From an uncultured Tateyamaria sp. (GTDB lineage: Bacteria; Pseudomonadota; Alphaproteobacteria; Rhodobacterales; Rhodobacteraceae), in the NCBI RefSeq assembly GCF_947494755.1, contig NZ_CANLVZ010000010.1, positions 62,001 to 126,000 of the forward strand: a DNA stretch of 64,000 nucleotides, in the 5' to 3' direction. The notes beneath the pieces are model-generated. The model saw only the letters and a list, made by a program, of their open reading frames with translations. It was not told where the DNA came from and ran no database searches. Positions within the stretch are counted from its first letter, which is position 1; each line of letters starts with the position of its first letter. This document shows positions 1 to 64,000 of this stretch, piece after piece. The position numbers were made by a program, and so were the translations under genes.

Positions 1-370
1 CATATTCTCGATGAATGAGCGGGCGGATGCGGCCTATCTCTGCGTATCAGGGACGGCGGCGCTCAGCTATGATGCAGCGGACGGTGAGGAGCGGACCGTC
101 ACGACCGTCGAACCCGGCCGCCTGATTGGCGATCTTGCAATCATCCTGGATGAGCCGCGCCAGTTGCACCTGACTGCGTCCAGCCGGGCCAAGTTCCTGC
201 GCATCGGGGCCGAGGAATTCCGCTCGGTCCTCGACAATGACACGGGCGTTCTGAAAATCCTGCTCCAGACGGTTGCGAGCCACCTCACGGGCGCTGCGGA
301 CCTGTTGCGCCAGGCCAATGTCTCAATCCCACAGGACGAAGGGCCACCCGCCCCGCCGATTGACGAATGA
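1..370 (+). CDS. Cyclic-nucleotide-binding-domain protein, 3' part only
   Basis: The frame is already open at base 2, so the true start lies left of the window; the first ATG inside is at 11. About 120 residues are visible. They fit the second half of a CRP-type cNMP-binding barrel: the strand and glycine turn YLCVSG, then GRLIGDLAIILDEPR where the phosphate-binding cassette lies. Classical cAMP binders have Gly-Glu there; this protein has Gly-Asp, so ligand binding is uncertain. No helix-turn-helix follows; the protein ends in a Pro-rich tail, so this is probably a stand-alone sensor domain rather than a CRP/FNR regulator. Its stop overlaps the start of the next gene (ATGA), suggesting translational coupling to the membrane protease. 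Confidence 0.7.
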   Translation, partial: IFSMNERADAAYLCVSGTAALSYDAADGEERTVTTVEPGRLIGDLAIILDEPRQLHLTASSRAKFLRIGAEEFRSVLDNDTGVLKILLQTVASHLTGAADLLRQANVSIPQDEGPPAPPIDE

Positions 371-1272
371 GGGTTCTGTCCTTTGATTATCGCCCGCACG
401 CGCGCTTTATCGAGCCTGCGACGGGCAGCCCGCAAATCTGGCGGCTGATCCTTGGGATCATACTGGCGGCGGGGATTTTCCTGGCCCTCAGCCAGTTGGT
501 GTTCGGGACCCTGTTTGGGCTGATGGAGCCTGAAACAGTGCGCGCGATCATGGCTGATGGGCAAACGGGTCAGACAGCAACGGGGATGCTTATCATCCTG
601 TTTCAGCTTGGATTATTGTCGGTGACCGCCGCGCTGGTCGTAATCATGGTTCACAAACGCAGGCCCGTCTCGCTGATTGGCGTGCCCGGCCTCGCAGGGC
701 GGCAGTTCACGATTGTCCTGTTTGCGATGATACTTCTGACAGCGGCCCTTTGGATGCTGCCGCCATATGATTTCAACGAGCCGCTGACCCGCAACATGGG
801 CTTTGGGCGGTGGTTTGCCCTGCTGCCCATCGCGCTACTGGCGGTTCTGATCCAGACCAGCGCCGAAGAGATTTTCTTTCGCGGCTACATCCAGCAACAA
901 CTTGCGGCACGCTTTCGCTCTCCGCTGATCTGGATGCTGGCACCGGCGGCCCTGTTTGGAGTCGGGCACTACATGCCCGCCAGCGCTGGCAGCAATGCGT
1001 GGGTGATCGCGCTGTGGGCGACGATGTTCGGCATCCTCATGGCGGACCTCACGGCGCGGTCGGGCACTCTCGGGCCAGCGATGGCTGTACACTTTGCCAA
1101 CAACGTCTCGGCCATGGTGCTTACGGCCACTCCGGACGAAATGTCTGGCCTTGCCCTTTACGTGTTGCCTTTCGGCATCGGGGACGAGGCGCAGATGGCC
1201 GCGTGGCTGCCTGTGGACTTTGCATTCATGCTGGTCAGTTGGCTCACAGCGCGGCTTGCCATTCGCGCTTGA
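367..1272 (+). CDS. CPBP-family intramembrane metalloprotease
   Basis: This 301-residue protein is strongly hydrophobic with about seven or eight membrane segments. It carries the CPBP (CAAX protease and bacteriocin-processing, Abi) signatures in order: the Glu-Glu-x-x-x-Arg motif as EEIFFRGYI near residue 168, a Phe-x-x-x-His motif as FGVGHY near 198, and a His-x-x-x-Asn/Asp type motif as HFANN near 243. These residues form the metal site within the membrane. The start overlaps the stop of the upstream cNMP protein. Family members process prenylated or peptide substrates or act in immunity to bacteriocins; the substrate here cannot be told from sequence. Confidence 0.88.
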   Translation: MRVLSFDYRPHARFIEPATGSPQIWRLILGIILAAGIFLALSQLVFGTLFGLMEPETVRAIMADGQTGQTATGMLIILFQLGLLSVTAALVVIMVHKRRPVSLIGVPGLAGRQFTIVLFAMILLTAALWMLPPYDFNEPLTRNMGFGRWFALLPIALLAVLIQTSAEEIFFRGYIQQQLAARFRSPLIWMLAPAALFGVGHYMPASAGSNAWVIALWATMFGILMADLTARSGTLGPAMAVHFANNVSAMVLTATPDEMSGLALYVLPFGIGDEAQMAAWLPVDFAFMLVSWLTARLAIRA

Positions 1273-1330
1273 TTGCATTTCGAACGCGTCAGGATTATCT
1301 GAGCGCAAGACATCGCAGCAGGAAGTGCCC

Positions 1331-2239
1331 ATGAACTGGATCACCAATTACGTCCGGCCCCGGATCAATTCGATCTTTTCGCGCCGCGAGACGCCGGACA
1401 ATCTGTGGACCAAATGCGATGAATGCGGCACGATGCTGTTTCACCGCGAACTCAGCGACAACCTGAACGTCTGCACGAATTGCAATCACCACATGGGGAT
1501 CACCCCGCGTGATCGGTTTGCTGCCTTGTTCGATGGTGGGGTGTTCAATCAGGTGGCGGTGCCCGCGCCCACCGCCGACCCGCTGCATTTCCGCGATCAA
1601 AAGAAATACCCCGACCGTATGCGCGCCGCCCAGAAAAGCACGGGTGAGGAAGAGGCCATGCTAGTCGCCACTGGCGAGATCGGGCGCACGCCGATCGTGG
1701 CCGCCGCGCAGGATTTCAACTTCATGGCCGGGTCCATGGGGATGTATGTCGGCAACGCCATCATCGCCGCTGCGCAAGAGGCGGTAAAGCTCAAGCGCCC
1801 GCTGATCCTGTTTTCCGCCGCTGGCGGGGCCCGGATGCAAGAAGGCATCCTGAGCCTGATGCAAATGCCGCGCACAACCGTTGCGGTGCAGATGCTCAAA
1901 GAGGCAGGGCTGCCCTATATCGTCGTCCTGACCCATCCGACGACGGGTGGTGTAACGGCCTCATATGCGATGCTGGGGGACGTGCATATTGCCGAACCCA
2001 ATGCGCTGATCTGTTTCGCAGGCCCGCGCGTCATCGAACAGACCATCCGCGAAAAGTTGCCCGAAGGGTTTCAGCGCGCTGAATATCTGCTGGACCACGG
2101 GATGCTTGATCGGGTGACATCGCGCACCGAAATGCGCGATGAGCTGATCACGATCACGCGGATGCTCATGGGTCAGCCTCCGGCAGTGAAAGGTGATCTG
2201 CCTGCGCCGGACGCACCTGCTGTCGCCGCCCCGGAATGA
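1331..2239 (+). CDS. accD: Acetyl-CoA carboxylase carboxyltransferase subunit beta
   Basis: AccD is the beta half of the carboxyltransferase that moves CO2 from carboxybiotin to acetyl-CoA, giving malonyl-CoA for fatty acid synthesis; it pairs with AccA, which is not in this window. The N-terminal zinc ribbon is complete (KCDECGTM followed by VCTNCNHH, four Cys at about residues 28-50). The crotonase-like core has the oxyanion-type Gly pairs FSAAGGARMQEG and HPTTGGVTASYA. The frame stays open upstream to 1094, but GGAAG sits five bases before the ATG at 1331 and that start gives the normal family N-terminus MNWITNYVRP. Its stop overlaps folC by four bases, the usual accD-folC pair. Confidence 0.97.
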   Translation: MNWITNYVRPRINSIFSRRETPDNLWTKCDECGTMLFHRELSDNLNVCTNCNHHMGITPRDRFAALFDGGVFNQVAVPAPTADPLHFRDQKKYPDRMRAAQKSTGEEEAMLVATGEIGRTPIVAAAQDFNFMAGSMGMYVGNAIIAAAQEAVKLKRPLILFSAAGGARMQEGILSLMQMPRTTVAVQMLKEAGLPYIVVLTHPTTGGVTASYAMLGDVHIAEPNALICFAGPRVIEQTIREKLPEGFQRAEYLLDHGMLDRVTSRTEMRDELITITRMLMGQPPAVKGDLPAPDAPAVAAPE

Positions 2240-3516
2240 CCGCGCCCACGTCTGACGCCATCCTTGCACGCATGATGGCGCTGCACCCCAAGATCATCGA
2301 CCTGACACTCGACCGGGTGTGGCGGCTGCTTGACGCGTTGGGCAATCCACAAAACGACCTGCCCCCGGTGATTCACATTGCAGGCACCAATGGCAAAGGA
2401 TCGACCCAAGCGATGATCCGCGCCGGGCTTGAGGCCGCCGGGTATCGCGTCAACGCCTATACCTCGCCCCACCTCGCGCGCTTTCATGAACGTATCCGGC
2501 TGGCTGGAGAGCTGATTTCCGAACCCGCGCTGACGGCGTTGCTGGATGAGTGTTACGAGGCCAATGGCGGCAAAGACATCACCTATTTCGAGATCACGAC
2601 CTGCGCTGCGATCCTTGCCTTTGCGCGCACGCCTGCGGATTTCACATTGCTTGAGGTCGGGCTTGGCGGGCGGTTGGATGCGACCAATGTGATCGACACG
2701 CCCGCGCTCACGATCATTACGCCTGTGTCGATGGATCACGAGGCTTTTCTGGGGGACACCCTAGCCGCGATTGCGGGTGAAAAGGCAGGGATCATCAAGC
2801 GCGCTGTGCCCTGCGTCGTCGGTCCACAGGACGACGCAGGCATGGACGTGATCCAAGCGCGTGCCGCCCGACTGGGCGCACCGGTTCTGGCTTATGGGCA
2901 GCACTGGCACGCCAGTCCTGAACGGGATGGTATGGTCTATCAGGATGAGGCGGGCTTGCTCGACCTGCCGCGCCCCATTCTGCCAGGGGATCACCAAATT
3001 CAAAACGCAGGTATGGCGCTGGCGGCGCTTCGCCACCTTGGGTGCGACGCGCATGCCTGCGAGGCGGCGGTGACTCGTGCCACGTGGCCTGCGCGGATGC
3101 AGCGGCTGCGCACCGGCCCGCTGGCAGAGGTGGCAGCTGAGACGGGGGCTGAGTTGTGGTTGGACGGTGGGCACAACCCCGCCGCCGGGGCCGCCTTGGC
3201 GGCCGTGCTGCGCGGTCTGCATGAACGACCCACATTTCTGATCTGCGGCATGCTCAACACCAAGGACGCGCGCGGATACATGGCACCGCTGGCCAAGGTC
3301 GCTCAGGGGCTGGTCGCGGTGTCTATTCCGGGTGAGGCGAACACGCTGACAGCGGCAGATACAGCCAAAGCCGCGGATGATGTGGGGTTTGAAACCTCAA
3401 TGGCGGCTGATGTGCACACCGCATTGGCGGACATCTTGGCGGCCAGCCCCCAAGCGCGGGTCTTGATCTGCGGATCGCTCTATCTGGCAGGCGCGGTGTT
3501 GCGCGAAAACGGCTAA
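2236..3516 (+). CDS. folC: Bifunctional dihydrofolate / folylpolyglutamate synthase
   Basis: FolC adds glutamate to dihydropteroate and then further glutamates to folates, using ATP. The 426-residue protein has the Mur-ligase-like P-loop HIAGTNGKGST at about residues 48-58, the family motif YTSPHLARFHERI just after it, LLEVGLGGRLDATNV near 140, and the C-terminal domain motif LDGGHNPAAG near 312. Length and order match the family. The ATG overlaps the accD stop (ATGA), so it is probably translated by coupling. Confidence 0.96.
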   Translation: MTAPTSDAILARMMALHPKIIDLTLDRVWRLLDALGNPQNDLPPVIHIAGTNGKGSTQAMIRAGLEAAGYRVNAYTSPHLARFHERIRLAGELISEPALTALLDECYEANGGKDITYFEITTCAAILAFARTPADFTLLEVGLGGRLDATNVIDTPALTIITPVSMDHEAFLGDTLAAIAGEKAGIIKRAVPCVVGPQDDAGMDVIQARAARLGAPVLAYGQHWHASPERDGMVYQDEAGLLDLPRPILPGDHQIQNAGMALAALRHLGCDAHACEAAVTRATWPARMQRLRTGPLAEVAAETGAELWLDGGHNPAAGAALAAVLRGLHERPTFLICGMLNTKDARGYMAPLAKVAQGLVAVSIPGEANTLTAADTAKAADDVGFETSMAADVHTALADILAASPQARVLICGSLYLAGAVLRENG

Positions 3517-3562
3517 GCCGAGGGCGTCGGGCCCTTAAACCCCTTGACATACCCACATTATG

Positions 3563-3592
3563 TTGACCAACTACGGCATGCCTTGCTATATT
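3563..3592 (+). promoter_or_regulatory. Candidate sigma-70 promoter upstream of the anchored protein gene
   Basis: TTGACC (3563-3568) and TATATT (3587-3592) are separated by 18 bases, a reasonable housekeeping promoter for the gene starting at 3651. A second TTGACA lies at 3544 without a good -10. ACCCACA (3551-3557) and TGTGGGT (3594-3600) flank the elements symmetrically and could be an operator or chance. No transcript data support it. Confidence 0.4.
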
Positions 3593-3650
3593 TTGTGGGT
3601 AAGGGCTGCGGACGACGTATCGTCACGACAGTCAGCCTTGGGGAAGCGGT

Positions 3651-4223
3651 ATGGACAGGCTGATCAGCAGGATGCGCGGGTTATGGCGAAGCGCGCTGTC
3701 GCGTGACGACCCCTCCATGTCGAACATCAAAATGTTGTCGATTGCGGCGGCGTTCCTGCTGGTCACAATCGGGCTGATCCTGATGCAACCCGGCTTTGAC
3801 CCGGACGTGGATCACGCCAGCGCCGAGGCCCCCGAACAACCGCTGAGCGAAACGGCCTCGGACGTCACGCGCGCCGACGCCTCGCTTCTGTCGATTGAGG
3901 CGCCTTCGGCCTCACAAGCGGTCAGCCGACAATTGCGACAGCCCATCAGGTTGACGGATACCGACGCGAATCACAGCGATCTGCGCGCACTGACGGCGAA
4001 CGTCCTCGCGGGATTTGGGTACACCGCAGGGCCGGGGGATCGGCTCCATACGCTGTTGGTGCAGGCCCTGACCGAAGGGCAATCCAACGCCTATATTGAC
4101 GCGCTGCTGAACACCGCCGCCGCACGCGGAGAGTTCGTGCCCCCCCGTAACTTGCAAATGTCATCGGGCCGGATGGACACGAACAGGTTGCTGGCGGCGT
4201 TGGTGGATAAGGCGCAGAACTAG
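3651..4223 (+). CDS. Hypothetical single-pass membrane protein
   Basis: I do not recognise a named family. The 190-residue protein has a basic N-terminus (MDRLISRMRGLWR), one membrane segment at about residues 26-45, and then an acidic, Ala- and Ser-rich linker leading to a mostly helical domain from about residue 95 to the end. This predicts an inner-membrane anchor with a C-terminal domain in the periplasm. GGGGAAG about five bases before the ATG could serve as ribosome binding site. It ends four bases inside the convergent zapE gene. Codon use resembles its neighbours, so it is probably a native lineage-restricted gene. Confidence 0.7.
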   Translation: MDRLISRMRGLWRSALSRDDPSMSNIKMLSIAAAFLLVTIGLILMQPGFDPDVDHASAEAPEQPLSETASDVTRADASLLSIEAPSASQAVSRQLRQPIRLTDTDANHSDLRALTANVLAGFGYTAGPGDRLHTLLVQALTEGQSNAYIDALLNTAAARGEFVPPRNLQMSSGRMDTNRLLAALVDKAQN

Positions 4224-5275
4224 GCGGCCCAGGCGTCGCTTTGCATTTCGCGCAACCGGGAGGCAGTGCGTTCAAATTCAAACGTGCCTTCGCCCTCAAG
4301 ATACAGCAATTCAGGCTTGTCCGCCGCGGAACAGATCAAGCGCGCGCGCGCTTCGTATAGGGCATCAATCAGGGTCACGAAGCGCTTGGCCTCGTTGAAG
4401 TTGCTGCGTGACAGGCACGGGATATCGTCGATCATCAGCACGTTGCACGCATCGGCGATCATCAGATAATCTGCCGGACCAAGGGGCTGCGCGCACAGAT
4501 CGAAAAAGCTGGCGCGCCCCACACCGTTGCGAAACCGCGGAATGGTGATGGTGCGGCCTGTCACCTTCAACTCTAGCGATCCAGACTGGCCGCCAGAAAA
4601 GTCGGCCCAGATGGCATCCATCTCGGCGCGGGCCTGCGGGCCAAGTGGGGTAAAATAGGTGGTGTTGCCGGTCAGGCGGTCCTGCCGGTAATCGGTGGGC
4701 GAGGCCAGTTCCCATACCACCATCTTGTTCTTGAGCAGCTCGATAAAGGGTACGAAAAGCTGCCGGTTCAGCCCGTCTTTGTAAAGATCATCAGGAATGC
4801 GGTTCGAGGTGGTGACGACAACGACACCAGCCTCAAACAGCGCCTCGAACAGACGGCCTACGATCATAGCGTCGGTGATGTCGTTGATCTGCATCTCGTC
4901 AAAGGCGAGCAGGCGCACAGATGCGGCAACGTCCGCGGCGACAGGCGCAATCGCATCATCCACCCCACGCTTGCGGGCCGCGTGCATGGCTGCGTGGATT
5001 TCCTGCATGAAGGCGTGAAAATGAACGCGGCGGGCAGGGGCCTCGACCCGGTCGACAAAGAAATCCATCAGCATCGACTTGCCCCGGCCCACCCCGCCCC
5101 AAAGGTACAGCCCCTTGGGCGGTTCGGGAGCCTTGCGGAACAACCCACGCTTGACCGGCTCAGCCAAAGCCGCGCGGATGCGCTCGAATTCGGGCAAGAC
5201 GGCCTCTTGCGCGTCGTCACGCTGCAAGGTGCCTGCCTCCACAAGCGCTTGATACTCGGTCAGTAAATCTGTCAT
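4220..5275 (-). CDS. zapE: Cell division protein ZapE (AFG1-like ATPase)
   Basis: The 351-residue protein is a P-loop ATPase of the AFG1/ZapE family, which in gammaproteobacteria binds FtsZ at late division and in mitochondria takes part in protein quality control. Walker A is GGVGRGKSMLMD near residue 61; Walker B is LLAFDEMQI near 122; an arginine-finger region follows in TTSNRIPDDLYKDGLNR. C-terminal EFERTASRLREMQS is family-typical. It is transcribed away from the MFS gene and converges on the preceding membrane protein with a 4-bp overlap. Confidence 0.93.
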   Translation of the reverse strand: MTDLLTEYQALVEAGTLQRDDAQEAVLPEFERIRAALAEPVKRGLFRKAPEPPKGLYLWGGVGRGKSMLMDFFVDRVEAPARRVHFHAFMQEIHAAMHAARKRGVDDAIAPVAADVAASVRLLAFDEMQINDITDAMIVGRLFEALFEAGVVVVTTSNRIPDDLYKDGLNRQLFVPFIELLKNKMVVWELASPTDYRQDRLTGNTTYFTPLGPQARAEMDAIWADFSGGQSGSLELKVTGRTITIPRFRNGVGRASFFDLCAQPLGPADYLMIADACNVLMIDDIPCLSRSNFNEAKRFVTLIDALYEARARLICSAADKPELLYLEGEGTFEFERTASRLREMQSDAWAA

Positions 5276-5413
5276 CGCATCATGCCTACCGCGCCAACGC
5301 CGATGTGAAAAGATCGCACGGTTCAGCGATTGTGATGCGAGGCCAAGAATTCCTGATTTGACGGGATGATTCCGCGATGACTAGTGTCAGCGCAACACCG
5401 TCGGAGATGTCCC

Positions 5414-6655
5414 ATGCAAGCCCGTATGCCCCTGTTCACGCCCGTTCTTTTGGTGGGCTGTTTCATCATCATGGTCAGCTTTGCGGTACGTGCCTCGTTC
5501 GGGATGTTCCAGATTCCGATTGCGGATGAGTTTGGCTGGCTGCGGTCCGAATTTTCGCTGGCGATTGCGATCCAGAACCTTGCATGGGGGATTGGGCAAC
5601 CGATTTTCGGGGCCATCGCCGAAAAGATCGGGGATCGCAAGGCGATCGTCATGGGCGCGCTGGTCTATGCCGCCGGTCTGGTTTTGTCGGCCTATTCCAC
5701 CACCCCGGTCGAGCATCAGGCCTATGCGTGGCTGGTCGGGTTCGGGATCGCGGGCACCGGGTTCGGGGTCATTCTGGCCGTTGTGGGGCGCGCCGCAAGC
5801 GATGAGAACAGATCCATGAGTCTTGCCATCGCCACAGCGGCCGGTTCAGCGGGGCAGGTCTTTGGCGCGCCGGTTGCCGAATGGCTGCTTGGGTTGATGA
5901 GTTGGCAGAACGTGTTTCTGGTCTTTGCCGGTGTGATCTTGGCGATGCTCGCGACGCTGCCGCTGATGCGCGCACCCGTCACCGCATCCCGGACCGAGCT
6001 TGAAGACAGCTTGGGTCAGGTCCTGATCAAAGCGTTCAAGGACCCGACCTATACGCTCATCTTTCTGGGCTTCTTTTCCTGTGGCTATCAACTGGCCTTT
6101 ATCACAGCGCATTTTCCAGCCTTCGTAACGGAAGTGTGCGGCCCCATTCTGGCCGGGAGCATGCTGCACAATATCGGGGTCACAAGCACATCCGCCCTTG
6201 GGGCGGTGTCGATTTCGCTGATCGGTCTGGCCAATATCGCGGGCACTCTTGCTGCCGGATGGGCAGGCAAACGGTATTCCAAAAAGTACCTGCTGGCCGG
6301 GATTTATACCGCCCGCACCATCGTCGCCGCCTTGTTCATCATCTACCCGATGACGCCGATGACGGTGATCGTCTTTTCAATTGCTATGGGGTCCCTTTGG
6401 CTGGCGACCGTGCCGCTGACCAGCGGGCTTGTCGCCCACATCTATGGGTTGCGGTATATGGGCACGCTTTATGGGATCGTGTTTTTCAGCCACCAATTGG
6501 GATCGTTTCTGGGCGTGTGGCTGGGCGGGCGGATGTATGACGCGTTCGGATCCTATGAACAGGTCTGGTGGATCGGAGTCGCTATCGGAGCGTTCAGCGC
6601 GATTGTGCATCTGCCCATCCGCGAACACCCCTTGCGCGCGTCGCGCCCGGCCTGA
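5414..6655 (+). CDS. MFS transporter, 12 TM
   Basis: A 413-residue major-facilitator protein with about twelve membrane helices. The loop 2-3 motif appears as GAIAEKIGDRKAIV near residue 72, a variant of the MFS motif A. The overall pattern is nearest to oxalate/formate-antiporter or monocarboxylate-type MFS proteins, but the substrate cannot be assigned. A GTG at 5384 is in frame, but GGAG lies seven bases before the ATG at 5414, which is preferred. The gene stands alone between zapE (divergent) and the convergent hydrolase gene. Confidence 0.88.
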   Translation: MQARMPLFTPVLLVGCFIIMVSFAVRASFGMFQIPIADEFGWLRSEFSLAIAIQNLAWGIGQPIFGAIAEKIGDRKAIVMGALVYAAGLVLSAYSTTPVEHQAYAWLVGFGIAGTGFGVILAVVGRAASDENRSMSLAIATAAGSAGQVFGAPVAEWLLGLMSWQNVFLVFAGVILAMLATLPLMRAPVTASRTELEDSLGQVLIKAFKDPTYTLIFLGFFSCGYQLAFITAHFPAFVTEVCGPILAGSMLHNIGVTSTSALGAVSISLIGLANIAGTLAAGWAGKRYSKKYLLAGIYTARTIVAALFIIYPMTPMTVIVFSIAMGSLWLATVPLTSGLVAHIYGLRYMGTLYGIVFFSHQLGSFLGVWLGGRMYDAFGSYEQVWWIGVAIGAFSAIVHLPIREHPLRASRPA

Positions 6656-6658
6656 GCC

Positions 6659-7573
6659 CTAACTCCGCGAGCCGCGCAACGCCTCAAGTACATAATCGGT
6701 GTGGGTGTGTATCAAGGCGTGCCCCGCCCCTTCGACGACGGCCTGTTGCGCGTCGGGGTTCCATTCGGCCAATGCGTCCTTGCACGACAGCGGGATGACA
6801 TCATCTTCGTCCCCCCAGATCGCCAGCACAGGCACCCCTGCCTGTGCGATAGCCAAATGCTGATCCTTTGTCGTGCCGCGCAAAAGGCCACGCAGGCTGG
6901 ACAGCACCGCAGGGAAATAACCACGCCGCCCGGTTTCGCGCTGCTGCATGTCATAAACGCCATCCACGGATGTCGGCAGCACGCTGTCTCGCGCAATGCC
7001 GCGGCGCACTTCGAACGGATATACCAGCAGGAACAGCCAGTCGCCGATAATGGGCAGATCGCGCGCCAAGGCCAATTTGCCCCCGCCGAGTTCGACCATG
7101 CCTGCGGGCGCGATCAGCACCAGTTGTTTGACGAGCTCGGGATGTTTGGCGCTGAAATGCGTCGCAATCGCGCCCCCCATCGAATAGCCGAACACCGTCA
7201 ATTCACCGCCAACCTGTTCATATCGCAGCAAGTCCAGCAATTGGCGTAGAAAGAAATCGGCATCTTGCGTGCCGCGCACCCGGTCTGAATACCCGCGCCC
7301 ATAAAGGTCATAGACTAGCACCCGAAAACCCATGAGGGCCAGCCCGCGCGCCATGCCCCGCCACACGAAAGACGGGGTGGTCAGACCGTGAATGCACACC
7401 GCGACCGGGCCGCGTTCGGGGCCCATCCATTCGTAATGCGTGGTGCCTTGGGACAACAACGCCAGATCGCCGGGCGCATCGGCACGGGCCTTGTCGTCAA
7501 CGCTGTTGCGCATCAGTTCGACCGTGACGGGGACTGCGATCAGCCCTAGCAGAATAACGACAAACCACGTCAT
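6659..7573 (-). CDS. Alpha/beta-fold hydrolase
   Basis: A serine hydrolase with an N-terminal membrane anchor (about residues 2-18). The catalytic set is visible: nucleophile elbow GYSMGG, acid in IWGDEDDV, and His in GAGHALIH; CIHGLTTPSFVW supplies the HG oxyanion motif. The nearest relatives are lipase or esterase-like and monoglyceride-lipase-like enzymes; the substrate is unknown. An in-frame GTG exists at 7585, but the ATG at 7573 forms a classic ATGA overlap with the upstream cyclodeaminase-family gene and is preferred. It is the last gene of the minus-strand run that begins with fghA. Confidence 0.85.
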   Translation of the reverse strand: MTWFVVILLGLIAVPVTVELMRNSVDDKARADAPGDLALLSQGTTHYEWMGPERGPVAVCIHGLTTPSFVWRGMARGLALMGFRVLVYDLYGRGYSDRVRGTQDADFFLRQLLDLLRYEQVGGELTVFGYSMGGAIATHFSAKHPELVKQLVLIAPAGMVELGGGKLALARDLPIIGDWLFLLVYPFEVRRGIARDSVLPTSVDGVYDMQQRETGRRGYFPAVLSSLRGLLRGTTKDQHLAIAQAGVPVLAIWGDEDDVIPLSCKDALAEWNPDAQQAVVEGAGHALIHTHTDYVLEALRGSRS

Positions 7574-8481
7574 TGCGCGCGCCACCGATCAAGGATGTAG
7601 CGGCTCGTCATCAGGTCCAGATGTGCCCCACCCCCGTTCTTGAACAAAGTGATCTCCTCCGGCGCGCGGGTGAACGCGGTCAGATCGTAATAGTCCGCCT
7701 GAACGTGATCGCGGGAAATAATGCCGGCCTCCAGTGGAATCTTGATTTCGCCTATATGGTCGAGAGTGGTTTCATAACTGTCAACAAAGATGCGGGACGC
7801 GAGCAAGGCCGCATCATCCGCCTCGCGCATGTCGGGGCGGTATGCGCCGATCAGATCGATGTGGTGGCCGGGGCGCAGCCAGTCGCCCTTGATCAGCGGA
7901 TCGGTGGACATGGTCGCGGATGTAACTATGTCCGCGTCCTGCACGGCCTGCGCCAAATCCTGCGCCACGGTCATTCCCGGGCAGGCATCTGCCATGGCTT
8001 GGGCCTTGGCGATGGTTCGGTTCCAGATCGCGAAGCCCGCGTCGGGAAAGAGGGTGCGATATGCGTCGTGCAGCGCATGACCCACCGTTCCGGCCCCGAC
8101 GATCAGGATGTTGCGGCTGTCAGGGCGCGCGAGGCGGCGCGCAGCCAGCAGGCTGTCACCGGCGGTCTTCCATTTGGTGACCAGGTGGAAATCGATGATC
8201 GCCTCAAGCGTGCCGTCAGTATCCGAATAAAGCGCGACGCCGCCATTGACCATCGGCGTGCCTTTGGCCGGGTTGCCCGGAAAGATGGTGGCGGATTTCA
8301 CAGCCATTCCCAGCCCGTCAATCCACGCCGCCCGGCTCAGCAATGTGTCGGGATCGCGGTACAAGAACGTATCGCCAATCTCGGCCCGGGGCAGATCGTG
8401 ACCGGCGGCCAAGGCGTCGGTCAGGCCGATCCAATCCAGCAGCGCCTCGCCTTCGTCAAAGGAGATGATGGGGATTGTCAT
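7570..8481 (-). CDS. Ornithine cyclodeaminase / mu-crystallin family protein
   Basis: This 303-residue protein belongs to the NAD(P)-dependent ornithine cyclodeaminase, alanine dehydrogenase and ketimine reductase family. It has the N-terminal substrate domain with MAVKSATIFPGNP (the conserved Lys) and a Rossmann fold opening with ILIVGAGTVGHALHDAYR near residue 126. The reaction could be ornithine to proline, or reduction of a cyclic imine; sequence alone does not decide. Both ends overlap neighbours by four bases (HAD gene upstream, hydrolase downstream). Confidence 0.87.
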   Translation of the reverse strand: MTIPIISFDEGEALLDWIGLTDALAAGHDLPRAEIGDTFLYRDPDTLLSRAAWIDGLGMAVKSATIFPGNPAKGTPMVNGGVALYSDTDGTLEAIIDFHLVTKWKTAGDSLLAARRLARPDSRNILIVGAGTVGHALHDAYRTLFPDAGFAIWNRTIAKAQAMADACPGMTVAQDLAQAVQDADIVTSATMSTDPLIKGDWLRPGHHIDLIGAYRPDMREADDAALLASRIFVDSYETTLDHIGEIKIPLEAGIISRDHVQADYYDLTAFTRAPEEITLFKNGGGAHLDLMTSRYILDRWRAQ

Positions 8482-9098
8482 GCCGCTTCGGCTTGCGACA
8501 GCAGCCCTTCGGAGACGAGCCGGTCGGCCCAGCCCTGTGGACCCTCAAACAGATGTGTTTGCCACCCGCGCGCACCGGCGGCCGCAATGTTGTCGGCACG
8601 ATCATCCGCAAAAATCAGCGCATCCCCCGACAGCCCGCTTGCCGTTTCGAGCATTTCGTAGATCGTCGGATCCGGCTTTATCACCTGCATGTGTCCCGAA
8701 ATGAAATCACGATCAAACTGACGCAAAAACGGATAGTGCATGGCCGCATAGTCATAACTTTGAATGCCGAAGTTGGTCAGCGAAAAGACGGGGATGTCCT
8801 TGGCCTGCAATGCAGCCATCAGCCGTACCGAGTGATCAATCACCGGCGCTGCCATTTCAATCCACCGGTCGTGCCACATCCGGATTTCGGCGCGCCAGTC
8901 CGGGTATTGTTCGGCCGTGGCATAGATCGTGTCGGTAAAGTGATGCCCCAGATCGACTTTGTCATTCATCGCGTGCAGATCAACGGCATCAAACATGGCG
9001 CGGCGGCGGTCTTCGCCGATGGTACTGTCGTAGAACCGCTCGGGATTCCACTCGATCAGAACATTGCCGATGTCAAATACAACTGCCTTGATGGTCAT
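8478..9098 (-). CDS. HAD-family hydrolase (subfamily IA, YihX-like)
   Basis: A 206-residue haloacid-dehalogenase-type phosphatase. Motif I is [12 protein letters not shown]; note that the second Asp of the usual DxD is Gly-Asn here, as in the YihX-type group. Motif II is FSLTN, motif III Lys is in VIKPDP, and motif IV is IFADDRADN. The cap lies between motifs I and II. A longer frame runs upstream to 9305, but that part is antisense-like and the ATG at 9098 overlaps the upstream stop as ATGA and gives the normal N-terminus. The substrate is likely a small phosphate ester. Confidence 0.88.
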
Positions 9099-9544
9099 TT
9101 CGTGGCCGCCCTGAGTTCCCGCTCCAACGCGTCCAGAAAACGCGATCTGTCGGCTTTGGTAAACCCTTTGCCGCCACCCTGACGAAAGGGGTCGGCGGCG
9201 CGCAAATCGCTCATCAAATCGCGAGTGGCGAGCGCGTTGCCGATATTGGCAACCGTCAGCGCCTCGCCATTGTGCTTGAGAACCCGCGCGCCCGCCTCGA
9301 CGCATTTGGCGGCCAGTGGGATATCACCGGTGATCACCACATCGCCCACACCGGCACGATCCGCGATCCACATATCAGCGACGTCGGGGCCTTCGGCGAC
9401 GATGATATGCTCGACCAGCGGATTTTGTGACGGGCGCAAGCCGCCATTGCTGACAACTTTCATCGCGACCCGGTGGCGGGTGGCGACCCGTTCAGCCTCG
9501 GCTTTCACTGGGCAGGCATCGGCGTCGATGTAAAGCGTGGTCAC
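9095..9544 (-). CDS. YaiI/YqxD (UPF0178, DUF188) family protein
   Basis: The sequence opens with [13 protein letters not shown] and continues with [13 protein letters not shown] and [14 protein letters not shown], all hallmarks of the YaiI/YqxD family, which has a PIN-like/NYN-type fold with acidic residues; the biological role is unknown. The GTG at 9544 overlaps the fghA stop (GTGA) and gives the family-typical N-terminus; a GTG at 9550 is also in frame. The position between fghA and a HAD gene gives no clear function. Confidence 0.9.
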
Positions 9545-10371
9545 GCCCACAAAGCCTCGGCATGGAAATTCACGTGGTCCTCCATGAACGACGAGACAAA
9601 GAAATAACTATGGTCATAGCCGGGCTGCATCCGGAAGCTCATCTGCTGGCGACGGGCGGCGGCAGCTTCGGCCAGCGCCTCTGGTTTGAGCAGGTCGAGA
9701 AACTGGTCCTGCGTCCCGGTGTCGATCAGCGTCGGGCCGTCAAACCCCTTTGCGCGCATCAACAGGGTGGCGTCGTGTGGTAACCACAGCTCTTCATTGT
9801 TCCCCAAATATGCAGAAAGCTGCTTGCGCCCCCAGTCACTGGCCGTGGGATTGGCGATGGGCGAAAAGGCAGAAACCGACCGAAAACGCCCCGGCAGGGA
9901 CATGGCCATCGTCAGCGCACCATGACCGCCCATCGAGTGCCCGGTGATTGCCTGACGGTCCATATCCAGCGCAAACGTCTCGCCAAGCAGAGCGGGCAGT
10001 TCGTCTGTCACGTAATCCCACATCTGATAATGCGCGGCCCAAGGGTCTTGGGTGGCGTTCACATAGAACCCCGCGCCCTGACCCAGATCATAGCCGTCGT
10101 CATCAGCCACACCCTCGCCCCGGGGGGAGGTGTCGGGAAAGACCAGCGCGATACCTTGCTCGGCCGCCCAGGCCTGTGCGCCCGCCTTGGTCATCGCATT
10201 TTCATGGGTGCAGGTGAGTCCCGACAAATACCACAACAGCGGCACAGGTCCGTCGCGCGCCTCTTGAGGCAGGAACAGGCCGAATGTCATGTCACAGGCG
10301 CAAGCGTTTGATCTGTGGGTATAGACCCCTTGGGTGCCGCCAAAGCAGGCATTTTCGGATACAGTTTTCAT
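9541..10371 (-). CDS. fghA: S-formylglutathione hydrolase
   Basis: FghA splits S-formylglutathione to formate and glutathione, the second step of glutathione-dependent formaldehyde oxidation. The 276-residue protein has all esterase-D features: [24 protein letters not shown], nucleophile elbow GHSMGGHGA near residue 146, and the C-terminal acid and His with GYDHSYFF. An in-frame ATG exists at 10422, but AAAGGAC lies just before the ATG at 10371, which begins the normal [12 protein letters not shown]. The formaldehyde dehydrogenase partner is not in the window. It leads a five-gene minus-strand run with overlapping ends. Confidence 0.95.
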
Positions 10372-10432
10372 GGGCTGTCCTTTCGTTGTTCTATCGCTAT
10401 CGGGCCTGTGCGCGTGCGGCAACTGCGGGATG

Positions 10433-10467
10433 CCTCCGGCGGCGGTTTATTTGGCGAAATGAAGAGG
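10433..10467. repeat. Dispersed gene-end motif, copy 1
   Basis: CCTCCGGCGGCGG, then TTTATTTGGCGAAATGAAG, ends two bases before the stop of the AEC transporter gene. It is a diverged copy of the motif best seen at 28036-28067 and 36489-36518. Confidence 0.6.
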
Positions 10468-10468
10468 A

Positions 10469-11392
10469 TCAGCTGATCCATGCGATAACGGCTGTCAGGG
10501 TGATCACGCTGAGCGCGGTTGACACAAGGATGGCTGCTGACACTCTTTGCGGTGCCACACCGTAATGCTGGGCGAGCATGTAGATGTTGCCTGCCACGGG
10601 CATGGCTGCACAGGCGATGATCATGGCGGCCCCGAAGGCTTCGACCTTGAAAAGATAGATGGCAGAAAACGCCACGAAGGCCGGGTGCAGCACCAGTTTG
10701 CAAAAGCTGAGCCAGCCTGCGATTTCGATCCGTTCTGTTGACTTTGAGGCGAGCGAAGCCCCAATTGCAAAAAGTGCGCCGGGGGTGGCGGCCCCGCCCA
10801 GAATGCTCAGGAAGTCGTTCATCGGGGTCGGGATCGGCAGTTGCAGTCCTGCCCAGATAAGCCCCGACGCCATGGCGACAATCATGGGGTTCTTGATCAG
10901 GCCAACCCCGATGGTACGGACAATGGCCAGTGACATACGCCCGTCCCGCCCCACGGTGATCAGGATGACGATCAGGCTGGAAAAGACGATCAGATCCGTG
11001 GCCAGCACCAGCATCACCGGCCCGATGGCCTGCGGACCAAAGAGCAGCGCGAGCATTGGCAGCCCGAGAAAGCCTGCATTACCGATCACTGCGCATTGCG
11101 CCTCGACAGCGGTTGTCTGCACGTCCAGCCCGCGCAGGAATCCGACGGCTGTGGCGATGCCGTAGACGAACGCGGTTCCCCACAGATATGCAGCCACCAG
11201 CCGGCCGTCCCAGACCTGCGCCAGTTCAAGATTGGCAGCAAAGCGGAAGATCATGGCCGACAGGGCGAAATAAAACACGAATTTGGTGAGGTAGGCCGTC
11301 GCCTCCTGACTGAAAAACCGGGTGCGCCCCGCCCAATATCCAAGGGCGATCAGTGCAAAGAAGGGCAGGGTTTTCAACAAGATCGCGAGCAT
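10469..11392 (-). CDS. AEC-family transporter (auxin efflux carrier-like permease)
   Basis: A 307-residue permease with about ten membrane helices arranged as two five-helix repeats, typical of the AEC (malonate/auxin carrier-type) family. It begins MLAILLKTLPFFALIALGYW, and the second half opens near KNPMIVAMASGLIW. Substrates of bacterial members include malonate and other carboxylates; not assignable here. The frame stays open upstream to 11494, but the ATG at 11392 gives the family N-terminus. It lies 97 bases before fghA on the same strand and is divergent from the TetR gene. Confidence 0.85.
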   Translation of the reverse strand: MLAILLKTLPFFALIALGYWAGRTRFFSQEATAYLTKFVFYFALSAMIFRFAANLELAQVWDGRLVAAYLWGTAFVYGIATAVGFLRGLDVQTTAVEAQCAVIGNAGFLGLPMLALLFGPQAIGPVMLVLATDLIVFSSLIVILITVGRDGRMSLAIVRTIGVGLIKNPMIVAMASGLIWAGLQLPIPTPMNDFLSILGGAATPGALFAIGASLASKSTERIEIAGWLSFCKLVLHPAFVAFSAIYLFKVEAFGAAMIIACAAMPVAGNIYMLAQHYGVAPQRVSAAILVSTALSVITLTAVIAWIS

Positions 11393-11514
11393 GGGCCAAG
11401 CGTATCGCGTGCGCACGGCGCTATCCACCTGCGATCCGCGTTTGGGGTAAAGAATAGAGAACGCAGCGTCCTTTGACGCATCGTCCGATAACAACTGAGT
11501 GGAATTGTCTATCG

Positions 11515-11533
11515 AAACTGAACAGATCAGTTT
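11515..11533. promoter_or_regulatory. Candidate TetR-type operator palindrome
   Basis: AAACTGA (11515-11521) and TCAGTTT (11527-11533) form a perfect 7-bp inverted repeat around ACAGA. It lies 33 bases before the TetR gene, in the divergent region with the AEC gene, and overlaps a possible -35 TTGTCT (11505-11510). Size and symmetry suit a TetR dimer, suggesting autoregulation. A half-site AACTGA also occurs at 11493-11498. Confidence 0.5.
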
Positions 11534-11565
11534 ATGACTCAGGTCCTTGCCAGACAGGACACCAT

Positions 11566-12183
11566 ATGAACGACGCCACCCCTATCGTCCGGAAGGGCCG
11601 AAAATTCGATCAGGTGCTTGAAGGGGCACGGGTCGTGTTTATGGCCGACGGCTTTGAGGGCGCAAGCGTTGATGACATCGCTAAAGAGGCAGGGGTCAGC
11701 AAGGCGACGCTGTATAGCTATTTCCCCGATAAGCGATTGTTATTCATGGAGGTTGCCAACACCGAATGTGCCCGCCAAAGCCAAGCGGCCATCGATAACA
11801 TCGATATGTCAGCCCCGCCGCGCGAGGTGTTGAGCCAAGCCGGACGCCACTTTCTGCGCTTTATCACCTCGCAGTTTGGACAGCAGATATTTCGGATTTG
11901 TGTGGCGGAATCGGATCGTTTCCCCGAGATTGGGCGCGCCTTTTACAGATCCGGCCCGGAACGGATGCGGGGCGAGATGGCGGCCTATTTTGCCGAATCC
12001 GTCACGCGCGGTGAGTTGCAGATCGACGATCTGACCCTCGCTGCGGATCAGTTTGGCGAGCTATGCAAGGCCGACCTATGGCCGCGGCTGATGTTCGGGG
12101 TCATTAATACGGTGAGCGAGGCTGATATCGACCGGGTGGTCGACGGTGCCGTGGCGACCTTTTTAGCCCGTTATGCGCGCTAG
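11566..12183 (+). CDS. TetR/AcrR-family transcriptional regulator
   Basis: A 205-residue one-component repressor. The N-terminal TetR DNA-binding domain is clear: GARVVFMADGFEGASVDDIA, then KEAGVSKATLYSYFPDK with the recognition helix. The C-terminal part is a helical ligand domain. It converges on paaK with a 4-bp overlap, so it plausibly controls the phenylacetate genes (PaaR-like) or the divergent AEC transporter; this is inference from position. The frame is open upstream from 11473, but the ATG at 11566 gives the expected short N-terminus. A perfect palindrome precedes it. Confidence 0.9.
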   Translation: MNDATPIVRKGRKFDQVLEGARVVFMADGFEGASVDDIAKEAGVSKATLYSYFPDKRLLFMEVANTECARQSQAAIDNIDMSAPPREVLSQAGRHFLRFITSQFGQQIFRICVAESDRFPEIGRAFYRSGPERMRGEMAAYFAESVTRGELQIDDLTLAADQFGELCKADLWPRLMFGVINTVSEADIDRVVDGAVATFLARYAR

Positions 12184-13472
12184 CGGTTGTCGATGATGCG
12201 CACTGCCTTGCCTTGGGAACGCGCAACACTGCCCGGCGCCGCCACATCGACCGCGACGCTGATCCCGATGCTTTGCTTGATCTGACCCCCCAAGGCGTTG
12301 GCAGCCAGTGCTGTATCCACAGACCCATCCGCAGCCTCACAGAGCACCCGCATCTGATCCATACGGCTGGGTTTGGTCAGCTCAATCTGGAAATGCGGTG
12401 CAAGGCCGGGGGTGGCCATCAGGCACTCTTCGATCTGCGTTGGAAACACGTTCACCCCGCGCAGAATGATCATATCATCTGACCGGCCCGTCACCTTTTC
12501 CATGCGCCGCATGGACCGAGCAGTACCGGGCAACAGTCGGGTCAGGTCGCGGGTGCGGTAGCGGATGATCGGAAATGCCTCTTTGGTCAGCGAGGTAAAG
12601 ACAAGTTCGCCCATTTCGCCTTCGGGCACGGGATCGCCTGATACGGGATCGACGATTTCGGGGAAAAAGTGGTCTTCCCAGATGTGCAGCCCGTCTTTGG
12701 TTTCGACACATTCCATTGAGACGCCGGGGCCGATGACCTCTGATAGCCCATAGATATCAACGGCATGCATATCAAAGGCCTGTTCAATCTCGTGGCGCAT
12801 GGCGTTTGTCCAAGGCTCGGCCCCGAAGATGCCGACTTCGAGAGAGGATGTGCGCGGATCAACGCCCTTGGCTGCAAATTCATCCAGAATAGAGAGTGCA
12901 TAGGAGGGGGTGACCGTAATCCCTTTGGGCTCAAAATCTGTGATCAGACGCACCTGGCGTGGGGTCATTCCGCCCGAGATCGGGATCGTCGTCAGCCCAA
13001 GCGCGTCGGCACCTAAATGGATACCCAAACCGCCAGTGAACAGCCCATAGCCGTATGCGTTGTGCAACAGATCCCCCGGCTGCATTCCCGCCGCGCGCAA
13101 GGACCGCGCCACGACGCCGCCCCAGTGTTTCAGGTCGTTTTCAGTGTAGCCGACAACCGTTGGCTGCCCGGTTGTACCGGACGACGCGTGGATGCGTTTC
13201 ACCTGGTCGCGCGGCACGGCGAACATGCCAAAGGGGTAGCTGGCGCGCAGGTCCTGTTTGACGGTGAAGGGGAATTTGGCAAGGTCCGCGAGGCTGCGCA
13301 GATCATGCGGGTGCAGCCCTGCGGCATCAAAGGCCGCCCGGTAATGCGGGACATGTGTGTAAGCGTGCAAGAGGGACCATTTCAATCGCTCAAGTTGGAG
13401 CGCTTCGATCTCGTCCCGGCTGGCAATCTCGATCGGATCCAGTGTGTGTTTGGGCGGTGTGAGGTCTTTCAT
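12180..13472 (-). CDS. paaK: Phenylacetate-CoA ligase
   Basis: PaaK activates phenylacetate to phenylacetyl-CoA with ATP, the entry step of the aerobic phenylacetate pathway. The 430-residue length is normal. The adenylate-forming signature is IHASSGTTGQPTVVGY at about residue 96; further motifs are YGLSEVIGPG, ITRYR-like region IIRYRTRDLTRLL, and the C-terminal hinge GRSDDMIILRGVNVFP. Its start overlaps the paaI stop (ATGA), forming a paaI-paaK operon read right to left. The ring epoxidase genes paaABCDE are not in the window. Confidence 0.95.
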   Translation of the reverse strand: MKDLTPPKHTLDPIEIASRDEIEALQLERLKWSLLHAYTHVPHYRAAFDAAGLHPHDLRSLADLAKFPFTVKQDLRASYPFGMFAVPRDQVKRIHASSGTTGQPTVVGYTENDLKHWGGVVARSLRAAGMQPGDLLHNAYGYGLFTGGLGIHLGADALGLTTIPISGGMTPRQVRLITDFEPKGITVTPSYALSILDEFAAKGVDPRTSSLEVGIFGAEPWTNAMRHEIEQAFDMHAVDIYGLSEVIGPGVSMECVETKDGLHIWEDHFFPEIVDPVSGDPVPEGEMGELVFTSLTKEAFPIIRYRTRDLTRLLPGTARSMRRMEKVTGRSDDMIILRGVNVFPTQIEECLMATPGLAPHFQIELTKPSRMDQMRVLCEAADGSVDTALAANALGGQIKQSIGISVAVDVAAPGSVARSQGKAVRIIDNR

Positions 13473-13903
13473 GCACTGTCCTCGGGGAAATGGTGGCCTT
13501 TGATGGTGCGCGACAGTCCGCGGAACAGGGCGATTTGCTGGTCGGCCTCTCCGGTGACTGTGACGTCATAGGTGCCGGACCTGCCATGGCGCGCAGCTTC
13601 GGTCGCTGTCGCGGTCAGGGTCTCGTTCGGTTGAGCGGGCATAAGGTAGGTGATCTGGTTGGATTGGGCGACCGTGCGGGCATTGTAGGTATTGCAGGCG
13701 AACGCAAAGGCGCTGTCGGCCAGCGTAAAGATGAACCCGCCGTGGCACATGCCGTGCCCGTTCAGCATGTCAGCGCGCACTTGCATTTTGAGGGTCGCCA
13801 TACCGGGGGCGATGGCGGCTATATGCATGCCCAAAGACTGGCTGGCGGCGTCATTGGCCCACATGATGTCTGCGCTGCGTTCTGCGCGGTCTTGCGGTGT
13901 CAT
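13469..13903 (-). CDS. paaI: Hydroxyphenylacetyl-CoA thioesterase PaaI
   Basis: A 144-residue hot-dog-fold thioesterase. The catalytic region NGHGMCHGGFIFTLADSAFAF matches PaaI, including HGG and the Asp at the end. PaaI removes CoA from stalled hydroxylated phenylacetyl-CoA intermediates and so rescues the CoA pool. It lies directly upstream of paaK with a four-base overlap, which supports the assignment over generic hot-dog thioesterases. Confidence 0.92.
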   Translation of the reverse strand: MTPQDRAERSADIMWANDAASQSLGMHIAAIAPGMATLKMQVRADMLNGHGMCHGGFIFTLADSAFAFACNTYNARTVAQSNQITYLMPAQPNETLTATATEAARHGRSGTYDVTVTGEADQQIALFRGLSRTIKGHHFPEDSA

Positions 13904-14013
13904 GGCCCCTCACGTGTTTCCGAATGTGGGGATGTTGCCTGCATTTTGTAACGCATTCAAGCATTCGTCACGCCGCCTCTTGAAATGTGCGCCGTGCCGC
14001 GCGACTGTCCGGT

Positions 14014-14361
14014 ATGACGTTGCATACGCCCCCCCCTTCAAACTCGCGCGAGATGCCCAGCCTGCAGGTGGCCTTTCACCGCACCGAGCTGGCGGTGATC
14101 CTGTCGCTTTATGGGCGGATGGTCGCTGCGGGCGAGTGGCGGGATTACGGAATTTCCTGTTTGCGCGAGGTGGCTGTGTTTTCGGTCTTTCGCCGGACGG
14201 CTGAGACTCCGCTGTATCGCATCGAAAAGCGTCCCAAGCTGCGGGGGCGTCAGGGGATGTATGCGGTGATTGGTCTTGACGGTCAGATCCTGCGGCGCGG
14301 TCATGACCTGAAGACCGTCTTGCGCGTGCTTGAGCGCAAGCTGATCCGCGCCGTGGAGTGA
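14014..14361 (+). CDS. DUF2794 domain-containing protein
   Basis: The 115-residue protein matches the alphaproteobacterial DUF2794 family throughout: VAFHRTELAVILSLYGRMVAA, then EWRDYGISCLRE, PLYRIEKRPKL and GQILRRGHDLKTVLRVLERK. No function is known. The start is taken at the ATG at 14014; a possible upstream start at 13987 would add nine residues not typical of the family. It is alone on the plus strand between paaI and the convergent NlpC/P60 gene. Confidence 0.9.
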   Translation: MTLHTPPPSNSREMPSLQVAFHRTELAVILSLYGRMVAAGEWRDYGISCLREVAVFSVFRRTAETPLYRIEKRPKLRGRQGMYAVIGLDGQILRRGHDLKTVLRVLERKLIRAVE

Positions 14362-14402
14362 CCTGATTGTCCGCTTGCGCGGGCGCTATCTTATTTTGCT
14401 GA

Positions 14403-14423
14403 TGAAGGGGCGTTGCCCCTTCA
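14403..14423. terminator. Hairpin between converging genes
   Basis: TGAAGGGGC and GCCCCTTCA form a perfect 9-bp stem with a GTT loop. It is not followed by a clear T-run, but lies between the ends of two converging genes and beside a dispersed gene-end motif, so it may act as a bidirectional transcript end or RNA-stabilising hairpin. Confidence 0.5.
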
Positions 14424-14430
14424 AACTTCC

Positions 14431-14456
14431 CGACGGTATTTTCGGTCAAAAGAGGG
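14431..14456. repeat. Dispersed gene-end motif, copy 2
   Basis: GACGGTATTTTCGGTCAAAAGAG overlaps the NlpC/P60 stop codon: the TCA within GGTCAAAA is the reverse-strand TGA. Thus the motif itself supplies the stop and the last residue codon. Confidence 0.7.
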
Positions 14457-15228
14457 ATGCGATCCGTTTGTGGCTGGTCACGGGGCCTGTCGTTTTGGCG
14501 ATGCGGTCGAGTGCGGGCGCGATGTCTTCTTCGACGACCTGCATGTGGTGGGCGTTGGCATGTATCATGGTTGCCGGGCTGGTGAGAAGTGCCACGTGCC
14601 CGTCCCAGAACAGCAGGTCGTTTTGCTGGTAGTCCGCTCCGGATACGGGATCGCCGATTTCGGCCTCTTGCTGATCGCTATCGCCGGGGCAGGGATGTTC
14701 TGCGGTTCTGAGCGCGATTTGAACGAGCCCCGAACAGTCGATACCTGCGCGCGTGTTGCCGCCCCAGAGGTACGGTGTGCCGAGGAAAAGTCGTGCCGTG
14801 TCTGTCGGGTTCGTTGATGGCAGCGGTGTCAGTTGTGCTTTGGGCACGTGCCCGAGATGCGTTTCGATGAATTCATCCGAGGTCGAGCGGGCGGTGAGCG
14901 CGGCCCCAAAGCTGAGCGCGGCGGTTTCGGCGGCTTTGATGGATGCCTTGCGGTAGACATGTGCGCCCGGACTTGTGACGTGATGCGTCGGGGTCCGTTG
15001 CGCCTCGATACAGCGGTTGGGTACAAAACCGACATAGCCATCGAAGGTTGCGCGAATATAGGCATGTGTGTCGTCCTCGCCTATGACCGTCACATGCGCG
15101 CCGCACAACAGCTGGCGGTCGCGGGCACCTCCCGGCGTGCGGCACAGATCGACATGGGGCCACAGGATTTGGCCAGGCCGATCAACGCCCAGATAGTCGG
15201 GATTGGGTGTCGTTCGCGGGTCGCTCAT
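14446..15228 (-). CDS. NlpC/P60-family peptidase with SH3 domains
   Basis: A 260-residue cell-wall-type endopeptidase. The C-terminal NlpC/P60 domain has the catalytic Cys in GIDCSGLVQIAL near residue 166 and the His in GHVALL near 210, with further His in IHANAHHM. The first ~130 residues read as bacterial SH3-like beta domains (VTVIGEDDTHAYIRATFDGY). No signal peptide is visible; the family often cleaves gamma-D-Glu-diamino acid bonds in peptides, consistent with murein peptide recycling beside an aminopeptidase. Its ATG overlaps the stop of the upstream M17 gene. Confidence 0.9.
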   Translation of the reverse strand: MSDPRTTPNPDYLGVDRPGQILWPHVDLCRTPGGARDRQLLCGAHVTVIGEDDTHAYIRATFDGYVGFVPNRCIEAQRTPTHHVTSPGAHVYRKASIKAAETAALSFGAALTARSTSDEFIETHLGHVPKAQLTPLPSTNPTDTARLFLGTPYLWGGNTRAGIDCSGLVQIALRTAEHPCPGDSDQQEAEIGDPVSGADYQQNDLLFWDGHVALLTSPATMIHANAHHMQVVEEDIAPALDRIAKTTGPVTSHKRIASLF

Positions 15229-16604
15229 AGTTTGAGCGCGCCCGGCAGGGCCGCAAACAACGCGCGGGTCCCTTGCCCCACGCCCCCTTTTGCGCGGGCG
15301 GGTGCATCGCTTGGCTGCCAGCCGTAGATGTCAAAGTGCATGTAGGGCGTTTCGGTTACGAAACGGCGCAGGAACAGGGCGGCGGTGATGGACCCGGCAA
15401 ACCCGCCCTTGGGGGCGTTGTCGAGGTCGGCGATCCCCGGCTCGATCATCGCCTCGTAAGGATCGTGAAATGGCATGCGCCAGACGGGGTCTGCTTGCGC
15501 ATGTGCTGCTGTTTCCAAGGCGGCAGCTACAGTATCGCTATCGGTGAAATAGGGCGCAAGATCGGGACCGACGGCTACGCGCGCCGCCCCTGTCAGTGTC
15601 GCCATCGAGATGATCAGATCGGGCTTGTCGTCGTCCGCGAGAGTGAGCGCGTCTGCCAGCACCAACCGCCCTTCGGCGTCCGTGTTGTTGATCTCGACCG
15701 TGAGCCCCTTGCGCGAGGTCAGGATATCACCAGGCCGATAGGCATCGCCCGCAACGCTGTTTTCGACCGCAGGGATCAGGACCCGCAATTGGATATCGAG
15801 TCCGGTTGCCATGATCATGTGCGCCAGCCCAAGGACGGCGGCAGATCCGCCCATGTCCTTTTTCATCAACCCCATGGACGCGCCGGGCTTGAGGTTCAGC
15901 CCTCCGGTGTCGAAACACACGCCTTTGCCCACAATCGTCAGGCGAGGTCCGGTGCTTCCCCATGTCATGTCGATGAGGCGGGGGGCACGATTGGCCGCGC
16001 GGCCGACCGTGTGGATCATCGGGAAATTCTGTTTGAGCAGGTCGTCGCCTGCAATGACGCTGATACGCGCGTTGAAGTCTGCGGCCAGATCACGGGCGGC
16101 TTGTTCCAGATCCGGTGGGCCCATGTCGGAGGCTGGCGTGTTGATCAGGGTCCGGGTGAGGGCCTCGCCATTGGCAATCGCCTCAATCCTTGAGGCGTCT
16201 ATGCCCTTGGGCGCGACCAGCGCCGCTTTCATCGGGGATTGATCCTTGTAGCGGTCAAACCGATAGGCGGCGAGCAACCAACCGAGGGCTTCGACATCGA
16301 GCGTGTCAGCCTCCAGCGTGTGTTTCAGATCGTAGGTGCCAGCTGGCAATCGCGCAGCTCCGGCGGCCAGATGAAACCGGGCTCGTTTTCGTGTGGTGTC
16401 GGTGCCATAGCCGATGGCGGCCACGCCGATCCCATCCGCGCCGGGGCAGGTCAGCGCCTGTCCAATGGCCCCTGTGAAGCCCTGCGCCCCGGCCCAGTGT
16501 TTCACCGCATCGCTTTGGGTGTCGAGCCAAGGTTGCACGGCATCCTCGGCCAGCAGGTGCAATGGGATGGCGGCAGCGTCTGGCGCGGCGAAGGCAAGTG
16601 GCAT
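15225..16604 (-). CDS. Leucyl aminopeptidase family (M17) protein
   Basis: A 459-residue metallo-aminopeptidase. Both metal-binding stretches are present: GKGVCFDTGGLNLKPGASM with a Lys-Asp pair in LMKKDMGGSA, and the M17 signature NNTDAEGRLVLADAL near residue 308. It removes N-terminal residues from peptides. It is slightly shorter than PepA and resembles the PepB-like branch common in this order. It is the first gene of a pair with the NlpC/P60 peptidase, suggesting joint degradation of wall or short peptides. Confidence 0.93.
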   Translation of the reverse strand: MPLAFAAPDAAAIPLHLLAEDAVQPWLDTQSDAVKHWAGAQGFTGAIGQALTCPGADGIGVAAIGYGTDTTRKRARFHLAAGAARLPAGTYDLKHTLEADTLDVEALGWLLAAYRFDRYKDQSPMKAALVAPKGIDASRIEAIANGEALTRTLINTPASDMGPPDLEQAARDLAADFNARISVIAGDDLLKQNFPMIHTVGRAANRAPRLIDMTWGSTGPRLTIVGKGVCFDTGGLNLKPGASMGLMKKDMGGSAAVLGLAHMIMATGLDIQLRVLIPAVENSVAGDAYRPGDILTSRKGLTVEINNTDAEGRLVLADALTLADDDKPDLIISMATLTGAARVAVGPDLAPYFTDSDTVAAALETAAHAQADPVWRMPFHDPYEAMIEPGIADLDNAPKGGFAGSITAALFLRRFVTETPYMHFDIYGWQPSDAPARAKGGVGQGTRALFAALPGALKL

Positions 16605-16673
16605 TTGGGCACCTTTTGATCATGTGATGCCTGTCAGCCTATCTGCTTTGCCTGCCGCTGCAAGGGCGCGGCG

Positions 16674-17054
16674 TCAGATGGTCATGTCCTGCAACTCCCA
16701 TATGGCCGACAGCGATCCTTCGCCGGTCCGCATCAGCCGCCCGATGGTGGCGGCAAGTGCAACAGGGTCGCCCGTCTTTGCGCAAGTCGCAACATCGCGG
16801 GCCACACCTGCCAGAACCGTCATCCCGATCTGATCCGCAATCGCGATCAGCGACTTGCTGGACTTGTGCAACGCCGCAAGATCGCCCGCGCGGTACTGCC
16901 GGTCACAATGACCCATGCGCAACGCCAACTCCTCCATCGCGCGGCACACGACATCTTCGGCGCTGTCGGCATCCATCTGGGAATAAAGTGCGCCCAAACG
17001 GTCCTGATCGACATGCACTGCCTCAGCCAATCTGATTTGAGTTACATTTTTCAA
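16674..17054 (-). CDS. Small helical protein, possibly a degenerate Hpt domain
   Basis: I do not recognise a named family. The ~126-residue protein looks all-helical and Ala-rich. The stretch HKSSKSLIAIADQIGM near the middle resembles the histidine-phosphotransfer (Hpt) helix pattern His-x-x-Lys-Gly...Gly, but the phosphorylated His is not in the right register and the Gly is replaced. AGAGGTGA on the minus strand fits a ribosome binding site for a TTG at 17054; a GTG at 17063 lies inside that site and is less likely. The gene is monocistronic. Confidence 0.6.
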   Translation of the reverse strand: MKNVTQIRLAEAVHVDQDRLGALYSQMDADSAEDVVCRAMEELALRMGHCDRQYRAGDLAALHKSSKSLIAIADQIGMTVLAGVARDVATCAKTGDPVALAATIGRLMRTGEGSLSAIWELQDMTI

Positions 17055-17223
17055 AACTATCACCTCTTGTCACACATTGTGGTCCGCCCCCACGGTTGAC
17101 CCTGTGATGCCACAAAGACGGTTCCCAAATCGTTAGGACCAAAGCGCCTTTTCGCTCGAATTTGCTGACAATTCCGGGTATTTACCGCCCTCAAAGCCAC
17201 TTAGGGACAGGCCAAACCACATC

Positions 17224-17874
17224 ATGCACAGGGTCAAACCGCTTCCGACATTTCTTTTGCAACGGTATCAGGGGTGGAAAGCGACCACTTATACCGAAAA
17301 CTCCGCGTGGTATCGCCGCCTGGCGACCGAAGGCCAGCGCCCGCGCGCGATGGTGATTTCATGCTGTGACAGCCGCGTGCAAGTGACGCAAATTTTCGGG
17401 GCGGATCAGGGTGAGTTTTTCATACACCGCAACATCGCCAACCTTGTCCCGCCTTACGAGCCGGACGGGGATCACCACGGCACCTCGGCGGCCGTGGAAT
17501 ACGCGGTGAACGTGCTCAAGGTCGCGCATGTCGTCGTGCTGGGCCACTCACGCTGCGGTGGGGTGCAGGGCTGTATCGACATGTGCGAGGGACGAGCCCC
17601 CGAGCTTGAGGAAAAGTCCAGCTTTGTCGGGCGATGGATGGATATTCTGCGGCCCAAATTCAGCGAAGTCGCCGACATTCAGGGGCCGGAGGACAAGGCC
17701 CAACGCCTTGAGCAACTAGCTGTCGTCACGTCGATGGAAAACCTGATGACCTTCCCCTTTGTCGAGGAACGGGTCAACAACGGCTCCCTTAGCATTCACG
17801 GGCTGTGGACGGATATCGCCGAAGGCGGGATGAGCCAATTCATGGGTAAAACACTTGATTTTCAACCCGTCTAG
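17224..17874 (+). CDS. Beta-class carbonic anhydrase
   Basis: A 216-residue zinc enzyme that interconverts CO2 and bicarbonate. The zinc ligands are visible: Cys and the Asp-Arg pair in CCDSRV near residue 43, and His plus Cys in GHSRCGGVQG near 102. HRNIANLVPP is also family-typical. It lies 26 bases before an SbtA-type bicarbonate transporter and SbtB, so it probably balances the imported bicarbonate with CO2 for carboxylases. Confidence 0.95.
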   Translation: MHRVKPLPTFLLQRYQGWKATTYTENSAWYRRLATEGQRPRAMVISCCDSRVQVTQIFGADQGEFFIHRNIANLVPPYEPDGDHHGTSAAVEYAVNVLKVAHVVVLGHSRCGGVQGCIDMCEGRAPELEEKSSFVGRWMDILRPKFSEVADIQGPEDKAQRLEQLAVVTSMENLMTFPFVEERVNNGSLSIHGLWTDIAEGGMSQFMGKTLDFQPV

Positions 17875-17900
17875 GGCGCCGGCTGACTGAAAGGATCCGC

Positions 17901-18872
17901 ATGGATCAAATCCTGAGCCTTGCGGCGACGAACCTGCTGTCGCCCATTATCCTCAGCTTTGCGCTTGGGGTGGCCGCAGCACTGGCGCGGTCTGATTTGA
18001 ATATCCCCGAGGCGGTGGCCAAGGGTATGTCGATCTACCTTCTGTTCGCCATCGGGTTCAAAGGCGGGGTGAGCGTGGCCGATCACGGCATCGACGCCAC
18101 CCTCGCCCTGTCGTTGATTGCCGGGCTGATCCTGTCAGCCGTCCTTCCGCTTATTGCGTTTGCGCTGTTGCAGGTGATGAGCGGGCTGAGCCGGCTGGAT
18201 GCGGCGGCGGTCGCGGCGCATTACGGCTCGATCTCGATCGTGACCTTCGTGGCGGGCACATCTGTGCTGGAAAGCAGCGGGATCGCGTCCGAAGGGTACA
18301 TGGTTGCGGTCGCCGCAGCGATGGAGGCCCCTGCGATCCTGTCCGCCCTCTGGCTGATCTCGCGGGGGGGCGATGCCCGCCGGATGGACAAGGATCTGAT
18401 CCGCGAGATCATGTTGAACGGCTCCATCGTGTTGCTGGTGGGCAGCTTTGCCATCGGGTGGATCACGGGGGCCGAAGGGCTGGCCAAGATCGAGGCCTTT
18501 ATCGTGTCCCCCTTTCAGGGGGTCTTGTGCCTGTTCCTGCTGGATATGGGGTTGGTCGCAGGGCGCGGATTGCGCGGCGGGTCGGGTGTTTTGAAGCCGG
18601 GTGTGCTGGCGTTCGGGGTTGTGATGCCGCTTGTGGGCGCGGCCCTGGGCCTTGGCACCGGGCTGTTGTTGGGGCTGAGCACGGGCGGGGTTGCGCTGTT
18701 TATGGTGCTGTCGGCTTCGGCCAGCTACATCGCGGTGCCCGCGGCCATGCGGGTGGCCCTGCCCGAAGCGAACCCGTCGATTTACCTGACGTTGTCCCTT
18801 GGGGTGACATTCCCGTTCAATCTGACGCTTGGGCTGCCGATCTATGTGGCTGTGGCCAGCGCACTGACCTGA
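17901..18872 (+). CDS. sbtA: Sodium-dependent bicarbonate transporter, SbtA family
   Basis: A 323-residue membrane protein with about ten helices in two inverted repeats. Family landmarks include LFAIGFKGGVSV near residue 48, AHYGSISIVTFVAG near 105 and LSASASYIAVPAAMR near 270. SbtA imports bicarbonate with sodium and is best known from cyanobacteria. AAAGGA precedes the ATG. It sits between a carbonic anhydrase and the PII-like SbtB gene, so all three probably form one operon. In a heterotroph the likely use is anaplerotic carbon for acetyl-CoA, propionyl-CoA or pyruvate carboxylases. Confidence 0.92.
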   Translation: MDQILSLAATNLLSPIILSFALGVAAALARSDLNIPEAVAKGMSIYLLFAIGFKGGVSVADHGIDATLALSLIAGLILSAVLPLIAFALLQVMSGLSRLDAAAVAAHYGSISIVTFVAGTSVLESSGIASEGYMVAVAAAMEAPAILSALWLISRGGDARRMDKDLIREIMLNGSIVLLVGSFAIGWITGAEGLAKIEAFIVSPFQGVLCLFLLDMGLVAGRGLRGGSGVLKPGVLAFGVVMPLVGAALGLGTGLLLGLSTGGVALFMVLSASASYIAVPAAMRVALPEANPSIYLTLSLGVTFPFNLTLGLPIYVAVASALT

Positions 18873-18884
18873 AGGAGCACTATC

Positions 18885-19196
18885 ATGCAGACGCACAAAG
18901 CCAAACGGGTCGCCATCATCATCGAACTGGTCATGCAAAGCCGTTTGACGGACGCTTTGGAAGGGGCCGGGGTCACGGGATGGTCCGTGCTGCCTGTTCT
19001 TGGCGGATCAGGCCGATCCGGCGGGTGGAGCCGTGAAGGTCAGGTCAGCCGGGGCACAGGTATGGTGCAGGTCGTCTGCGTGATCCGACCCGACCGGCTG
19101 GATGGATTGCTGGACGCCGCATTTGCAGTGGTGGATCGCCATATCGGGATCGTGTCGATCAGCGACTGCGAAGTCGTGCGCGCCGAACGGTTCTGA
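18885..19196 (+). CDS. sbtB: PII-like regulator SbtB
   Basis: A 103-residue PII-fold protein. It has the SbtB pattern: an N-terminal beta strand KRVAIIIELVMQSRL, a shortened T-loop region GGSGRSGGWSR, and IVSISDCEVVRAERF at the end. SbtB binds adenyl nucleotides and gates SbtA in cyanobacteria. AAGGAG stands at normal distance before the ATG, 12 bases after sbtA. It ends without the extended redox C-terminus with two Cys found in some cyanobacterial members. Confidence 0.9.
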   Translation: MQTHKAKRVAIIIELVMQSRLTDALEGAGVTGWSVLPVLGGSGRSGGWSREGQVSRGTGMVQVVCVIRPDRLDGLLDAAFAVVDRHIGIVSISDCEVVRAERF

Positions 19197-19210
19197 GCCC
19201 GTCGCAGCGC

Positions 19211-19250
19211 AAAAAATGAGGCGGCGCACCGTTGTCCGGTCCACCGCCTC
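19211..19250 (-). terminator. Intrinsic terminator, best in minus orientation
   Basis: GAGGCGG (19218-19224) pairs with CCGCCTC (19244-19250); an inner ACCG/CGGT extends the stem. On the minus strand the stem is followed by A then six T (19211-19216). It would end transcripts from the small gene at 19437-19646 and could also slow plus-strand transcription leaving sbtB. Confidence 0.65.
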
Positions 19251-19436
19251 GCCACTCGTTACCCCACTTTATCCATACGCCACGCACCTCAACGCTTGTT
19301 ACCCAAATGCGTATGGAGTTCTTGTCAGGCCGGTATGTGGTCCGGACCTTGATTGTTATTCCTTGAAAGCCCTGTGGCCTGTCGCGCTCTGATCAGAGTC
19401 CGGGCGCGCTGTGTCCTGCGCAGTCCTGGCGTGATT

Positions 19437-19646
19437 TCAGGCACACATAGGAAGGCTGACTGCCGTGAAGCGGCGCGGCTTTCGGCGCTGCACCTTGGCG
19501 CGCTTTTGCAGCACCGGGCGGGCGAGGTCGGCGGCAAACAGATCGGCCACCTCGTCGCGTGTCACTTGGGGCCGACCTTCGTCAACGCCGTCAGTTGTTT
19601 CAGTCTTCGATCCGCGGATCAGCGTTATCATCCAGTTCATCATCAT
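19437..19646 (-). CDS. Small hypothetical protein (69 aa)
   Basis: A minus-strand frame with G/C-rich third positions throughout, unlike the competing plus-strand frame, so it is probably real. It starts MMMNWMITLIRGSKTE and has a basic tail (QKRAKVQRRKPRRF). AAGGTGAG lies about seven bases before the triple ATG at 19646; an in-frame GTG at 19691 is less likely. A minus-strand terminator is found 187 bases downstream. No family recognised. It is alone between sbtB and the DUF4139 gene. Confidence 0.55.
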   Translation of the reverse strand: MMMNWMITLIRGSKTETTDGVDEGRPQVTRDEVADLFAADLARPVLQKRAKVQRRKPRRFTAVSLPMCA

Positions 19647-19931
19647 AATCCCACTCACCTTTATGTTGTGCATCAGCCTCGGTGCTGACACTTTCCCCGG
19701 CCCCCCGACCGGTTTGATGAGACTGGTATGACACCGGCTAATTACTAATTTCTTGCGTGATCCGCGCGAGTTTTAACGATCGCGTTTAAGGTTATGGATT
19801 TATATTTATATCAACGACTTAGGCGGGAAAAAGACATAGATAAAACTATAACTACTGCCGCATCCGACAATGCAGCAGGCTTACGCAGGATTTTTGTTAA
19901 GCAGATAGAAACCAAGATCGTGCAAAAACGG
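19647..19931. other. A+T-rich intergenic region
   Basis: Markedly A+T-richer than the surrounding sequence, notably TTATGGATTTATATTTATA around 19790. A 60-codon plus-strand frame (19794-19976) has no convincing ribosome binding site and overlaps the DUF4139 gene end. I see no confident RNA gene. It may hold a promoter for the small minus-strand gene. Confidence 0.4.
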
Positions 19932-21554
19932 CTATCTGAGAATCATGCCCTCGGGCCATCTCAGCTCTGTTTGTAGGGCGATGGACTGCGTTTCGCCTGC
20001 GGCCAGCGTCAGGTCCCATTCAAGGATACCGCGCCGGTCGTCTACTGCGGTGTCGTTCGGAGGCGGTGTGGCACGCCACTCGATCACAAGGTCCTCCTGC
20101 TCCGAAAACGGCACGGCGTCGCGCAGGGTGACATCCCATGTCCGCGCGGTCAGGTTCTCGATATCGATCCGCACGTCCTCGCGTTGCTCATTTGAGCGGG
20201 TGATGATGCCCCGATCCCCCTCGTTGCGATCAAGCACCGTCCGGGTCAGGCGCAGCCCTTCGATGCGGCCAAAGAAGATGTCGGCTGTGTCGTTGGGTGG
20301 AAGCGCGTCAAGATCAGTCGCCCCGACCAATTGCGTGCCGACGTAAAGCAGCGCTTCGCCGGGCAACAGGATTTCGGGCGATGTGTTTTCGAATTTCACC
20401 AGTCGATAGGCGGTGTCGTCGTGCATCGGAACCGCGCGGGCCGTCAGGGTCGCATCAAAGTCGAGGGTGTCGAGGGCGATCTGCACCGCGTCGCTTTGGG
20501 CGGGAATGGAGACCGTGCCGGGCAATGTGTAGCTGACTCCGACCCCTGAAAAATCGGCGGTGGCGGTGGCCTCTTCCAATATGACGGGCGCTTCCGCAAT
20601 CGGCGCGGCCATATCCGCCACACCCGATTGCGCCCGCAAGCGCGAGAATGTTTCGGCCTCTTCCTTTGGGTCAATGATGCGGCGGCGCAGGGGGCGCAAA
20701 GTGCCGGGTGCGGACCCTTCAAAGGGCGAAAGGGTCGACAGGGTGAGGCTGACATCGTTCCAGTCCTCCGTTGAGGATTGTGTGACGCTTGCGCCGCGCA
20801 CAATCGTCAGCGTGTCATCCTCGGCCAGCACCACGCGGTAGGTTGGGGCCCATTGCACGAAATCGCTGATATAGTTCAGCTCAAGCGTCGCCGTCCCCGC
20901 CTGTTCCGCAGTGACGTTGAGAGTCAGCGCGGCGGGCTGTGTGTTGGACGGCGTCACGGCGCGCAAGGCGGCTTCGGCCTCACGCAGGGCAAATTCGAGG
21001 TCAGCCCGATCTGCGCGTAAGGCGCGCGCCTCGGCTTCGGCCGCACGGATGGCCGCGCGGGCGGCGGTGCCGTCGCTTGCGATCAACTGGCCGATGGCAC
21101 GCAACGTATCCACGTCCGTGCCCGCCTCATCCGGCAGATCGATGCCGTTCAGAAACGCGATCTGATCCTGCGCGGCTTCGCCCTTGGCAATGGTCAGTGC
21201 GATCTGGTCGTCACGTGCGGCCAGTGCCTCGGCAGCCTGATCGCGCGCCTCTTTGGCGGCCAGCCAAGCTGGCGTGCGCGGTGCGCGGTAGGGTTGGTCA
21301 GGTGCCTGCGTCCACTGGCGCGAGGTGACCACAGCTCCTTGCAGGCGGATATCAATCGCCTCGGGCAATATGTTCGGGTTCATGTCGGCAATGCGGAGCG
21401 TGTGCTGCCCTTCGGGCAGATCAAAGGTGGCGCGGCGAGTGATTTGGGCCCCGCTGGCATAGGCTGTGACGGCCACAGGTGGCGCGTTCAGCGTGATGTC
21501 ATCGGCAAGCCCGGGCAGGGGGCACAGCAGCAAAGCAAGTGTAAGCAAACGCAT
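19932..21554 (-). CDS. DUF4139 domain-containing exported protein (MuiA-like)
   Basis: A 540-residue protein with a signal peptide (MRLLTLALLLCPLPGLADD, cleavage after about residue 17). An N-terminal beta domain (VAVTAYASGAQITRRATFDL) corresponds to DUF4140, followed by a long Ala/Glu-rich coiled coil at about 90-200, then the large DUF4139 beta region to the end (VKFENTSPEILLPGEALLYV). These proteins are also called mucoidy-inhibitor-like; function is unknown. AAAGGTG precedes the ATG at 21554; the frame runs further upstream to 21671 but that part is not protein-like. Confidence 0.85.
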   Translation of the reverse strand: MRLLTLALLLCPLPGLADDITLNAPPVAVTAYASGAQITRRATFDLPEGQHTLRIADMNPNILPEAIDIRLQGAVVTSRQWTQAPDQPYRAPRTPAWLAAKEARDQAAEALAARDDQIALTIAKGEAAQDQIAFLNGIDLPDEAGTDVDTLRAIGQLIASDGTAARAAIRAAEAEARALRADRADLEFALREAEAALRAVTPSNTQPAALTLNVTAEQAGTATLELNYISDFVQWAPTYRVVLAEDDTLTIVRGASVTQSSTEDWNDVSLTLSTLSPFEGSAPGTLRPLRRRIIDPKEEAETFSRLRAQSGVADMAAPIAEAPVILEEATATADFSGVGVSYTLPGTVSIPAQSDAVQIALDTLDFDATLTARAVPMHDDTAYRLVKFENTSPEILLPGEALLYVGTQLVGATDLDALPPNDTADIFFGRIEGLRLTRTVLDRNEGDRGIITRSNEQREDVRIDIENLTARTWDVTLRDAVPFSEQEDLVIEWRATPPPNDTAVDDRRGILEWDLTLAAGETQSIALQTELRWPEGMILR

Positions 21555-21659
21555 GGAACAAGCACCTTTTGTCTTCGAACTCGTGGACAGGGTGCATGCA
21601 ACAGCAACAAAGGGAAAGGGGAATGATCGCGCAGGTTCGGCGCGAGCGGCCATGAAGTA

Positions 21660-21722
21660 GGCGGAGGACACCTCCGCCTTACCCTGTCACTTTGGCCCCG
21701 TAAGGCGGAGGTGTCCTCCGCC
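21660..21722. repeat. Perfect 23-bp inverted repeat, each arm itself a palindrome
   Basis: Arms at 21660-21682 and 21700-21722 are exact reverse complements around a 17-bp loop. Each arm contains GGCGGAGG-ACA-CCTCCGCC (or its complement), so it can fold as one long stem or as two short hairpins. It lies just after the asd stop and before the DUF4139 gene, both on the minus strand. No T-run follows, so it is not a classical terminator. Confidence 0.85.
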
Positions 21723-21728
21723 CCGACG

Positions 21729-22751
21729 TCAGCCTTTTTTCAGCACCCGCGTGCCCAGCAACTCCGCGATCTGAACCGCATTCAATGCAGCCCCTTTGCG
21801 CAGGTTGTCCGACACGCACCAGAAATTCAGCCCGTTGTCGATGGTGCTGTCCTGCCTGATACGGCTGATGAAGGTCGCATAGTCCCCCGCACATTCAATC
21901 GGAGAGACATAACCGCCATCTTCACGCTTATCGATGACCATGATGCCCGGGGCCTCGCGGAGGATATCGCGGGCCTCGTCCTCATCGAGAAAATCCTCGG
22001 TCTCGATATTCACCGCTTCGGCGTGGCCCACGAACACGGGCACACGCACACAGGTGGCTGTGACCTTGATCGACGGATCGACGATCTTTTTCGTCTCCAC
22101 CATCATCTTCCACTCTTCCTTGGTGGTGCCGTCTTCCATGAAGACGTCGATCTGCGGGATCACGTTGAAGGCGATCTGCTTCTGAAACTTCTTGGGGGGC
22201 ACATCCGAGGTTGGATTGTAGATCGCCTTGGTCTGGTCCCACAACTCGTCCATGCCCTCTTTGCCCGCGCCGGACACGGACTGATAGGTGCTGACAACAA
22301 CACGCTTGATCGTGGCGCGGTCGTGCAGGGGCTTGAGGGCCACAACCATCTGCGCGGTCGAGCAGTTGGGGTTGGCGATGATGTTCTTCTTGGAATAGCC
22401 CATGATCGCGTCGGCATTCACTTCGGGAACGATCAGCGGCACATCCGCATCATAACGGTAGAGCGAAGAGTTATCGATCACCACGCAGCCTGCCTTGGCC
22501 GCGATGGGTGCGTATGTCTTGGTCGCGTCCGATCCGATGGCAAACAGCGCCATGTCCCAACCGGTGAAGTCAAACGTGTCGATATCTTTCGTCGTTAATG
22601 TCTTGTCACCAAAGGACACTTCGGTCCCGAGCGAACGGCGGCTGGCCAGCACGGCCAGTTCGTCCACGGGAAACTGGCGCTCGGCCAGGATGTTCAACAT
22701 TTCACGGCCCACGTTACCGGTGGCACCCGCGACAACGACACGATACCCCAT
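21729..22751 (-). CDS. asd: Aspartate-semialdehyde dehydrogenase
   Basis: Asd reduces aspartyl phosphate to aspartate semialdehyde, the branch to lysine/diaminopimelate, methionine and threonine. The 340-residue protein begins with the Rossmann motif VVVAGATGNVGREMLNIL; the catalytic Cys is in IANPNCSTAQMV near residue 133, and the His region lies in CVRVPVFVGHAEAVN. GGAGA precedes the ATG. It is followed by a large inverted repeat. Confidence 0.97.
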   Translation of the reverse strand: MGYRVVVAGATGNVGREMLNILAERQFPVDELAVLASRRSLGTEVSFGDKTLTTKDIDTFDFTGWDMALFAIGSDATKTYAPIAAKAGCVVIDNSSLYRYDADVPLIVPEVNADAIMGYSKKNIIANPNCSTAQMVVALKPLHDRATIKRVVVSTYQSVSGAGKEGMDELWDQTKAIYNPTSDVPPKKFQKQIAFNVIPQIDVFMEDGTTKEEWKMMVETKKIVDPSIKVTATCVRVPVFVGHAEAVNIETEDFLDEDEARDILREAPGIMVIDKREDGGYVSPIECAGDYATFISRIRQDSTIDNGLNFWCVSDNLRKGAALNAVQIAELLGTRVLKKG

Positions 22752-22819
22752 GCGACTTCTCCTTTTTGGGTAGGTGAGGGCGCTTTATACGCAATAGCCG
22801 CGAGGGGAAAGGGGGCGGT

Positions 22820-23992
22820 TCAGCCGACGTTGTCACGGCTGCGTGCGTAAGGGATCAGGCCCAACACGAGGGCCACGCCGATCAGGGCAAAGACAGCCAC
22901 ATAGGGCGCGCTCGGATCACTGCCCGCAGCGGCGCTATGGACCCGACCGGATGCAAATTGCATCACCCCCACGCCCCCGATCCCAAAGAGGTTCATCAAC
23001 GTCACCCCTCGTCCCGTCAGATGCGCCGGGAAAAAGCTGCGCCCATGGGCGACGATGACGGGAAAGGTGGCTCCGAAAAACCCGATCCCGGCCATCAGCG
23101 CAATCGCAAGGATGGGAGAGACGTCGACCCAGACAGCGAGGGCAAGCACGCAGACCGCTGTCAGCACATTGCCTGCAAAGACCACCCATTTTCGCGTCCC
23201 CAACATGCGATCAAGCGGGCCGTACGCCACGACCCCGGCAATCATGGCAACACTCATCACCAACGAGGCCTGGCCAATCTGACTCGTGCTCATCTCGAAC
23301 ACATCGCGCAGATAGGGGCCGATCCAAAGGCCGCGCACGGCCCCCGCCGGAACGTAGTTCATCGCCGCCAGCGGAATGATCAACCACAACACCGGCAGGC
23401 GGAGCAGGTCCATCAGGCGACCCTCCGCCGGCCCCGTGACCTTGGCCGGATCACGCACGGTTGTAAGGATACCAAAGGCGATCACTCCCGACAGGGCGGC
23501 AAGCCCCGACAGGGCCGCGCGCCACCCGATCGTGTCGGCCGTAAAAGCCAAAGGATAGGACGAGATCAGATTGCCCACTGTCCCGACCCCAATCATCAGC
23601 GCGGCAAGGGTGGCAAAGCGGGCCGGTTCGAACTCGCGCGCGAAGATGTAGAAACTGGCCATCAACACAGGCGAACAGCCCACTCCGATCATGATCATCG
23701 CGGCATGGATAAAGAGGGGGCCTTGCGCAACCGCGAACAGAGCGGCACCGCCCGCACCCCCAAACAGGAACAGCCACCCGGCGGTGCGGCGGGGGCCCAA
23801 ACTGTCTAGCGCGATGCCGACCGGGATTTGCATGGCGGCAAAGGCGAGAAACCAAAGGCCCGATGCGGTGGCCAGAACGTCCGGGCCAATCCCAAGGTCT
23901 GCCCCCAGAGGTGCCGTGAGCACGGCCAGAAACGCGCGAAAAAACTGGCTCAAGACATAGGCCAGGGCCAACAGGGTCAGTCCAGCTTTCAT
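22820..23992 (-). CDS. MFS transporter
   Basis: A 390-residue major-facilitator protein with twelve predicted helices. Motif A-like IPVGIALDSLGPRRTAGW follows helix 2. Nearest in character to the nitrate/sugar-phosphate or cyanate-type MFS groups, but the substrate is unknown. A GGAG stands five bases before the ATG at 23992; an upstream in-frame start at 24049 would add a basic, non-family N-terminus. It is divergent from the DUF3095 gene. Confidence 0.85.
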   Translation of the reverse strand: MKAGLTLLALAYVLSQFFRAFLAVLTAPLGADLGIGPDVLATASGLWFLAFAAMQIPVGIALDSLGPRRTAGWLFLFGGAGGAALFAVAQGPLFIHAAMIMIGVGCSPVLMASFYIFAREFEPARFATLAALMIGVGTVGNLISSYPLAFTADTIGWRAALSGLAALSGVIAFGILTTVRDPAKVTGPAEGRLMDLLRLPVLWLIIPLAAMNYVPAGAVRGLWIGPYLRDVFEMSTSQIGQASLVMSVAMIAGVVAYGPLDRMLGTRKWVVFAGNVLTAVCVLALAVWVDVSPILAIALMAGIGFFGATFPVIVAHGRSFFPAHLTGRGVTLMNLFGIGGVGVMQFASGRVHSAAAGSDPSAPYVAVFALIGVALVLGLIPYARSRDNVG

Positions 23993-24097
23993 GGGGTCTC
24001 CGATCTGGAGACCGGGGTGGCATGGGCGTGGCCGCGGCGCAAGCCTCATTGCTGATCGTTTGCGGCGTGCTAGGGTCCGTTATGAAAGAGGGGATGC

Positions 24098-25225
24098 ATG
24101 TTTTACGATGACCTGCCGCGGCGCGCGGCCTTTTCCGAACTGGCGGACCCTGCGCATTACGACCCGCTGCCGGGCGACTGGGTGGTGGGAACGTCCGACA
24201 TTGTCGGGTCCACGGATGCGATTGCAGCGGGAAAGTACAAGGTCGTAAACATGATCGGAGCGGCCGTGATCTCTGCCCAGATCAACGCGGCAAACGGGCG
24301 GGCGTTTCCGTTTGTCTTTGGGGGGGACGGGGCAGCGTTCGCACATCCACCCAAGTTTCGCGCGCAGGCAGCGGCGGCCTTGGCCGCGGTGCAGGTCTGG
24401 GCGCGGGCCGAATTCGATATGGGTCTGCGGGTCGGGCTGTTTGCAGTCTCCGACATCCGCGCCGCAGGGCACGAGGTGGCCGTGGCGCGCTATTCGGCGT
24501 CCCAGGGGGTGGACTATGCCATGTTCGCCGGCGGGGGCGTCAGCTGGGCCGAAGATCAGATGAAAGCGGGGGTCGAAACGGTGACTATGGCGCCGGCAGG
24601 CACGCAGCCAGACCTCACGGGTCTGAGTTGCCGGTGGAGCCATATGAAAGCCCAAAGCGGGACGATCCTGTCACTGCTGGTGCAACCGGGGGCCGGAGTG
24701 GATGCGGCAACCTTCAGTCCGGTGGCGCAAGAGGTGCTGGACGTTGTGCAAACGCTCGACCGAGGGGGGCATCCGTCGCCACCCGAGGGGCCGGGCACAG
24801 GTTGGCCGCCTCCCGGCGCGGTGCTGGAGGCACATGCAAGCCGGGGGGGCATGCCACTTGCCAAACGACGTCGCCAAATTCTGTTTGAAACGGCAATCGC
24901 GTGGGTGCTGCTTAAGACCAAGATCAAGCTGGGCGGTTTCGACCCGGCCCACTACCAGCGAACCGTGGGCGCGAATGCGGATTACCGCAAGTTTGACGAC
25001 GGCCTGAAAATGACAATCGATTGCGACAGCGCGACTGTGGCACGGCTGAAAGAGATCCTTGACCGCGCGCGCGCGGCCGGCACCATCAAGTACGGGCTGC
25101 ACACCCAGGACGAGGCGATGATGACCTGCATAGTCCCCTCCATCATGGACGACACGCACGTACACTTCATCGACGGTGCCGCGGGCGGCTATACCCAAGC
25201 CGCCATGCAGATGAAGGGCCGCTGA
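24098..25225 (+). CDS. DUF3095 protein, resembles a nucleotidyl-cyclase palm domain
   Basis: A 375-residue protein of the DUF3095 family. The N-terminal half looks like a class III cyclase or GGDEF-type palm: SDIVGST near residue 33, GKYKVVNMIGAAVI, then FVFGGDGAAF near 72. The two Asp lie where class III cyclases bind metal. Later parts (DDGLKMTIDCDSATVARL and YGLHTQDEAMMTCIV) are family-typical but of unknown role. Whether it makes cyclic nucleotides is inference. No membrane segment or signal peptide is seen. It is divergent from the MFS gene. Confidence 0.8.
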   Translation: MFYDDLPRRAAFSELADPAHYDPLPGDWVVGTSDIVGSTDAIAAGKYKVVNMIGAAVISAQINAANGRAFPFVFGGDGAAFAHPPKFRAQAAAALAAVQVWARAEFDMGLRVGLFAVSDIRAAGHEVAVARYSASQGVDYAMFAGGGVSWAEDQMKAGVETVTMAPAGTQPDLTGLSCRWSHMKAQSGTILSLLVQPGAGVDAATFSPVAQEVLDVVQTLDRGGHPSPPEGPGTGWPPPGAVLEAHASRGGMPLAKRRRQILFETAIAWVLLKTKIKLGGFDPAHYQRTVGANADYRKFDDGLKMTIDCDSATVARLKEILDRARAAGTIKYGLHTQDEAMMTCIVPSIMDDTHVHFIDGAAGGYTQAAMQMKGR

Positions 25226-25242
25226 CATCACAGCAAGGCTGT

Positions 25243-25291
25243 CTTTCCTTTCGCCTCAAATACCTCGGGGGTCCGGGGGTGGAACCCCCGG
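25243..25291. repeat. Dispersed gene-end motif copy 3 with hairpin
   Basis: In minus orientation: CTTTCCTTTCGCCTCAAATACC (25243-25264), then CCGGGGGT/ACCCCCGG, an 8-bp stem with loop GGA (25273-25291). It begins 18 bases after the DUF3095 stop, and may end that transcript. Confidence 0.6.
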
Positions 25292-25328
25292 CCTGTCGCC
25301 GCAGCGCCAGCGCGGCGAAACCACAGCG

Positions 25329-26108
25329 CTAGCGCGCAACCTTGCCTTTCCAGGTTGCCGCCAAGCTGCGCAACTGCCTGGCAAGGATCAAAAGGTCGAT
25401 GCCGGTGGCGACAAAACGCGCCCCCCAGTCGAGGCAATCCTGCGTCATCTCGGGCGTCGTTGCGAGGACGCCGGGGGCTTTCCCCGCCGCTTCGATCCGC
25501 TGAAACGCATCCCTAATAGTGGCCTGCACCTCAGGGTGCGTAAGATCGCCCATATGACCCATATCCGCCGACAGATCCGCAGGCCCGATAAAGACACCAT
25601 CGATCCCGTCAACGGCAAGTATCTCGTCCAGATTGGCGATGCCCGCGCGGTTTTCGACCTGCACGAGCAGGCAGATCTGATCATCCGCCGTCTGACCATA
25701 ATCCGTGATCGCCCCGAACCGGCTGCAGCGCGCGCCGGAATAGCCCACTCCGCGGTGCCCGGTCGGAGGATAACGCACGTCGCCAACCAGGTGGCGGGCT
25801 TGTGCAGCACTTTCGACCATGGGCACAAGAACGGTCTGCGCGCCTGCATCAAGGACCTGCTTGATAATCCAGGTCTCCGAACTCGGAACGCGCACAGCGG
25901 CGTGGCTGTCGGAGGCTTGCAGCGCCATCAGTTGCATGCGCATGCGCGAGATGTCGTAGGGCGTGTGTTCCCCGTCGATCAGCAACCAATCGAACCCGGC
26001 GGTGCCTGCGATTTCGGTTGCGAGGGGGTCACCTAGAGACAACCAGCAGCCAATGACGGTTTCACCGTTGTTGATTGCGGCCTTGAAGGGGTTGTGGGGG
26101 GCGGGCAT
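25329..26108 (-). CDS. HpcH/HpaI aldolase family protein
   Basis: A 259-residue class II pyruvate aldolase-type enzyme, related to 4-hydroxy-2-oxoheptanedioate and 2-keto-3-deoxy-glucarate aldolases. Features: FDWLLIDGEHTPYD with the metal-binding region, VRVPSSETWIIKQVLDAGAQ, VPMVESAAQA, VQVENRAGI with a metal Glu, and GVFIGPADLSADMG. Substrate not assignable. AAGGAGAG lies two bases before an ATG at 26114 but eight before the ATG at 26108; the latter is preferred. Confidence 0.92.
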   Translation of the reverse strand: MPAPHNPFKAAINNGETVIGCWLSLGDPLATEIAGTAGFDWLLIDGEHTPYDISRMRMQLMALQASDSHAAVRVPSSETWIIKQVLDAGAQTVLVPMVESAAQARHLVGDVRYPPTGHRGVGYSGARCSRFGAITDYGQTADDQICLLVQVENRAGIANLDEILAVDGIDGVFIGPADLSADMGHMGDLTHPEVQATIRDAFQRIEAAGKAPGVLATTPEMTQDCLDWGARFVATGIDLLILARQLRSLAATWKGKVAR

Positions 26109-26227
26109 CGGCATCTCTCCTTGTGGTCCTGCCGCACCCTAGCGGCGTGCGCCCCCAAATGGCCACTGCCGAAATGAGGCGCATGCGCGCCACATGATAT
26201 TTGGCCTTTGCAGTCGCAAAGCCCGTG

Positions 26228-26263
26228 CCCTCCGGGGGAGGTATTTGTCGGCGAAAGGAAAGG
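26228..26263. repeat. Dispersed gene-end motif, copy 4
   Basis: CCTCCGGGGGAGG followed by TATTTGTCGGCGAAAGGAAA; it ends one base before the stop of the membrane-tethered winged-helix gene. Confidence 0.6.
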
Positions 26264-26264
26264 G

Positions 26265-26969
26265 TCAGAGGACCTTGATCACGTCCTTTTCGACGCTGAG
26301 CATGTAGCCGCGCCGGGCAATGTTTTTGACCAGCAGTTCGCTCACGATCTGGTTGCCGAGCGTGTCGCGCAGCCGTTTGATCCGCGTGGCCCCTGCCGCT
26401 TCATCACAATCGGCGGCGCTGCGCCCCGAAATCACCCCTTCGATTTCCGAGCCGGACAGCACGTCATCGTCCATCCGCGCCTCGGCCAGTACGGACATGG
26501 TTTCCATCGCCGCATCCGTCAGCTTGAACCCGAGATTGTTGAGATAGACCGTGTTTTCCTCGCGGCTGATCAGCAGCGAGTTCACTTGTATGCCCGCCCG
26601 TTCAATCTGGGCCATGCGGCGGTTGAAGGTGACCAGCAGCACCAGAAAGATGAGGGCTGCGATCATCATGCCGGTTGCAAAGACCAAGAGCACGAAGATC
26701 ACGACCCGGTAGCTCGCGAGTGTGTCCGAGAAGGCCGTGCCTGATTGGGCGAGGATCTCGAGCAGTTTGATTTCCGCGGGGCTGGTCAGGTCGGTGTTCT
26801 CGATAAAGATCCGTTCGACCCGCGCATCAAAGGCCCCGGCATCGGGCAGGCTCAGGAACAGCAGTAGCGCCGCGAGCACCAAAAGTGCGACGATGCCGGC
26901 GATCCCGAAGGTCACCAGCCGTCCGCCCGCGCGCCGCATGTCAGAAGCGGAGGTAGTATTGTCCGGCAC
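26265..26969 (-). CDS. Membrane protein with C-terminal winged-helix DNA-binding domain
   Basis: A 234-residue protein with an unusual layout: two membrane helices at about residues 18-41 and 89-114, a short acidic loop between them outside the membrane, and a cytoplasmic C-terminal domain (about 135-234) resembling an OmpR/PhoB winged helix. The latter shows KLTDAAMETMSVL, then SGSEIEGVI, RIKRLRDTLG and ARRGYMLS, matching the recognition helix and wing. ToxR and CadC have the reverse order. The start is a GTG at 26969, preceded by AAAGGAAA; it lies inside the end of the upstream secreted-protein gene (29-bp overlap), so the two may be coupled. Confidence 0.75.
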   Translation of the reverse strand: MPDNTTSASDMRRAGGRLVTFGIAGIVALLVLAALLLFLSLPDAGAFDARVERIFIENTDLTSPAEIKLLEILAQSGTAFSDTLASYRVVIFVLLVFATGMMIAALIFLVLLVTFNRRMAQIERAGIQVNSLLISREENTVYLNNLGFKLTDAAMETMSVLAEARMDDDVLSGSEIEGVISGRSAADCDEAAGATRIKRLRDTLGNQIVSELLVKNIARRGYMLSVEKDVIKVL

Positions 26970-27222
26970 TGTTTTTCCTTTGATCGAGCCCTTGGGCGTC
27001 AAATACGGACAGAACCTGCAACAATGTCCATCCGTTTGCAGCAAGCCGTGCGCGCAGTTGAGATTGCGCAGAGGCGCGCGCGCATTGGCCCGAGATTTCG
27101 GCCACGCCGTAATGCAGCCGAAGGGGGTTGTCCTGCTTGGCCTTGTAGTCGGCAAAGCATGCCGCCTGAGCCGCACCCGTACAGGCGAGGGTCAATGCGA
27201 GGGAAAGAGTGATCTGTTTCAT
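26941..27222 (-). CDS. Small secreted hypothetical protein
   Basis: A 93-residue protein with a clear signal peptide (MKQITLSLALTLACTGAAQA, cleavage near residue 20). The mature ~73 residues contain two Cys (CFADYKAK and GQCARAS) that could form a disulfide. No family recognised. GAGG precedes the ATG at 27222; the frame runs to 27345 but the upstream part is not protein-like. Its 3' end overlaps the membrane winged-helix gene in another frame, suggesting it might be the extracytoplasmic partner of that regulator; inference only. Confidence 0.65.
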   Translation of the reverse strand: MKQITLSLALTLACTGAAQAACFADYKAKQDNPLRLHYGVAEISGQCARASAQSQLRARLAANGWTLLQVLSVFDAQGLDQRKNSAGQYYLRF

Positions 27223-27386
27223 GGTCCTCAGAGTGGGCGCAACGGCGCGGATATTCAATAACCTCAGTGGGGTAGGGTGGATGATATCGCATAGCAGGGC
27301 CCCGTTATTGCCTGTCTGAGTGTCCAGCCGCCAGTTTGATGCCATCGTCGTCTCGTGCGGCCTGCCACAACTAAAAGGACCATCCC

Positions 27387-27881
27387 ATGACCCTCAAACT
27401 GCATCGCCCCTTCATTGCGACAATAGCCGCCCTTGCCATTGTCATCACCGGCTTCAGCGCCGCCCCGGCCCGTGCGCAGGATGATCAGGTTGCCGCCGCG
27501 ATTGCTGCATTGCTTGGGCTGGCTGTGGTGGGTGCGATCATCAAGGACCGCAAGGATGATCGCGAGGACCGCCATCGCAAAGAGACCAAGCGCAAGAAAG
27601 TTCACAAAGCGCCACAGCACATCCAGCGGCACAAACACAATCCGCGCCCAATCCCAAACCGGGTCAGCCGCAAGCTGTTGCCGCAGCACTGTCTGCGCAG
27701 CTTTGACACCCATCGCGGCCAAGCCCGCGTGTTTGGTCAGCGCTGCCTCGAGAACAACTATCGTCATGTGCACAGCCTGCCCGCCCAGTGCCACCGCGAG
27801 TTCCGCACGAACCGTGGCTGGCGTCAGGGATATGCCGCGCGCTGCCTAAACCGCCATGGCTACCAATTGGCCCGTCGCTAA
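27387..27881 (+). CDS. Exported basic protein with repeated Cys segments
   Basis: A 164-residue protein with a signal peptide (about residues 1-30, ending PARAQ), then a short hydrophobic stretch IAALLGLAVVGAIIKD, a highly charged Lys/Arg/His linker and a C-terminal part with four Cys (PQHCLRSF, GQRCLENNY, PAQCHREF, AARCLNRH). The Cys recur as similar repeats, suggesting two disulfides in a periplasmic domain. AAAAGGA precedes the ATG. No family recognised with certainty; similar short proteins occur in roseobacters. Confidence 0.7.
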   Translation: MTLKLHRPFIATIAALAIVITGFSAAPARAQDDQVAAAIAALLGLAVVGAIIKDRKDDREDRHRKETKRKKVHKAPQHIQRHKHNPRPIPNRVSRKLLPQHCLRSFDTHRGQARVFGQRCLENNYRHVHSLPAQCHREFRTNRGWRQGYAARCLNRHGYQLARR

Positions 27882-27931
27882 GAGCGGGTCTGTGAGTGCG
27901 GCAATGGTCCCCCATGTCGCAATCAGACTGA

Positions 27932-27963
27932 AGAGGGCGGTGTTCGGGCACTGCCCTCTTTTT
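27932..27963 (+). terminator. Rho-independent terminator
   Basis: AGAGGGC pairs with GCCCTCT, continued by GTG/CAC around a TTCGGG loop, and followed by TTTTT. It ends the transcript of the exported Cys protein gene. Confidence 0.85.
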
Positions 27964-28008
27964 CGGGTTGGACCTTGATGCGCCACCTCGCGGTGGCACG
28001 CGATGTTT

Positions 28009-28067
28009 GCACTTTCGTCCCGAAAGTGCGTTTTGCCTCCGGCGGCGGTATTTTGGTCAAAAGAAGT
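28009..28067. repeat. Hairpin plus dispersed motif copy 5
   Basis: GCACTTTCG/CGAAAGTGC is a perfect 9-bp stem (28009-28029). The motif CCTCCGGCGGCGGTATTTTG continues as GTCAAAAGAAG (28036-28067). Unlike the other copies it stands just before a start codon (rnhB), reading toward it. Confidence 0.7.
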
Positions 28068-28078
28068 TGGGAGAGTTC

Positions 28079-28669
28079 GTGCCGGATTTTGAGTTGGAGA
28101 ACGTGCTTGGGTGTCGGGTTGCCGGGGTGGATGAGGTAGGCCGTGGCCCTTTGGCGGGGCCTGTGACGGCTGCGGCTGTGGTGTTGGATATGTCCCGGTG
28201 TCCTGTGGGCCTGGATGATTCCAAGAACCTGAGTGCGCGCGTCCGTGAGGTATTGTGGGAGGAGATCATCGCTTGTGCCGATGTTTCTGTTGCCCATGCC
28301 AGCGTCGCCGAAATTGACGATTTGAACATTCTGCGCGCGTCGCACCTTGCGATGGAGCGCGCTGTTGCGGGCCTGCGCGCCCTGCCTGAACATCTGTTGA
28401 TTGATGGCAACATGATCCCGCGTGGTTTGTCCCTTCCGGCCACAGCTGTGATCAAGGGGGATGGGCGTTCCCTCTCTATTGCGGCGGCCTCAATTGTGGC
28501 CAAAATATGTCGCGATCGGATCATGGTGGATTTGGCGCAACAGCATCCCGGCTATGGCTGGGAGACGAACATGGGCTATGGATCAAAAAGCCACATGGCC
28601 GCGCTGCAGAATCTCGGGGTGACCCCACACCATAGACGTTCGTTTAAACCAGTGCACAACATGTTGTGA
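28079..28669 (+). CDS. rnhB: Ribonuclease HII
   Basis: RnhB removes RNA from RNA-DNA hybrids and nicks at single ribonucleotides. The 196-residue protein has the acidic catalytic set: GVDEVGRGPLAGP (Asp and Glu), LDDSKNL, LIDGN and the C-terminal SKSHMAAL and HRRSFKPV. The frame is open upstream to 27968, but that part spans repeats; a GTG at 28079 with GGAG five bases before is the most likely start. Confidence 0.93.
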   Translation: MPDFELENVLGCRVAGVDEVGRGPLAGPVTAAAVVLDMSRCPVGLDDSKNLSARVREVLWEEIIACADVSVAHASVAEIDDLNILRASHLAMERAVAGLRALPEHLLIDGNMIPRGLSLPATAVIKGDGRSLSIAAASIVAKICRDRIMVDLAQQHPGYGWETNMGYGSKSHMAALQNLGVTPHHRRSFKPVHNML

Positions 28670-28680
28670 CAAGTATTTTT

Positions 28681-29882
<1,202 letters not shown>

Positions 29883-29946
29883 CCGACTTTTCGAACACCG
29901 CCAGGTGCCTGCGGCTTAACCCGCCGACCTATGGCACTGCACCTAT

Positions 29947-29976
29947 GCCCCGCCTTTCTTTTGGCGGGGCTTTTTT
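29947..29976 (+). terminator. Rho-independent terminator after ccrM
   Basis: GCCCCGCC (29947-29954) and GGCGGGGC (29963-29970) form an 8-bp stem with loop TTTCTTTT, followed by six T. It separates ccrM from the cyclase gene. Confidence 0.92.
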
Positions 29977-30023
29977 CTTGCGCTACAGTTGGTACAGATC
30001 AACGCAATGCAGGAGCAACTGGA

Positions 30024-31376
30024 ATGAGTGACATCACCCAAGCCGATAGCGTGCCTCTGCAGGTCGATCCCTTGGTCGAGCTTCCTGCAAACCCGCATGC
30101 CCGCGCCGCCCTTGAGCGCAACAAGCGTGAAGGCATGGATCTGGCGGTGCGTGCGCGCATCGCGGCTTTGTCGGTCACGGCCGTGCTGCTGATCTATCTC
30201 AACCCGAATTGGGAGGTGATCTGGTATTTGTCCCTTTTGGGCTGCCTTGTGCTTGTCGGTCTTGCGCAGCGTCGGGTGGGGCGGGTTGGACAATCGCGTG
30301 CAGAGTTGGCGTGGCTGTTTGCTGATCTGTTGTTGATGACCTTGGCGCTGTTGCTGCCCAACCCGCTGTCGGATGCGCAGAACCCGACGGCGCTGATATA
30401 TCAGTTCGAGGTGTTTCAGTATTTCTACGTGCTGCTGGCGGCGGGTGTTTTGTCCTATTCCTGGCGCACGATCATTTCGATTGGGACTTGGACGACGGGG
30501 CTATGGTTGCTGGGGGCCTTTTGCGTCTGGTGGTTCGGTCGCACCGATCCGGATGTCAGCGCAGCCGCATTGGCCTTGTTCCCGGGCAACCCGGTTCTGA
30601 GTGCGCAGATGGACCCGGGTGTCGTGCATTGGGATTTTCGCATTCAGGAAGTCGTGGTGTTCATCCTTGTTGCGGGGATTTTGGCCGTCACTGTGCGTCG
30701 CTATCAGACCCTCGTGCTCGATAGTGCCGAGACGGCGCGGGCGCGCACCAATCTGGCCCGGTACTTTTCCCCGACCATGGTGGAGGCGCTATCTACCAAG
30801 GATGAACCGCTTGGTCAGGTCCGCACCCATGACGCGGCGGTGTTGTTCGTCGATATCGTCGGTTTTACCGCCTTTTCCGATGGCCGCCCGGCGCAGGAGG
30901 TGATCGAGACCTTGCGCGCCTTTCACGCCCGGATGGAAAGCGAGGTGTTTGCCCATGGCGGGACTTTGGACAAGTATTTGGGCGACGGGTTGATGGCGAC
31001 GTTCGGCACCCCGCTGCCGCAGGATGATGATGCCGCACGTGCCGTCGCTTGTGTTCAGGCCATGGTCGATCGGATGGACGCGTTGAACGTGGCGCGGCGC
31101 GCTGACGGTTTGCCTGAGATCGACGCACGTTTCGGTCTGCATTTCGGGCAGGTCGTTTTAGGTGACATCGGTGCCAACCGGTTGGAATTCGCGGTGCTTG
31201 GCGACACGGTGAATGTGGCCAGCCGACTTGAGGCGTTGACGCGGGTGCTGGATGTGCGTGCCATTGTCAGCAATGCAGCGCTCGCCGCGGCGGGGCGTCC
31301 AGCGGGATTTAGGGCGGCCCCGGATCAGCCTGTGCGCGGCGTGGCCGCACCCGTGTCGGTCTGGGTGATCGATTGA
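30024..31376 (+). CDS. Membrane class III adenylate/guanylate cyclase
   Basis: A 450-residue protein. The first ~230 residues hold about five or six membrane helices; the C-terminal catalytic domain (about 255-420) is class III: VLFVDIVGFTAFSD with the first metal Asp, LDKYLGDGLMATFG with the second, and DTVNVASRLEAL with the Asn/Arg transition-state residues. AGGAG precedes the ATG at 30024. The likely product is cAMP, formed at the inner membrane; the signal sensed is unknown. The stop shares a base with the next gene's ATG. Confidence 0.92.
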   Translation: MSDITQADSVPLQVDPLVELPANPHARAALERNKREGMDLAVRARIAALSVTAVLLIYLNPNWEVIWYLSLLGCLVLVGLAQRRVGRVGQSRAELAWLFADLLLMTLALLLPNPLSDAQNPTALIYQFEVFQYFYVLLAAGVLSYSWRTIISIGTWTTGLWLLGAFCVWWFGRTDPDVSAAALALFPGNPVLSAQMDPGVVHWDFRIQEVVVFILVAGILAVTVRRYQTLVLDSAETARARTNLARYFSPTMVEALSTKDEPLGQVRTHDAAVLFVDIVGFTAFSDGRPAQEVIETLRAFHARMESEVFAHGGTLDKYLGDGLMATFGTPLPQDDDAARAVACVQAMVDRMDALNVARRADGLPEIDARFGLHFGQVVLGDIGANRLEFAVLGDTVNVASRLEALTRVLDVRAIVSNAALAAAGRPAGFRAAPDQPVRGVAAPVSVWVID

Positions 31377-31750
31377 TGGAACAGGTCACAGGCGGATGCA
31401 CCTGCGGTGCCGTGCGGTTTGTGGCGACGGGTGCGCCCTTGCGCGTCGGCATCTGCCATTGCCTTGATTGCCGCAGGCATCACGGTGCGCTGTTTTACGC
31501 CGCGGCGGTCTTTGATGCAGGCAGCGTGACTATAACCGGGCCAACCCGGCATCACGCCGAACGCCACTTTTGCCCCACATGCGGATCATCGGTGTTTGCG
31601 CGCAGCGGGGCGGAGATCGAACTGCACCTTGGCGCGATGGATGAACCACACGGCCTGACACCAACCTACGAGTGCTGGACTGTGCGCAGGGCACCGTGGC
31701 TGGCACCCTTTGCCGTTATGACCCAATATGACCGGGGCCGGGACGATTAG
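31376..31750 (+). CDS. GFA-family (glutathione-dependent formaldehyde-activating-like) zinc protein
   Basis: A 124-residue protein with the GFA zinc pattern: CTCGAVRF, then CHCLDCRRHHGA and CPTCGSS. The family includes Gfa and centromere-V-like proteins; a formaldehyde role is often annotated but rarely shown. The ATG at 31376 overlaps the cyclase stop by one base, so it may be cotranslated. It converges on alkB. Confidence 0.9.
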   Translation: MEQVTGGCTCGAVRFVATGAPLRVGICHCLDCRRHHGALFYAAAVFDAGSVTITGPTRHHAERHFCPTCGSSVFARSGAEIELHLGAMDEPHGLTPTYECWTVRRAPWLAPFAVMTQYDRGRDD

Positions 31751-32883
31751 CGCGGCAGCGGGTTGGCGGCCTTGTTATACGCGCTCCAGTCCGTGATCTC
31801 TGGATAATACATATCCCGCCATTTCTTGACTCGCGGGTTCATCACGCGCCGCCAAAGCGATGGGAACATCGCCGCAATCGTCATCACTGGATAGCCATAG
31901 GGAAGTTGGGGTGCATCCGCCTCGGTGTAGGTTTGGAGCACCGGAAAACGACGGTCCGGCTTGTAGTGGTGATCGGAATGGCGTTGCAGGTTGATGAGCA
32001 GCCAGTTCGATGCCTTTTGCGCGGCATTCCACGAATGGCGGGGCTGCACATGTTCGTATTTGCCGTCGCCCAGATGTTTGCGCGTCAGACCGTAATGTTC
32101 GATGTAGTTGACCAGTTCCAGTTGCCAGATCGCGACCCCGGCCTGCACGAGGAACAGCCCGATCCCGGCCCAACCCCCAAGCGCGAAGGCCAGCAGAAAG
32201 CACACACCCTGAAGGTAGGCGTATTTCCAGAATGGATTGCTTGAGTCGGTCGCGGGCAGGTTCTTGCGGGCCAGCATCGCGGCCTCGGCCTTCCACGCGG
32301 ATTGGAAACACTGTTTGAGGACGCGAGGGTAGAAGCGATAGAAACTCTCGCCCATGCGCGCGGTCACCGGGTCACGCGGTGTTGCCACATAGCGGTGATG
32401 GACCAGCAGGTGTTCGGAGCGGAAATGGGAGTAAAGAACCATGGCCAGCAGCGCATCGCCCAACCAGCGTTCCAGCTTGTTCTTCTGGTGCATCAGCTCG
32501 TGGCTGTAGTTGATGCCAACCGTGCCGGTAATCACACCAACCCCAAAGAAGATCGCGATTTTCTCGAAGGTGTTCAGATGCTCGGCCGGGGCCACGTACC
32601 AGATCAGCGTGAACAGCATCAGGAATTGCGCAGGCACCCAGGCGATGGTGATCGCGGTGTACCAGAACAGCTCTTCGTCGGTGGTTTCGAGGTCGGCATT
32701 GTCGGTGTTTAAACCAACCGCAAGGTCAAGGAATGAAAAGGTATACCACGTGACCAAGGGCAACAGGATCACCGTCCAACCCCCGTAAATGGCACTGATA
32801 AAGGCCAGGGGGATCAGCAGGAAAGAGAGGGCGAATGGCAGGGCATTTTGTGCCTTGGCCACAGTCTGAGGAGGCAGGATCAT
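31747..32883 (-). CDS. alkB: AlkB-type alkane 1-monooxygenase
   Basis: A membrane di-iron hydroxylase of 378 residues with about six membrane helices. The His motifs are all present: HELMHQK, EHLLVHHRYVATPRDP, NYIEHYGL and LQRHSDHH. It oxidises the terminal methyl of medium-chain alkanes and needs rubredoxin and rubredoxin reductase, neither of which is in this window. In the second motif a Val stands where the classical AlkB has Gly (EHxxGHH); I believe this is common in roseobacter AlkB proteins. The ATG at 32883 has AAGGA before it; one at 32910 would add nine residues. Confidence 0.92.
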   Translation of the reverse strand: MILPPQTVAKAQNALPFALSFLLIPLAFISAIYGGWTVILLPLVTWYTFSFLDLAVGLNTDNADLETTDEELFWYTAITIAWVPAQFLMLFTLIWYVAPAEHLNTFEKIAIFFGVGVITGTVGINYSHELMHQKNKLERWLGDALLAMVLYSHFRSEHLLVHHRYVATPRDPVTARMGESFYRFYPRVLKQCFQSAWKAEAAMLARKNLPATDSSNPFWKYAYLQGVCFLLAFALGGWAGIGLFLVQAGVAIWQLELVNYIEHYGLTRKHLGDGKYEHVQPRHSWNAAQKASNWLLINLQRHSDHHYKPDRRFPVLQTYTEADAPQLPYGYPVMTIAAMFPSLWRRVMNPRVKKWRDMYYPEITDWSAYNKAANPLPR

Positions 32884-32969
32884 GGTCGGGTCCTTGGGGT
32901 TGTTGCGCACCTGATATGTGTAGAGCGATTATGCGCGCGCTGCCAAGCATGACGCGACGGTCGGGCGGC

Positions 32970-34013
32970 TCACATTTGCGCTAGATCGAAGGCTTTGCGC
33001 ATGACAGTGGGCAGGTCAGAGGGGCGAAACTCAGTGCGGCTTAGGTATCGGCCCCGATCCGGGACCTCGTCAGTGACGCGCGCCACCATCACATCGAGGA
33101 TCAGGTGGAAGTGGGTGAACGTGTGACGCACATCCCCCGGAAGCTTCGTCCACGCAGCATCAAAAGGCGGCGCGGTCGGGCGCGGGGTGCGGACGTCGAC
33201 CCAGTCGGATCCGGGCCAACCGAGCATACCGCCCAGCAATCCTTTGTCGGGCCGGGTTTCCAGCAACCATGCCCCATCGTCGCGCTGCGCCAGGTACACC
33301 GTGCCATGCCGGATGGGTTTAGGCTTTTTGGGTGTCTTTTTAGGCAGATCCGGCGCGGTGCCCTTTGCGCGCGCAATGCAGGGGTCATGCCAAGGGCAGA
33401 TCCCGCATGCGGGCGACTTCGGGGTGCAGATCGTCGCGCCCAGATCCATGACAGCCTGCGCGTAATCCCCGGGGCGCTTTTGCGGCGTCAGCGCCGCGGC
33501 ATGGGCGGTCAGGATCGGTTTGGCGGCGGGCAGGGGCGTGTGTTCATCAAACATGCGCGCCATGACCCGCTCGACATTGCCGTCAACGACCGTGTGACGC
33601 AGATCGAACGCAATCGAGGATATAGCGGCGGCTGTGTAAGGCCCAATTCCGGGCAATTTCAGCAAGGCGGCATGATCGGCGGGGAACACCCCACCATGCT
33701 CGTCCACCACGGCGCGCGCGCATTTCAGCAGGTTGCGCGCGCGGGCATAGTAGCCAAGGCCGGCCCATTCGCCCATCACGTCCGCATCCTGCGCTGCCGC
33801 CAGATCGCTGATCGTGGGCCAGCGGGCCATGAAGCGCTGGAAATAGGCGGTCACGGCGGCCACGGTCGTTTGTTGCAGCATGATCTCGGACATCCACACA
33901 GCATAAGGGTCGGGGCGTTGACCCGCCTTTTTGTCGGCAGGTGCAGTGCGCCACGGCATCACACGCGCATGTACGTCGTACCAGTCGAGCAGGGTATCGC
34001 TGAGGTCACGCAA
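32970..34013 (-). CDS. mutY: A/G-specific adenine glycosylase MutY
   Basis: MutY removes adenine mispaired with 8-oxoguanine. The 347-residue protein has the helix-hairpin-helix LPGIGPYTAAAISS, the catalytic Asp in VDGNVERVMAR, the iron-sulfur Cys cluster in ICTPKSPACGICPWHDPC, and a C-terminal NUDIX-like domain. The start appears to be TTG at 34013, since no ATG gives the full family N-terminus LLDWYDVHARVMPWR. It is divergent from the DUF721 gene. Confidence 0.94.
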   Translation of the reverse strand: MRDLSDTLLDWYDVHARVMPWRTAPADKKAGQRPDPYAVWMSEIMLQQTTVAAVTAYFQRFMARWPTISDLAAAQDADVMGEWAGLGYYARARNLLKCARAVVDEHGGVFPADHAALLKLPGIGPYTAAAISSIAFDLRHTVVDGNVERVMARMFDEHTPLPAAKPILTAHAAALTPQKRPGDYAQAVMDLGATICTPKSPACGICPWHDPCIARAKGTAPDLPKKTPKKPKPIRHGTVYLAQRDDGAWLLETRPDKGLLGGMLGWPGSDWVDVRTPRPTAPPFDAAWTKLPGDVRHTFTHFHLILDVMVARVTDEVPDRGRYLSRTEFRPSDLPTVMRKAFDLAQM

Positions 34014-34095
34014 GAGTTATGGAATCCTTGATCGGAAGGCTGGTTATCACAAGCCCATCCGCTATGATCACGCACGGGTGAAAAGGAACATAGCC

Positions 34096-34617
34096 ATGGC
34101 TGCGCGCCGCGCCACAACAAAAGGGTTCAAACGGACAGCCTCGCTGCTGACCGGACGGATCAGGCAGGCCAGCGAAAGCCGGGGTTTTGCGCAAAGCCGC
34201 CTGTTGACGGATTGGGCGGAGGTGGCAGGTGCAGATGTGGCAGCCATCGCGAGACCGGTCGAGGTCAGCTATGGACGGGGCGGTATGGGCGCGACACTAA
34301 CATTGCTGACAACCGGGGCACAGGCCCCCATGCTTGAGATGCAAAAGGAGCAGCTGCGCGCCAAGGTCAACGCGGTCTATGGTTACAACGCCATCGCGCG
34401 CATCCGGATCACGCAAACGGCGGCCACAGGGTTCGCCGAAGGGCAGGTGGCCTTTGATCATCGCCCCAAAGACAAAAGCCCCAAGGCCCCGAATGCAGAG
34501 ATGCACAAGGCCGCCGGGCAAGTCGTCGCGCCGGTGGCCGATGACGGATTGCGCGCCGCGCTCGAGCGGTTGGGCGCAAACATTCTGACACGTGAAAAAC
34601 AAGGAACACGTACATGA
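34096..34617 (+). CDS. DUF721 domain-containing protein
   Basis: A 173-residue protein of the DUF721 (DciA-like) family, some members of which load replicative helicase. LLTDWAEVAGADVAAIARPV and the conserved beta region LTLLTTGAQAPMLEMQKEQL are family-typical. AAAAGGA stands before the ATG at 34096; the long frame upstream is not protein-like. The order mutY, DUF721, DsbA-like is usual in this order. A four-base overlap links it to the next gene. Confidence 0.85.
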   Translation: MAARRATTKGFKRTASLLTGRIRQASESRGFAQSRLLTDWAEVAGADVAAIARPVEVSYGRGGMGATLTLLTTGAQAPMLEMQKEQLRAKVNAVYGYNAIARIRITQTAATGFAEGQVAFDHRPKDKSPKAPNAEMHKAAGQVVAPVADDGLRAALERLGANILTREKQGTRT

Positions 34618-35312
34618 ACCGTATTGTTGCCATACTGGCCATCGTGATCGGGGTGGCTGGCTATTTTTGGTATTCCTCGACGCAAACCGGCGGCACCTCG
34701 CCCGACCAGCAGGCACAGGCCGAGCGATTGCTGGGCGCTGCCAGCGCCCAAACCGCTGCCGAAGACATCGACACATCAGGTGTGGTCGAAATGCAGATCG
34801 GTAACCCGGATGCCGCCGTGACAGTCATCGAATATGCCAGCTATACCTGCCCCCATTGCGGCAGCTTTCATACAGGCCCCTACAAGCAGCTGAAAGCGGA
34901 CTATATCGACACCGGCAAGATCAACTTTGTCTACCGCGAAGTCTATTTCGACCGGTTCGGGCTGTGGGCCTCGGCCATTGCGCGCTGTGCGGGCACACCT
35001 GAGTCCTTCTTTGGGATCACCGATATCCTCTACAGTACCCAGGCCGAATGGAGCCGTGCTGGCGGCGGTGATCCAGCCCAGATAGCGGACGAGCTGCGCA
35101 AGATCGGCCGGCTGGCCGGCCTGAGCGGCGATGCGGTCGAAGCCTGTCTGAACGATGCCGACCAGTTGCGCACGCTCGTGGCGTGGTATCAGGAAAACGC
35201 CGAGGAAGACGGCGTGCGCTCCACCCCGAGCTTTGTGATCAACGGTACGACCTACAACAACATGGCTTACGAAGAAATGGCCCGTCTGATCGAAGAGGCG
35301 GCTGGCAGCTGA
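34614..35312 (+). CDS. DsbA-family thiol-disulfide protein
   Basis: A 232-residue periplasmic thioredoxin-fold protein with an uncleaved or cleaved N-terminal helix (MNRIVAILAIVIGVAGYFWY). The active site is CPHC in ASYTCPHCGSFH near residue 80, and the cis-Pro loop is RSTPSFVING. A second Cys pair (ARCAGTPE and EACLND) may be structural. It belongs to the DsbA/BdbD-like oxidoreductases. It overlaps both neighbours by 1-4 bases. Confidence 0.88.
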   Translation: MNRIVAILAIVIGVAGYFWYSSTQTGGTSPDQQAQAERLLGAASAQTAAEDIDTSGVVEMQIGNPDAAVTVIEYASYTCPHCGSFHTGPYKQLKADYIDTGKINFVYREVYFDRFGLWASAIARCAGTPESFFGITDILYSTQAEWSRAGGGDPAQIADELRKIGRLAGLSGDAVEACLNDADQLRTLVAWYQENAEEDGVRSTPSFVINGTTYNNMAYEEMARLIEEAAGS

Positions 35313-36430
35313 TGTCTGGCGGCGGGCCTCTTTCGGGCCTGCGCGTCGTTGAACTGGCACGGGTTCTGGCTGGCCCCTGGGCGGGCCAGACCCTGTCCGA
35401 CCTTGGCGCTGAGGTGATCAAGGTCGAAGCCCCGCGTGGCGATGACACGCGCCAGTGGGGTCCGCCCTTTGTCACCCGCGACGGCGATGTGTCGGCGGCG
35501 TATTTTCACTCCACCAATCGCGGCAAAGCATCGGTTACGGTCGATTTTCGCACACCGGAGGGCAAGGCCAAGCTGCTGGACCTGATTGGGGACGCCGATA
35601 TCCTGATCGAGAATTACAAGGTTGGTGGGCTGGCCAAATACGGCCTCGACTATGAGAGCCTGCGCGATCAGTTCCCACGCCTGATCTATTGTTCGATCAC
35701 AGGCTTTGGCCAAACGGGCCCATATGCGCACCGGGCGGGATACGACTTTATCATCCAAGGCATGTCCGGGTTGATGTCGATCACTGGCGCGCCCGAAGGA
35801 CAGCCCCAAAAGTCGGGTGTTGCGATCACCGATCTGTTCACCGGGGTCTATGCGACCACGGCCATTCTGGCGGCGCTTCATCAACGCAGCAGCAGCGGAC
35901 GGGGGCAGCAGATTGATATGGCGCTGCTGGATGTCGCTGTTGCCATGACCTCGAACCAGGGCATGAACTATCTGACCAGCGGGGATGTGCCGGGGCGTAT
36001 GGGCAATGCCCATATGAATCTGACCCCCTATCAGGTGTTTGATTGCGCGGATGGACATATCATCATCGCCACCGGAAATGACGGGCAGTACCAACGCTTG
36101 TGCGAGTTGCTGGGGCTACCGGAGATGGCCTTGGCTCCGGCGTTTCTCAAGAACGCGGACCGCATCGCCAATCGTGATGAAATGACCCGACTGCTGACTG
36201 CCGCCACGATCGTGCGCAGCCGGGATGATTTGCTGTCTGCCTGTGAGGCGCGGGGTGTGCCCGCGGGTCCGATCAATGACATGGCGGATGTGATGGCTGA
36301 TCCGCAGGTCCACGCGCGCGGTATGCAGATCGAGTTGAACGGTGTGCCCGGTATTCGCACGCCCATCCGGTTTTCGGATACCGATCTGACCTTTGATCGT
36401 CCCGCGCCGGCCTTGGGTGAGGATGATTGA
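35312..36430 (+). CDS. CaiB/BaiF-family CoA-transferase
   Basis: A 372-residue type III CoA-transferase that moves CoA between acyl groups. N-terminal GLRVVELARVLAGPWAGQTLSDLGAEVIKVE, CoA-binding region, and catalytic Asp in GVAITDLFTGVYA near residue 170 are all present. The donor and acceptor are unknown; it could be a formyl-, succinyl- or carnitine-type enzyme. Its ATG shares one base with the DsbA-like gene stop. The frame upstream of 35312 is a shadow of that gene. Confidence 0.92.
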   Translation: MSGGGPLSGLRVVELARVLAGPWAGQTLSDLGAEVIKVEAPRGDDTRQWGPPFVTRDGDVSAAYFHSTNRGKASVTVDFRTPEGKAKLLDLIGDADILIENYKVGGLAKYGLDYESLRDQFPRLIYCSITGFGQTGPYAHRAGYDFIIQGMSGLMSITGAPEGQPQKSGVAITDLFTGVYATTAILAALHQRSSSGRGQQIDMALLDVAVAMTSNQGMNYLTSGDVPGRMGNAHMNLTPYQVFDCADGHIIIATGNDGQYQRLCELLGLPEMALAPAFLKNADRIANRDEMTRLLTAATIVRSRDDLLSACEARGVPAGPINDMADVMADPQVHARGMQIELNGVPGIRTPIRFSDTDLTFDRPAPALGEDD

Positions 36431-36488
36431 GGCGCTGACGCGCCGCATGATGTTTTGCATCCCCCTCCGGGGTCTGCGCTTTCCGCTC

Positions 36489-36518
36489 CGCTTGGGCGGT
36501 ATTTTTGGTCAAAAGAAG
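36489..36518. repeat. Dispersed gene-end motif, copy 6
   Basis: GGGCGGTATTTTTGGTCAAAA, then GAAG, ends one base before the lpxK stop codon; a CCCC-TCC-GGGG hairpin lies just before it. This copy shows the motif core clearly. Confidence 0.7.
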
Positions 36519-36519
36519 A

Positions 36520-37503
36520 TTATGGGGTGAGCAGGGTATCGAGGGCCGCGTCCAGGTGCGCAGGGTCTGCAATCTGGAGCCGCACGGGAAGTGTGATCAC
36601 CTTGGAGCGGAAGGCGGGCGGCACTCTGACCGCGTCCTTTTCTGTGGTGACCAGCTGTGCGCCGCGCGCCCGTGCTTCGGTTTCCAACCGGGTGAGGAAT
36701 GCAGGCGAGAGCGGCTGGTGGTCTGCCAGATTTTCGGCGCGCAGGAGTGTGGCCCCGAGATCATTGAGCGTGTCGAAGAACTTTTGCGGTCGTCCGATCC
36801 CGGCAAAGGCGATCAGTGGCGTGTCTGTCCAGTCCATCCCGGTCTGCAAAGGGGCCAATGTGGCCTGTACCCGTGGCAGCTTGGTGTTGGGTGCGAAGCT
36901 GGCCTGCGCCGTCGGCGGCCCGATGCTCAGAAGAAGGTCTGCGCGTTGCAGTCCGACATCGCTTGGTTCGCGCAACGGGCCTGCGGGCAGGCACAAGCCG
37001 TTGCCGAACCCGGTTTGGGCGTCTACCACAACGATTGAAAGATCATGGACCAGACTTGGGTTCTGAAAGCCGTCATCCAGCACAATCACCTGCGCCCCAG
37101 CCTTGATCGCCGCTTGCGCCCCTGCGAGGCGATCCCGCGCGACCCATGTGCGCGCGAAGGCGCTGAGCAGTAGTGGCTCGTCCCCGACGTCTTTGGCGCT
37201 GTGTCGGCCCGGATCAACCTCCACCGGGCCTGCAAGGGAGCCTCCATAGCCGCGGCTGATGATGTGCGGGTCGACAAAGCGGTTCCGCAACCGTTCGACC
37301 AGTGCCATGACCGTTGGCGTCTTACCGGTGCCGCCTGCGTTGATGTTGCCGACGCAAATGACCGGGACGGGCAACCGTGCGCGAGGCCCTTTGCTGAGCC
37401 GGTATGCGGTGGCCTTCCCGTAAAGCGCGCCAAGAGGGCGCAGCAATCTGGCCCGCCAATCGCGCGCACCCTGTTGCGAGGTCCAGAATGCCGGGGTGCG
37501 CAT
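36520..37503 (-). CDS. lpxK: Tetraacyldisaccharide 4'-kinase LpxK
   Basis: LpxK phosphorylates the lipid A precursor at the 4' position at the inner membrane. The 327-residue protein has a membrane-associated N-terminal helix and the P-loop [13 protein letters not shown] near residue 55; [12 protein letters not shown] near 140 is the family's second motif. The ATG shares a base with the waaA stop. Together with waaA it forms the lipid A-Kdo block. Confidence 0.94.
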
Positions 37504-38723
37504 CAGGTGAGCCCTTGATCGATGCGGTCCAGATGCGCCTGGACCAGCTCGATGATCCGATCAAGCGTGTCTGCCCCCTGGGTCACGACCTCCCATCCGG
37601 CCATGGCCATTTGGGCGGCGTGATCTGGGGCGATCATCTGGATCACGGCGCGGCCCAGGGATTCGGTGGAATTCACGATGCGGGCCGCCCCTGCATTCAT
37701 CAGTCGGGTAAAAGCGTCCACATGTGCGCCCACATTGGGCCCATAGATCATTGCCGTGCCATGGGCAGCCACGGCGTAGGGGTCGATCACCGACTGCCCC
37801 GAGCGCAAGGAACCGCCCAGAAAGGTGACGGGCGCGATCCGCAGCCAGAGGCCAAGGTCTTCGTCATCATCGGCAAGCAGGACCTGGGTGTTGTCATCGG
37901 GCAGTTCACCGACGCTCCACCGGGCGATGCGCAGACCCATCTCCTGGGCGATTTCGGCCAGTTTTTCCTCTTCGCTTTGGTCCGAGAAATGCAAGATCAG
38001 CAACAGCCGGTGCGAGGTTTTCACGGCGATTCGATGTGCGGCCAGAATCGTGCGCCCCTCGTTGATGGCGGCGCGGGCCGCCAACCAGACGGGCCGTCCC
38101 CCCAGGGCTTGCGTCATTTCGGTGATGTCGGTTTCAGCGACACTGAGCGTACGCCCGAACGGATGCAGCGGGGCGGCAAGTTCGATGGCATTGAGCGCCT
38201 GCCCCAGTTGCGCAAGTCGCAGGTGGGCCTGCTGATCGCGTGCGATGACGTGCGAGAATTGGGACAACAGCCGCTTGGGGACTTCGGGCAACCATCGGTC
38301 GCGCCGCCCGTCAAAGCCGTCGCGGGCCGCGTCAATCAGGATCATGCGCGCGCCACTTTCGGCAGCGGACAGGATCAGATTGGGGCGGAAGCCGCCCCAT
38401 GACCAGATCACCACATCCGGGCGCCAGTGTTTGATAAACGCATCCGTAACGACAGGATGATCAGGTGGGACATCGGCATTGATCACCGAGGCTCCGCGCT
38501 GCACCTCAAAGCCGTCGCTTGCGCAGGTCAGGACGATATGGCAGCCATGCCGCATCGTCGCCAGCCGGTGCGCGAGATCGTTCAGAGCGCGGTTGTTGCC
38601 CTCTTCAGCGGCGTGGATCCACACCACTTCGCCTTCGGGGCGGTCTTGCGCGGGCGTATAATCAGGAGGTGCGCGCCGACCCGACAGCGTGCGATAGGCC
38701 GCAAGCCCCAGAGATCCGCGCAT
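37503..38723 (-). CDS. waaA: 3-deoxy-D-manno-octulosonic acid (Kdo) transferase
   Basis: WaaA adds Kdo to lipid A. The 406-residue protein is a GT-B glycosyltransferase: N-terminal acceptor domain ([29 protein letters not shown]) and C-terminal donor domain ([17 protein letters not shown] and YGPNVGAH). The frame extends to 38849, but the ATG at 38723 begins the family-like [15 protein letters not shown]. It ends overlapping lpxK by one base and follows the DUF4170 gene by eight bases. Confidence 0.9.
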
Positions 38724-38731
38724 ATGGGGCC

Positions 38732-38974
38732 TCAGCCCAACTCTTCGGTGGGTGCAGCTGCGTTTTCCTCGTCCCGCAGGCGGTGCAGATGGGCAATGAA
38801 ATACCGCATATGCGCGTTGTCCACGGTGCGCTGCGCTTCGGATTTCCACGCATTGTAGGCGGTGTCATAGTCAGGAAAGATGCCGACCATGTGCAGGTCG
38901 TCCACATTCTTGAACACATTTTTCGAAGGGTCCACCAGTTCGCCACCAAAGACGAGGTGCAGGCGTTGAGACAT
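38732..38974 (-). CDS. DUF4170 domain-containing protein
   Basis: An 80-residue protein of the alphaproteobacterial DUF4170 family (LHLVFGGELVDPSKNVF; VGIFPDYDTAYNAWK; AQRTVDNAHMRYFI). Function unknown. AAAGGAAA precedes the ATG. It lies directly upstream of waaA-lpxK, a position that is usual for the family and suggests a link to LPS assembly. Confidence 0.92.
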   Translation of the reverse strand: MSQRLHLVFGGELVDPSKNVFKNVDDLHMVGIFPDYDTAYNAWKSEAQRTVDNAHMRYFIAHLHRLRDEENAAAPTEELG

Positions 38975-39043
38975 GGGGCGTTTCCTTTGATCGGTTCGGG
39001 AATAAGCGGTGTATCGCGCAGTTTGCGCATATGGCGGCGGGGG

Positions 39044-39829
39044 TCAAGCGCAGTAGGTCTTTAGTCTGGGGGCCAGTGCGCTATGCACGGGCCCGCTGCC
39101 CGCCACCACCCCGTTCAGCGTAGGATGGGGGTTGTTGAATCGTAGGGGCGCGCCGGTCTGGTCCGTGATCGTGCCGCCCGCTTCGGTGATGATCAGTGCG
39201 CCCGCGGCGATGTCCCATTCCCAACTGGGCCGCAGGGTCAGCATTGCATCAAAGCGGCCCTCACCTATCAATGCGAGACGGTAGGCGAGGGACGGGCGGT
39301 AATGGCGGGTTATGTCGGGTATGCCATCGGTCCAGTGTTTGGGGTCCATGATGGGGCGCGCGGCCAGCACAGTGCTTGCAGGGGACATCGCGGCATTGCT
39401 GACCGCAATGGGTTGCCCGTTCAGCGCGGCCCCTGCGCCATGCGCTGCCGCATAGAGCCGATTGCGCAGCGGCAGATACACGACCGCGGCCGTCACCTGA
39501 CCCAGATGGGCGATGGCGATTGAAATCGCCCATGTCCGTGAGCCTTCGACAAAGCTGCGGGTGCCGTCGATGGGGTCGATGATGAACACAGTGTCGTGCG
39601 ACAGGCGGGTTGCATCGTCTTCGGTTTCTTCGGACAGCCAGCCATAGTCCGGGCGCGCCGTGCGCAATGTGGCTGACAGGGCGTCGTTCACGGCCAGATC
39701 CGCCTCGGTTACGGGGCCTGCATCGCCAGGCTTGTCCCAACGCGTCGCCGTGTCACCGGCAAAGCTGGTCGCCACCCGGCCAGCGATCCGCGCTGCGTCA
39801 ATCAAAAGGGGCAGGTCAGCTGCCAGCAA
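39044..39829 (-). CDS. Inositol monophosphatase-family phosphatase (CysQ-like)
   Basis: A 261-residue lithium-sensitive-type phosphatase. Metal-binding motifs: WLSEETEDDATR, DPIDGTRSF and WEWDIAAGALII. The family includes inositol phosphatase and CysQ (3'(2'),5'-bisphosphate nucleotidase). Position next to LPS genes suggests a bisphosphate or sugar-phosphate role; CysQ is plausible. The start seems to be TTG at 39829, within the end of pmbA (14-bp overlap). Confidence 0.87.
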   Translation of the reverse strand: MLAADLPLLIDAARIAGRVATSFAGDTATRWDKPGDAGPVTEADLAVNDALSATLRTARPDYGWLSEETEDDATRLSHDTVFIIDPIDGTRSFVEGSRTWAISIAIAHLGQVTAAVVYLPLRNRLYAAAHGAGAALNGQPIAVSNAAMSPASTVLAARPIMDPKHWTDGIPDITRHYRPSLAYRLALIGEGRFDAMLTLRPSWEWDIAAGALIITEAGGTITDQTGAPLRFNNPHPTLNGVVAGSGPVHSALAPRLKTYCA

Positions 39830-41165
39830 GGGTCATTCCGGGTACAAGCAGCGAGGGCACAACGCGGCTAAGGTAGGTGCGGGCATCATTGGCGGGCACT
39901 ATATTGCGCAGCATCTCGGGCAAGCTGCCCGCAATGGTGCACTCGTTGACCGGATAGGTGACCTCGCCATTTTCGACCCAGAGACCCGCAGCCCCGCGCG
40001 AATAGTCGCCCGTGTTGGGGTTGATGGTCGAGCCGATCATTGACGTCACCAGCAGCCCGGTGCCCATGTCGCGGATCAGGTCGGCCTGGCTCGCGCTGCC
40101 TTGATCCAGCGCCACGTTCCAATTCGAAGGGCTGGGCGGCGCAGAGGTGCCCCGCGCCGCGTTCCCGGTCGAGGACAGCCCGAGTTTGCGCGCTGAGGCG
40201 AGATCAAGAGTCCAGCCCGTCAGGATGCCGTTTTCGACGATGGCACGGCGCCGTGTGGGCAGCCCTTCGCCATCAAAGGGTCGGGTACCCCCTGTGCGGG
40301 GGCGGTGAGGGTCTTCGATCAGGTCCAGCGAGGTGGGCAGCACTTGCTGTCCCAACAGATCGCGCAACCATGAGGCTCCGCGGGCGACGCTGGACCCATT
40401 GGCCGCGGCCAACAGGTGCCCGATCAGCGAGGATGAAATGCGTTCGTCAAACAGGACGGGATAGGCTCCCGTAGGTGGCTTGCGGGCCCCTGTGCGGGCG
40501 ATGGCGCGGGTGCCTGCTTCGTGTCCGATCTCGCCTGGCGCGCGCAGATCACTTTGAAAGATACGGCTGTCCGCGCTATAGTCCCGCTCCATCTCGGCCC
40601 CTGTGCCTGCGATGGCCACACAGCTTGTGGCCCGGTCGGTGCGCCGATAGCCGCCTGAAAATCCGTTCGAGGCGGCCAGCCAGATGTCGCGCGCTCCGTA
40701 AGCGCCGGTGGATTGCTGCACCTGATCGACACCAGCAACGGCCAGCGCGGCGGCTTCTGCGGCCAACGCATCGGCCTGCAACTCTGCCGGGCTGGGTTCG
40801 GCCGTCGGATCAAACAGCTCAAGCGCGTCCAGATCCCAGTCGGTAGCCAATTGGCCGGGATCGGCCAGACCCGCATGCGGGTCCTCGGGGGCTTCGTTTG
40901 CCATGGCCACGGCGCGGGCGGCCATCTCCTCGATCGTGCGGTCCGAGGCGTCTGACGATGACACGTTGGCCTGCTTCTGGCCCACAAACACACGAAGACC
41001 CAGATCAATCCCCTCGGACCGTTCGGCCTGTTCAAGCGCACTGGCGCGCACATCCACCGAGATCGACGTGCCCTGTACCGCCATCGCATCTGCGGCGTCT
41101 GCACCTGCGGATTTGGCCGCGTTGATCAGCCGTTCGGTCAGGGTGGACAGATCAGATGGGGTCAT
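39816..41165 (-). CDS. pmbA: TldD/PmbA-family metallopeptidase subunit PmbA (TldE)
   Basis: A 449-residue protein of the PmbA/TldE type. Typical stretches: ISVDVRASALEQAERSE near residue 30, LGLRVFVGQKQANVSSSD, and the C-terminal VTSMIGSTINPNTGDYSRG. PmbA partners TldD in processing of small peptides (microcin, CcdA); TldD carries the zinc motif and is not in this window. Length is normal. It overlaps the next gene by 14 bases. Confidence 0.93.
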   Translation of the reverse strand: MTPSDLSTLTERLINAAKSAGADAADAMAVQGTSISVDVRASALEQAERSEGIDLGLRVFVGQKQANVSSSDASDRTIEEMAARAVAMANEAPEDPHAGLADPGQLATDWDLDALELFDPTAEPSPAELQADALAAEAAALAVAGVDQVQQSTGAYGARDIWLAASNGFSGGYRRTDRATSCVAIAGTGAEMERDYSADSRIFQSDLRAPGEIGHEAGTRAIARTGARKPPTGAYPVLFDERISSSLIGHLLAAANGSSVARGASWLRDLLGQQVLPTSLDLIEDPHRPRTGGTRPFDGEGLPTRRRAIVENGILTGWTLDLASARKLGLSSTGNAARGTSAPPSPSNWNVALDQGSASQADLIRDMGTGLLVTSMIGSTINPNTGDYSRGAAGLWVENGEVTYPVNECTIAGSLPEMLRNIVPANDARTYLSRVVPSLLVPGMTLAGS

Positions 41166-41268
41166 AAGAACGCTCCGCAGGGTTGCGCATCAGGTAGAGG
41201 TGTCGGGGCTGGGGCGCAAGGGCGCGCGCAGATGCGCCGCCCTTGCCAGTCGGCTCGTGCCCGTTCGT

Positions 41269-42801
41269 TCAGCGAATACGCTGCCCATTGGCCAGCACGT
41301 GACCCTGATCGTTCACTTCGATGCGGGAATTGAGCGTGTCTGCCCCTTCACCGGGCACCGCAAAGAGGCCCATCATCATCCGGGCCCCGATGGCCTGATC
41401 CTCGGGCAACAGGCCCATGTTGACCAGCTTGTCCAGCAGTCCGTTGCCGCCCACAAGTTGCAGATCGATGCCGCCTTCGGGGCGAGGCAGCCCGTCAAAG
41501 GTGGTCAGATCGGTGTTGTCAAAGACGAAATCGCCCGAGCCCGTCAGCTTGGCCCCTGCGGCGTCGATATTGAGCGTGTTGAGCGTCAGCGCGTTCAACT
41601 CACCCGGTACTGCACCGGTTTCTTCGAGTACCTCCGCCTGATCGGCGTCAAGGAGATCAAGCAGCAATTTCGCCTTGCCCGACAGGTCCACCGCGATTGT
41701 GGCGGGTTCTCGGGGCAGTTGCGCGCTTGGATCAAACAGCGACCAGATCACATCGGACATGGTGAAATCGCTGAGGGTCAGGCCAAGGCCGAAATCCTGT
41801 TCATCCTGTGATTTCTGAAGCGGCATCTGGAAGCTGCTGCCCATTTCAGCCGCGTTGAAGGACACGGGCAAGGGAAAGGCTGACACAAGCATGTTGACCG
41901 CCACGTTGCGTTGCACGATGTCATAGGCCAGACCCACCGAACTCATGCTGAAACCGATGGTGGAGCCTTCGGACACGCCATTGATCGTGCCGCTGCCCTC
42001 GGGGCCGTTGAAGGACGCGTCATAGGTCCCGCCTTGCGTCGTGAGGGTGCCTGCGCCGAACAAACCGGCTTTGAGCATGGCATTGAAGTCCTGGGTATCG
42101 ACCCCGAAAGGCATTGCGCCGGTACCGTCGACGCCAACGCCCTCGACTGCACCTGTCACACTGAATGCGCCTTCGCCCGCTGGATCGTTAAAGCTGAGGT
42201 CGTAGTCGATTGACGCAATACTCATCACCTGTGCTATCGATCGGCCATCGCCCGAGGTCGTGTCCGTGGTTATGCCCACCTCGTTCATGGTCATGTTCAC
42301 CTTGGCCACCTGCTCACCAAGGCTCACCCCGTCGACCATCAATTCGGCAAGGTTCACCTGCGCCATCCCCGCCTGATAGACGTAGCGCAGCGCGCTTGGA
42401 TCGCCGGACGCGACATAGCTGTGATCACTCTGGCTGACATCAATTGCCACGTTGATGGTTTCGCCGGTCTCGCTTTGAAACGCTATCGCGACACTGCTGG
42501 TACCCGGCAAGTCGATATCGACGGATCCATCGTCCCTTTCGACAAACTGCATCGTGCCTAGGATGATGCCAGCCGATTCTATTTCATCGGCATCGGCGAA
42601 GTCCATATTCAGGACGACATCGTCGACCGTCAGGGTATCGCCCGCCGCCTCTTCATTTCCGCTCACGCTGTATCCGGACTCTGTCATGTAGGACTTCCAG
42701 TCCGCCCACACATCAGCAGCGGTCAGGTCTGCAAGGGCTGCCGTGGCGGGCAGGCACAACGCAATCGCGGTGCTCTGGATAAGGCGGGACATACGGGGCA
42801 T
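41269..42801 (-). CDS. DUF2125 domain-containing exported protein
   Basis: A 510-residue protein with a signal peptide (MPRMSRLIQSTAIALCLPAT..., cleavage near residue 24). The rest is a long beta-rich region of the DUF2125 family, found in alphaproteobacteria; function is unknown, but the long repetitive strand pattern is compatible with a periplasmic beta structure, possibly lipid-related. GAGGA about eight bases before the ATG supports this start. It is separated from pmbA by about 100 bases. Confidence 0.82.
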   Translation of the reverse strand: MPRMSRLIQSTAIALCLPATAALADLTAADVWADWKSYMTESGYSVSGNEEAAGDTLTVDDVVLNMDFADADEIESAGIILGTMQFVERDDGSVDIDLPGTSSVAIAFQSETGETINVAIDVSQSDHSYVASGDPSALRYVYQAGMAQVNLAELMVDGVSLGEQVAKVNMTMNEVGITTDTTSGDGRSIAQVMSIASIDYDLSFNDPAGEGAFSVTGAVEGVGVDGTGAMPFGVDTQDFNAMLKAGLFGAGTLTTQGGTYDASFNGPEGSGTINGVSEGSTIGFSMSSVGLAYDIVQRNVAVNMLVSAFPLPVSFNAAEMGSSFQMPLQKSQDEQDFGLGLTLSDFTMSDVIWSLFDPSAQLPREPATIAVDLSGKAKLLLDLLDADQAEVLEETGAVPGELNALTLNTLNIDAAGAKLTGSGDFVFDNTDLTTFDGLPRPEGGIDLQLVGGNGLLDKLVNMGLLPEDQAIGARMMMGLFAVPGEGADTLNSRIEVNDQGHVLANGQRIR

Positions 42802-42931
42802 ACAAGAATCCTCAATTCACAATTTGGGTGCATCGTCCGCCGTTGGGCGCACAGCGTCAAGGTCACGGGGTAGACGTAAAGCCCTGCCCAGCCTACCACA
42901 GGGCAAACTGCGCAAGGAGTGGGATAGTTTG

Positions 42932-43684
42932 ATGCAGGATATGTCGGAAAAGTCGGTTTTGATCACAGGTGCCAGCCGGGGTATCGGGGCGGACACCGCA
43001 CGCCTGTTCGCCAAGGCAGGCGCGCAGGTGGCCCTGGTGGCTCGTAGCGCCGAAGCCATATCGGACATCGCCACCGAGATCGGGTCCCAAGCCATCGCGA
43101 TCCCCTGCGACGTCAGCGACTTTGCGGCGGTCGAGGCGGCGGTGGCACAAACGGTGCAGAATTTTGGCGGGCTGGATGTACTGATCGGCAATGCAGGCGC
43201 GATTGAGCCGATCTCGCATATGGCAAGTGCTGATCCGGGTGCCTGGTCTCAGGTCATCGACATCAACCTCAAGGGGGTCTTCTACGGGATGCGCGCGGCC
43301 TTGCCCGTGATGCTTAAGGCGGGGGGTGGCAGTATCCTCACGATCAGTTCGGGCGCGGCCCACGGTCCGGTCGAGGCGTGGTCGCATTACTGCGCCTCCA
43401 AGGCGGGGGCCGCGATGCTGACCGCCTGCGCGCACAAGGAAAACGGCCGCTATGGTATCCGTGCGATGGGCCTCAGCCCCGGCACGGTTGCCACAGAGAT
43501 GCAACGCGAGATCAAGGCCAGCGGGATCAACCCGGTCAGCCAGTTGGACTGGTCCGACCACATCCCTGCGGATTGGGTGGCCAAGGCGTTGCTGTGGATG
43601 TGCAGCGCCGATGCAGATCACTGGATCGGCTCAGAAATTTCGCTGCGTGATCCCGACATTCGCGCGCGGGTCGGCCTCGCGTGA
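42932..43684 (+). CDS. SDR-family oxidoreductase
   Basis: A 250-residue short-chain dehydrogenase. Cofactor motif TGASRGIGADTARLF, NAG motif IGNAGAIEP, catalytic Ser in ISSGAAHG, and Tyr-Lys pair in HYCASKAG. The lack of an Arg/Asp signature clear enough to name NAD or NADP leaves the cofactor open. AAGGAG is 12 bases before ATG 42932 and nine before an in-frame TTG at 42929. Its stop overlaps the crotonase start. Confidence 0.92.
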   Translation: MQDMSEKSVLITGASRGIGADTARLFAKAGAQVALVARSAEAISDIATEIGSQAIAIPCDVSDFAAVEAAVAQTVQNFGGLDVLIGNAGAIEPISHMASADPGAWSQVIDINLKGVFYGMRAALPVMLKAGGGSILTISSGAAHGPVEAWSHYCASKAGAAMLTACAHKENGRYGIRAMGLSPGTVATEMQREIKASGINPVSQLDWSDHIPADWVAKALLWMCSADADHWIGSEISLRDPDIRARVGLA

Positions 43685-44289
43685 TTGAGGCGGACACAGA
43701 CGGGCCGATCTGGACGCTGACAATCAACCGCCCCGACAAGGCCGGCGCATTGACCGAAGAGATGTTGCAAGAGTTGGTCGCGCAGTGCCGCGCAGCCAAG
43801 GACGCCCGCGCCCTGATCCTGACTGGCACGGGCAAGGTGTTCAGCGCCGGTGCGGATCTAGATGCGGCAAAGGCCGGTTTGGCCGTCTCCCCTTTGTGGG
43901 AGGAGTTGTCGGGTGCCATTGCGGCGCTGCCCTGCCTGACAATTGCCGCGCTCAACGGGACGGTCGCAGGGGGGGCAAACGGAATGGTGCTGGCCTGCGA
44001 TATGCGGATCGCCGCCCCCGGCACCAGATTTTTCTATCCGGTGATGCGGCTTGGATACCTGCCGCAACCCAGTGATCCGGTGCGCATGGCGGCGCTGATC
44101 GGGCCCGCGCGGACCAAGATGGTGCTGCTGGCGGGACAAAAGATTGATGCAGCCACCGCCTATCAGTTCGGGCTGGTTGACGAAATCATCGAGGATGGGG
44201 ATGTGACCGGGCGCGCGCGGGTTTTGTGTAGCGACGTGCTGAATGCTGATATGGTGACGGCGCGAACAATCAAGGCGTTGTGCCGCTGA
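43681..44289 (+). CDS. Short enoyl-CoA hydratase/isomerase family protein
   Basis: A 202-residue crotonase-fold protein; most family members have about 255 residues, so the C-terminal trimerisation helices look shortened. Oxyanion-hole regions are SAGADLDAAKAG and GTVAGGANGMVLACD. The two catalytic Glu of classical hydratases are not evident (the second region reads FYPVMRLGYLP), so activity may be isomerase-like or altered. GTG start overlaps the SDR stop. Confidence 0.85.
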   Translation: MIEADTDGPIWTLTINRPDKAGALTEEMLQELVAQCRAAKDARALILTGTGKVFSAGADLDAAKAGLAVSPLWEELSGAIAALPCLTIAALNGTVAGGANGMVLACDMRIAAPGTRFFYPVMRLGYLPQPSDPVRMAALIGPARTKMVLLAGQKIDAATAYQFGLVDEIIEDGDVTGRARVLCSDVLNADMVTARTIKALCR

Positions 44290-44353
44290 CGGACCACCCG
44301 TCCTGCGAGTAGCAAGAAACTGAAAAATGTGATACGATTCGAGGGCGTTTCAG

Positions 44354-44530
44354 ATGGCCCGAGACAACCATATCATACGCCCTGCGCGCCCCACCCGCCC
44401 TGCGAAGGCTGCGCCAAAACCGCTGACCCGCGCGGAACGCGTCGCGTTGCTGGCTGCGTTTGCCTTGGGCAAGGTGGCGCATGATCTTGACAGCAAAGCT
44501 GGCCCACCCCCGATCAAGCCGCGCCGCTGA
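44354..44530 (+). CDS. Small basic hypothetical protein (58 aa)
   Basis: Starts MARDNHIIRPARPTRPAKAA and ends with a Pro/Arg-rich tail (AGPPPIKPRR); the middle (LTRAERVALLAAFALGKVAHDL) is a likely helix. GAGGG lies about eight bases before the ATG, and third positions are G/C-rich. It ends one base before the tail of the split HNH gene. No family recognised. Confidence 0.5.
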   Translation: MARDNHIIRPARPTRPAKAAPKPLTRAERVALLAAFALGKVAHDLDSKAGPPPIKPRR

Positions 44531-44531
44531 C

Positions 44532-44690
44532 CTAACGTTTGCGCCGCTTGCCCGGCACCTTTGAGGCAAAGCCGGGCGGGCGCTTGGCCACCCATTCAGC
44601 GAATTTGGCGAGGCGAGGATGGGCACGCAACGCCTCGGGTGTGGCATAGTCGCGGGCCAGTTCCGTCTCTGTCAGGGTCGCGTGAATTTC
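44532..44690 (-). pseudogene. 3' fragment of HNH endonuclease gene interrupted by the element
   Basis: A 52-codon C-terminal fragment reads EIHATLTETELARD, continues ATPEALRAHPRLAKF and ends KVPGKRRKR. It has no start codon and begins exactly at the inner side of the left terminal repeat. It joins in frame and sense to the N-terminal fragment at 48444-48583, which ends at HHIC; small Rhodobacterales HNH proteins read HHIC-x-x-EIHA from memory, so about two codons seem missing. Confidence 0.8.
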
Positions 44691-44715
44691 CGGCCTTATG
44701 TATCAAACGCACCAA
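44691..44715. repeat. Left terminal inverted repeat of the element
   Basis: A 25-bp sequence CGGCCTTATGTATCAAACGC followed by ACCAA. It is the exact reverse complement of 48419-48443 on the right side. Confidence 0.9.
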
Positions 44716-44748
44716 AACATCTGACACGTGATCCGTTACAACGTTGTC

Positions 44749-45132
44749 ATGACACGCAGATACTTCCGCCCGCTTAAACCCAAGACCGTGATCGACACGC
44801 TGCACTACGTCCGACAGGAAATGGTGCGCGAGGAACGCGATGGGCTAGAGCATGTAGATTACCTTCTTAGGTTATACGGTGCCGAGCCTATGGCGCTCAA
44901 CATGCCAGCAAAGACGCCCAAGGACTTCCGCAAGGGCGAGCTGCGTCGGATGGTTCTTGAAACGCTTAGGAGTGGCCCGCAGACAGGGGCGGACCTTGCG
45001 AATGCGATCCAATCTTGCAAACCCAACCTAACCTATCAACAGGTTTACAGGCGGGTCTACGTATGTCTATGGGGTCTGAAAAAGGCAGGCCGAGTTAGAC
45101 ACACTGGGCGATTTTGGCTAGCGCCCAACTAG
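44749..45132 (+). CDS. Passenger protein with probable winged-helix C-terminus
   Basis: A 127-residue protein of no recognised family, 33 bases inside the left terminal repeat. The C-terminal ~70 residues (ELRRMVLETLRSGPQTGADLA, then LTYQQVYRRVYVCLWGLKKAGRVRH) resemble a winged helix with a recognition helix and wing, suggesting DNA binding, perhaps at the element ends. The start is ATG 44749, or GTG 44728 in frame. It is read inward from the left end. Confidence 0.6.
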   Translation: MTRRYFRPLKPKTVIDTLHYVRQEMVREERDGLEHVDYLLRLYGAEPMALNMPAKTPKDFRKGELRRMVLETLRSGPQTGADLANAIQSCKPNLTYQQVYRRVYVCLWGLKKAGRVRHTGRFWLAPN

Positions 45133-45150
45133 TCTCGCCATCACGCAAGA

Positions 45151-45726
45151 TCAGAACGATCCATTCTTACGCATGTGCAACACATCTAGTCGGCATATAA
45201 ACCTGACAATATCTGGATGAAGACCATGATGCGCAGCTATCTGATCTTCGTCCATCTCCGCAGCTATCATTGGCTCTACCACGCTGTGCGGTAAAATCAT
45301 CTCAGCCGCAGCCAGTAGGCCGTCGTCGTCTGCCGCCACTCTCGGTGTATAGGGCATGTCCACGCTGCTGAGTTCGTCGAATAGCTGTGAGACTGCCAGA
45401 GGTGTAGATGCGTATTTTTCAGGGGGTGTGAAGCAGTGCATCATCTCTTTTACCGCTACAAACTCCTTCCAATGCGGGTGCAAGTCTCGGTGGACGAAGA
45501 CATGTGCTACGTCTGGTTCTTCCCCACTACTCACCAATCTTACAAACATACCATCTATGGGACGTTCAAGCATTTCGACGGATAGATTGATTCGTCCAAT
45601 TGATGAGTGTTCAGATGCCTCGACCGCGTCCCAAATTTCTTGGACACGCATAGCAGCGTTCATCGACCTGCCAGATTTGGCAAGACGATACTTTCGCAAT
45701 TGCTCAGAAATGTGAGAAAACTTCAT
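45151..45726 (-). CDS. IrrE-like protein with degenerate metal motif
   Basis: A 191-residue protein. The middle stretch VAVKEMMHCFTPPEKY resembles the HExxH helix of ImmA/IrrE peptidases, with Lys in place of the first His, and LLAAAEMILPHSVV recalls the AA-x-x-LMP that follows in that family. The C-terminal part (GLHPDIVRFICR) looks like a helix-turn-helix. If so it is probably not an active peptidase. It follows the small protein at 45795-45971 by 68 bases on the same strand. Confidence 0.5.
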   Translation of the reverse strand: MKFSHISEQLRKYRLAKSGRSMNAAMRVQEIWDAVEASEHSSIGRINLSVEMLERPIDGMFVRLVSSGEEPDVAHVFVHRDLHPHWKEFVAVKEMMHCFTPPEKYASTPLAVSQLFDELSSVDMPYTPRVAADDDGLLAAAEMILPHSVVEPMIAAEMDEDQIAAHHGLHPDIVRFICRLDVLHMRKNGSF

Positions 45727-45794
45727 GGTGTGACCCTACAATATTGCTAGGGACGCACCGATCATGTTGTGTTCATCCAGCTACACGGCACTAC

Positions 45795-45971
45795 TTAGCC
45801 GAGTGTGGACGCATCTTCAAGGATTTCAGCGTGTTTAACAATGTTGGCCATGTTCGCATCAACATCAGATGCTTTTTGGCCATCAATGTCATCAACATTC
45901 ATGATAAATTTGATATCACGCACCTCATATCCAGGGTGTTTTTCCTGGAGTGCTGCGAAAAGTTTTTCCAT
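45795..45971 (-). CDS. Small acidic protein with a strong Shine-Dalgarno (58 aa)
   Basis: MEKLFAALQEKHPGYEVRD begins this 58-residue frame; it is acidic, starts with a likely helix and has no known family. AAGGAGG stands at 45978-45984, six bases before the ATG, one of the best ribosome binding sites in the window. It is immediately upstream of the IrrE-like gene. Codon use is A/T-rich like the element. Overlapping plus-strand frames in this stretch are shadows. Confidence 0.72.
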   Translation of the reverse strand: MEKLFAALQEKHPGYEVRDIKFIMNVDDIDGQKASDVDANMANIVKHAEILEDASTLG

Positions 45972-46184
45972 TGTGCACCTCCTTGTGCGTGTTAGATTAG
46001 TGGTCGCTTAGCACGACCATTGCAAGTCCACTAGACATCAATCACGACATTTTGGCAAAAATACGTCGCGGAAGCTCCTTTTCCTCTCAAAAGAACTTCT
46101 CATGATCATTGAAGGTTCCGTATGAACTTACACCAAAAGATATAACACATTGTTAACAAATTTTCAATGATCGCTAGCAAACGG

Positions 46185-47153
46185 TCAGCCAGTGGAGTGC
46201 CTTTGCCAGTACCCCTTCCAGTTGCGCGACACAGGCGCGGCCATTGAGTTACTTACTACAATCTGCGCCAGAGTACCGTTGTCTGTGCGGCGGTTGTCTT
46301 CCAACCAAGCGGCGTGGTTCGCATACTGATGCAGGTACTGCGGGCTAACATGGTGGTGCTGGCCCTGCACCATGCGGCGCAGGCGTGAGAAATAACTTTC
46401 CACCATGTTCGAGTGCTTGCCGTGGTCGCTGTAAATCTCTGAGTGGTTCACGCGGTCCACGTGATAGCCAGCGTGCAGCATATCCCAATGGCTGGCCTCG
46501 TCCGCTGACATAGTTGCCATGCGGCTTACGTTCTCGTTTGCCAGCGCAACGCCTTCGCCCTCAGACATGCGAACGAATGGCAAAGTGCGGCCCTCACGCT
46601 CCCGCAGGGCAATGACGACACGGCGCTTGCCTGTCTGGTTCACTTTCAAGCGGCGGTCCTTGCGGTCTGCCTTGGCGTTCTCAGGGCGGATGTGACCACC
46701 GAAATACGCGCCATCAATCTCAACATGGCCCTGCAACACTTCGCCCGTCTGGACCTCTTGGGCCATCGCCTCGCGCAGCTTGTGGGCCAGCACAAAGGCA
46801 GTCTTGTACTGGCAGTCCAGATCACGGCTCAGTTGAACCATGCTCACGCCCTTAGAGGCGTTCACGATGATGCAGATCGCGCCCAGCAGGTCCACAAAGT
46901 CCATCTTGCGCGAGGCGAAAATGGTGCCGCTGGTTACGCTGAACTGGTGCGCACATGCCTTGCACTTGAATTTGCGGCGCGTGGTGATCTTGTAGGTTTC
47001 GTGGTTGCTGCAACGGGGGCAAACCGCCTCACCGTCTGTTTCAGGCCAGCGCATCTGGCAGAACGTCTCGTAGGCCGCATTTTCGCCAGCCTTGTAGATC
47101 GACCGCAGTGAAAGCGTCCGAGAAGCTGCTGAAAGGAGGAAATGCTGGGCCAT
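46185..47153 (-). CDS. IS1595-family transposase (ISXO2-like)
   Basis: A 322-residue transposase. N-terminal zinc ribbon: VCPRCSNHETY and KCKACAHQF, followed by SVTSGTIFASRK. The DDE-type catalytic domain opens with GHVEIDGAYFGGH; the second acidic residue is probably in MSADEASHWDM; the terminal ISXO2-like N/E motif is HSNMVESYFSRLRRM. GGHI and NRR-like tails agree with the family. It sits in the middle of the element, not at an end. The only terminal repeats are those at 44691 and 48443. Confidence 0.92.
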   Translation of the reverse strand: MAQHFLLSAASRTLSLRSIYKAGENAAYETFCQMRWPETDGEAVCPRCSNHETYKITTRRKFKCKACAHQFSVTSGTIFASRKMDFVDLLGAICIIVNASKGVSMVQLSRDLDCQYKTAFVLAHKLREAMAQEVQTGEVLQGHVEIDGAYFGGHIRPENAKADRKDRRLKVNQTGKRRVVIALREREGRTLPFVRMSEGEGVALANENVSRMATMSADEASHWDMLHAGYHVDRVNHSEIYSDHGKHSNMVESYFSRLRRMVQGQHHHVSPQYLHQYANHAAWLEDNRRTDNGTLAQIVVSNSMAAPVSRNWKGYWQRHSTG

Positions 47154-47257
47154 TGTACTCTCTGTGATTACCTATATCATAAATATAGTACATACATATC
47201 ACGTTTACAATGGCAAATATCACATTTATAGTGCCTTTATCATATATAGAGAGCGCC

Positions 47258-47464
47258 ATGCCAGATCAGACTGATTGGGAAGCCAAAGCGGCGAACATGT
47301 TGAAAGCAGAGTTGAAGCGGCAGGGCGTTACGTACGCACAGCTTGCTGAGTTAATTGGGGATAAAGAGCCGAACGTCCGCAACAAACTGTCGCGCGGCAA
47401 GTTTAGTGCAGCCTACATGCTAAAATGCTTGAACGCCGTAGACGTCGGGGAACTTAGAATTTAG
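47258..47464 (+). CDS. Small helix-turn-helix protein (DUF6471-like)
   Basis: A 68-residue protein (DWEAKAANMLKAELKRQG, then YAQLAELIGDKEPNVRNKLSRG) with an Xre-like helix-turn-helix. ATG 47258 is favoured over 47210. The gene is divergent from the transposase and converges on the ImmA/IrrE gene, overlapping its end by 11 bases. It probably represses the element's own genes or forms a regulator pair with the peptidase. Confidence 0.75.
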   Translation: MPDQTDWEAKAANMLKAELKRQGVTYAQLAELIGDKEPNVRNKLSRGKFSAAYMLKCLNAVDVGELRI

Positions 47465-47945
47465 TCGCTGGAGCGCCCACTCTGATTGACATGGCGCTCT
47501 CAGAAACTTGAAAAATCTCTGCCAAAGCGGCCACCGATGTGGTTCCACTCGCGATGTATTGATTAAGTAATACGCGAGGCATCAGAATGTCCGCTGCTAG
47601 CTTGTTGGCTTGCGCCTCCATGGCGTTACTCAACCGACTACGGTAAAGTCCATCATCAACAATACCATCGCCGATGAACCGTCTGTGCAGAATGAAATGA
47701 GCGATCTCATGGGCTGTAGTGAACCGGCGGCGATTGATGTGGTGGCCCTTGTTCACATAAATCGCATATCCAGATGAGCCGCCTTGATCAGCAGACTTTA
47801 CGATCTTTCCAGATAAGTCGTCAGGCCAGTTCGGAACGTGCCAAACTTTCAGGCCAAGATCATCGGCGATAGCGACAGTTTGTACCGGAGGCGAGGCCTG
47901 GTGTCGCTGAATGACCGATAGTTGCTCTGGATAAGTAAGGTTCAT
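47454..47945 (-). CDS. ImmA/IrrE-family metallo-endopeptidase
   Basis: A 163-residue protein. The zinc motif is AHEIAHFILHRR near residue 78, and the third ligand Glu and LMP motif lie in AMEAQANKLAADILMPRVLL, all in family order. A short HTH-like C-terminus (VSESAMSIRV) follows. ImmA cleaves phage or ICE repressors; IrrE cleaves DdrO. ATG overlaps the stop of the upstream two-TM gene, so both are cotranslated. Confidence 0.9.
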   Translation of the reverse strand: MNLTYPEQLSVIQRHQASPPVQTVAIADDLGLKVWHVPNWPDDLSGKIVKSADQGGSSGYAIYVNKGHHINRRRFTTAHEIAHFILHRRFIGDGIVDDGLYRSRLSNAMEAQANKLAADILMPRVLLNQYIASGTTSVAALAEIFQVSESAMSIRVGAPATKF

Positions 47946-48358
47946 TCGTCTTTCGCTGGCGTTGCGCCCTCTATAGGCTGATCGTCTAAGCCGTAGTCAC
48001 CGCTATGTTCGGGTTTGCTGTTGTCGTCTCTCGCCCTTACGGCGTCAAGTATGCTGAGTTGCTCTGATACAGTGTCTTTCGCCTCTTTCTCTGCTGCCTC
48101 TACGGCTGCACGAATGGCAGCATTCTTGATCTCAGTGTAACCGAAAAGGCCTAGAGCTGCGAGGATAAAGCCCACCAGCACCAATATCATCTCAAGTATC
48201 GTGACGTTCAAGGCCAGCGCCTCAACAGTGTAACCAGTAGGACTGACGGGCATGAGGGCAGTTACTTCAGAGGCGCTATACCAGTAGACAAAGAAAGCAA
48301 GATTTGCTGCCCCGACAATGGCGATGAATAAGATCAGTAGTCTTTTCGCCAACTTCAA
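47942..48358 (-). CDS. Two-TM membrane protein with coiled coil
   Basis: A 138-residue protein: membrane helices at about residues 7-27 and 52-72, then a Glu/Lys/Ala-rich coiled coil (AAVEAAEKEAKDTVSEQL) and an acidic tail. No family recognised. Start appears to be TTG at 48358. It is cotranslated with the ImmA/IrrE gene (ATGA overlap) and lies 60 bases inside the right terminal repeat; a role as its membrane target or partner is inference. Confidence 0.65.
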   Translation of the reverse strand: MKLAKRLLILFIAIVGAANLAFFVYWYSASEVTALMPVSPTGYTVEALALNVTILEMILVLVGFILAALGLFGYTEIKNAAIRAAVEAAEKEAKDTVSEQLSILDAVRARDDNSKPEHSGDYGLDDQPIEGATPAKDE

Positions 48359-48418
48359 GACGCAAACCCCAGAAACAACTCACCATCGGATATCTGAAAT
48401 CACAGGATACTGGAAGGC

Positions 48419-48443
48419 TTGGTGCGTTTGATACATAAGGCCG
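48419..48443. repeat. Right terminal inverted repeat of the element
   Basis: Exact reverse complement of 44691-44715, reading TTGGTGCGTTTGATACATAA then GGCCG. The outer end directly adjoins the N-terminal part of the HNH gene. Confidence 0.9.
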
Positions 48444-48583
48444 CAGATGTGGTGCAACAGCACCGTTGGCCCGCCTTTGCCACCTTTCAGCTTGGGGATC
48501 AGGTGATGCAGGCTTTGCGGGGCATCTGCCGGGATGGGGCGTCGGCAAAGCGGGCACAGGGGGACGGTCTTTGGATCGGACAT
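48444..48583 (-). pseudogene. 5' fragment of HNH endonuclease gene
   Basis: Starts MSDPKTVPLCPLCRRPIP with AAGGG before the ATG, and carries the Cys pair of the zinc finger and HHLIPKLKGGKGGPTVLLHH; ends at HHIC where the right terminal repeat begins. Read-through would give 24 foreign residues to a stop at about 48380. The C-terminal part lies 3.75 kb away at 44532-44690. Confidence 0.82.
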
Positions 48584-48658
48584 GGGCGTGATCCCTTGCG
48601 CGGATGGGGCTTGGCATGACAATTGGTCCACGACGTGCATTGGACAAGGGGGCGGGGC

Positions 48659-49990
48659 GTGGAGTTTGATCTGGAAAGCCAGCCGGAGATTGTGCAGACG
48701 ATCGCAGGCTATGCCATTCAAGCGTGGGAATTGGCGCTGACGTGGCTGCTGAGCCCGGCGGCATGGTCCCAGTTTGGCGTACTGATCGTGGCCTATGTCA
48801 TTGCGGTTCTGGTGACGCGCCGGGCGCGACCGGCATTGGCCGAGCTTCTTGATCCGGGCCCAAGCACTACCGTGATTGCCAAGGCCCGTCGGTTCGTCGC
48901 GCAATTCCTGCCGCTCATGCTTGCCTTGCTGGCCTATATGTTCACAGCCGTGGGCGAGGCGATCATCCGCTCGATCTTTGATTCCGGTGCGGTCATCGCC
49001 TTTGGCAAGCGCGTGTTCATGTTCCTGGCGGTGCGGGCGTTGGTGCGCGATATCATCGCCGATCCGTTCCTCAAACTGCTTGGCCGCTATGTCCTGATCC
49101 CGATTGCCGCGCTTTATGCGGTGGGTCTGCTGACTCCGGCGATGGTCCAGCTTGAAGCGACGGTCATCCCGCTTGGCAACCTGTCGTTCAACCTGTTGTG
49201 GTTACTGCAATTCGTCACTGTTGCGGGCGTCATTTTCTGGCTGGGGCAGTGGTCAAACTCGCAATCAAACGAGTTCATTCAAAAGCAGGAAGAAATGCGG
49301 CCCTCGCTGCGCCAACTGGTGACTAAAGCGGTCGAGTTCCTGATCTTTGGCGTCGCCTTCCTCGTGTTGATGAACATCATGGGCATCAACCTGTCTGCCT
49401 TGGCCGTCTTGGGCGGGGCCATCGGTGTCGGCCTTGGGTTTGGCCTGCAAAAGATCGCATCGAATTTTATCTCTGGCGTGATCCTGCTGGTCGAAGGCCA
49501 GGCGACCGTTGGCGATTATGTCGAGCTCGATGGCGGCGAGTCGGGAACCATCGTGAAGATGACCGCGCGCGCCGCGATCCTTGAGACCTATGACGGGCGC
49601 TGGATCGTCGTCCCGAACGAGGATTTCATCACCACCCGCGTTGTCAACTACTCCGACAGCGGGTCGGCGAACCGGTACGAGGCCCCATTTTCGGTGAGCT
49701 ATGACACGGATATCAACGCCATCCCGGCCATGATCGAAGCGGCGGTGGCCACGCATCCCGAAGTGCTCGACAGCCCCTATCCGCCTGATTGTGAGTTGCG
49801 CGGGTTCGGCGACAGCGGCATCGATTTCGCGGTCGAGTTCTGGGTGAATGGGATCGATGATGGGCCCAACAAATACACATCTGACGTGCTGTTCCTGATC
49901 TGGAACGCGCTCAAGGCCAATGACATCATCATCCCATATCCGCACCGCACGGTGGAGTTGACGGGCGAGTTGCGGACACGCGCCGAATGA
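48659..49990 (+). CDS. MscS-family mechanosensitive ion channel
   Basis: A 443-residue membrane protein with about six helices before the MscS core. Pore-lining helix region: LGGAIGVGLGFGLQKIASNF near residue 259, followed by the beta domain (YVELDGGESGTIVKMTARAA) and C-terminal alpha/beta domain. The likely start is GTG 48659 with AAGGGGG six bases before; an earlier start at 48623 is less typical. It releases solutes on osmotic downshock. Four-base overlap with next gene. Confidence 0.92.
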   Translation: MEFDLESQPEIVQTIAGYAIQAWELALTWLLSPAAWSQFGVLIVAYVIAVLVTRRARPALAELLDPGPSTTVIAKARRFVAQFLPLMLALLAYMFTAVGEAIIRSIFDSGAVIAFGKRVFMFLAVRALVRDIIADPFLKLLGRYVLIPIAALYAVGLLTPAMVQLEATVIPLGNLSFNLLWLLQFVTVAGVIFWLGQWSNSQSNEFIQKQEEMRPSLRQLVTKAVEFLIFGVAFLVLMNIMGINLSALAVLGGAIGVGLGFGLQKIASNFISGVILLVEGQATVGDYVELDGGESGTIVKMTARAAILETYDGRWIVVPNEDFITTRVVNYSDSGSANRYEAPFSVSYDTDINAIPAMIEAAVATHPEVLDSPYPPDCELRGFGDSGIDFAVEFWVNGIDDGPNKYTSDVLFLIWNALKANDIIIPYPHRTVELTGELRTRAE

Positions 49991-51165
49991 AACAAGTGGC
50001 AGTGATCGGCGGCGGCCCGGCGGGGTTGGCGGCCGCCGAAGTGATGGCCGAGGCCGGGTTGGCGGTGACGATCTACGAGGCCAAACCGTCCTTGGGCCGC
50101 AAGTTTCTGATGGCGGGCAAGTCGGGCTTGAACCTGACCCATGCGGCGGCATTGCCCGATTTGATGCAGGGATACTCGGATGCGGCCCCTTGGTTGCAGC
50201 CAGCCGTCTCTGCATTCGACAGCGATGCCATTGTCGCTTGGGCCGAGGGGCTGGGCCAGGAGATGTTCACGGGCACCACGGCGCGTGTTTTTCCCCGCGC
50301 GATGAAAGCCTCGCCTTTGCTGCGCGCGTGGTTGGCGCGGCTGGATAGCCTTGGCGTTGTGTCGAAAACCCGCTGGTCCTGGACCGGATGGGAGGGGGAG
50401 GCCCTGCGGTTTGACACCCCCGAGGGGCCGCAAAGCGTGGCATGTGATGCTGTGGTGCTCGCCCTTGGTGGCGCAAGCTGGGCGCGGTTGGGATCGGACG
50501 GCGCATGGGCGCAGACACTGGAAGGGGCGGGCGTGAACCTCAGCCCGTTTGCCCCCGCCAATGCAGCCATTTGGGTTGAGTGGTCGCCGCATATGGACAG
50601 CCATTTGGGCAAGCCTCTCAAAGGTGTGACTTGGCGAGCAGGCGATTATCGCAGTCGGGGCGAAGGCGTCGTGTCGCGGCGTGGGCTTGAAGGCGGTGGT
50701 CTTTATTCGGTGTCACGTGGTGTGCGCGAGGGCGCGCGGCTGTTTGTCGACTTGCTGCCGGATCTCAGCGTGGACGAGGTTGCCGCGCGTCTCGCGCGCC
50801 CGCGTGGCAAGACGAGTTTTGCCAACCATCTGCGCAAGGTGCTGAAGCTCGATCCGCTCAAGATCGCGCTGGCGCAGGAGTGGGGGCGTCCATGGCCCGA
50901 AGGGGATGTGGCGACGGCGCGGCGGCTGAAAAAGCTGGTTGTGACCCATGTGGGCTTGCGCCCGCTGGACGAGGCGATCTCGACCGCAGGGGGTGTGCAT
51001 GCAAATGCGCTTGGCCCTGATTTGATGCTACGGGCCGTGCCGGGGGTATTTTGCGCCGGTGAAATGCTGGATTGGGAGGCCCCGACGGGCGGCTATCTGC
51101 TGACCGCGTGCCTTGCGACGGGCCGTCACGCGGGGCGCGGGGTGGTGGACTGGTTGGCGGGCTAA
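49987..51165 (+). CDS. FAD-dependent oxidoreductase (HI0933/YhiN-like, TIGR03862 type)
   Basis: A 392-residue flavoprotein. The N-terminal dinucleotide motif is VAVIGGGPAGLAAAEVMAEA, followed by GRKFLMAGKSGLNLTH, the hallmark of the YhiN/HI0933 family, and a C-terminal FCAGEMLDWEAPTGGYLL with GG-x-x-x-T FAD contact. The substrate is unknown. The start overlaps the channel gene by four bases. Confidence 0.92.
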   Translation: MKQVAVIGGGPAGLAAAEVMAEAGLAVTIYEAKPSLGRKFLMAGKSGLNLTHAAALPDLMQGYSDAAPWLQPAVSAFDSDAIVAWAEGLGQEMFTGTTARVFPRAMKASPLLRAWLARLDSLGVVSKTRWSWTGWEGEALRFDTPEGPQSVACDAVVLALGGASWARLGSDGAWAQTLEGAGVNLSPFAPANAAIWVEWSPHMDSHLGKPLKGVTWRAGDYRSRGEGVVSRRGLEGGGLYSVSRGVREGARLFVDLLPDLSVDEVAARLARPRGKTSFANHLRKVLKLDPLKIALAQEWGRPWPEGDVATARRLKKLVVTHVGLRPLDEAISTAGGVHANALGPDLMLRAVPGVFCAGEMLDWEAPTGGYLLTACLATGRHAGRGVVDWLAG

Positions 51166-51181
51166 GGACCGCCTTACGGCA

Positions 51182-51772
51182 TCAGTGTGCGGCGGCTGCG
51201 CGAAATGCGGGGCGGGCACGCAAGCGTTTCGTATAGGCCTTGACCGTCTCGGGGATTGGCGGGAAGCCCGCTCCGAACGCCCATCCGAAACAATGGACCG
51301 CCAGAAGATCCGGCAGCGTGATCTGATCGCCCATGATAAATTCGCCCGCAGCATCGAGCGATGCGGCGAAGGTGTCGGCGGTGCGCGCGAATTCCTTTTT
51401 CAGAGTAGGTTTGACTTCTGCCGCGCGCAGTTTCTCGGGCAGAACAAAGCTGTGTTTCGCATAGGTCCAGAGGATGGCATCCATTTCGTCGATGAGCCAC
51501 AGGGTCATCGCATCCTGCCGTGCGCGTTCGGGGGTGCCAGCAGGGGCGGTCAGTTTGCCGTGTTTGTCCGCTAGGTAGGTCATGATCGCGACACTGTCGG
51601 TCAGCACGTTGTCGCCATCGACCAAGGCCGGGATCTTTCCCAACGGATTATACTCGCGCGCCTCGTCCGAGCGGGGGGCGGCTGGCGTGACCTCGTAGTC
51701 CTGACCCAGTTCGTCGAGCATCCACATGACCCGAAAGGCACGGCTTTTGACGGTTCCGATGACGCGGTACAT
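51182..51772 (-). CDS. Glutathione S-transferase family protein
   Basis: A 196-residue GST: thioredoxin-like N-terminal domain (MYRVIGTVKSRAFRVMWMLDEL, GKIPALVDGDNVLTDSVAI) with the cis-Pro and glutathione-binding Asp-Ser, then the helical C-terminal domain. AAAGGAC precedes the ATG. It is convergent with the flavoprotein gene and divergent from the GFA gene. Confidence 0.92.
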   Translation of the reverse strand: MYRVIGTVKSRAFRVMWMLDELGQDYEVTPAAPRSDEAREYNPLGKIPALVDGDNVLTDSVAIMTYLADKHGKLTAPAGTPERARQDAMTLWLIDEMDAILWTYAKHSFVLPEKLRAAEVKPTLKKEFARTADTFAASLDAAGEFIMGDQITLPDLLAVHCFGWAFGAGFPPIPETVKAYTKRLRARPAFRAAAAH

Positions 51773-51910
51773 GGGGTGTCCTTTCGGCTGAGGGCTGTGA
51801 TGCGCACGATTGCAGTGTGGCGTGCCGGACGCAAGCCGATGACAGAAGCTGTCACCATTGCGCGCTATTGTATAGGCTCAGACAACAGAGCGGTTTTTCG
51901 GGAGTTCGCT

Positions 51911-52348
51911 ATGCCTCATTCTGGTTCGTGCATGTGTGGTGCGGTGTCCTTCAACGTCACCGCGCCCCTATCGGAAACGGGTGCGTGCCATTGCGGGATG
52001 TGTCGCAAGTGGTCAGGGGGCGTGTTCATGAGCGTGGCCGTGCCCGAAGGCGGGCTGGACATAAAGGGTGCCGAGAACCTGACGGCCTATGCCTCGTCCC
52101 CATGGGCCGAGCGGGTGTTTTGCAAGCTGTGCGGGTCGAGCGTGTTTTATCGGGTGACCGCCGATGGTCCCATGAAGGGCGAGATGCATGTGGGGTTGGG
52201 GACGTTGGATGATGTGTCTGATCTGACCTTTAACAGCGAGATCTATATCGACCGCAAACCGGAGGCTTACGCCTTTGCGGGCGAGGGGCGGACGCTGATG
52301 ACCGAAGCGCAGGTGGTGGACCTCTTTGGTGGAGTTGTGCCTGACTGA
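51911..52348 (+). CDS. GFA-family zinc protein
   Basis: A 145-residue second GFA-type protein of the window. Zinc pattern SCMCGAVSF, CHCGMCRKWSGG and CKLCGSSVFY. GGAG precedes the ATG by six bases. As with the copy at 31376 the true substrate is unknown. It ends 90 bases before holA, which converges. Confidence 0.9.
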   Translation: MPHSGSCMCGAVSFNVTAPLSETGACHCGMCRKWSGGVFMSVAVPEGGLDIKGAENLTAYASSPWAERVFCKLCGSSVFYRVTADGPMKGEMHVGLGTLDDVSDLTFNSEIYIDRKPEAYAFAGEGRTLMTEAQVVDLFGGVVPD

Positions 52349-52372
52349 TCAAAGCCCAGAGGAAACCTTTTG

Positions 52373-52430
52373 GGGGGCTTTGCCCCCTGCCCGCGGCCTC
52401 CCCCAAGGTATTTTTGGTCAAAAGAAATTT
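52373..52430. repeat. Hairpin plus dispersed motif, copy 7
   Basis: GGGGGC-TTT-GCCCCC (52373-52387) then CCTCCCCCAAGGTATTTTTG continuing GTCAAAAGAAA. It lies eight bases before the holA stop on the minus strand. Confidence 0.65.
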
Positions 52431-52437
52431 GCGGGTC

Positions 52438-53439
52438 TCAGCGCCGGGCCAGCATCGCCAACCGGATGAATGTCCGTTCCACCAGCGCCAGGGCGGGCGC
52501 ATGTTGGCCTGCCGAGCGTAGTTGCAAATCTGTGTCTGTCAGCTCGGTCAGGGCTGTTTCCAGCTTGATCGGACCCCACGCGCGGGCCTGCGCCATCATC
52601 TTGTCCCGGTTCGGCCCCCAAATCTGGGGCCGCCCTGAGGTATCTGTCGCTGCGCGGTGCAATGTTCGAAAGTGTCGCATTGCCCCGATGCATAAGGTGA
52701 CGGCGTTCACCCCTTGCGCTTGCAGGCGCTGCATGACGGGGCCGATGGCCGCGGCCTGCCCATCCGCCACGACCAGCAGCACATCGTCCACGTCCGCCTC
52801 GATTGAGACCGGCGCGCAGGCGGCGATGTCATCGGCATTAAGCGGGGTGTTGTCGTTGAGCTTGTAGAGCCCGATCTTGGTCAGCGTCTGGCGAAAATCC
52901 CCTGGTTCGAGGTCACGCGCCAAATCCATGAGTAGATGCATCGCGTCCTGCGGGGCGTCAGTGATGCCCGCGGCCTTGAGGTCACGCTCAATCTCGTCCC
53001 GGGTCGGAGGATTGTCGTAGATGCCGACCGCATAGGCGGACGCGTGTCCCTCAAACGCCTTGCGCAGTTTCGAGGTGGGTTTGAGGTTGCCGGCGGTCGC
53101 GATGATCTGCGCGTCACCCGGTGCCCACGCGGCCAGGGCGTCGATGACGATGGGCCCTGTGATTTCGTTCACGTCCTCGATCAGCGCCACGCGCGGGCCG
53201 GGAAAAAATCCGATGGCCTTGACCGCATCCAGCAAGAGCGCGGGGTCCTTGCGTACCTCGCTGGCAGCCATCCTGGTCAGCCGCATCTCTTCTTCACCCC
53301 GTGGGCCGATCAGAGCGGCGACGACTTGCTGCCGCTTGAGCGCGATACGCATCCCGTCCGCGCCAAAGATCAACAGACCCGCTGCCTCAGCATCAGGTTT
53401 GGCAAAGTAGCTGGCGGATTGTCCGGCCGAGAGTTTCAC
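52438..53439 (-). CDS. holA: DNA polymerase III subunit delta
   Basis: HolA is the clamp-loader subunit that opens the beta sliding clamp. The 333-residue protein is AAA+-like in three domains without a working Walker A: VAALIGPREEEMRLTR-like N-terminus, VALIEDVNEITGP, and the helical C-terminus ending RTFIRLAMLARR. Length is normal. The start overlaps lptE (ATGA), the common alphaproteobacterial arrangement. Confidence 0.9.
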   Translation of the reverse strand: MKLSAGQSASYFAKPDAEAAGLLIFGADGMRIALKRQQVVAALIGPRGEEEMRLTRMAASEVRKDPALLLDAVKAIGFFPGPRVALIEDVNEITGPIVIDALAAWAPGDAQIIATAGNLKPTSKLRKAFEGHASAYAVGIYDNPPTRDEIERDLKAAGITDAPQDAMHLLMDLARDLEPGDFRQTLTKIGLYKLNDNTPLNADDIAACAPVSIEADVDDVLLVVADGQAAAIGPVMQRLQAQGVNAVTLCIGAMRHFRTLHRAATDTSGRPQIWGPNRDKMMAQARAWGPIKLETALTELTDTDLQLRSAGQHAPALALVERTFIRLAMLARR

Positions 53440-53903
53440 AGATCGCTGGCTTGCAGTTGCAACACGATCTGGTCCGCGAGGATCGTCATGAGCCGTTGTG
53501 TGGCGTCGCGTTGTGCAGCCACGGTTGCGACGTTGGTGCCCGTTGCGGAATAGCCGACGAAACTGTTCACCTGATCCGAGCGTATCACGGCCCCTGTGCC
53601 CGAATCGGTAAGCGTGTAGGCTGCAGCGCCGATCAGGTGAAACCGCCGCACATCCCCATCAGGGTCGATGGCCCGCGATTGCAGCCCCGCCGACAGGTTG
53701 ACCGCCAGCCGATAGGCCGGATCGCCCGCGCGCCCCAACCGTTCTTCAAGCCGCTGGACCAGCAAGAACCCCTCGCGGTCATTGGGCGGGTCAATCTGAA
53801 CCCGATTTTGCAAGGCCGTGCCCGCCCCGCCAGGCCCATAGACCGGTTCAAACCCGCAGGCCGCGAGCGTCAGGCAAAGCAGAACGGTTTTGAGCCAGTG
53901 CAT
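53436..53903 (-). CDS. lptE: LPS assembly lipoprotein LptE
   Basis: A 155-residue lipoprotein: signal and lipobox LTLAACGFEPVYG near residue 16 (Cys attaches lipid). LptE plugs the LptD barrel in the outer membrane. Mature part is alpha/beta with DRLAVNLSAGLQ-type strands. It follows leuS by two bases and overlaps holA by four, giving the leuS-lptE-holA operon. Confidence 0.9.
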   Translation of the reverse strand: MHWLKTVLLCLTLAACGFEPVYGPGGAGTALQNRVQIDPPNDREGFLLVQRLEERLGRAGDPAYRLAVNLSAGLQSRAIDPDGDVRRFHLIGAAAYTLTDSGTGAVIRSDQVNSFVGYSATGTNVATVAAQRDATQRLMTILADQIVLQLQASDL

Positions 53904-53905
53904 GT

Positions 53906-56443
53906 TCAGATCACCACGTTGACGATGCGCCCGGGCACGACGATCACCTTCTTGGGGGTGCCGCCATCAAGCGCCTTTTGCACAGCTTGGGTCGCGAGCG
54001 CCTGCTTTTCAACCTCTGCTTTGTCGAGGTCTGCGGCCACTGTCAGTTCGCCGCGCCGTTTGCCGTTGATCTGGATCGGCAGGGTCACAGTGTCGGAGAC
54101 CAGCATTTTTTCGTCCGCCACAGGCCAGGGTGCGGTCGTGACCAGACCCTCGCCGCCTTGGTGGGCCCAGATATCTTCGGCGAGGTGCGGTGTCATAGGG
54201 GCCATGAGTTGCGCGAGCGTCATAATCGCCTCGCGTTGAGCTGCGTGGCTGGCCTTGGATTTCTGCAAGGTCGCGGTAAAGCCATAGAGCTTGGCAATGG
54301 CGGCGTTGAACCCAAAGGATTCGACCCCGAGCGTGACGTCATTGATCGTCTTGTGCATGGCGCGCAGCAGGTCGTCATCGCCTGTCCCTGAGGCGTCGGT
54401 GTCCATCGCGCTGATCCGGTCGCAGATGTTCCAGACGCGCGCGAGGTGTTTGTAGGCAGCCTCGGCCCCCGAGGCTGTCCATTCCACATCCCGTTCGGGC
54501 GGGCTGTCGGACAGCACGAACCAGCGCGCGGTGTCAGCGCCGTAGCTTGCGATAATCCCAAGCGGGTCGACCACGTTCTTTTTCGACTTGGACATTTTGG
54601 CAGAGGGGATGATTTCGACCTCGGTGCCATCGCTGAGTTTGCCGTCGGTGACATCATCGGGCAGGTGATAAACGGGGCGCCCCTTAGCGTCCCTCGTCTG
54701 ATAAATCTCATGCGTGACCATGCCTTGGGTGAACAGCGCATCGAACGGTTCAACTGCGGATTTGGGCAGGTGGCCGGTGATCTCCATCGCGCGTGCAAAG
54801 AAGCGGGAATAGAGCAGGTGCAGAATCGCGTGCTCGATCCCACCGATATATTGGTCCACATTCATCCAGTATTCGGCGTCTTCCTTGATCGTGGGTGTGT
54901 CGGCACGAGGCGCTGTGAAGCGGGCGAAATACCACGAACTGTCCACGAAGGTGTCCATCGTGTCCGTCTCACGCTTGGCTTGTTTGCCGCAGGACGGGCA
55001 GGACGTGTCGCGCCATGTGGGGTGGCGGTCCAGCGGGTTACCGGGCACGTCAAAGGTCACATCGTCAGGCAACTCAACCGGCAGGTTCTCTTTCTTCTCG
55101 GAGACTACGCCGCAGTCGTCGCAATGCACGACGGGAATGGGGCAGCCCCAATAGCGTTGGCGCGACAGACCCCAGTCGCGCAGGCGATATTGGGTCTGAC
55201 CCACGCCCAGTTCGTGCGCCTCGAAATAGTCGATGGTCGCGTCGATGCCATGCTGGCTGGTGGTTTCGGTGATACCCGCGAAGTGGTCGATATAGACAAC
55301 GGTTTCGGTCTTGGCGGGCACAAGTACTTCGGCTTCAACCTCAACCGGATTGCCGGGCATGTGAAAGGCGTTGCGCACGGGCAGGCCGTATTTGCGGGCA
55401 AAGTCCAGATCGCGCTGATCATGGGCCGGACAGCCAAAGACCGCACCGGTGCCATAGTCCATCAACACGAAGTTGCCGATCCAGACGGGCAGCTCCACGC
55501 CGTCATAGACGGGGTGTTTGACGCGCAGGCCGGTGTCGATCCCCTTCTTTTCGGCCTTTTCCATAGCCGCTTCGGTCGTGTCCATCTTGCGGCACTCATC
55601 GATAAATGCGGCAAGGTCGGGGTTGTCCGCCTCAAGTGCCTTGGCCACAGGATGATCGGGTGACACTGCGATGAAGGACGCGCCGCGCATGGTGTCGGGG
55701 CGCGTGGAATAGCAGCGGATCGTACCTGCGCCATCGGTGCGCACAAAGGGGATGTCGATCCCGCGGCTCTCACCGATCCAGTTTTCCTGCATCAGCCGCA
55801 CCTTGGCGGGCCAATTGTCGAGCCCGTCAAGGGCGGATTTCAACTCGCCCGCCATGTCCGAAATCTTGAAGAACCACTGGGTCAGCTCGCGCCGCTCAAC
55901 CTCCGCACCCGAACGCCAGCCTTTGCCGTCGATCACCTGCTCATTAGCGAGCACGGTCATATCGACCGGATCCCAGTTCACCTGCGCGTTCTTTCGATAG
56001 ACAAGACCGGCCTCAAGGAAGTCGAGGAACAGCGATTGCTGCTGGCCGTAATATTCAGGGTCACAGGTCGCGAATTCGCGCGACCAGTCGATGGACAGGC
56101 CCAAAGGCTTCATCTGGCCGCGCATGTCGGCGATATTATCATAGGTCCAGGTCTTGGGGTGACCGCCGATGGCCATGGCCGCATTTTCGGCAGGCATTCC
56201 AAAGGCATCCCAGCCCATCGGGTGCAGGACGTTGTGGCCCGTGGCAAGCTTGTAGCGTGCGATCACGTCGCCCATCGTGTAGTTGCGCACGTGTCCCATG
56301 TGTATGCGCCCCGACGGATAGGGAAACATCTCGAGGACGTAGTATTTCGGCTTGTCCGCGCTGCGGCGGGCCTTGAACACATCGGCCTCGTCCCACGCCT
56401 TTTGCCAGTGGGCTTCGATCTCGGACGGGGAATAGGTGGGCAT
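53906..56443 (-). CDS. leuS: Leucyl-tRNA synthetase
   Basis: An 845-residue class I tRNA synthetase. HIGH-type motif is [10 protein letters not shown] near residue 45; the KMSKS loop is AKMSKSKKN; the editing domain and zinc-binding Cys (SCPSCGKQ) are present. An ATG at 56470 is in frame but lies just after an apparent terminator; the ATG at 56443 gives [15 protein letters not shown], and is favoured, although AGGATC is rather distant. Confidence 0.96.
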
Positions 56444-56470
56444 GTGAGAACTGATCCTGATCTTGGACAT

Positions 56471-56497
56471 GAAAACGCCGGGCTGGTGGGCCCGGCG
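56471..56497 (-). terminator. Terminator-like hairpin between DUF3576 and leuS
   Basis: CGCCGGGC (56476-56483) and GCCCGGCG (56490-56497) form an 8-bp stem on the minus strand, followed by TTTTC. It ends the upstream lipoprotein transcript and could act as an attenuator ahead of leuS. Confidence 0.7.
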
Positions 56498-56533
56498 CTT
56501 GTCATAGTGTGGAATAGAAGGCGCGAAAAGGGG

Positions 56534-57034
56534 CTAGAGCCGGTTGTCGGCAATGCGCAACTGACGGGCGCGGGTCAGGATCGCATCCTCGACGGCGCGC
56601 ACAGCGGCGGCGCTGGCCGGGCCGTTGCGGGTTTGTAGGGCGACGTTCAGCGACCGGGCATCAAGGGCGGGGTCACTGATCAGCACCGTGGCGCGATATG
56701 CGCGTCCACCACCGGGTGGTGTTCCGAATCCAGTCACGATCACGCCGGTAAACGGATCGACCGTCTGGATGGGCAGAAAGTCCAAAACCTGGATCGAAGC
56801 GGACCAGATGTATTTGTTGACGCTGACGACTGCTTCCTGATTCCGGCGCGCGCGCAGCGCCTCGCCCAGGGTCGTGCCGCCCGCACCCTGCCGACTGAGG
56901 GCAATATCACTGTCGGTGTCGATATCGGTCGAGCCCCGAGATGTGATGGGTTGCCCGCATCCCGCCATTGCACCCACGGCAGTCAAAAGCAGCGCGTGCC
57001 GCGTAAAGCGCCCTGTAGACTTGAAAATACCCAT
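56534..57034 (-). CDS. DUF3576 lipoprotein
   Basis: A 166-residue exported protein with lipobox VGAMAGCGQ near residue 26 and the DUF3576 domain (LGEALRARRNQEAVVSVNKYIW; RARQLRIADNRL). Function unknown; family members are predicted outer-membrane lipoproteins of alphaproteobacteria. ATG 57034 gives a normal signal peptide; the longer frame to 57157 does not. Confidence 0.87.
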   Translation of the reverse strand: MGIFKSTGRFTRHALLLTAVGAMAGCGQPITSRGSTDIDTDSDIALSRQGAGGTTLGEALRARRNQEAVVSVNKYIWSASIQVLDFLPIQTVDPFTGVIVTGFGTPPGGGRAYRATVLISDPALDARSLNVALQTRNGPASAAAVRAVEDAILTRARQLRIADNRL

Positions 57035-57209
57035 GAAACTGCCCCACAACGTCAATTCTTTGCGCCTGTGATAGACAAGTTGATTTAACCCCGCAAGGCG
57101 CAGACGCGATGGGTGCCTATAGAGAGCGTCAAACAGACTGTGGCAAAGCTGCACCAACCATGGTGGAATTAAGGTGCGGGTTCATGCGCTGCTTGAGGTG
57201 TGCGGTCAA

Positions 57210-57229
57210 ATGAGTGAAACACCACTCAT
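57210..57229. promoter_or_regulatory. Inverted repeat in the porin leader
   Basis: ATGAGTG (57210-57216) and CACTCAT (57223-57229) around AAACAC, 56 bases before the porin start; may be an operator or leader hairpin. No second copy seen. Confidence 0.35.
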
Positions 57230-57284
57230 CCCCTCACCGGATTCCCCGGTTAGGGCGTGTGAATTGAAAACCGAGGGAAAACTC

Positions 57285-58343
57285 ATGAAAAAAGTTCTCT
57301 TTGCTACAACCGCTCTGATCGCCACAACCGGCATGGCAGCAGCGGAAATCAGCTTTGGCGGCTTCGGTCGTTTTGGCTTGTTCTATGATGATGGTGCGGA
57401 TGAAGATGTACGGGTGGAACAGCGTTTCCGTCTGACAGCAACCGGCACAACCACGTCGGACAACGGCCTGGAATTCGAAGGTCGTATCCGTTTCCAGACA
57501 GACGACAACGTCAATGGCGCTTCCGGCCTGGCCAACCGGTCGGCAGCTGGTTTTGCTGTTTCGACAGGTGGCTTCCGCTTGGACGTGGGCCAAGTCTCCG
57601 ACGTGATCGACTCCGGTGACGTTGTGAACTACTACGGTTACGGCGTTGGTCTGACATCGTTCGCTGAACAGTCGTCGGGCTTCGGTCTGCCAGCTTCCGG
57701 CTTCGGTACATCCTCGGATGACACAGAAGTCGCACCAACAGTGAAACTGCGTTACCAAATGGGTGACTTCACTGTGTCGGCTTCGATCACAGATGACTCC
57801 GAAATCTCGGCAACATCTGCGGCCATCAGCGACGGTGAATTGCTTGCATCCGACGGCACAATCGTTGCTGCCGGTGGTACGCTGGAGAACACCACAACAA
57901 CATCGCGTGACGAGTACCAAATCGGTGTCGGCTACAGCTTCGGCAACTACTCGGTTGGTGTGGCTTACGGTAACGAAGACGGCGACGTTGTCGCGAGCTC
58001 CGTTGTTGACGGCGTTCTGACATCGACAGTCAACACCAACGAAGACTTTGACTTCTGGGCTGTGTCCTTCGACGGTGAGCTGGGCGCATTTGCCTTCTCG
58101 ATCCTGATCGCTGACTACGAGAAAAACGACGACACATCGTACGGTTTCTCGGTCAAGTACGACGTTGGCGCCGCCACAGACATCCGTTTCGCTTTTGCTG
58201 ACAACGGTGTTGACGGTGACGACGAAGTCTACGCAATCGGCTTCCAGCACGGTCTGGGTGGCGGCGTGTCCCTGCGCGGCGGTGTCGGCCAAGCGACAGA
58301 CGGCGACACAATCGCTGACCTCGGTGTGGTCTTCAACTTCTAA
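57285..58343 (+). CDS. Outer-membrane porin (Rhodobacter-type)
   Basis: A 352-residue outer-membrane protein. Signal peptide MKKVLFATTALIATTGMAAA, then mature sequence with the short beta strands typical of the general porin family (EISFGGFGRFGLFYDDG, and final DLGVVFNF ending with Phe). Predicted as a 16-strand trimeric pore. GAGGGA precedes the ATG. Thr is nearly always ACA and other codons are strongly biased, as expected for a very abundant protein. It is followed by a good terminator. Confidence 0.93.
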   Translation: MKKVLFATTALIATTGMAAAEISFGGFGRFGLFYDDGADEDVRVEQRFRLTATGTTTSDNGLEFEGRIRFQTDDNVNGASGLANRSAAGFAVSTGGFRLDVGQVSDVIDSGDVVNYYGYGVGLTSFAEQSSGFGLPASGFGTSSDDTEVAPTVKLRYQMGDFTVSASITDDSEISATSAAISDGELLASDGTIVAAGGTLENTTTTSRDEYQIGVGYSFGNYSVGVAYGNEDGDVVASSVVDGVLTSTVNTNEDFDFWAVSFDGELGAFAFSILIADYEKNDDTSYGFSVKYDVGAATDIRFAFADNGVDGDDEVYAIGFQHGLGGGVSLRGGVGQATDGDTIADLGVVFNF

Positions 58344-58366
58344 TAGTTGAACACATCTGAAGTTTT

Positions 58367-58393
58367 GGGGCGGGCCTTTGGCTCGCCCCTTTT
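58367..58393 (+). terminator. Rho-independent terminator of the porin gene
   Basis: GGGGCGGGCC and GGCTCGCCCC form a 10-bp stem with one G-T pair and loop TTT, followed by TTTTCG. It ends 50 bases after the porin stop. Confidence 0.9.
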
Positions 58394-58469
58394 CGTTTGC
58401 GCCCCTTTTGTCCGCTGAAGTGGGGTGCTAACTCGGTGCCACAGCTTACGACAGTCAAAGGTGCCCGCC

Positions 58470-59126
58470 ATGTCTCTCAGCGAAATCACCCAGCACATTG
58501 CCGACGCCGAGGCCAAAGCGGGGCGGGCCCCCGGTTCTGTCACTTTGATCGCTGTCAGCAAGGTACAGCCCAATGACCGCGTGGCCGCTGTTCTGGATCA
58601 GGGCCACCGCGTCTTTGGTGAAAACAAGGTGCAGGAGGCCGCTGGCAAGTGGCCGGAGTTTCGCGAGACCTATGGCGATATTGACGTCCACCTGATCGGC
58701 CCGCTGCAATCCAACAAGGTCCGTCAAGCGATGGAACTGTGTCAGGCCATCCACGCCGTTGATCGCCCCAAACTCGCCAAGACAATTGCCCGTTTGGCGC
58801 AGGAAATGGGCCAATGCCCCGATCTGTTCATTCAGGTCAACACCGGGGAAGAAGACCAAAAGGCAGGCGTCCCGCCCCGCGAAGCCGATGCGTTTGTGGC
58901 CGAGTGCCGCGCCCTTGATCTGCCTGTGCAGGGTTTGATGTGCATCCCCCCCGTCGACGAAGAGCCATCGCTGCATTTTGCGCTGCTTGCCAAGATCGCA
59001 GCGCGCAATGGTCTGTCGGGGCTGTCGATGGGGATGAGTTCGGATTTTGCCTCAGCCATTGCGCTTGGGGCGACGCATGTGCGGGTCGGGTCTGCCATAT
59101 TCGGAGCGCGCCAGCCGCAGGGCTGA
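58470..59126 (+). CDS. yggS: YggS-family PLP homeostasis protein
   Basis: A 218-residue PLP-binding protein without known enzyme activity. PLP Lys is in LIAVSKVQPND near residue 30; FGENKVQEA and HLIGPLQSNKV are hallmarks, plus SMGMSSDFASAIALGATHVRVGSAIFG. Family controls PLP and amino acid balance. It converges on the L,D-transpeptidase gene. Confidence 0.96.
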   Translation: MSLSEITQHIADAEAKAGRAPGSVTLIAVSKVQPNDRVAAVLDQGHRVFGENKVQEAAGKWPEFRETYGDIDVHLIGPLQSNKVRQAMELCQAIHAVDRPKLAKTIARLAQEMGQCPDLFIQVNTGEEDQKAGVPPREADAFVAECRALDLPVQGLMCIPPVDEEPSLHFALLAKIAARNGLSGLSMGMSSDFASAIALGATHVRVGSAIFGARQPQG

Positions 59127-59639
59127 TCAGCGCACGATCAGCCGTGTCTGATAAGTGATCCGTGGTGCAATCCAGGCCAAATGCTGTGGATCAAGGCCGA
59201 TGCACCCTTCGGTCGGGTATCCGGGACGCCGCCAGCGATGGATAAAGATGGCGGAACCGCGCCCCGGCACCGCATAAGGCCAGTTCCAATCGGTCAGGAT
59301 CACCAGATCATACAGAGGGTCCGCGCGCCGCAGTTTTTCATGGCTGTGCGCATAAGGTGCCCGGACCATGTGGTTGTAGTTCTCGGCTTGTGGATCATCA
59401 GACCACAGATCGCCGGGCCGTATCGGAACTGCCCAATCTGTCGGGCGCGCGATCCGATCCGGGCGAAAGATCATCCCGACGATCCGGTGGGCGCCAGTCG
59501 GTGTCGCCCCGTCGCCCTCTTGCTTGCGCGCAGAGATGCCGCCGCGTCCGATGGTGCAGGGAAACAGACGGCCAGCAAACCGCAGACCACGCGGGCACAA
59601 GATCAGATCGTAAGGGGTCACAGAGCACGTAAGGCGCAC
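59127..59639 (-). CDS. L,D-transpeptidase (YkuD domain) family protein
   Basis: A 170-residue protein with the YkuD catalytic motif as IFIHRWRRPGYPTEGCIGL (His...Ser/Thr-x-Gly-Cys type; active Cys near residue 145). No clear signal peptide is seen, so the start is uncertain; GTG 59639 is used. Members cross-link peptidoglycan or attach lipoproteins. Its 3' end adjoins the yggS stop. Confidence 0.86.
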   Translation of the reverse strand: MRLTCSVTPYDLILCPRGLRFAGRLFPCTIGRGGISARKQEGDGATPTGAHRIVGMIFRPDRIARPTDWAVPIRPGDLWSDDPQAENYNHMVRAPYAHSHEKLRRADPLYDLVILTDWNWPYAVPGRGSAIFIHRWRRPGYPTEGCIGLDPQHLAWIAPRITYQTRLIVR

Positions 59640-59655
59640 ATGTCGTGCGCCCCTG

Positions 59656-60777
59656 TCACAGCAAGTGCCCGGACTTGGCGGCTTTGGTCGCCAGATAATC
59701 GTGGTTAAACCGGTTTTCGCCCACTTTCAAAGGAACGCGCTCGGCCACTTGCAGGCCGCTCGCCTCCATCATGGCCACCTTGGCGGGGTTGTTGGTCAGC
59801 AGGCGGACGGCGGAAAACCCCAGTGACGTCAGAATATCGGAGCCGAGGCGAAAGTCGCGCTCATCATCTTCAAATCCAAGCCGATGATTGGCCTCGACCG
59901 TATCAAAGCCCTGGTTCTGCAACGCATAGGCTCGCATTTTGTTGGCCAGACCGATGCCCCGCCCCTCTTGGTTGAGGTATAACAGCACGCCGGTGCCTTC
60001 CGCGCCCATCTGGGCCAAGGCACCGCGCAATTGCGGACCACAGTCGCATTTGAGGCTGCCCATCACATCGCCGGTGAAGCAGGCCGAATGCAGACGGGCC
60101 AGCACGGGCATACGTCTGTCGGGGCGCCCGATCTCGATAGCGTAATGTTCCTCGCCGCCATCCTCCGGGCGGAACACATGCAGCCGTCCGGCCTCGGACG
60201 CCTCAATCGGCAGGCGAGCATGCACAACCGGATGCAACGGGCTCCCGGTCGTCATCAACGGCACCACAAGCGCGAGCGATACCGCCGTCAGCCCGTATTC
60301 CATTGCCACCCCAAGACCATCCGTCACCTGTGCGCACAGGGCCGCAGGCAGCAATCGGGCCGATTTGCACAATTGGATGGCCGTTCTATGGGGGGTCGCA
60401 TCACCGCCGCGCACACTGTTGAGCGGGCCTTTCATCGGCGTATTGAGATCATCTGCCGGGTCTGCGAGCGCCTGCAACCAAGCCAATGTAGCATCCCCCG
60501 GCAGCGCGATCCGGGCGACCTCACCGTCATAGGCACGCGCCTTCAGCGTCTCGGCACGCCGCCCGCTCAGGGCCAGAACGCTGTCCCCGTCCAGCGCACG
60601 CAGTGCGGCCAACCGCTGTGCTGACAGTGTTTCGACGGGAACCACCACGACGCTTGGCGTGCCCAAAAGCACCACGGGCACACCCATGCGTAGGTCAGCA
60701 CGTGCGCGCGCGAGCGTTTCGATGATGTCGGGAGCGAGGCCCATGTTACAAAATCCAAGATCCGTTACACCCGACAT
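59656..60777 (-). CDS. ribA: GTP cyclohydrolase II with N-terminal extension
   Basis: RibA opens GTP for riboflavin synthesis. The C-terminal ~200 residues carry the full active site: zinc Cys in HSACFTGDVMGSLKCDCGPQ, EGRGIGLANKMRAYALQ and the C-terminal NNPAKVAMME. The N-terminal ~160 residues precede it and lack the acidic DHBP synthase motif, so it is not a full RibBA. ATG 60777 is used; ATG 60744 begins the family-like MGLAPDIIETLARARADLRM and is equally possible. Confidence 0.92.
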   Translation of the reverse strand: MSGVTDLGFCNMGLAPDIIETLARARADLRMGVPVVLLGTPSVVVVPVETLSAQRLAALRALDGDSVLALSGRRAETLKARAYDGEVARIALPGDATLAWLQALADPADDLNTPMKGPLNSVRGGDATPHRTAIQLCKSARLLPAALCAQVTDGLGVAMEYGLTAVSLALVVPLMTTGSPLHPVVHARLPIEASEAGRLHVFRPEDGGEEHYAIEIGRPDRRMPVLARLHSACFTGDVMGSLKCDCGPQLRGALAQMGAEGTGVLLYLNQEGRGIGLANKMRAYALQNQGFDTVEANHRLGFEDDERDFRLGSDILTSLGFSAVRLLTNNPAKVAMMEASGLQVAERVPLKVGENRFNHDYLATKAAKSGHLL

Positions 60778-60932
60778 ACGCAAAACCCCCCGGAATTGAA
60801 ACAATTGCCGTGATGGCCACACATGGACGTGAGACAAACCGTGAAAACTTGCCCAAACCGTTGCTAACCCTCATCTATTCCTCAACACGAAGCCGGGGAC
60901 CGCGTCTCCGACATGAGAGGGAGACGGGACCG

Positions 60933-61619
60933 ATGGCACAACTGAAGAAGATTCTGCTGGTCGATGATGACGAAGATCTGCGCGAGGCGCTGAGCGAACA
61001 ACTTATCATGACCGAGGACTTTGATGTCTTTGAAGCGGGCAACGGTCAGGACGCGTTGGTCAAGTCCAAGGAAGCGATCTATGATCTCGTGATCCTTGAT
61101 GTCGGTCTGCCTGATACGGACGGTCGCGAATTGTGCCGGGTGATGCGCAAGCAGGGTGTTAAATCCCCGATTCTCATGCTGACCGGGCACGACACCGACG
61201 CCGATACCATTCTGGGCCTTGATGCCGGTGCGAATGACTATGTCAGCAAGCCCTTCAAATTCCCCGTCCTTCTGGCCCGTATCCGCGCGCAACTGCGCCA
61301 GCACGAGCAATCCGAGGACGCGGTGTTCACCCTTGGGCCATACACCTTCAAGCCGTCGGTCAAGATGCTGATCACCGAGGACGACAAGAAAATCCGCCTG
61401 ACCGAGAAAGAGACGAACATCCTCAAGTTCCTCTATCGCTCGACCGAAGGCGTTGTGGCGCGCGACGTGCTTTTGCACGAAGTGTGGGGCTATAATGCGG
61501 GTGTGACGACGCACACGCTCGAGACCCATATCTACCGTTTGCGCCAGAAAATTGAACCAGATCCGTCAAACGCCCGCCTTCTTGTGACCGAATCCGGTGG
61601 GTATCGTTTGATGGCCTGA
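60933..61619 (+). CDS. OmpR-family response regulator (CenR-like)
   Basis: A 228-residue regulator. Receiver: acidic pocket LLVDDDEDL, phospho-Asp in LVILDVGLPDTDG near residue 56, Thr in MLTGHD, Lys in VSKPFKFP. C-terminal winged helix: IRLTEKETNILKFLYRS, then HTLETHIYRLRQKIEP. No sensor kinase is adjacent. It resembles CenR, the essential envelope regulator of alphaproteobacteria. ATG 60933 with GGGAC before it is favoured over the longer frame. Confidence 0.9.
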   Translation: MAQLKKILLVDDDEDLREALSEQLIMTEDFDVFEAGNGQDALVKSKEAIYDLVILDVGLPDTDGRELCRVMRKQGVKSPILMLTGHDTDADTILGLDAGANDYVSKPFKFPVLLARIRAQLRQHEQSEDAVFTLGPYTFKPSVKMLITEDDKKIRLTEKETNILKFLYRSTEGVVARDVLLHEVWGYNAGVTTHTLETHIYRLRQKIEPDPSNARLLVTESGGYRLMA

Positions 61620-61730
61620 CATTGATCTGGATCAGTGCGGAACCTTTTGCGCCGATCCATGTTCATATCCAGACACCCGCGCATGTCGGGGCCGCGCTGC
61701 GGCAGAACATGCACCTCCCTGTTGGACTTG

Positions 61731-61758
61731 CCCGGGCCGCGTGCCCGGGTCTTTTTTT
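61731..61758 (+). terminator. Rho-independent terminator of the response-regulator gene
   Basis: CCCGGGC (61731-61737) and GCCCGGG (61743-61749) with loop CGCGT, then TCTTTTTTT. It lies about 110 bases after the stop. Confidence 0.88.
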
Positions 61759-61775
61759 GCCCGATCACTGGATAC

Positions 61776-61806
61776 GGAAAAAGGCGCACCCGGTTGGATG
61801 CGCCTT
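61776..61806 (-). terminator. Rho-independent terminator of the cold-shock gene
   Basis: On the minus strand AAGGCGCA and TGCGCCTT form an 8-bp stem (61781-61788 and 61799-61806), followed by T-rich TTTCC. Together with the plus-strand terminator it seals the converging genes. Confidence 0.85.
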
Positions 61807-61845
61807 TCTGGAGTTCCTGGTGGCCCGTGTTGGGCCAGCTTTGGC

Positions 61846-62052
61846 TTATGCCAATGCGATGTTCGACGCGCTTTCGCGACCATCACGGCCCGCTTCGATG
61901 TCGAATGTCACTTTTTGGTTGTCTGCCAGACCTGTGAGGCCGGCGCGCTCAACCGCAGAGATGTGCACGAACACGTCCTTGCTGCCGCCGTCGGGCGCGA
62001 TGAAGCCGAAGCCTTTAGTTGTGTTGAACCATTTGACTGTACCAGTGGCCAT
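61846..62052 (-). CDS. cspA: Cold-shock protein
   Basis: A 68-residue OB-fold nucleic-acid chaperone. RNP1 and RNP2 are GFGFI and VFVHIS within [15 protein letters not shown] and [20 protein letters not shown] precedes ATG 62052. The 5' region to the divergent xthA start is unusually long and may hold a temperature-sensitive leader. Converges on the response-regulator terminator. Confidence 0.95.
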
Positions 62053-62341
62053 GTCATTTTTCCTTTTCAAGTACTGCCCGCAGGATGCGGCAGGTCGGCA
62101 AAGTCAGAACAAGATCGCAAGACTGAGCCGATGAAAGGAGCAGTGAGGTCGATAGTGGTAACGTCGCACCGCCCACATAGGCCCCGCGCCCTACAATAGC
62201 AAGGGTGACGTACGCCCCCGATTGCAAGCGGCGCATTCCCGCCAATGCCAAACCACGTCACCAAGCGCCGCATTCGGGCTGGTGCCGCCCCATGGGCCGG
62301 GCTAGGGTCGGCCCGCCCTACCCGGACCGGAGCCTGCCCCT
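62053..62341. other. Divergent leader region of cold-shock and exonuclease genes
   Basis: About 290 bases without a gene. Near the cold-shock side GCCGCATCC...GGATGCGGC-like pieces suggest a hairpin (around 62070-62090). I see no reliable promoter or RNA gene; it probably contains the long 5' leader of the cold-shock mRNA and both promoters. Confidence 0.4.
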
Positions 62342-63130
62342 ATGCCTTTCACCCTCGCCACCTGGAACATCAATTCTGTCCGCCTGCGCGAACCGATTGT
62401 CCTCAAGCTGCTTGAGGAACAAGCGCCGGACGTTCTGTGCCTTCAAGAGTGCAAGAGCCCGGTCGACAAGATCCCGCGCGACGGGTTCAACGCCCTTGGC
62501 TATACCCACATGGTCGCGCGCGGTGACAAAGGTTATAATGGCGTCGCGATCCTGTCCAAACTGCCGATGGAAGAGGCGGGGGCCGAAGACTTCGCATCCC
62601 TCGGTCATGCCCGCCACATCGCAGGCCGTCTGGAAAACGGGGTCACCATCCACAACTTCTATGTTCCTGCAGGCGGCGACATTCCTGACCGAGAAAAGAA
62701 CATCAAGTTTGGCCAAAAACTCGACTACCTGACTGAAATGCGCGACCATTTCAGCAGCACGAAGCCCGAGAAATCCATTCTCGTCGGCGATCTCAACATT
62801 GCCCCGCGCGATGATGACGTCTGGAGCCACAAGCAGCTCCTCAAGATCGTCAGCCACACGCCCATCGAAGTGGACCATCTGAACGCGGTGCAGGATGCGG
62901 GCGATTGGGTCGACATCACCCGCAAGGATATCCCCGAAGGCTTGCTTTACTCTTGGTGGTCCTACCGCGCCAAGGATTGGGATGCCGCTGACAAGGGGCG
63001 CCGCCTGGATCACGTGTGGGCAACCTCTGACATTGCCGGTGCCGCCCACTCCAGCCGGGTGTTGCGCGATGTGCGCGGTTGGGAAAAGCCAAGCGATCAC
63101 GCCCCGGTCTTTGCCACCTTTGACCTTTGA
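62342..63130 (+). CDS. xthA: Exodeoxyribonuclease III
   Basis: A 262-residue AP endonuclease/3'-exonuclease. Catalytic set: ATWNINSVRLR, LCLQECKSP with metal Glu, LVGDLNIAP, RLDHVWATSD and the terminal SDHAPVFATF with Asp-His. Length normal. It begins five codons before the family-typical Thr and is divergent from cspA, and is 53 bases before the thioredoxin-TPR gene. Confidence 0.95.
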   Translation: MPFTLATWNINSVRLREPIVLKLLEEQAPDVLCLQECKSPVDKIPRDGFNALGYTHMVARGDKGYNGVAILSKLPMEEAGAEDFASLGHARHIAGRLENGVTIHNFYVPAGGDIPDREKNIKFGQKLDYLTEMRDHFSSTKPEKSILVGDLNIAPRDDDVWSHKQLLKIVSHTPIEVDHLNAVQDAGDWVDITRKDIPEGLLYSWWSYRAKDWDAADKGRRLDHVWATSDIAGAAHSSRVLRDVRGWEKPSDHAPVFATFDL

Positions 63131-63183
63131 TTCCGGGGCGCAGGGGGCCATATAACCCCCAAGCCAAGAATGAGGATAAGACG

Positions 63184-64000
63184 ATGATTGATTTGGGACT
63201 GTCCAGTGGGCCCGCTGATGCCGACCTGATCAAGGATGGATCAGAGGCCACCTTCATGGCCGATGTCGTCGAGATGAGCCAGACCGTGCCCGTGATCGTG
63301 GATTTCTGGGCCCCTTGGTGCGGACCGTGCAAGACGTTGGGCCCAATGCTCGAGGATGCCGTCAAGGCGGCTAAGGGCGCGGTCAAGATGGTCAAGATCA
63401 ACGTGGACGAGGCCCAGATGATCGCGGGCCAATTGCAGGTGCAATCAATTCCCACGGTTTATGCCTTCTGGAAAGGGCAGCCGGTCGATGGGTTTCAAGG
63501 CGCGCAGCCCGGGTCGGAAATCACCGCTTTCATCGCCAGGGTTATCAAGACATCCGGCGGCGAGGCCCCCGGCGACAGCCTGAACGACGCGGTCGAGGCG
63601 GCTGAGGAAATGTTGACCGAAGGGGCGGCGGTTGATGCCGCACAAACCTTTGCTGCGATCCTTGGTGAAGACCCGGCCCATGCCGGGGCCTATGGTGGCC
63701 TCGTGCGCGCCCATATCGCGATGGACGATCTGGATCAGGCCGAGGCGATCCTGAACGGGGCACCTGCCGAAATCTCGACCGCGCCTGAATTGGAGGCCGC
63801 GCACGCCCAGTTGCAACTGGCGCGCCAGGCCGCGGATGCAGGTCCGGTAGCCGAATTGCGCGCGGCGGTTGAGGCATCGCCGGACGATCTGCAAGCGCGT
63901 TTCGATCTGGCCCAGGCCCTGCACGCAAGTGGAGATGCCGAAGCAGCGGTCGAGGAATTGCTGACGATCTTTGGCAAGGACAAGGAATGGAATGACGGGG
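63184..64000 (+). CDS. Thioredoxin-TPR protein (CnoX/YbbN-like), cut by window end
   Basis: The first ~272 residues are visible and no stop occurs, so the gene continues past 64000. Thioredoxin domain at 20-120 with active site WAPWCGPCK, then a helical region with tetratricopeptide-like repeats (AYGGLVRAHIAMDDLDQAE, ARFDLAQALHASGDAE). YbbN/CnoX is a redox-linked co-chaperone working with GroEL. GAGGATAAG precedes the ATG. Confidence 0.88.
   Translation, partial: MIDLGLSSGPADADLIKDGSEATFMADVVEMSQTVPVIVDFWAPWCGPCKTLGPMLEDAVKAAKGAVKMVKINVDEAQMIAGQLQVQSIPTVYAFWKGQPVDGFQGAQPGSEITAFIARVIKTSGGEAPGDSLNDAVEAAEEMLTEGAAVDAAQTFAAILGEDPAHAGAYGGLVRAHIAMDDLDQAEAILNGAPAEISTAPELEAAHAQLQLARQAADAGPVAELRAAVEASPDDLQARFDLAQALHASGDAEAAVEELLTIFGKDKEWNDG

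Follow-up and report, generated by a model that had tools for sequence, protein, structure and literature searches.

A winged-helix protein encoded within IS1595-family transposons is suggested to select their insertion site

In the window, by which we mean the whole 64,000-nucleotide stretch of DNA analysed here, a transposon interrupts an HNH endonuclease gene, and the locus raises the question of what brought the element to that particular codon. The initial annotation had described exact 25-bp inverted repeats, flanked on the left by the C-terminal half and on the right by the N-terminal half of an HNH protein, both on the minus strand. The repeats are as described, translation of the flanks gives the two halves (Table 1), and the intact gene that the annotation proposed to seek in sister genomes is present there, with the HNH gene uninterrupted in 22 of the 23 other genomes compared. 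The syntenic DNA of the closest relative, G009, matches both flanks up to the junction, and just 7 G009 bases lie between the matches; G014, another member of the genus, carries a related element at the same HNH codon. We call the broken gene HlpB-like only, because it is homologous to HlpB yet falls under the equivalog cut-off of NF058586 (three intact relatives score 54.6–57.8 bits, E about 1e-15 to 1e-14, below the 130-bit cut-off).

Table 1. Coordinates of the element, its genes and the interrupted host gene in the window
Feature	Position	Strand	Basis or remark
C-half of split HlpB-like HNH gene	44532..44690	-	translation of left flank; intact relatives
Transposon, 3753 bp	44691..48443	.	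inverted repeats; outer limits from relatives' 8-bp duplications; outermost bases C and G
Inverted repeat, selector end	44691..44715	+	exact 25 bp, pairs with 48419..48443
Proposed target selector, 127-aa winged-helix protein	44749..45132	+	ORF; homologs; target prediction; AlphaFold2
Cargo ORF, 191 aa	45151..45726	-	at most weak IrrE/M78 resemblance, 12.3 bits, cut-off 22
Cargo ORF, 58 aa	45795..45971	-	no family in Pfam, NCBIfam, PADLOC
IS1595-family transposase, 322 aa, uninterrupted	46185..47153	-	PF12762, PF12760, NF033547
DUF6471 helix-turn-helix protein	47210..47464	+	PF20075 77.1 bits; internal ATG at 47258
ImmA/IrrE-type metallopeptidase, CapP-like	47454..47945	-	PF06114 55.7 bits; PADLOC capP 81.2 bits
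Cargo ORF, 138 aa	47942..48358	-	hydrophobic stretches, judged from sequence alone
Inverted repeat, cargo end	48419..48443	-	exact 25 bp, pairs with 44691..44715
Lone 8-bp target sequence CAGATGTG	48444..48451	+	second copy absent at left end
N-half of split HlpB-like HNH gene	48444..48583	-	translation of right flank; intact relatives

The repeat ends are confined to this element in the window's genome: the 24-bp core of the inverted repeat, with 3 mismatches or fewer allowed, has just these two matches in the 4.1-Mb assembly. Neither of the outcomes that the annotation named as refuting it was thus seen in the genomes searched. The copy in the window is without the 8-bp target duplication, a feature of the left junction that had been overlooked; the left copy of CAGATGTG and 7 more host bases, 15 bp in all, are gone. 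Of the 71 related loci whose two ends could both be read, 66 have a perfect 8-bp duplication, 2 match at 7 of 8 positions and 3 have none. The loss of 15 bp in the window would have occurred during or after insertion, perhaps through an adjacent deletion made by the transposase.

The central gene had been called an IS1595-type transposase, and its protein does match DDE_Tnp_IS1595 (PF12762, 124.2 bits, cut-off 27), the N-terminal zinc ribbon Zn_ribbon_IS1595 (PF12760, 52.4 bits, cut-off 25.4) and NF033547 (139.8 bits, cut-off 75). Besides the transposase there are six plausible genes in the element, in agreement with the earlier view of a transposon with at least six passengers; however, the gene on the plus strand next to the left repeat, for which the ORF listing gives an earlier GTG start at 44728, is the best predictor of the insertion site and no mere passenger.

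We surveyed 80 of the 212 confirmed transposase relatives and found eleven elements at the same HNH codon, nine of them placed from both sides and two from one side. These insertions come from several genera, and are independent because both orientations occur (7 to 3 among ten). Insertion into the HNH codon is targeted. The annotation was correct that a transposon splits the HNH gene but incomplete, as this is one of eleven insertions found at one codon. A chance hit by an ordinary IS1595 transposon, with which the anatomy alone is compatible, is ruled out by this repeated use of the site across genera and orientations, and we give it practically no weight.

A homolog or fragment of the winged-helix gene is found in 79 of the 80 loci surveyed, and other types of this selector, as we call it here, match other targets: the Walker B motif of comM, the stop codon of upp, a motif of a GT2 glycosyltransferase gene and a dispersed intergenic repeat. 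Insertion at the end of upp keeps that gene complete. The genes at these sites were named by Pfam matches on the flank halves, as longest-frame translation across empty sites is unreliable in GC-rich DNA. Beyond the family, three loci (L187, L188 and L196) have comM interrupted at the same residue, and one (L193) has the GT2 gene interrupted.

Target choice follows the selector. We labelled 47 elements by target and counted label changes on the selector and transposase trees, with 2000 shuffles of the labels; the two trees were built rapidly and many of their forks are weak, and the target groups were assigned by the analyst from flank similarity. The selector tree requires 6 changes (null mean 18.76, minimum 14; none of the 2000 shuffles as low), and the transposase tree 18 (null mean 18.81; 669 shuffles as low). 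With the intergenic class removed (n=20), the selector tree needs 4 changes (0/2000) compared to 8 for the transposase tree (128/2000). Grouping the ten HNH-site transposases as one clade is rejected (p-AU 6e-62), while grouping the selectors of these ten elements as one clade is not (p 0.71). L130 received no label, as its tie to the GT2 group is a weak match alone and 15 bp off; L149 duplicates L139 and was removed, and L063 and L097 are one locus. The joint tree test leaves out L072 and L105 as well as the broken or short selectors L115, L127, L135 and L150.

Individual pairs of elements behave similarly. L107 and L109 are 97% identical over the terminal 72 bp and 87% identical in transposase DNA, but their selectors are 45% identical and their targets differ. 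The transposases of the window and L029 are 57% identical, while their selectors are 70–73% identical and the target codon is the same. In L136, the selector has been moved and inverted and the target is unchanged. There are exceptions: L152 lies away from the HNH site, with a selector nearest that of L147 (47% identical); L114 lies away from the GT2 site, with a selector 79% identical to that of L154; and L100 and L125 occupy a common site with selectors only 39% identical. The L085-type selectors (12, of which 11 were compared) are 69–92% identical and their sites are not homologous; a common motif among these sites, examined with L088 and L091 excluded, is marginal, since 2 of 100 random sets equalled it, and we did not retain it. 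Prediction from the nearest selector outside the family was correct for 3 of 5 comM-type and 1 of 7 GT2-type loci.

The AlphaFold2 model of the selector is a confident winged helix (pLDDT 94.9). The protein has no match in Pfam, PHROGs or PADLOC at the thresholds used (PHROGs gave scattered weak matches), and all of its NCBIfam matches are below cut-off. A profile built from the selector alignment found only chance-level matches among PDB sequences (best E 0.095), and Foldseek yielded weak hits, most of them winged helices, with none reaching E ≤0.001. The selector resembles PadR/ArsR/LmrR-type winged-helix proteins in the predicted fold of its C-terminal part and in weak profile and fold matches; it differs from them in being encoded inside a transposon and in falling short of the thresholds just given for Pfam, PHROGs, PADLOC, NCBIfam and Foldseek.

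Could the transposase alone prefer these sites, with the winged-helix gene an ordinary regulator or cargo? Some target preference is common among IS transposases, and the intergenic class may partly reflect a liking for A+T-rich 8-mers such as GATATTTC. However, target labels are distributed on the transposase tree as if at random, and a division of HNH from the rest takes 10 changes on that tree, with all 2000 shuffles as low. Moreover, among the 73 elements that have both proteins and whose ends can be read, transposases that are 94% or more identical have a common target in just 3 of 30 pairs, and we consider this explanation very unlikely. The end sequence also had no association with target and was discarded as a determinant. 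It is likewise improbable, to much the same degree, that the target is set by a guide RNA or non-coding strip that lies by the selector and is inherited with it. Such a strip adjoins the selector and could travel along with it, but the longest exact match between an element and its own 60-bp target averages 9.16 (69 elements), compared to 9.05 for elements with other targets (552 comparisons), and this lack of excess led us to reject a simple base-pairing guide, though not one divided into very short pieces. When the strips of a pair are similar and both targets are labelled, the target is common to the two in 42 pairs and differs in 52; the strips of L107 and L110 are identical with different targets, and L136 keeps its target without the usual arrangement.

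The direction of cause might also be reversed, if end genes were swapped by homologous recombination through common flanks, such that a shared site makes the selectors alike. The selector does adjoin the flank and the elements are clearly mosaic, but when an insertion is turned around, so that its selector faces the opposite flank, the selector still falls in one clade with others at that site (L101 with the window and L029; L133 with L060; L109 with L104 and L110). This exchange would also not account for the arrival of eleven elements at one codon, and we regard it as highly improbable.

The comparisons of sequence therefore suggest that the small winged-helix protein, and not the transposase, sets the insertion spot. 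It is probably a modular target selector that would serve the IS1595 transposase as TnsD or TnsF serve Tn7. The element would move by cut and paste, and its core would consist of two genes. The IS1595-type transposase, with catalysis expected from its family, would act on GGCCTTATGTA-type inverted repeats, and insertions would be staggered by 8 bp, consistent with the 8-bp duplication seen in relatives. The winged-helix protein, whose gene usually lies directly within one of the ends, would be the exchangeable selector; it may recognize a specific stretch of duplex DNA where insertion occurs, and there recruit or activate the transposase. The version in the window would pick a conserved codon run of the HlpB-like HNH gene, which the insertion splits. 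A change of target would result from swap or evolution of the selector gene, and the remaining genes would be cargo or regulators.

In Tn7-like elements, site choice is made by a separate transposon protein and several proteins are needed; Tn7 itself inserts beside glmS, which the insertions that leave upp complete resemble. According to Faure et al. 2023 (PMC10293859), Tn7-like transposons, with their target selectors TnsD/TniQ and TnsF, and Tsy elements likewise have a separate exchangeable protein that tracks the attachment site. Here, unlike in Tn7-like systems, the transposase is of the IS1595 type and the proposed selector is small, with a predicted winged-helix fold; Pfam and NCBIfam matches for the element's seven proteins include no TnsB-type transposase, AAA+ regulator TnsC, TniQ/TnsD or tyrosine recombinase. 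The window element is like the IS1595 family in its DDE_Tnp_IS1595 domain, zinc ribbon and inverted repeats, and in the 8-bp duplications of its relatives; target-site duplications in the family are usually 8 bp according to PMC8101967, which cites and summarizes Siguier et al. 2009. Members usually have one transposase gene, as PMC8101967 also states, while here a second, nearly universal gene tracks target choice. Our searches of open-licence papers turned up no description of a target selector for IS1595-family elements.

We think it likely that these elements form a widespread alphaproteobacterial class of the IS1595 family in which one exchangeable winged-helix protein, with no AAA+ adaptor or guide RNA, directs a simple DDE transposase and retargets it by gene swap; the class would have come to use the comM Walker B motif by convergence, independently of Tn6022 and Tsy, and at the upp end would behave like attTn7 insertion. 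If this is true, the elements would provide a natural set of many selector–target pairs from which winged-helix recognition could be learned, and might yield a compact tool for targeted insertion. With one transposase and one small selector, site specificity could be gained or altered in a single step, and such a system would also explain the recurrent interruption of the same genes in these bacteria.

The initial annotation had proposed a cargo-bearing transposon with an IS1595-type transposase and exact 25-bp inverted repeats that splits an HNH endonuclease gene. We find these repeats, with an IS1595-family transposase and other genes between them, and the element does interrupt the HNH gene; the gene at its left end, which had been counted as a passenger, is the important point, being the proposed target selector, so that the initial interpretation was partly right. 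The remaining genes are a DUF6471 helix-turn-helix protein, a CapP-like ImmA/IrrE-type peptidase, a 138-aa ORF with hydrophobic stretches and two more ORFs, neither with a confident family. The M78 peptidase is similar to CapP from defence-system regulators (81 bits in PADLOC); it and the adjoining 138-aa ORF, which together span 47454-48358, also occur in a related element, L060, at 91% and 82% identity. A search of the genome assembly for the repeat ends, allowing up to 3 mismatches, found the window element in single copy.

Principal features of the window element
Feature	Position	Strand	Size	Remarks
Transposon	44691-48443		3753 bp	exact 25-bp inverted repeats at 44691-44715 and 48419-48443
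IS1595-family transposase	46185-47153	minus		reading frame uninterrupted
Proposed target selector	44749-45132	plus	127 aa	nearest gene to the left repeat, inward-facing

The flanks of the element are the two halves of one small HNH protein. The N-terminal half was found in 24 of 61 searched genomes, the window's own among them, and the site is uninterrupted in 22 of the 23 others; the sole exception is G014, a member of the window's genus, whose interruption falls at the identical codon. Syntenic DNA of the closest relative, G009, aligns on either side as far as the junction, leaving 7 of its bases in the middle. Three intact relatives of the gene score 54.6-57.8 bits against the NCBIfam HlpB model, below its cut-off of 130 bits, and we therefore name the gene HlpB-like only; going by the title of a 2012 paper by Pediaditakis, hlpB of Bacillus subtilis is reportedly a stand-alone HNH nuclease-like gene.

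Judged from relatives, the outermost bases of the element are C and G, with 8-bp duplications immediately outside. Among the best 80 of 212 confirmed transposase relatives, 71 loci were legible at both ends, and the duplication was perfect in 66, matched at 7 of 8 positions in 2 and was absent in 3. In the window, the copy CAGATGTG is present at the right end; the left copy is absent, together with 7 more host bases. An identical junction, lacking the duplication and 7 more bases, occurs in L147, a diverged element in another genome, where host sequence restarts at GAAATTCA on the selector side (position ∼9871). Either an adjacent deletion by the transposase or recombination of two elements inserted close to each other would fit the loss at the window's left junction.

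The same targets are struck repeatedly. Our sample comprised the best 80 of the 212 confirmed transposase relatives, mostly from Rhodobacteraceae, plus further loci from other genomes, and sites were grouped by comparing flanks at the insertion point. The 76 sites with both ends fall into a dispersed intergenic repeat (29; core sequence, for example, GATATTTC), the HNH codon (9), a GT2 glycosyltransferase (4, among them L130, which is linked by a weak match 15 bp off and was therefore left unlabelled), the end of upp (3), a comM-like gene (2), one other common site (2) and single sites (27); the HNH site is also visible from one side each in L097 and L072. Target genes were named from Pfam matches to flank halves of single members (Mg_chelatase/ChlI for L119, Glyco_tranf_2_3 for L154 and L156, UPRTase for L109). 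Insertion in comM falls after residues LFLDELPE, taken for the Walker B motif. The upp insertions (L104, L109, L110) lie exactly at the stop codon and leave the gene complete, because the duplicated 8-mer includes the stop codon. Both orientations occur at the HNH site (7 versus 3, n = 10), at upp (2 versus 1) and at the intergenic repeat (15 versus 12, n = 27), and these insertions are therefore independent events. The commonest landing site, across the 27 intergenic elements, is a dispersed motif in which a C/G-rich stretch is followed by GATATTT and this by an A/G-rich stretch.

The selector gene is a nearly constant companion of these transposases. Searching with a profile of the end gene detected a homolog, or part of one, in 79 of the 80 loci taken as the best from those 212 relatives; the remaining locus, L105, shows just one of its ends. 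Where the relevant end was found, the best match lay 30-110 nt inside it and inward-facing in 73 of 78 loci, the exceptions being L156 (128 nt), L090 (0.9 kb inside), L136 (moved and inverted), L127 (broken) and L115, whose best match is part of a neighbouring element. The L115 element has an additional transposase and an additional selector fragment next to it, and a further inverted repeat closes its left flank, indicating two elements side by side. The HNH-site copy in genome G278 is spread over two contigs (L072, 1-908; L203, ∼224-248); the stretch from its selector fragment to the far repeat yielded no transposase but does contain a predicted tRNA-Ala.

Target follows selector rather than transposase. 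For 47 target-labelled elements, we compared the fewest label changes on each tree with those of 2000 shuffles: the selector tree needed 6 (shuffles: mean 18.76, minimum 14) and the transposase tree 18 (mean 18.81, with 669 of 2000 shuffles equally low). With the intergenic class removed (n = 20), the selector tree needed 4 changes (0 of 2000 shuffles) and the transposase tree 8 (128 of 2000), and a further test with 48 elements and 300 shuffles agrees. Forcing together the transposases of the ten HNH-site elements was rejected (p 6e-62), perhaps partly due to the very divergent L029; forcing together their selectors was not (p 0.71). Both trees come from quick searches and contain many weak forks. 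Natural swaps are also seen: L107 (intergenic repeat) and L109 (upp) are 97% identical over the last 72 bp and 87% in transposase DNA, but their selectors share 45% identity and their targets differ, whereas the window element and L029 differ in their repeats and share 57% transposase identity, yet have selectors 70-73% identical and strike the same codon.

The association has exceptions. In pairwise comparison of 73 elements, a target was held in common by 99 of 113 selector pairs at 50-60% identity, 13 of 18 at 60-70% and only 5 of 61 above 70%; 53 of these 61 fall within the L085 type, a group of closely related selectors with non-homologous sites and a marginal common motif. Target-sharing was at most 24% in every transposase identity bin. 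Further exceptions are L152 (selector closest to that of L147, at 47% identity, but located away from the HNH site), L114 (selector 79% identical to that of L154, but located away from the GT2 site), and L100 with L125 (one site, selectors only 39% identical). Beyond the family, a search across the class detected selector-like proteins in 19 of 385 genomes, counting that of the window. Of 20 loci retrieved, L187, L188 and L196 have comM broken at the residue already used within the family, and L193 likewise for the GT2 gene; in L189 and L191 these genes are broken at other positions. The nearest queried selector predicted the target correctly for 3 of 5 comM-type and 1 of 7 GT2-type loci; the rule holds strongly for close relatives and only weakly for distant ones.

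In the confident AlphaFold2 model of the window selector (pLDDT 94.9), a winged helix follows a pair of helices at the N terminus, and its Foldseek matches are weak and mostly to winged-helix proteins. A second branch comprises the selectors of the comM, GT2 and L085 types; profile comparison shows them to be homologous (probability 98.1, E 7.6e-14), and the model for this branch places a long N-terminal helix ahead of the winged helix (pLDDT 81). Pfam gave only scattered winged-helix matches over 75 selector members. Elements match their own target no better than other elements do, an argument against a simple guide RNA, and the strip separating the repeat from the selector shows no association with target (among labelled pairs with similar strips, 42 had the same target and 52 different ones).

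A mechanism that would join the observed anatomy, duplications, repeated sites and target-selector association is that the selector recognises and binds target DNA where insertion occurs and brings the transposase to it, perhaps as a symmetric assembly, which we propose because both orientations occur. The nearest parallels are TnsD and TnsF, selectors of Tn7-like elements, and TnsF likewise uses the comM Walker B motif, according to PMC10293859; the window-type element would work like this, yet is not itself Tn7-like. The open-licence literature searched yielded no report of target selectors in the IS1595 family. We consider it highly probable that an exchangeable winged-helix selector, not the IS1595 transposase, sets the insertion site. 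It is also probable, if a little less so, both strengths being set by the counted exceptions, that these elements represent an alphaproteobacterial class of the IS1595 family in which one exchangeable winged-helix protein, with neither AAA+ adaptor nor guide RNA, directs a DDE transposase and re-targets it by swap, having converged with Tn6022 and Tsy on the comM Walker B motif and behaving in an attTn7-like manner at upp.
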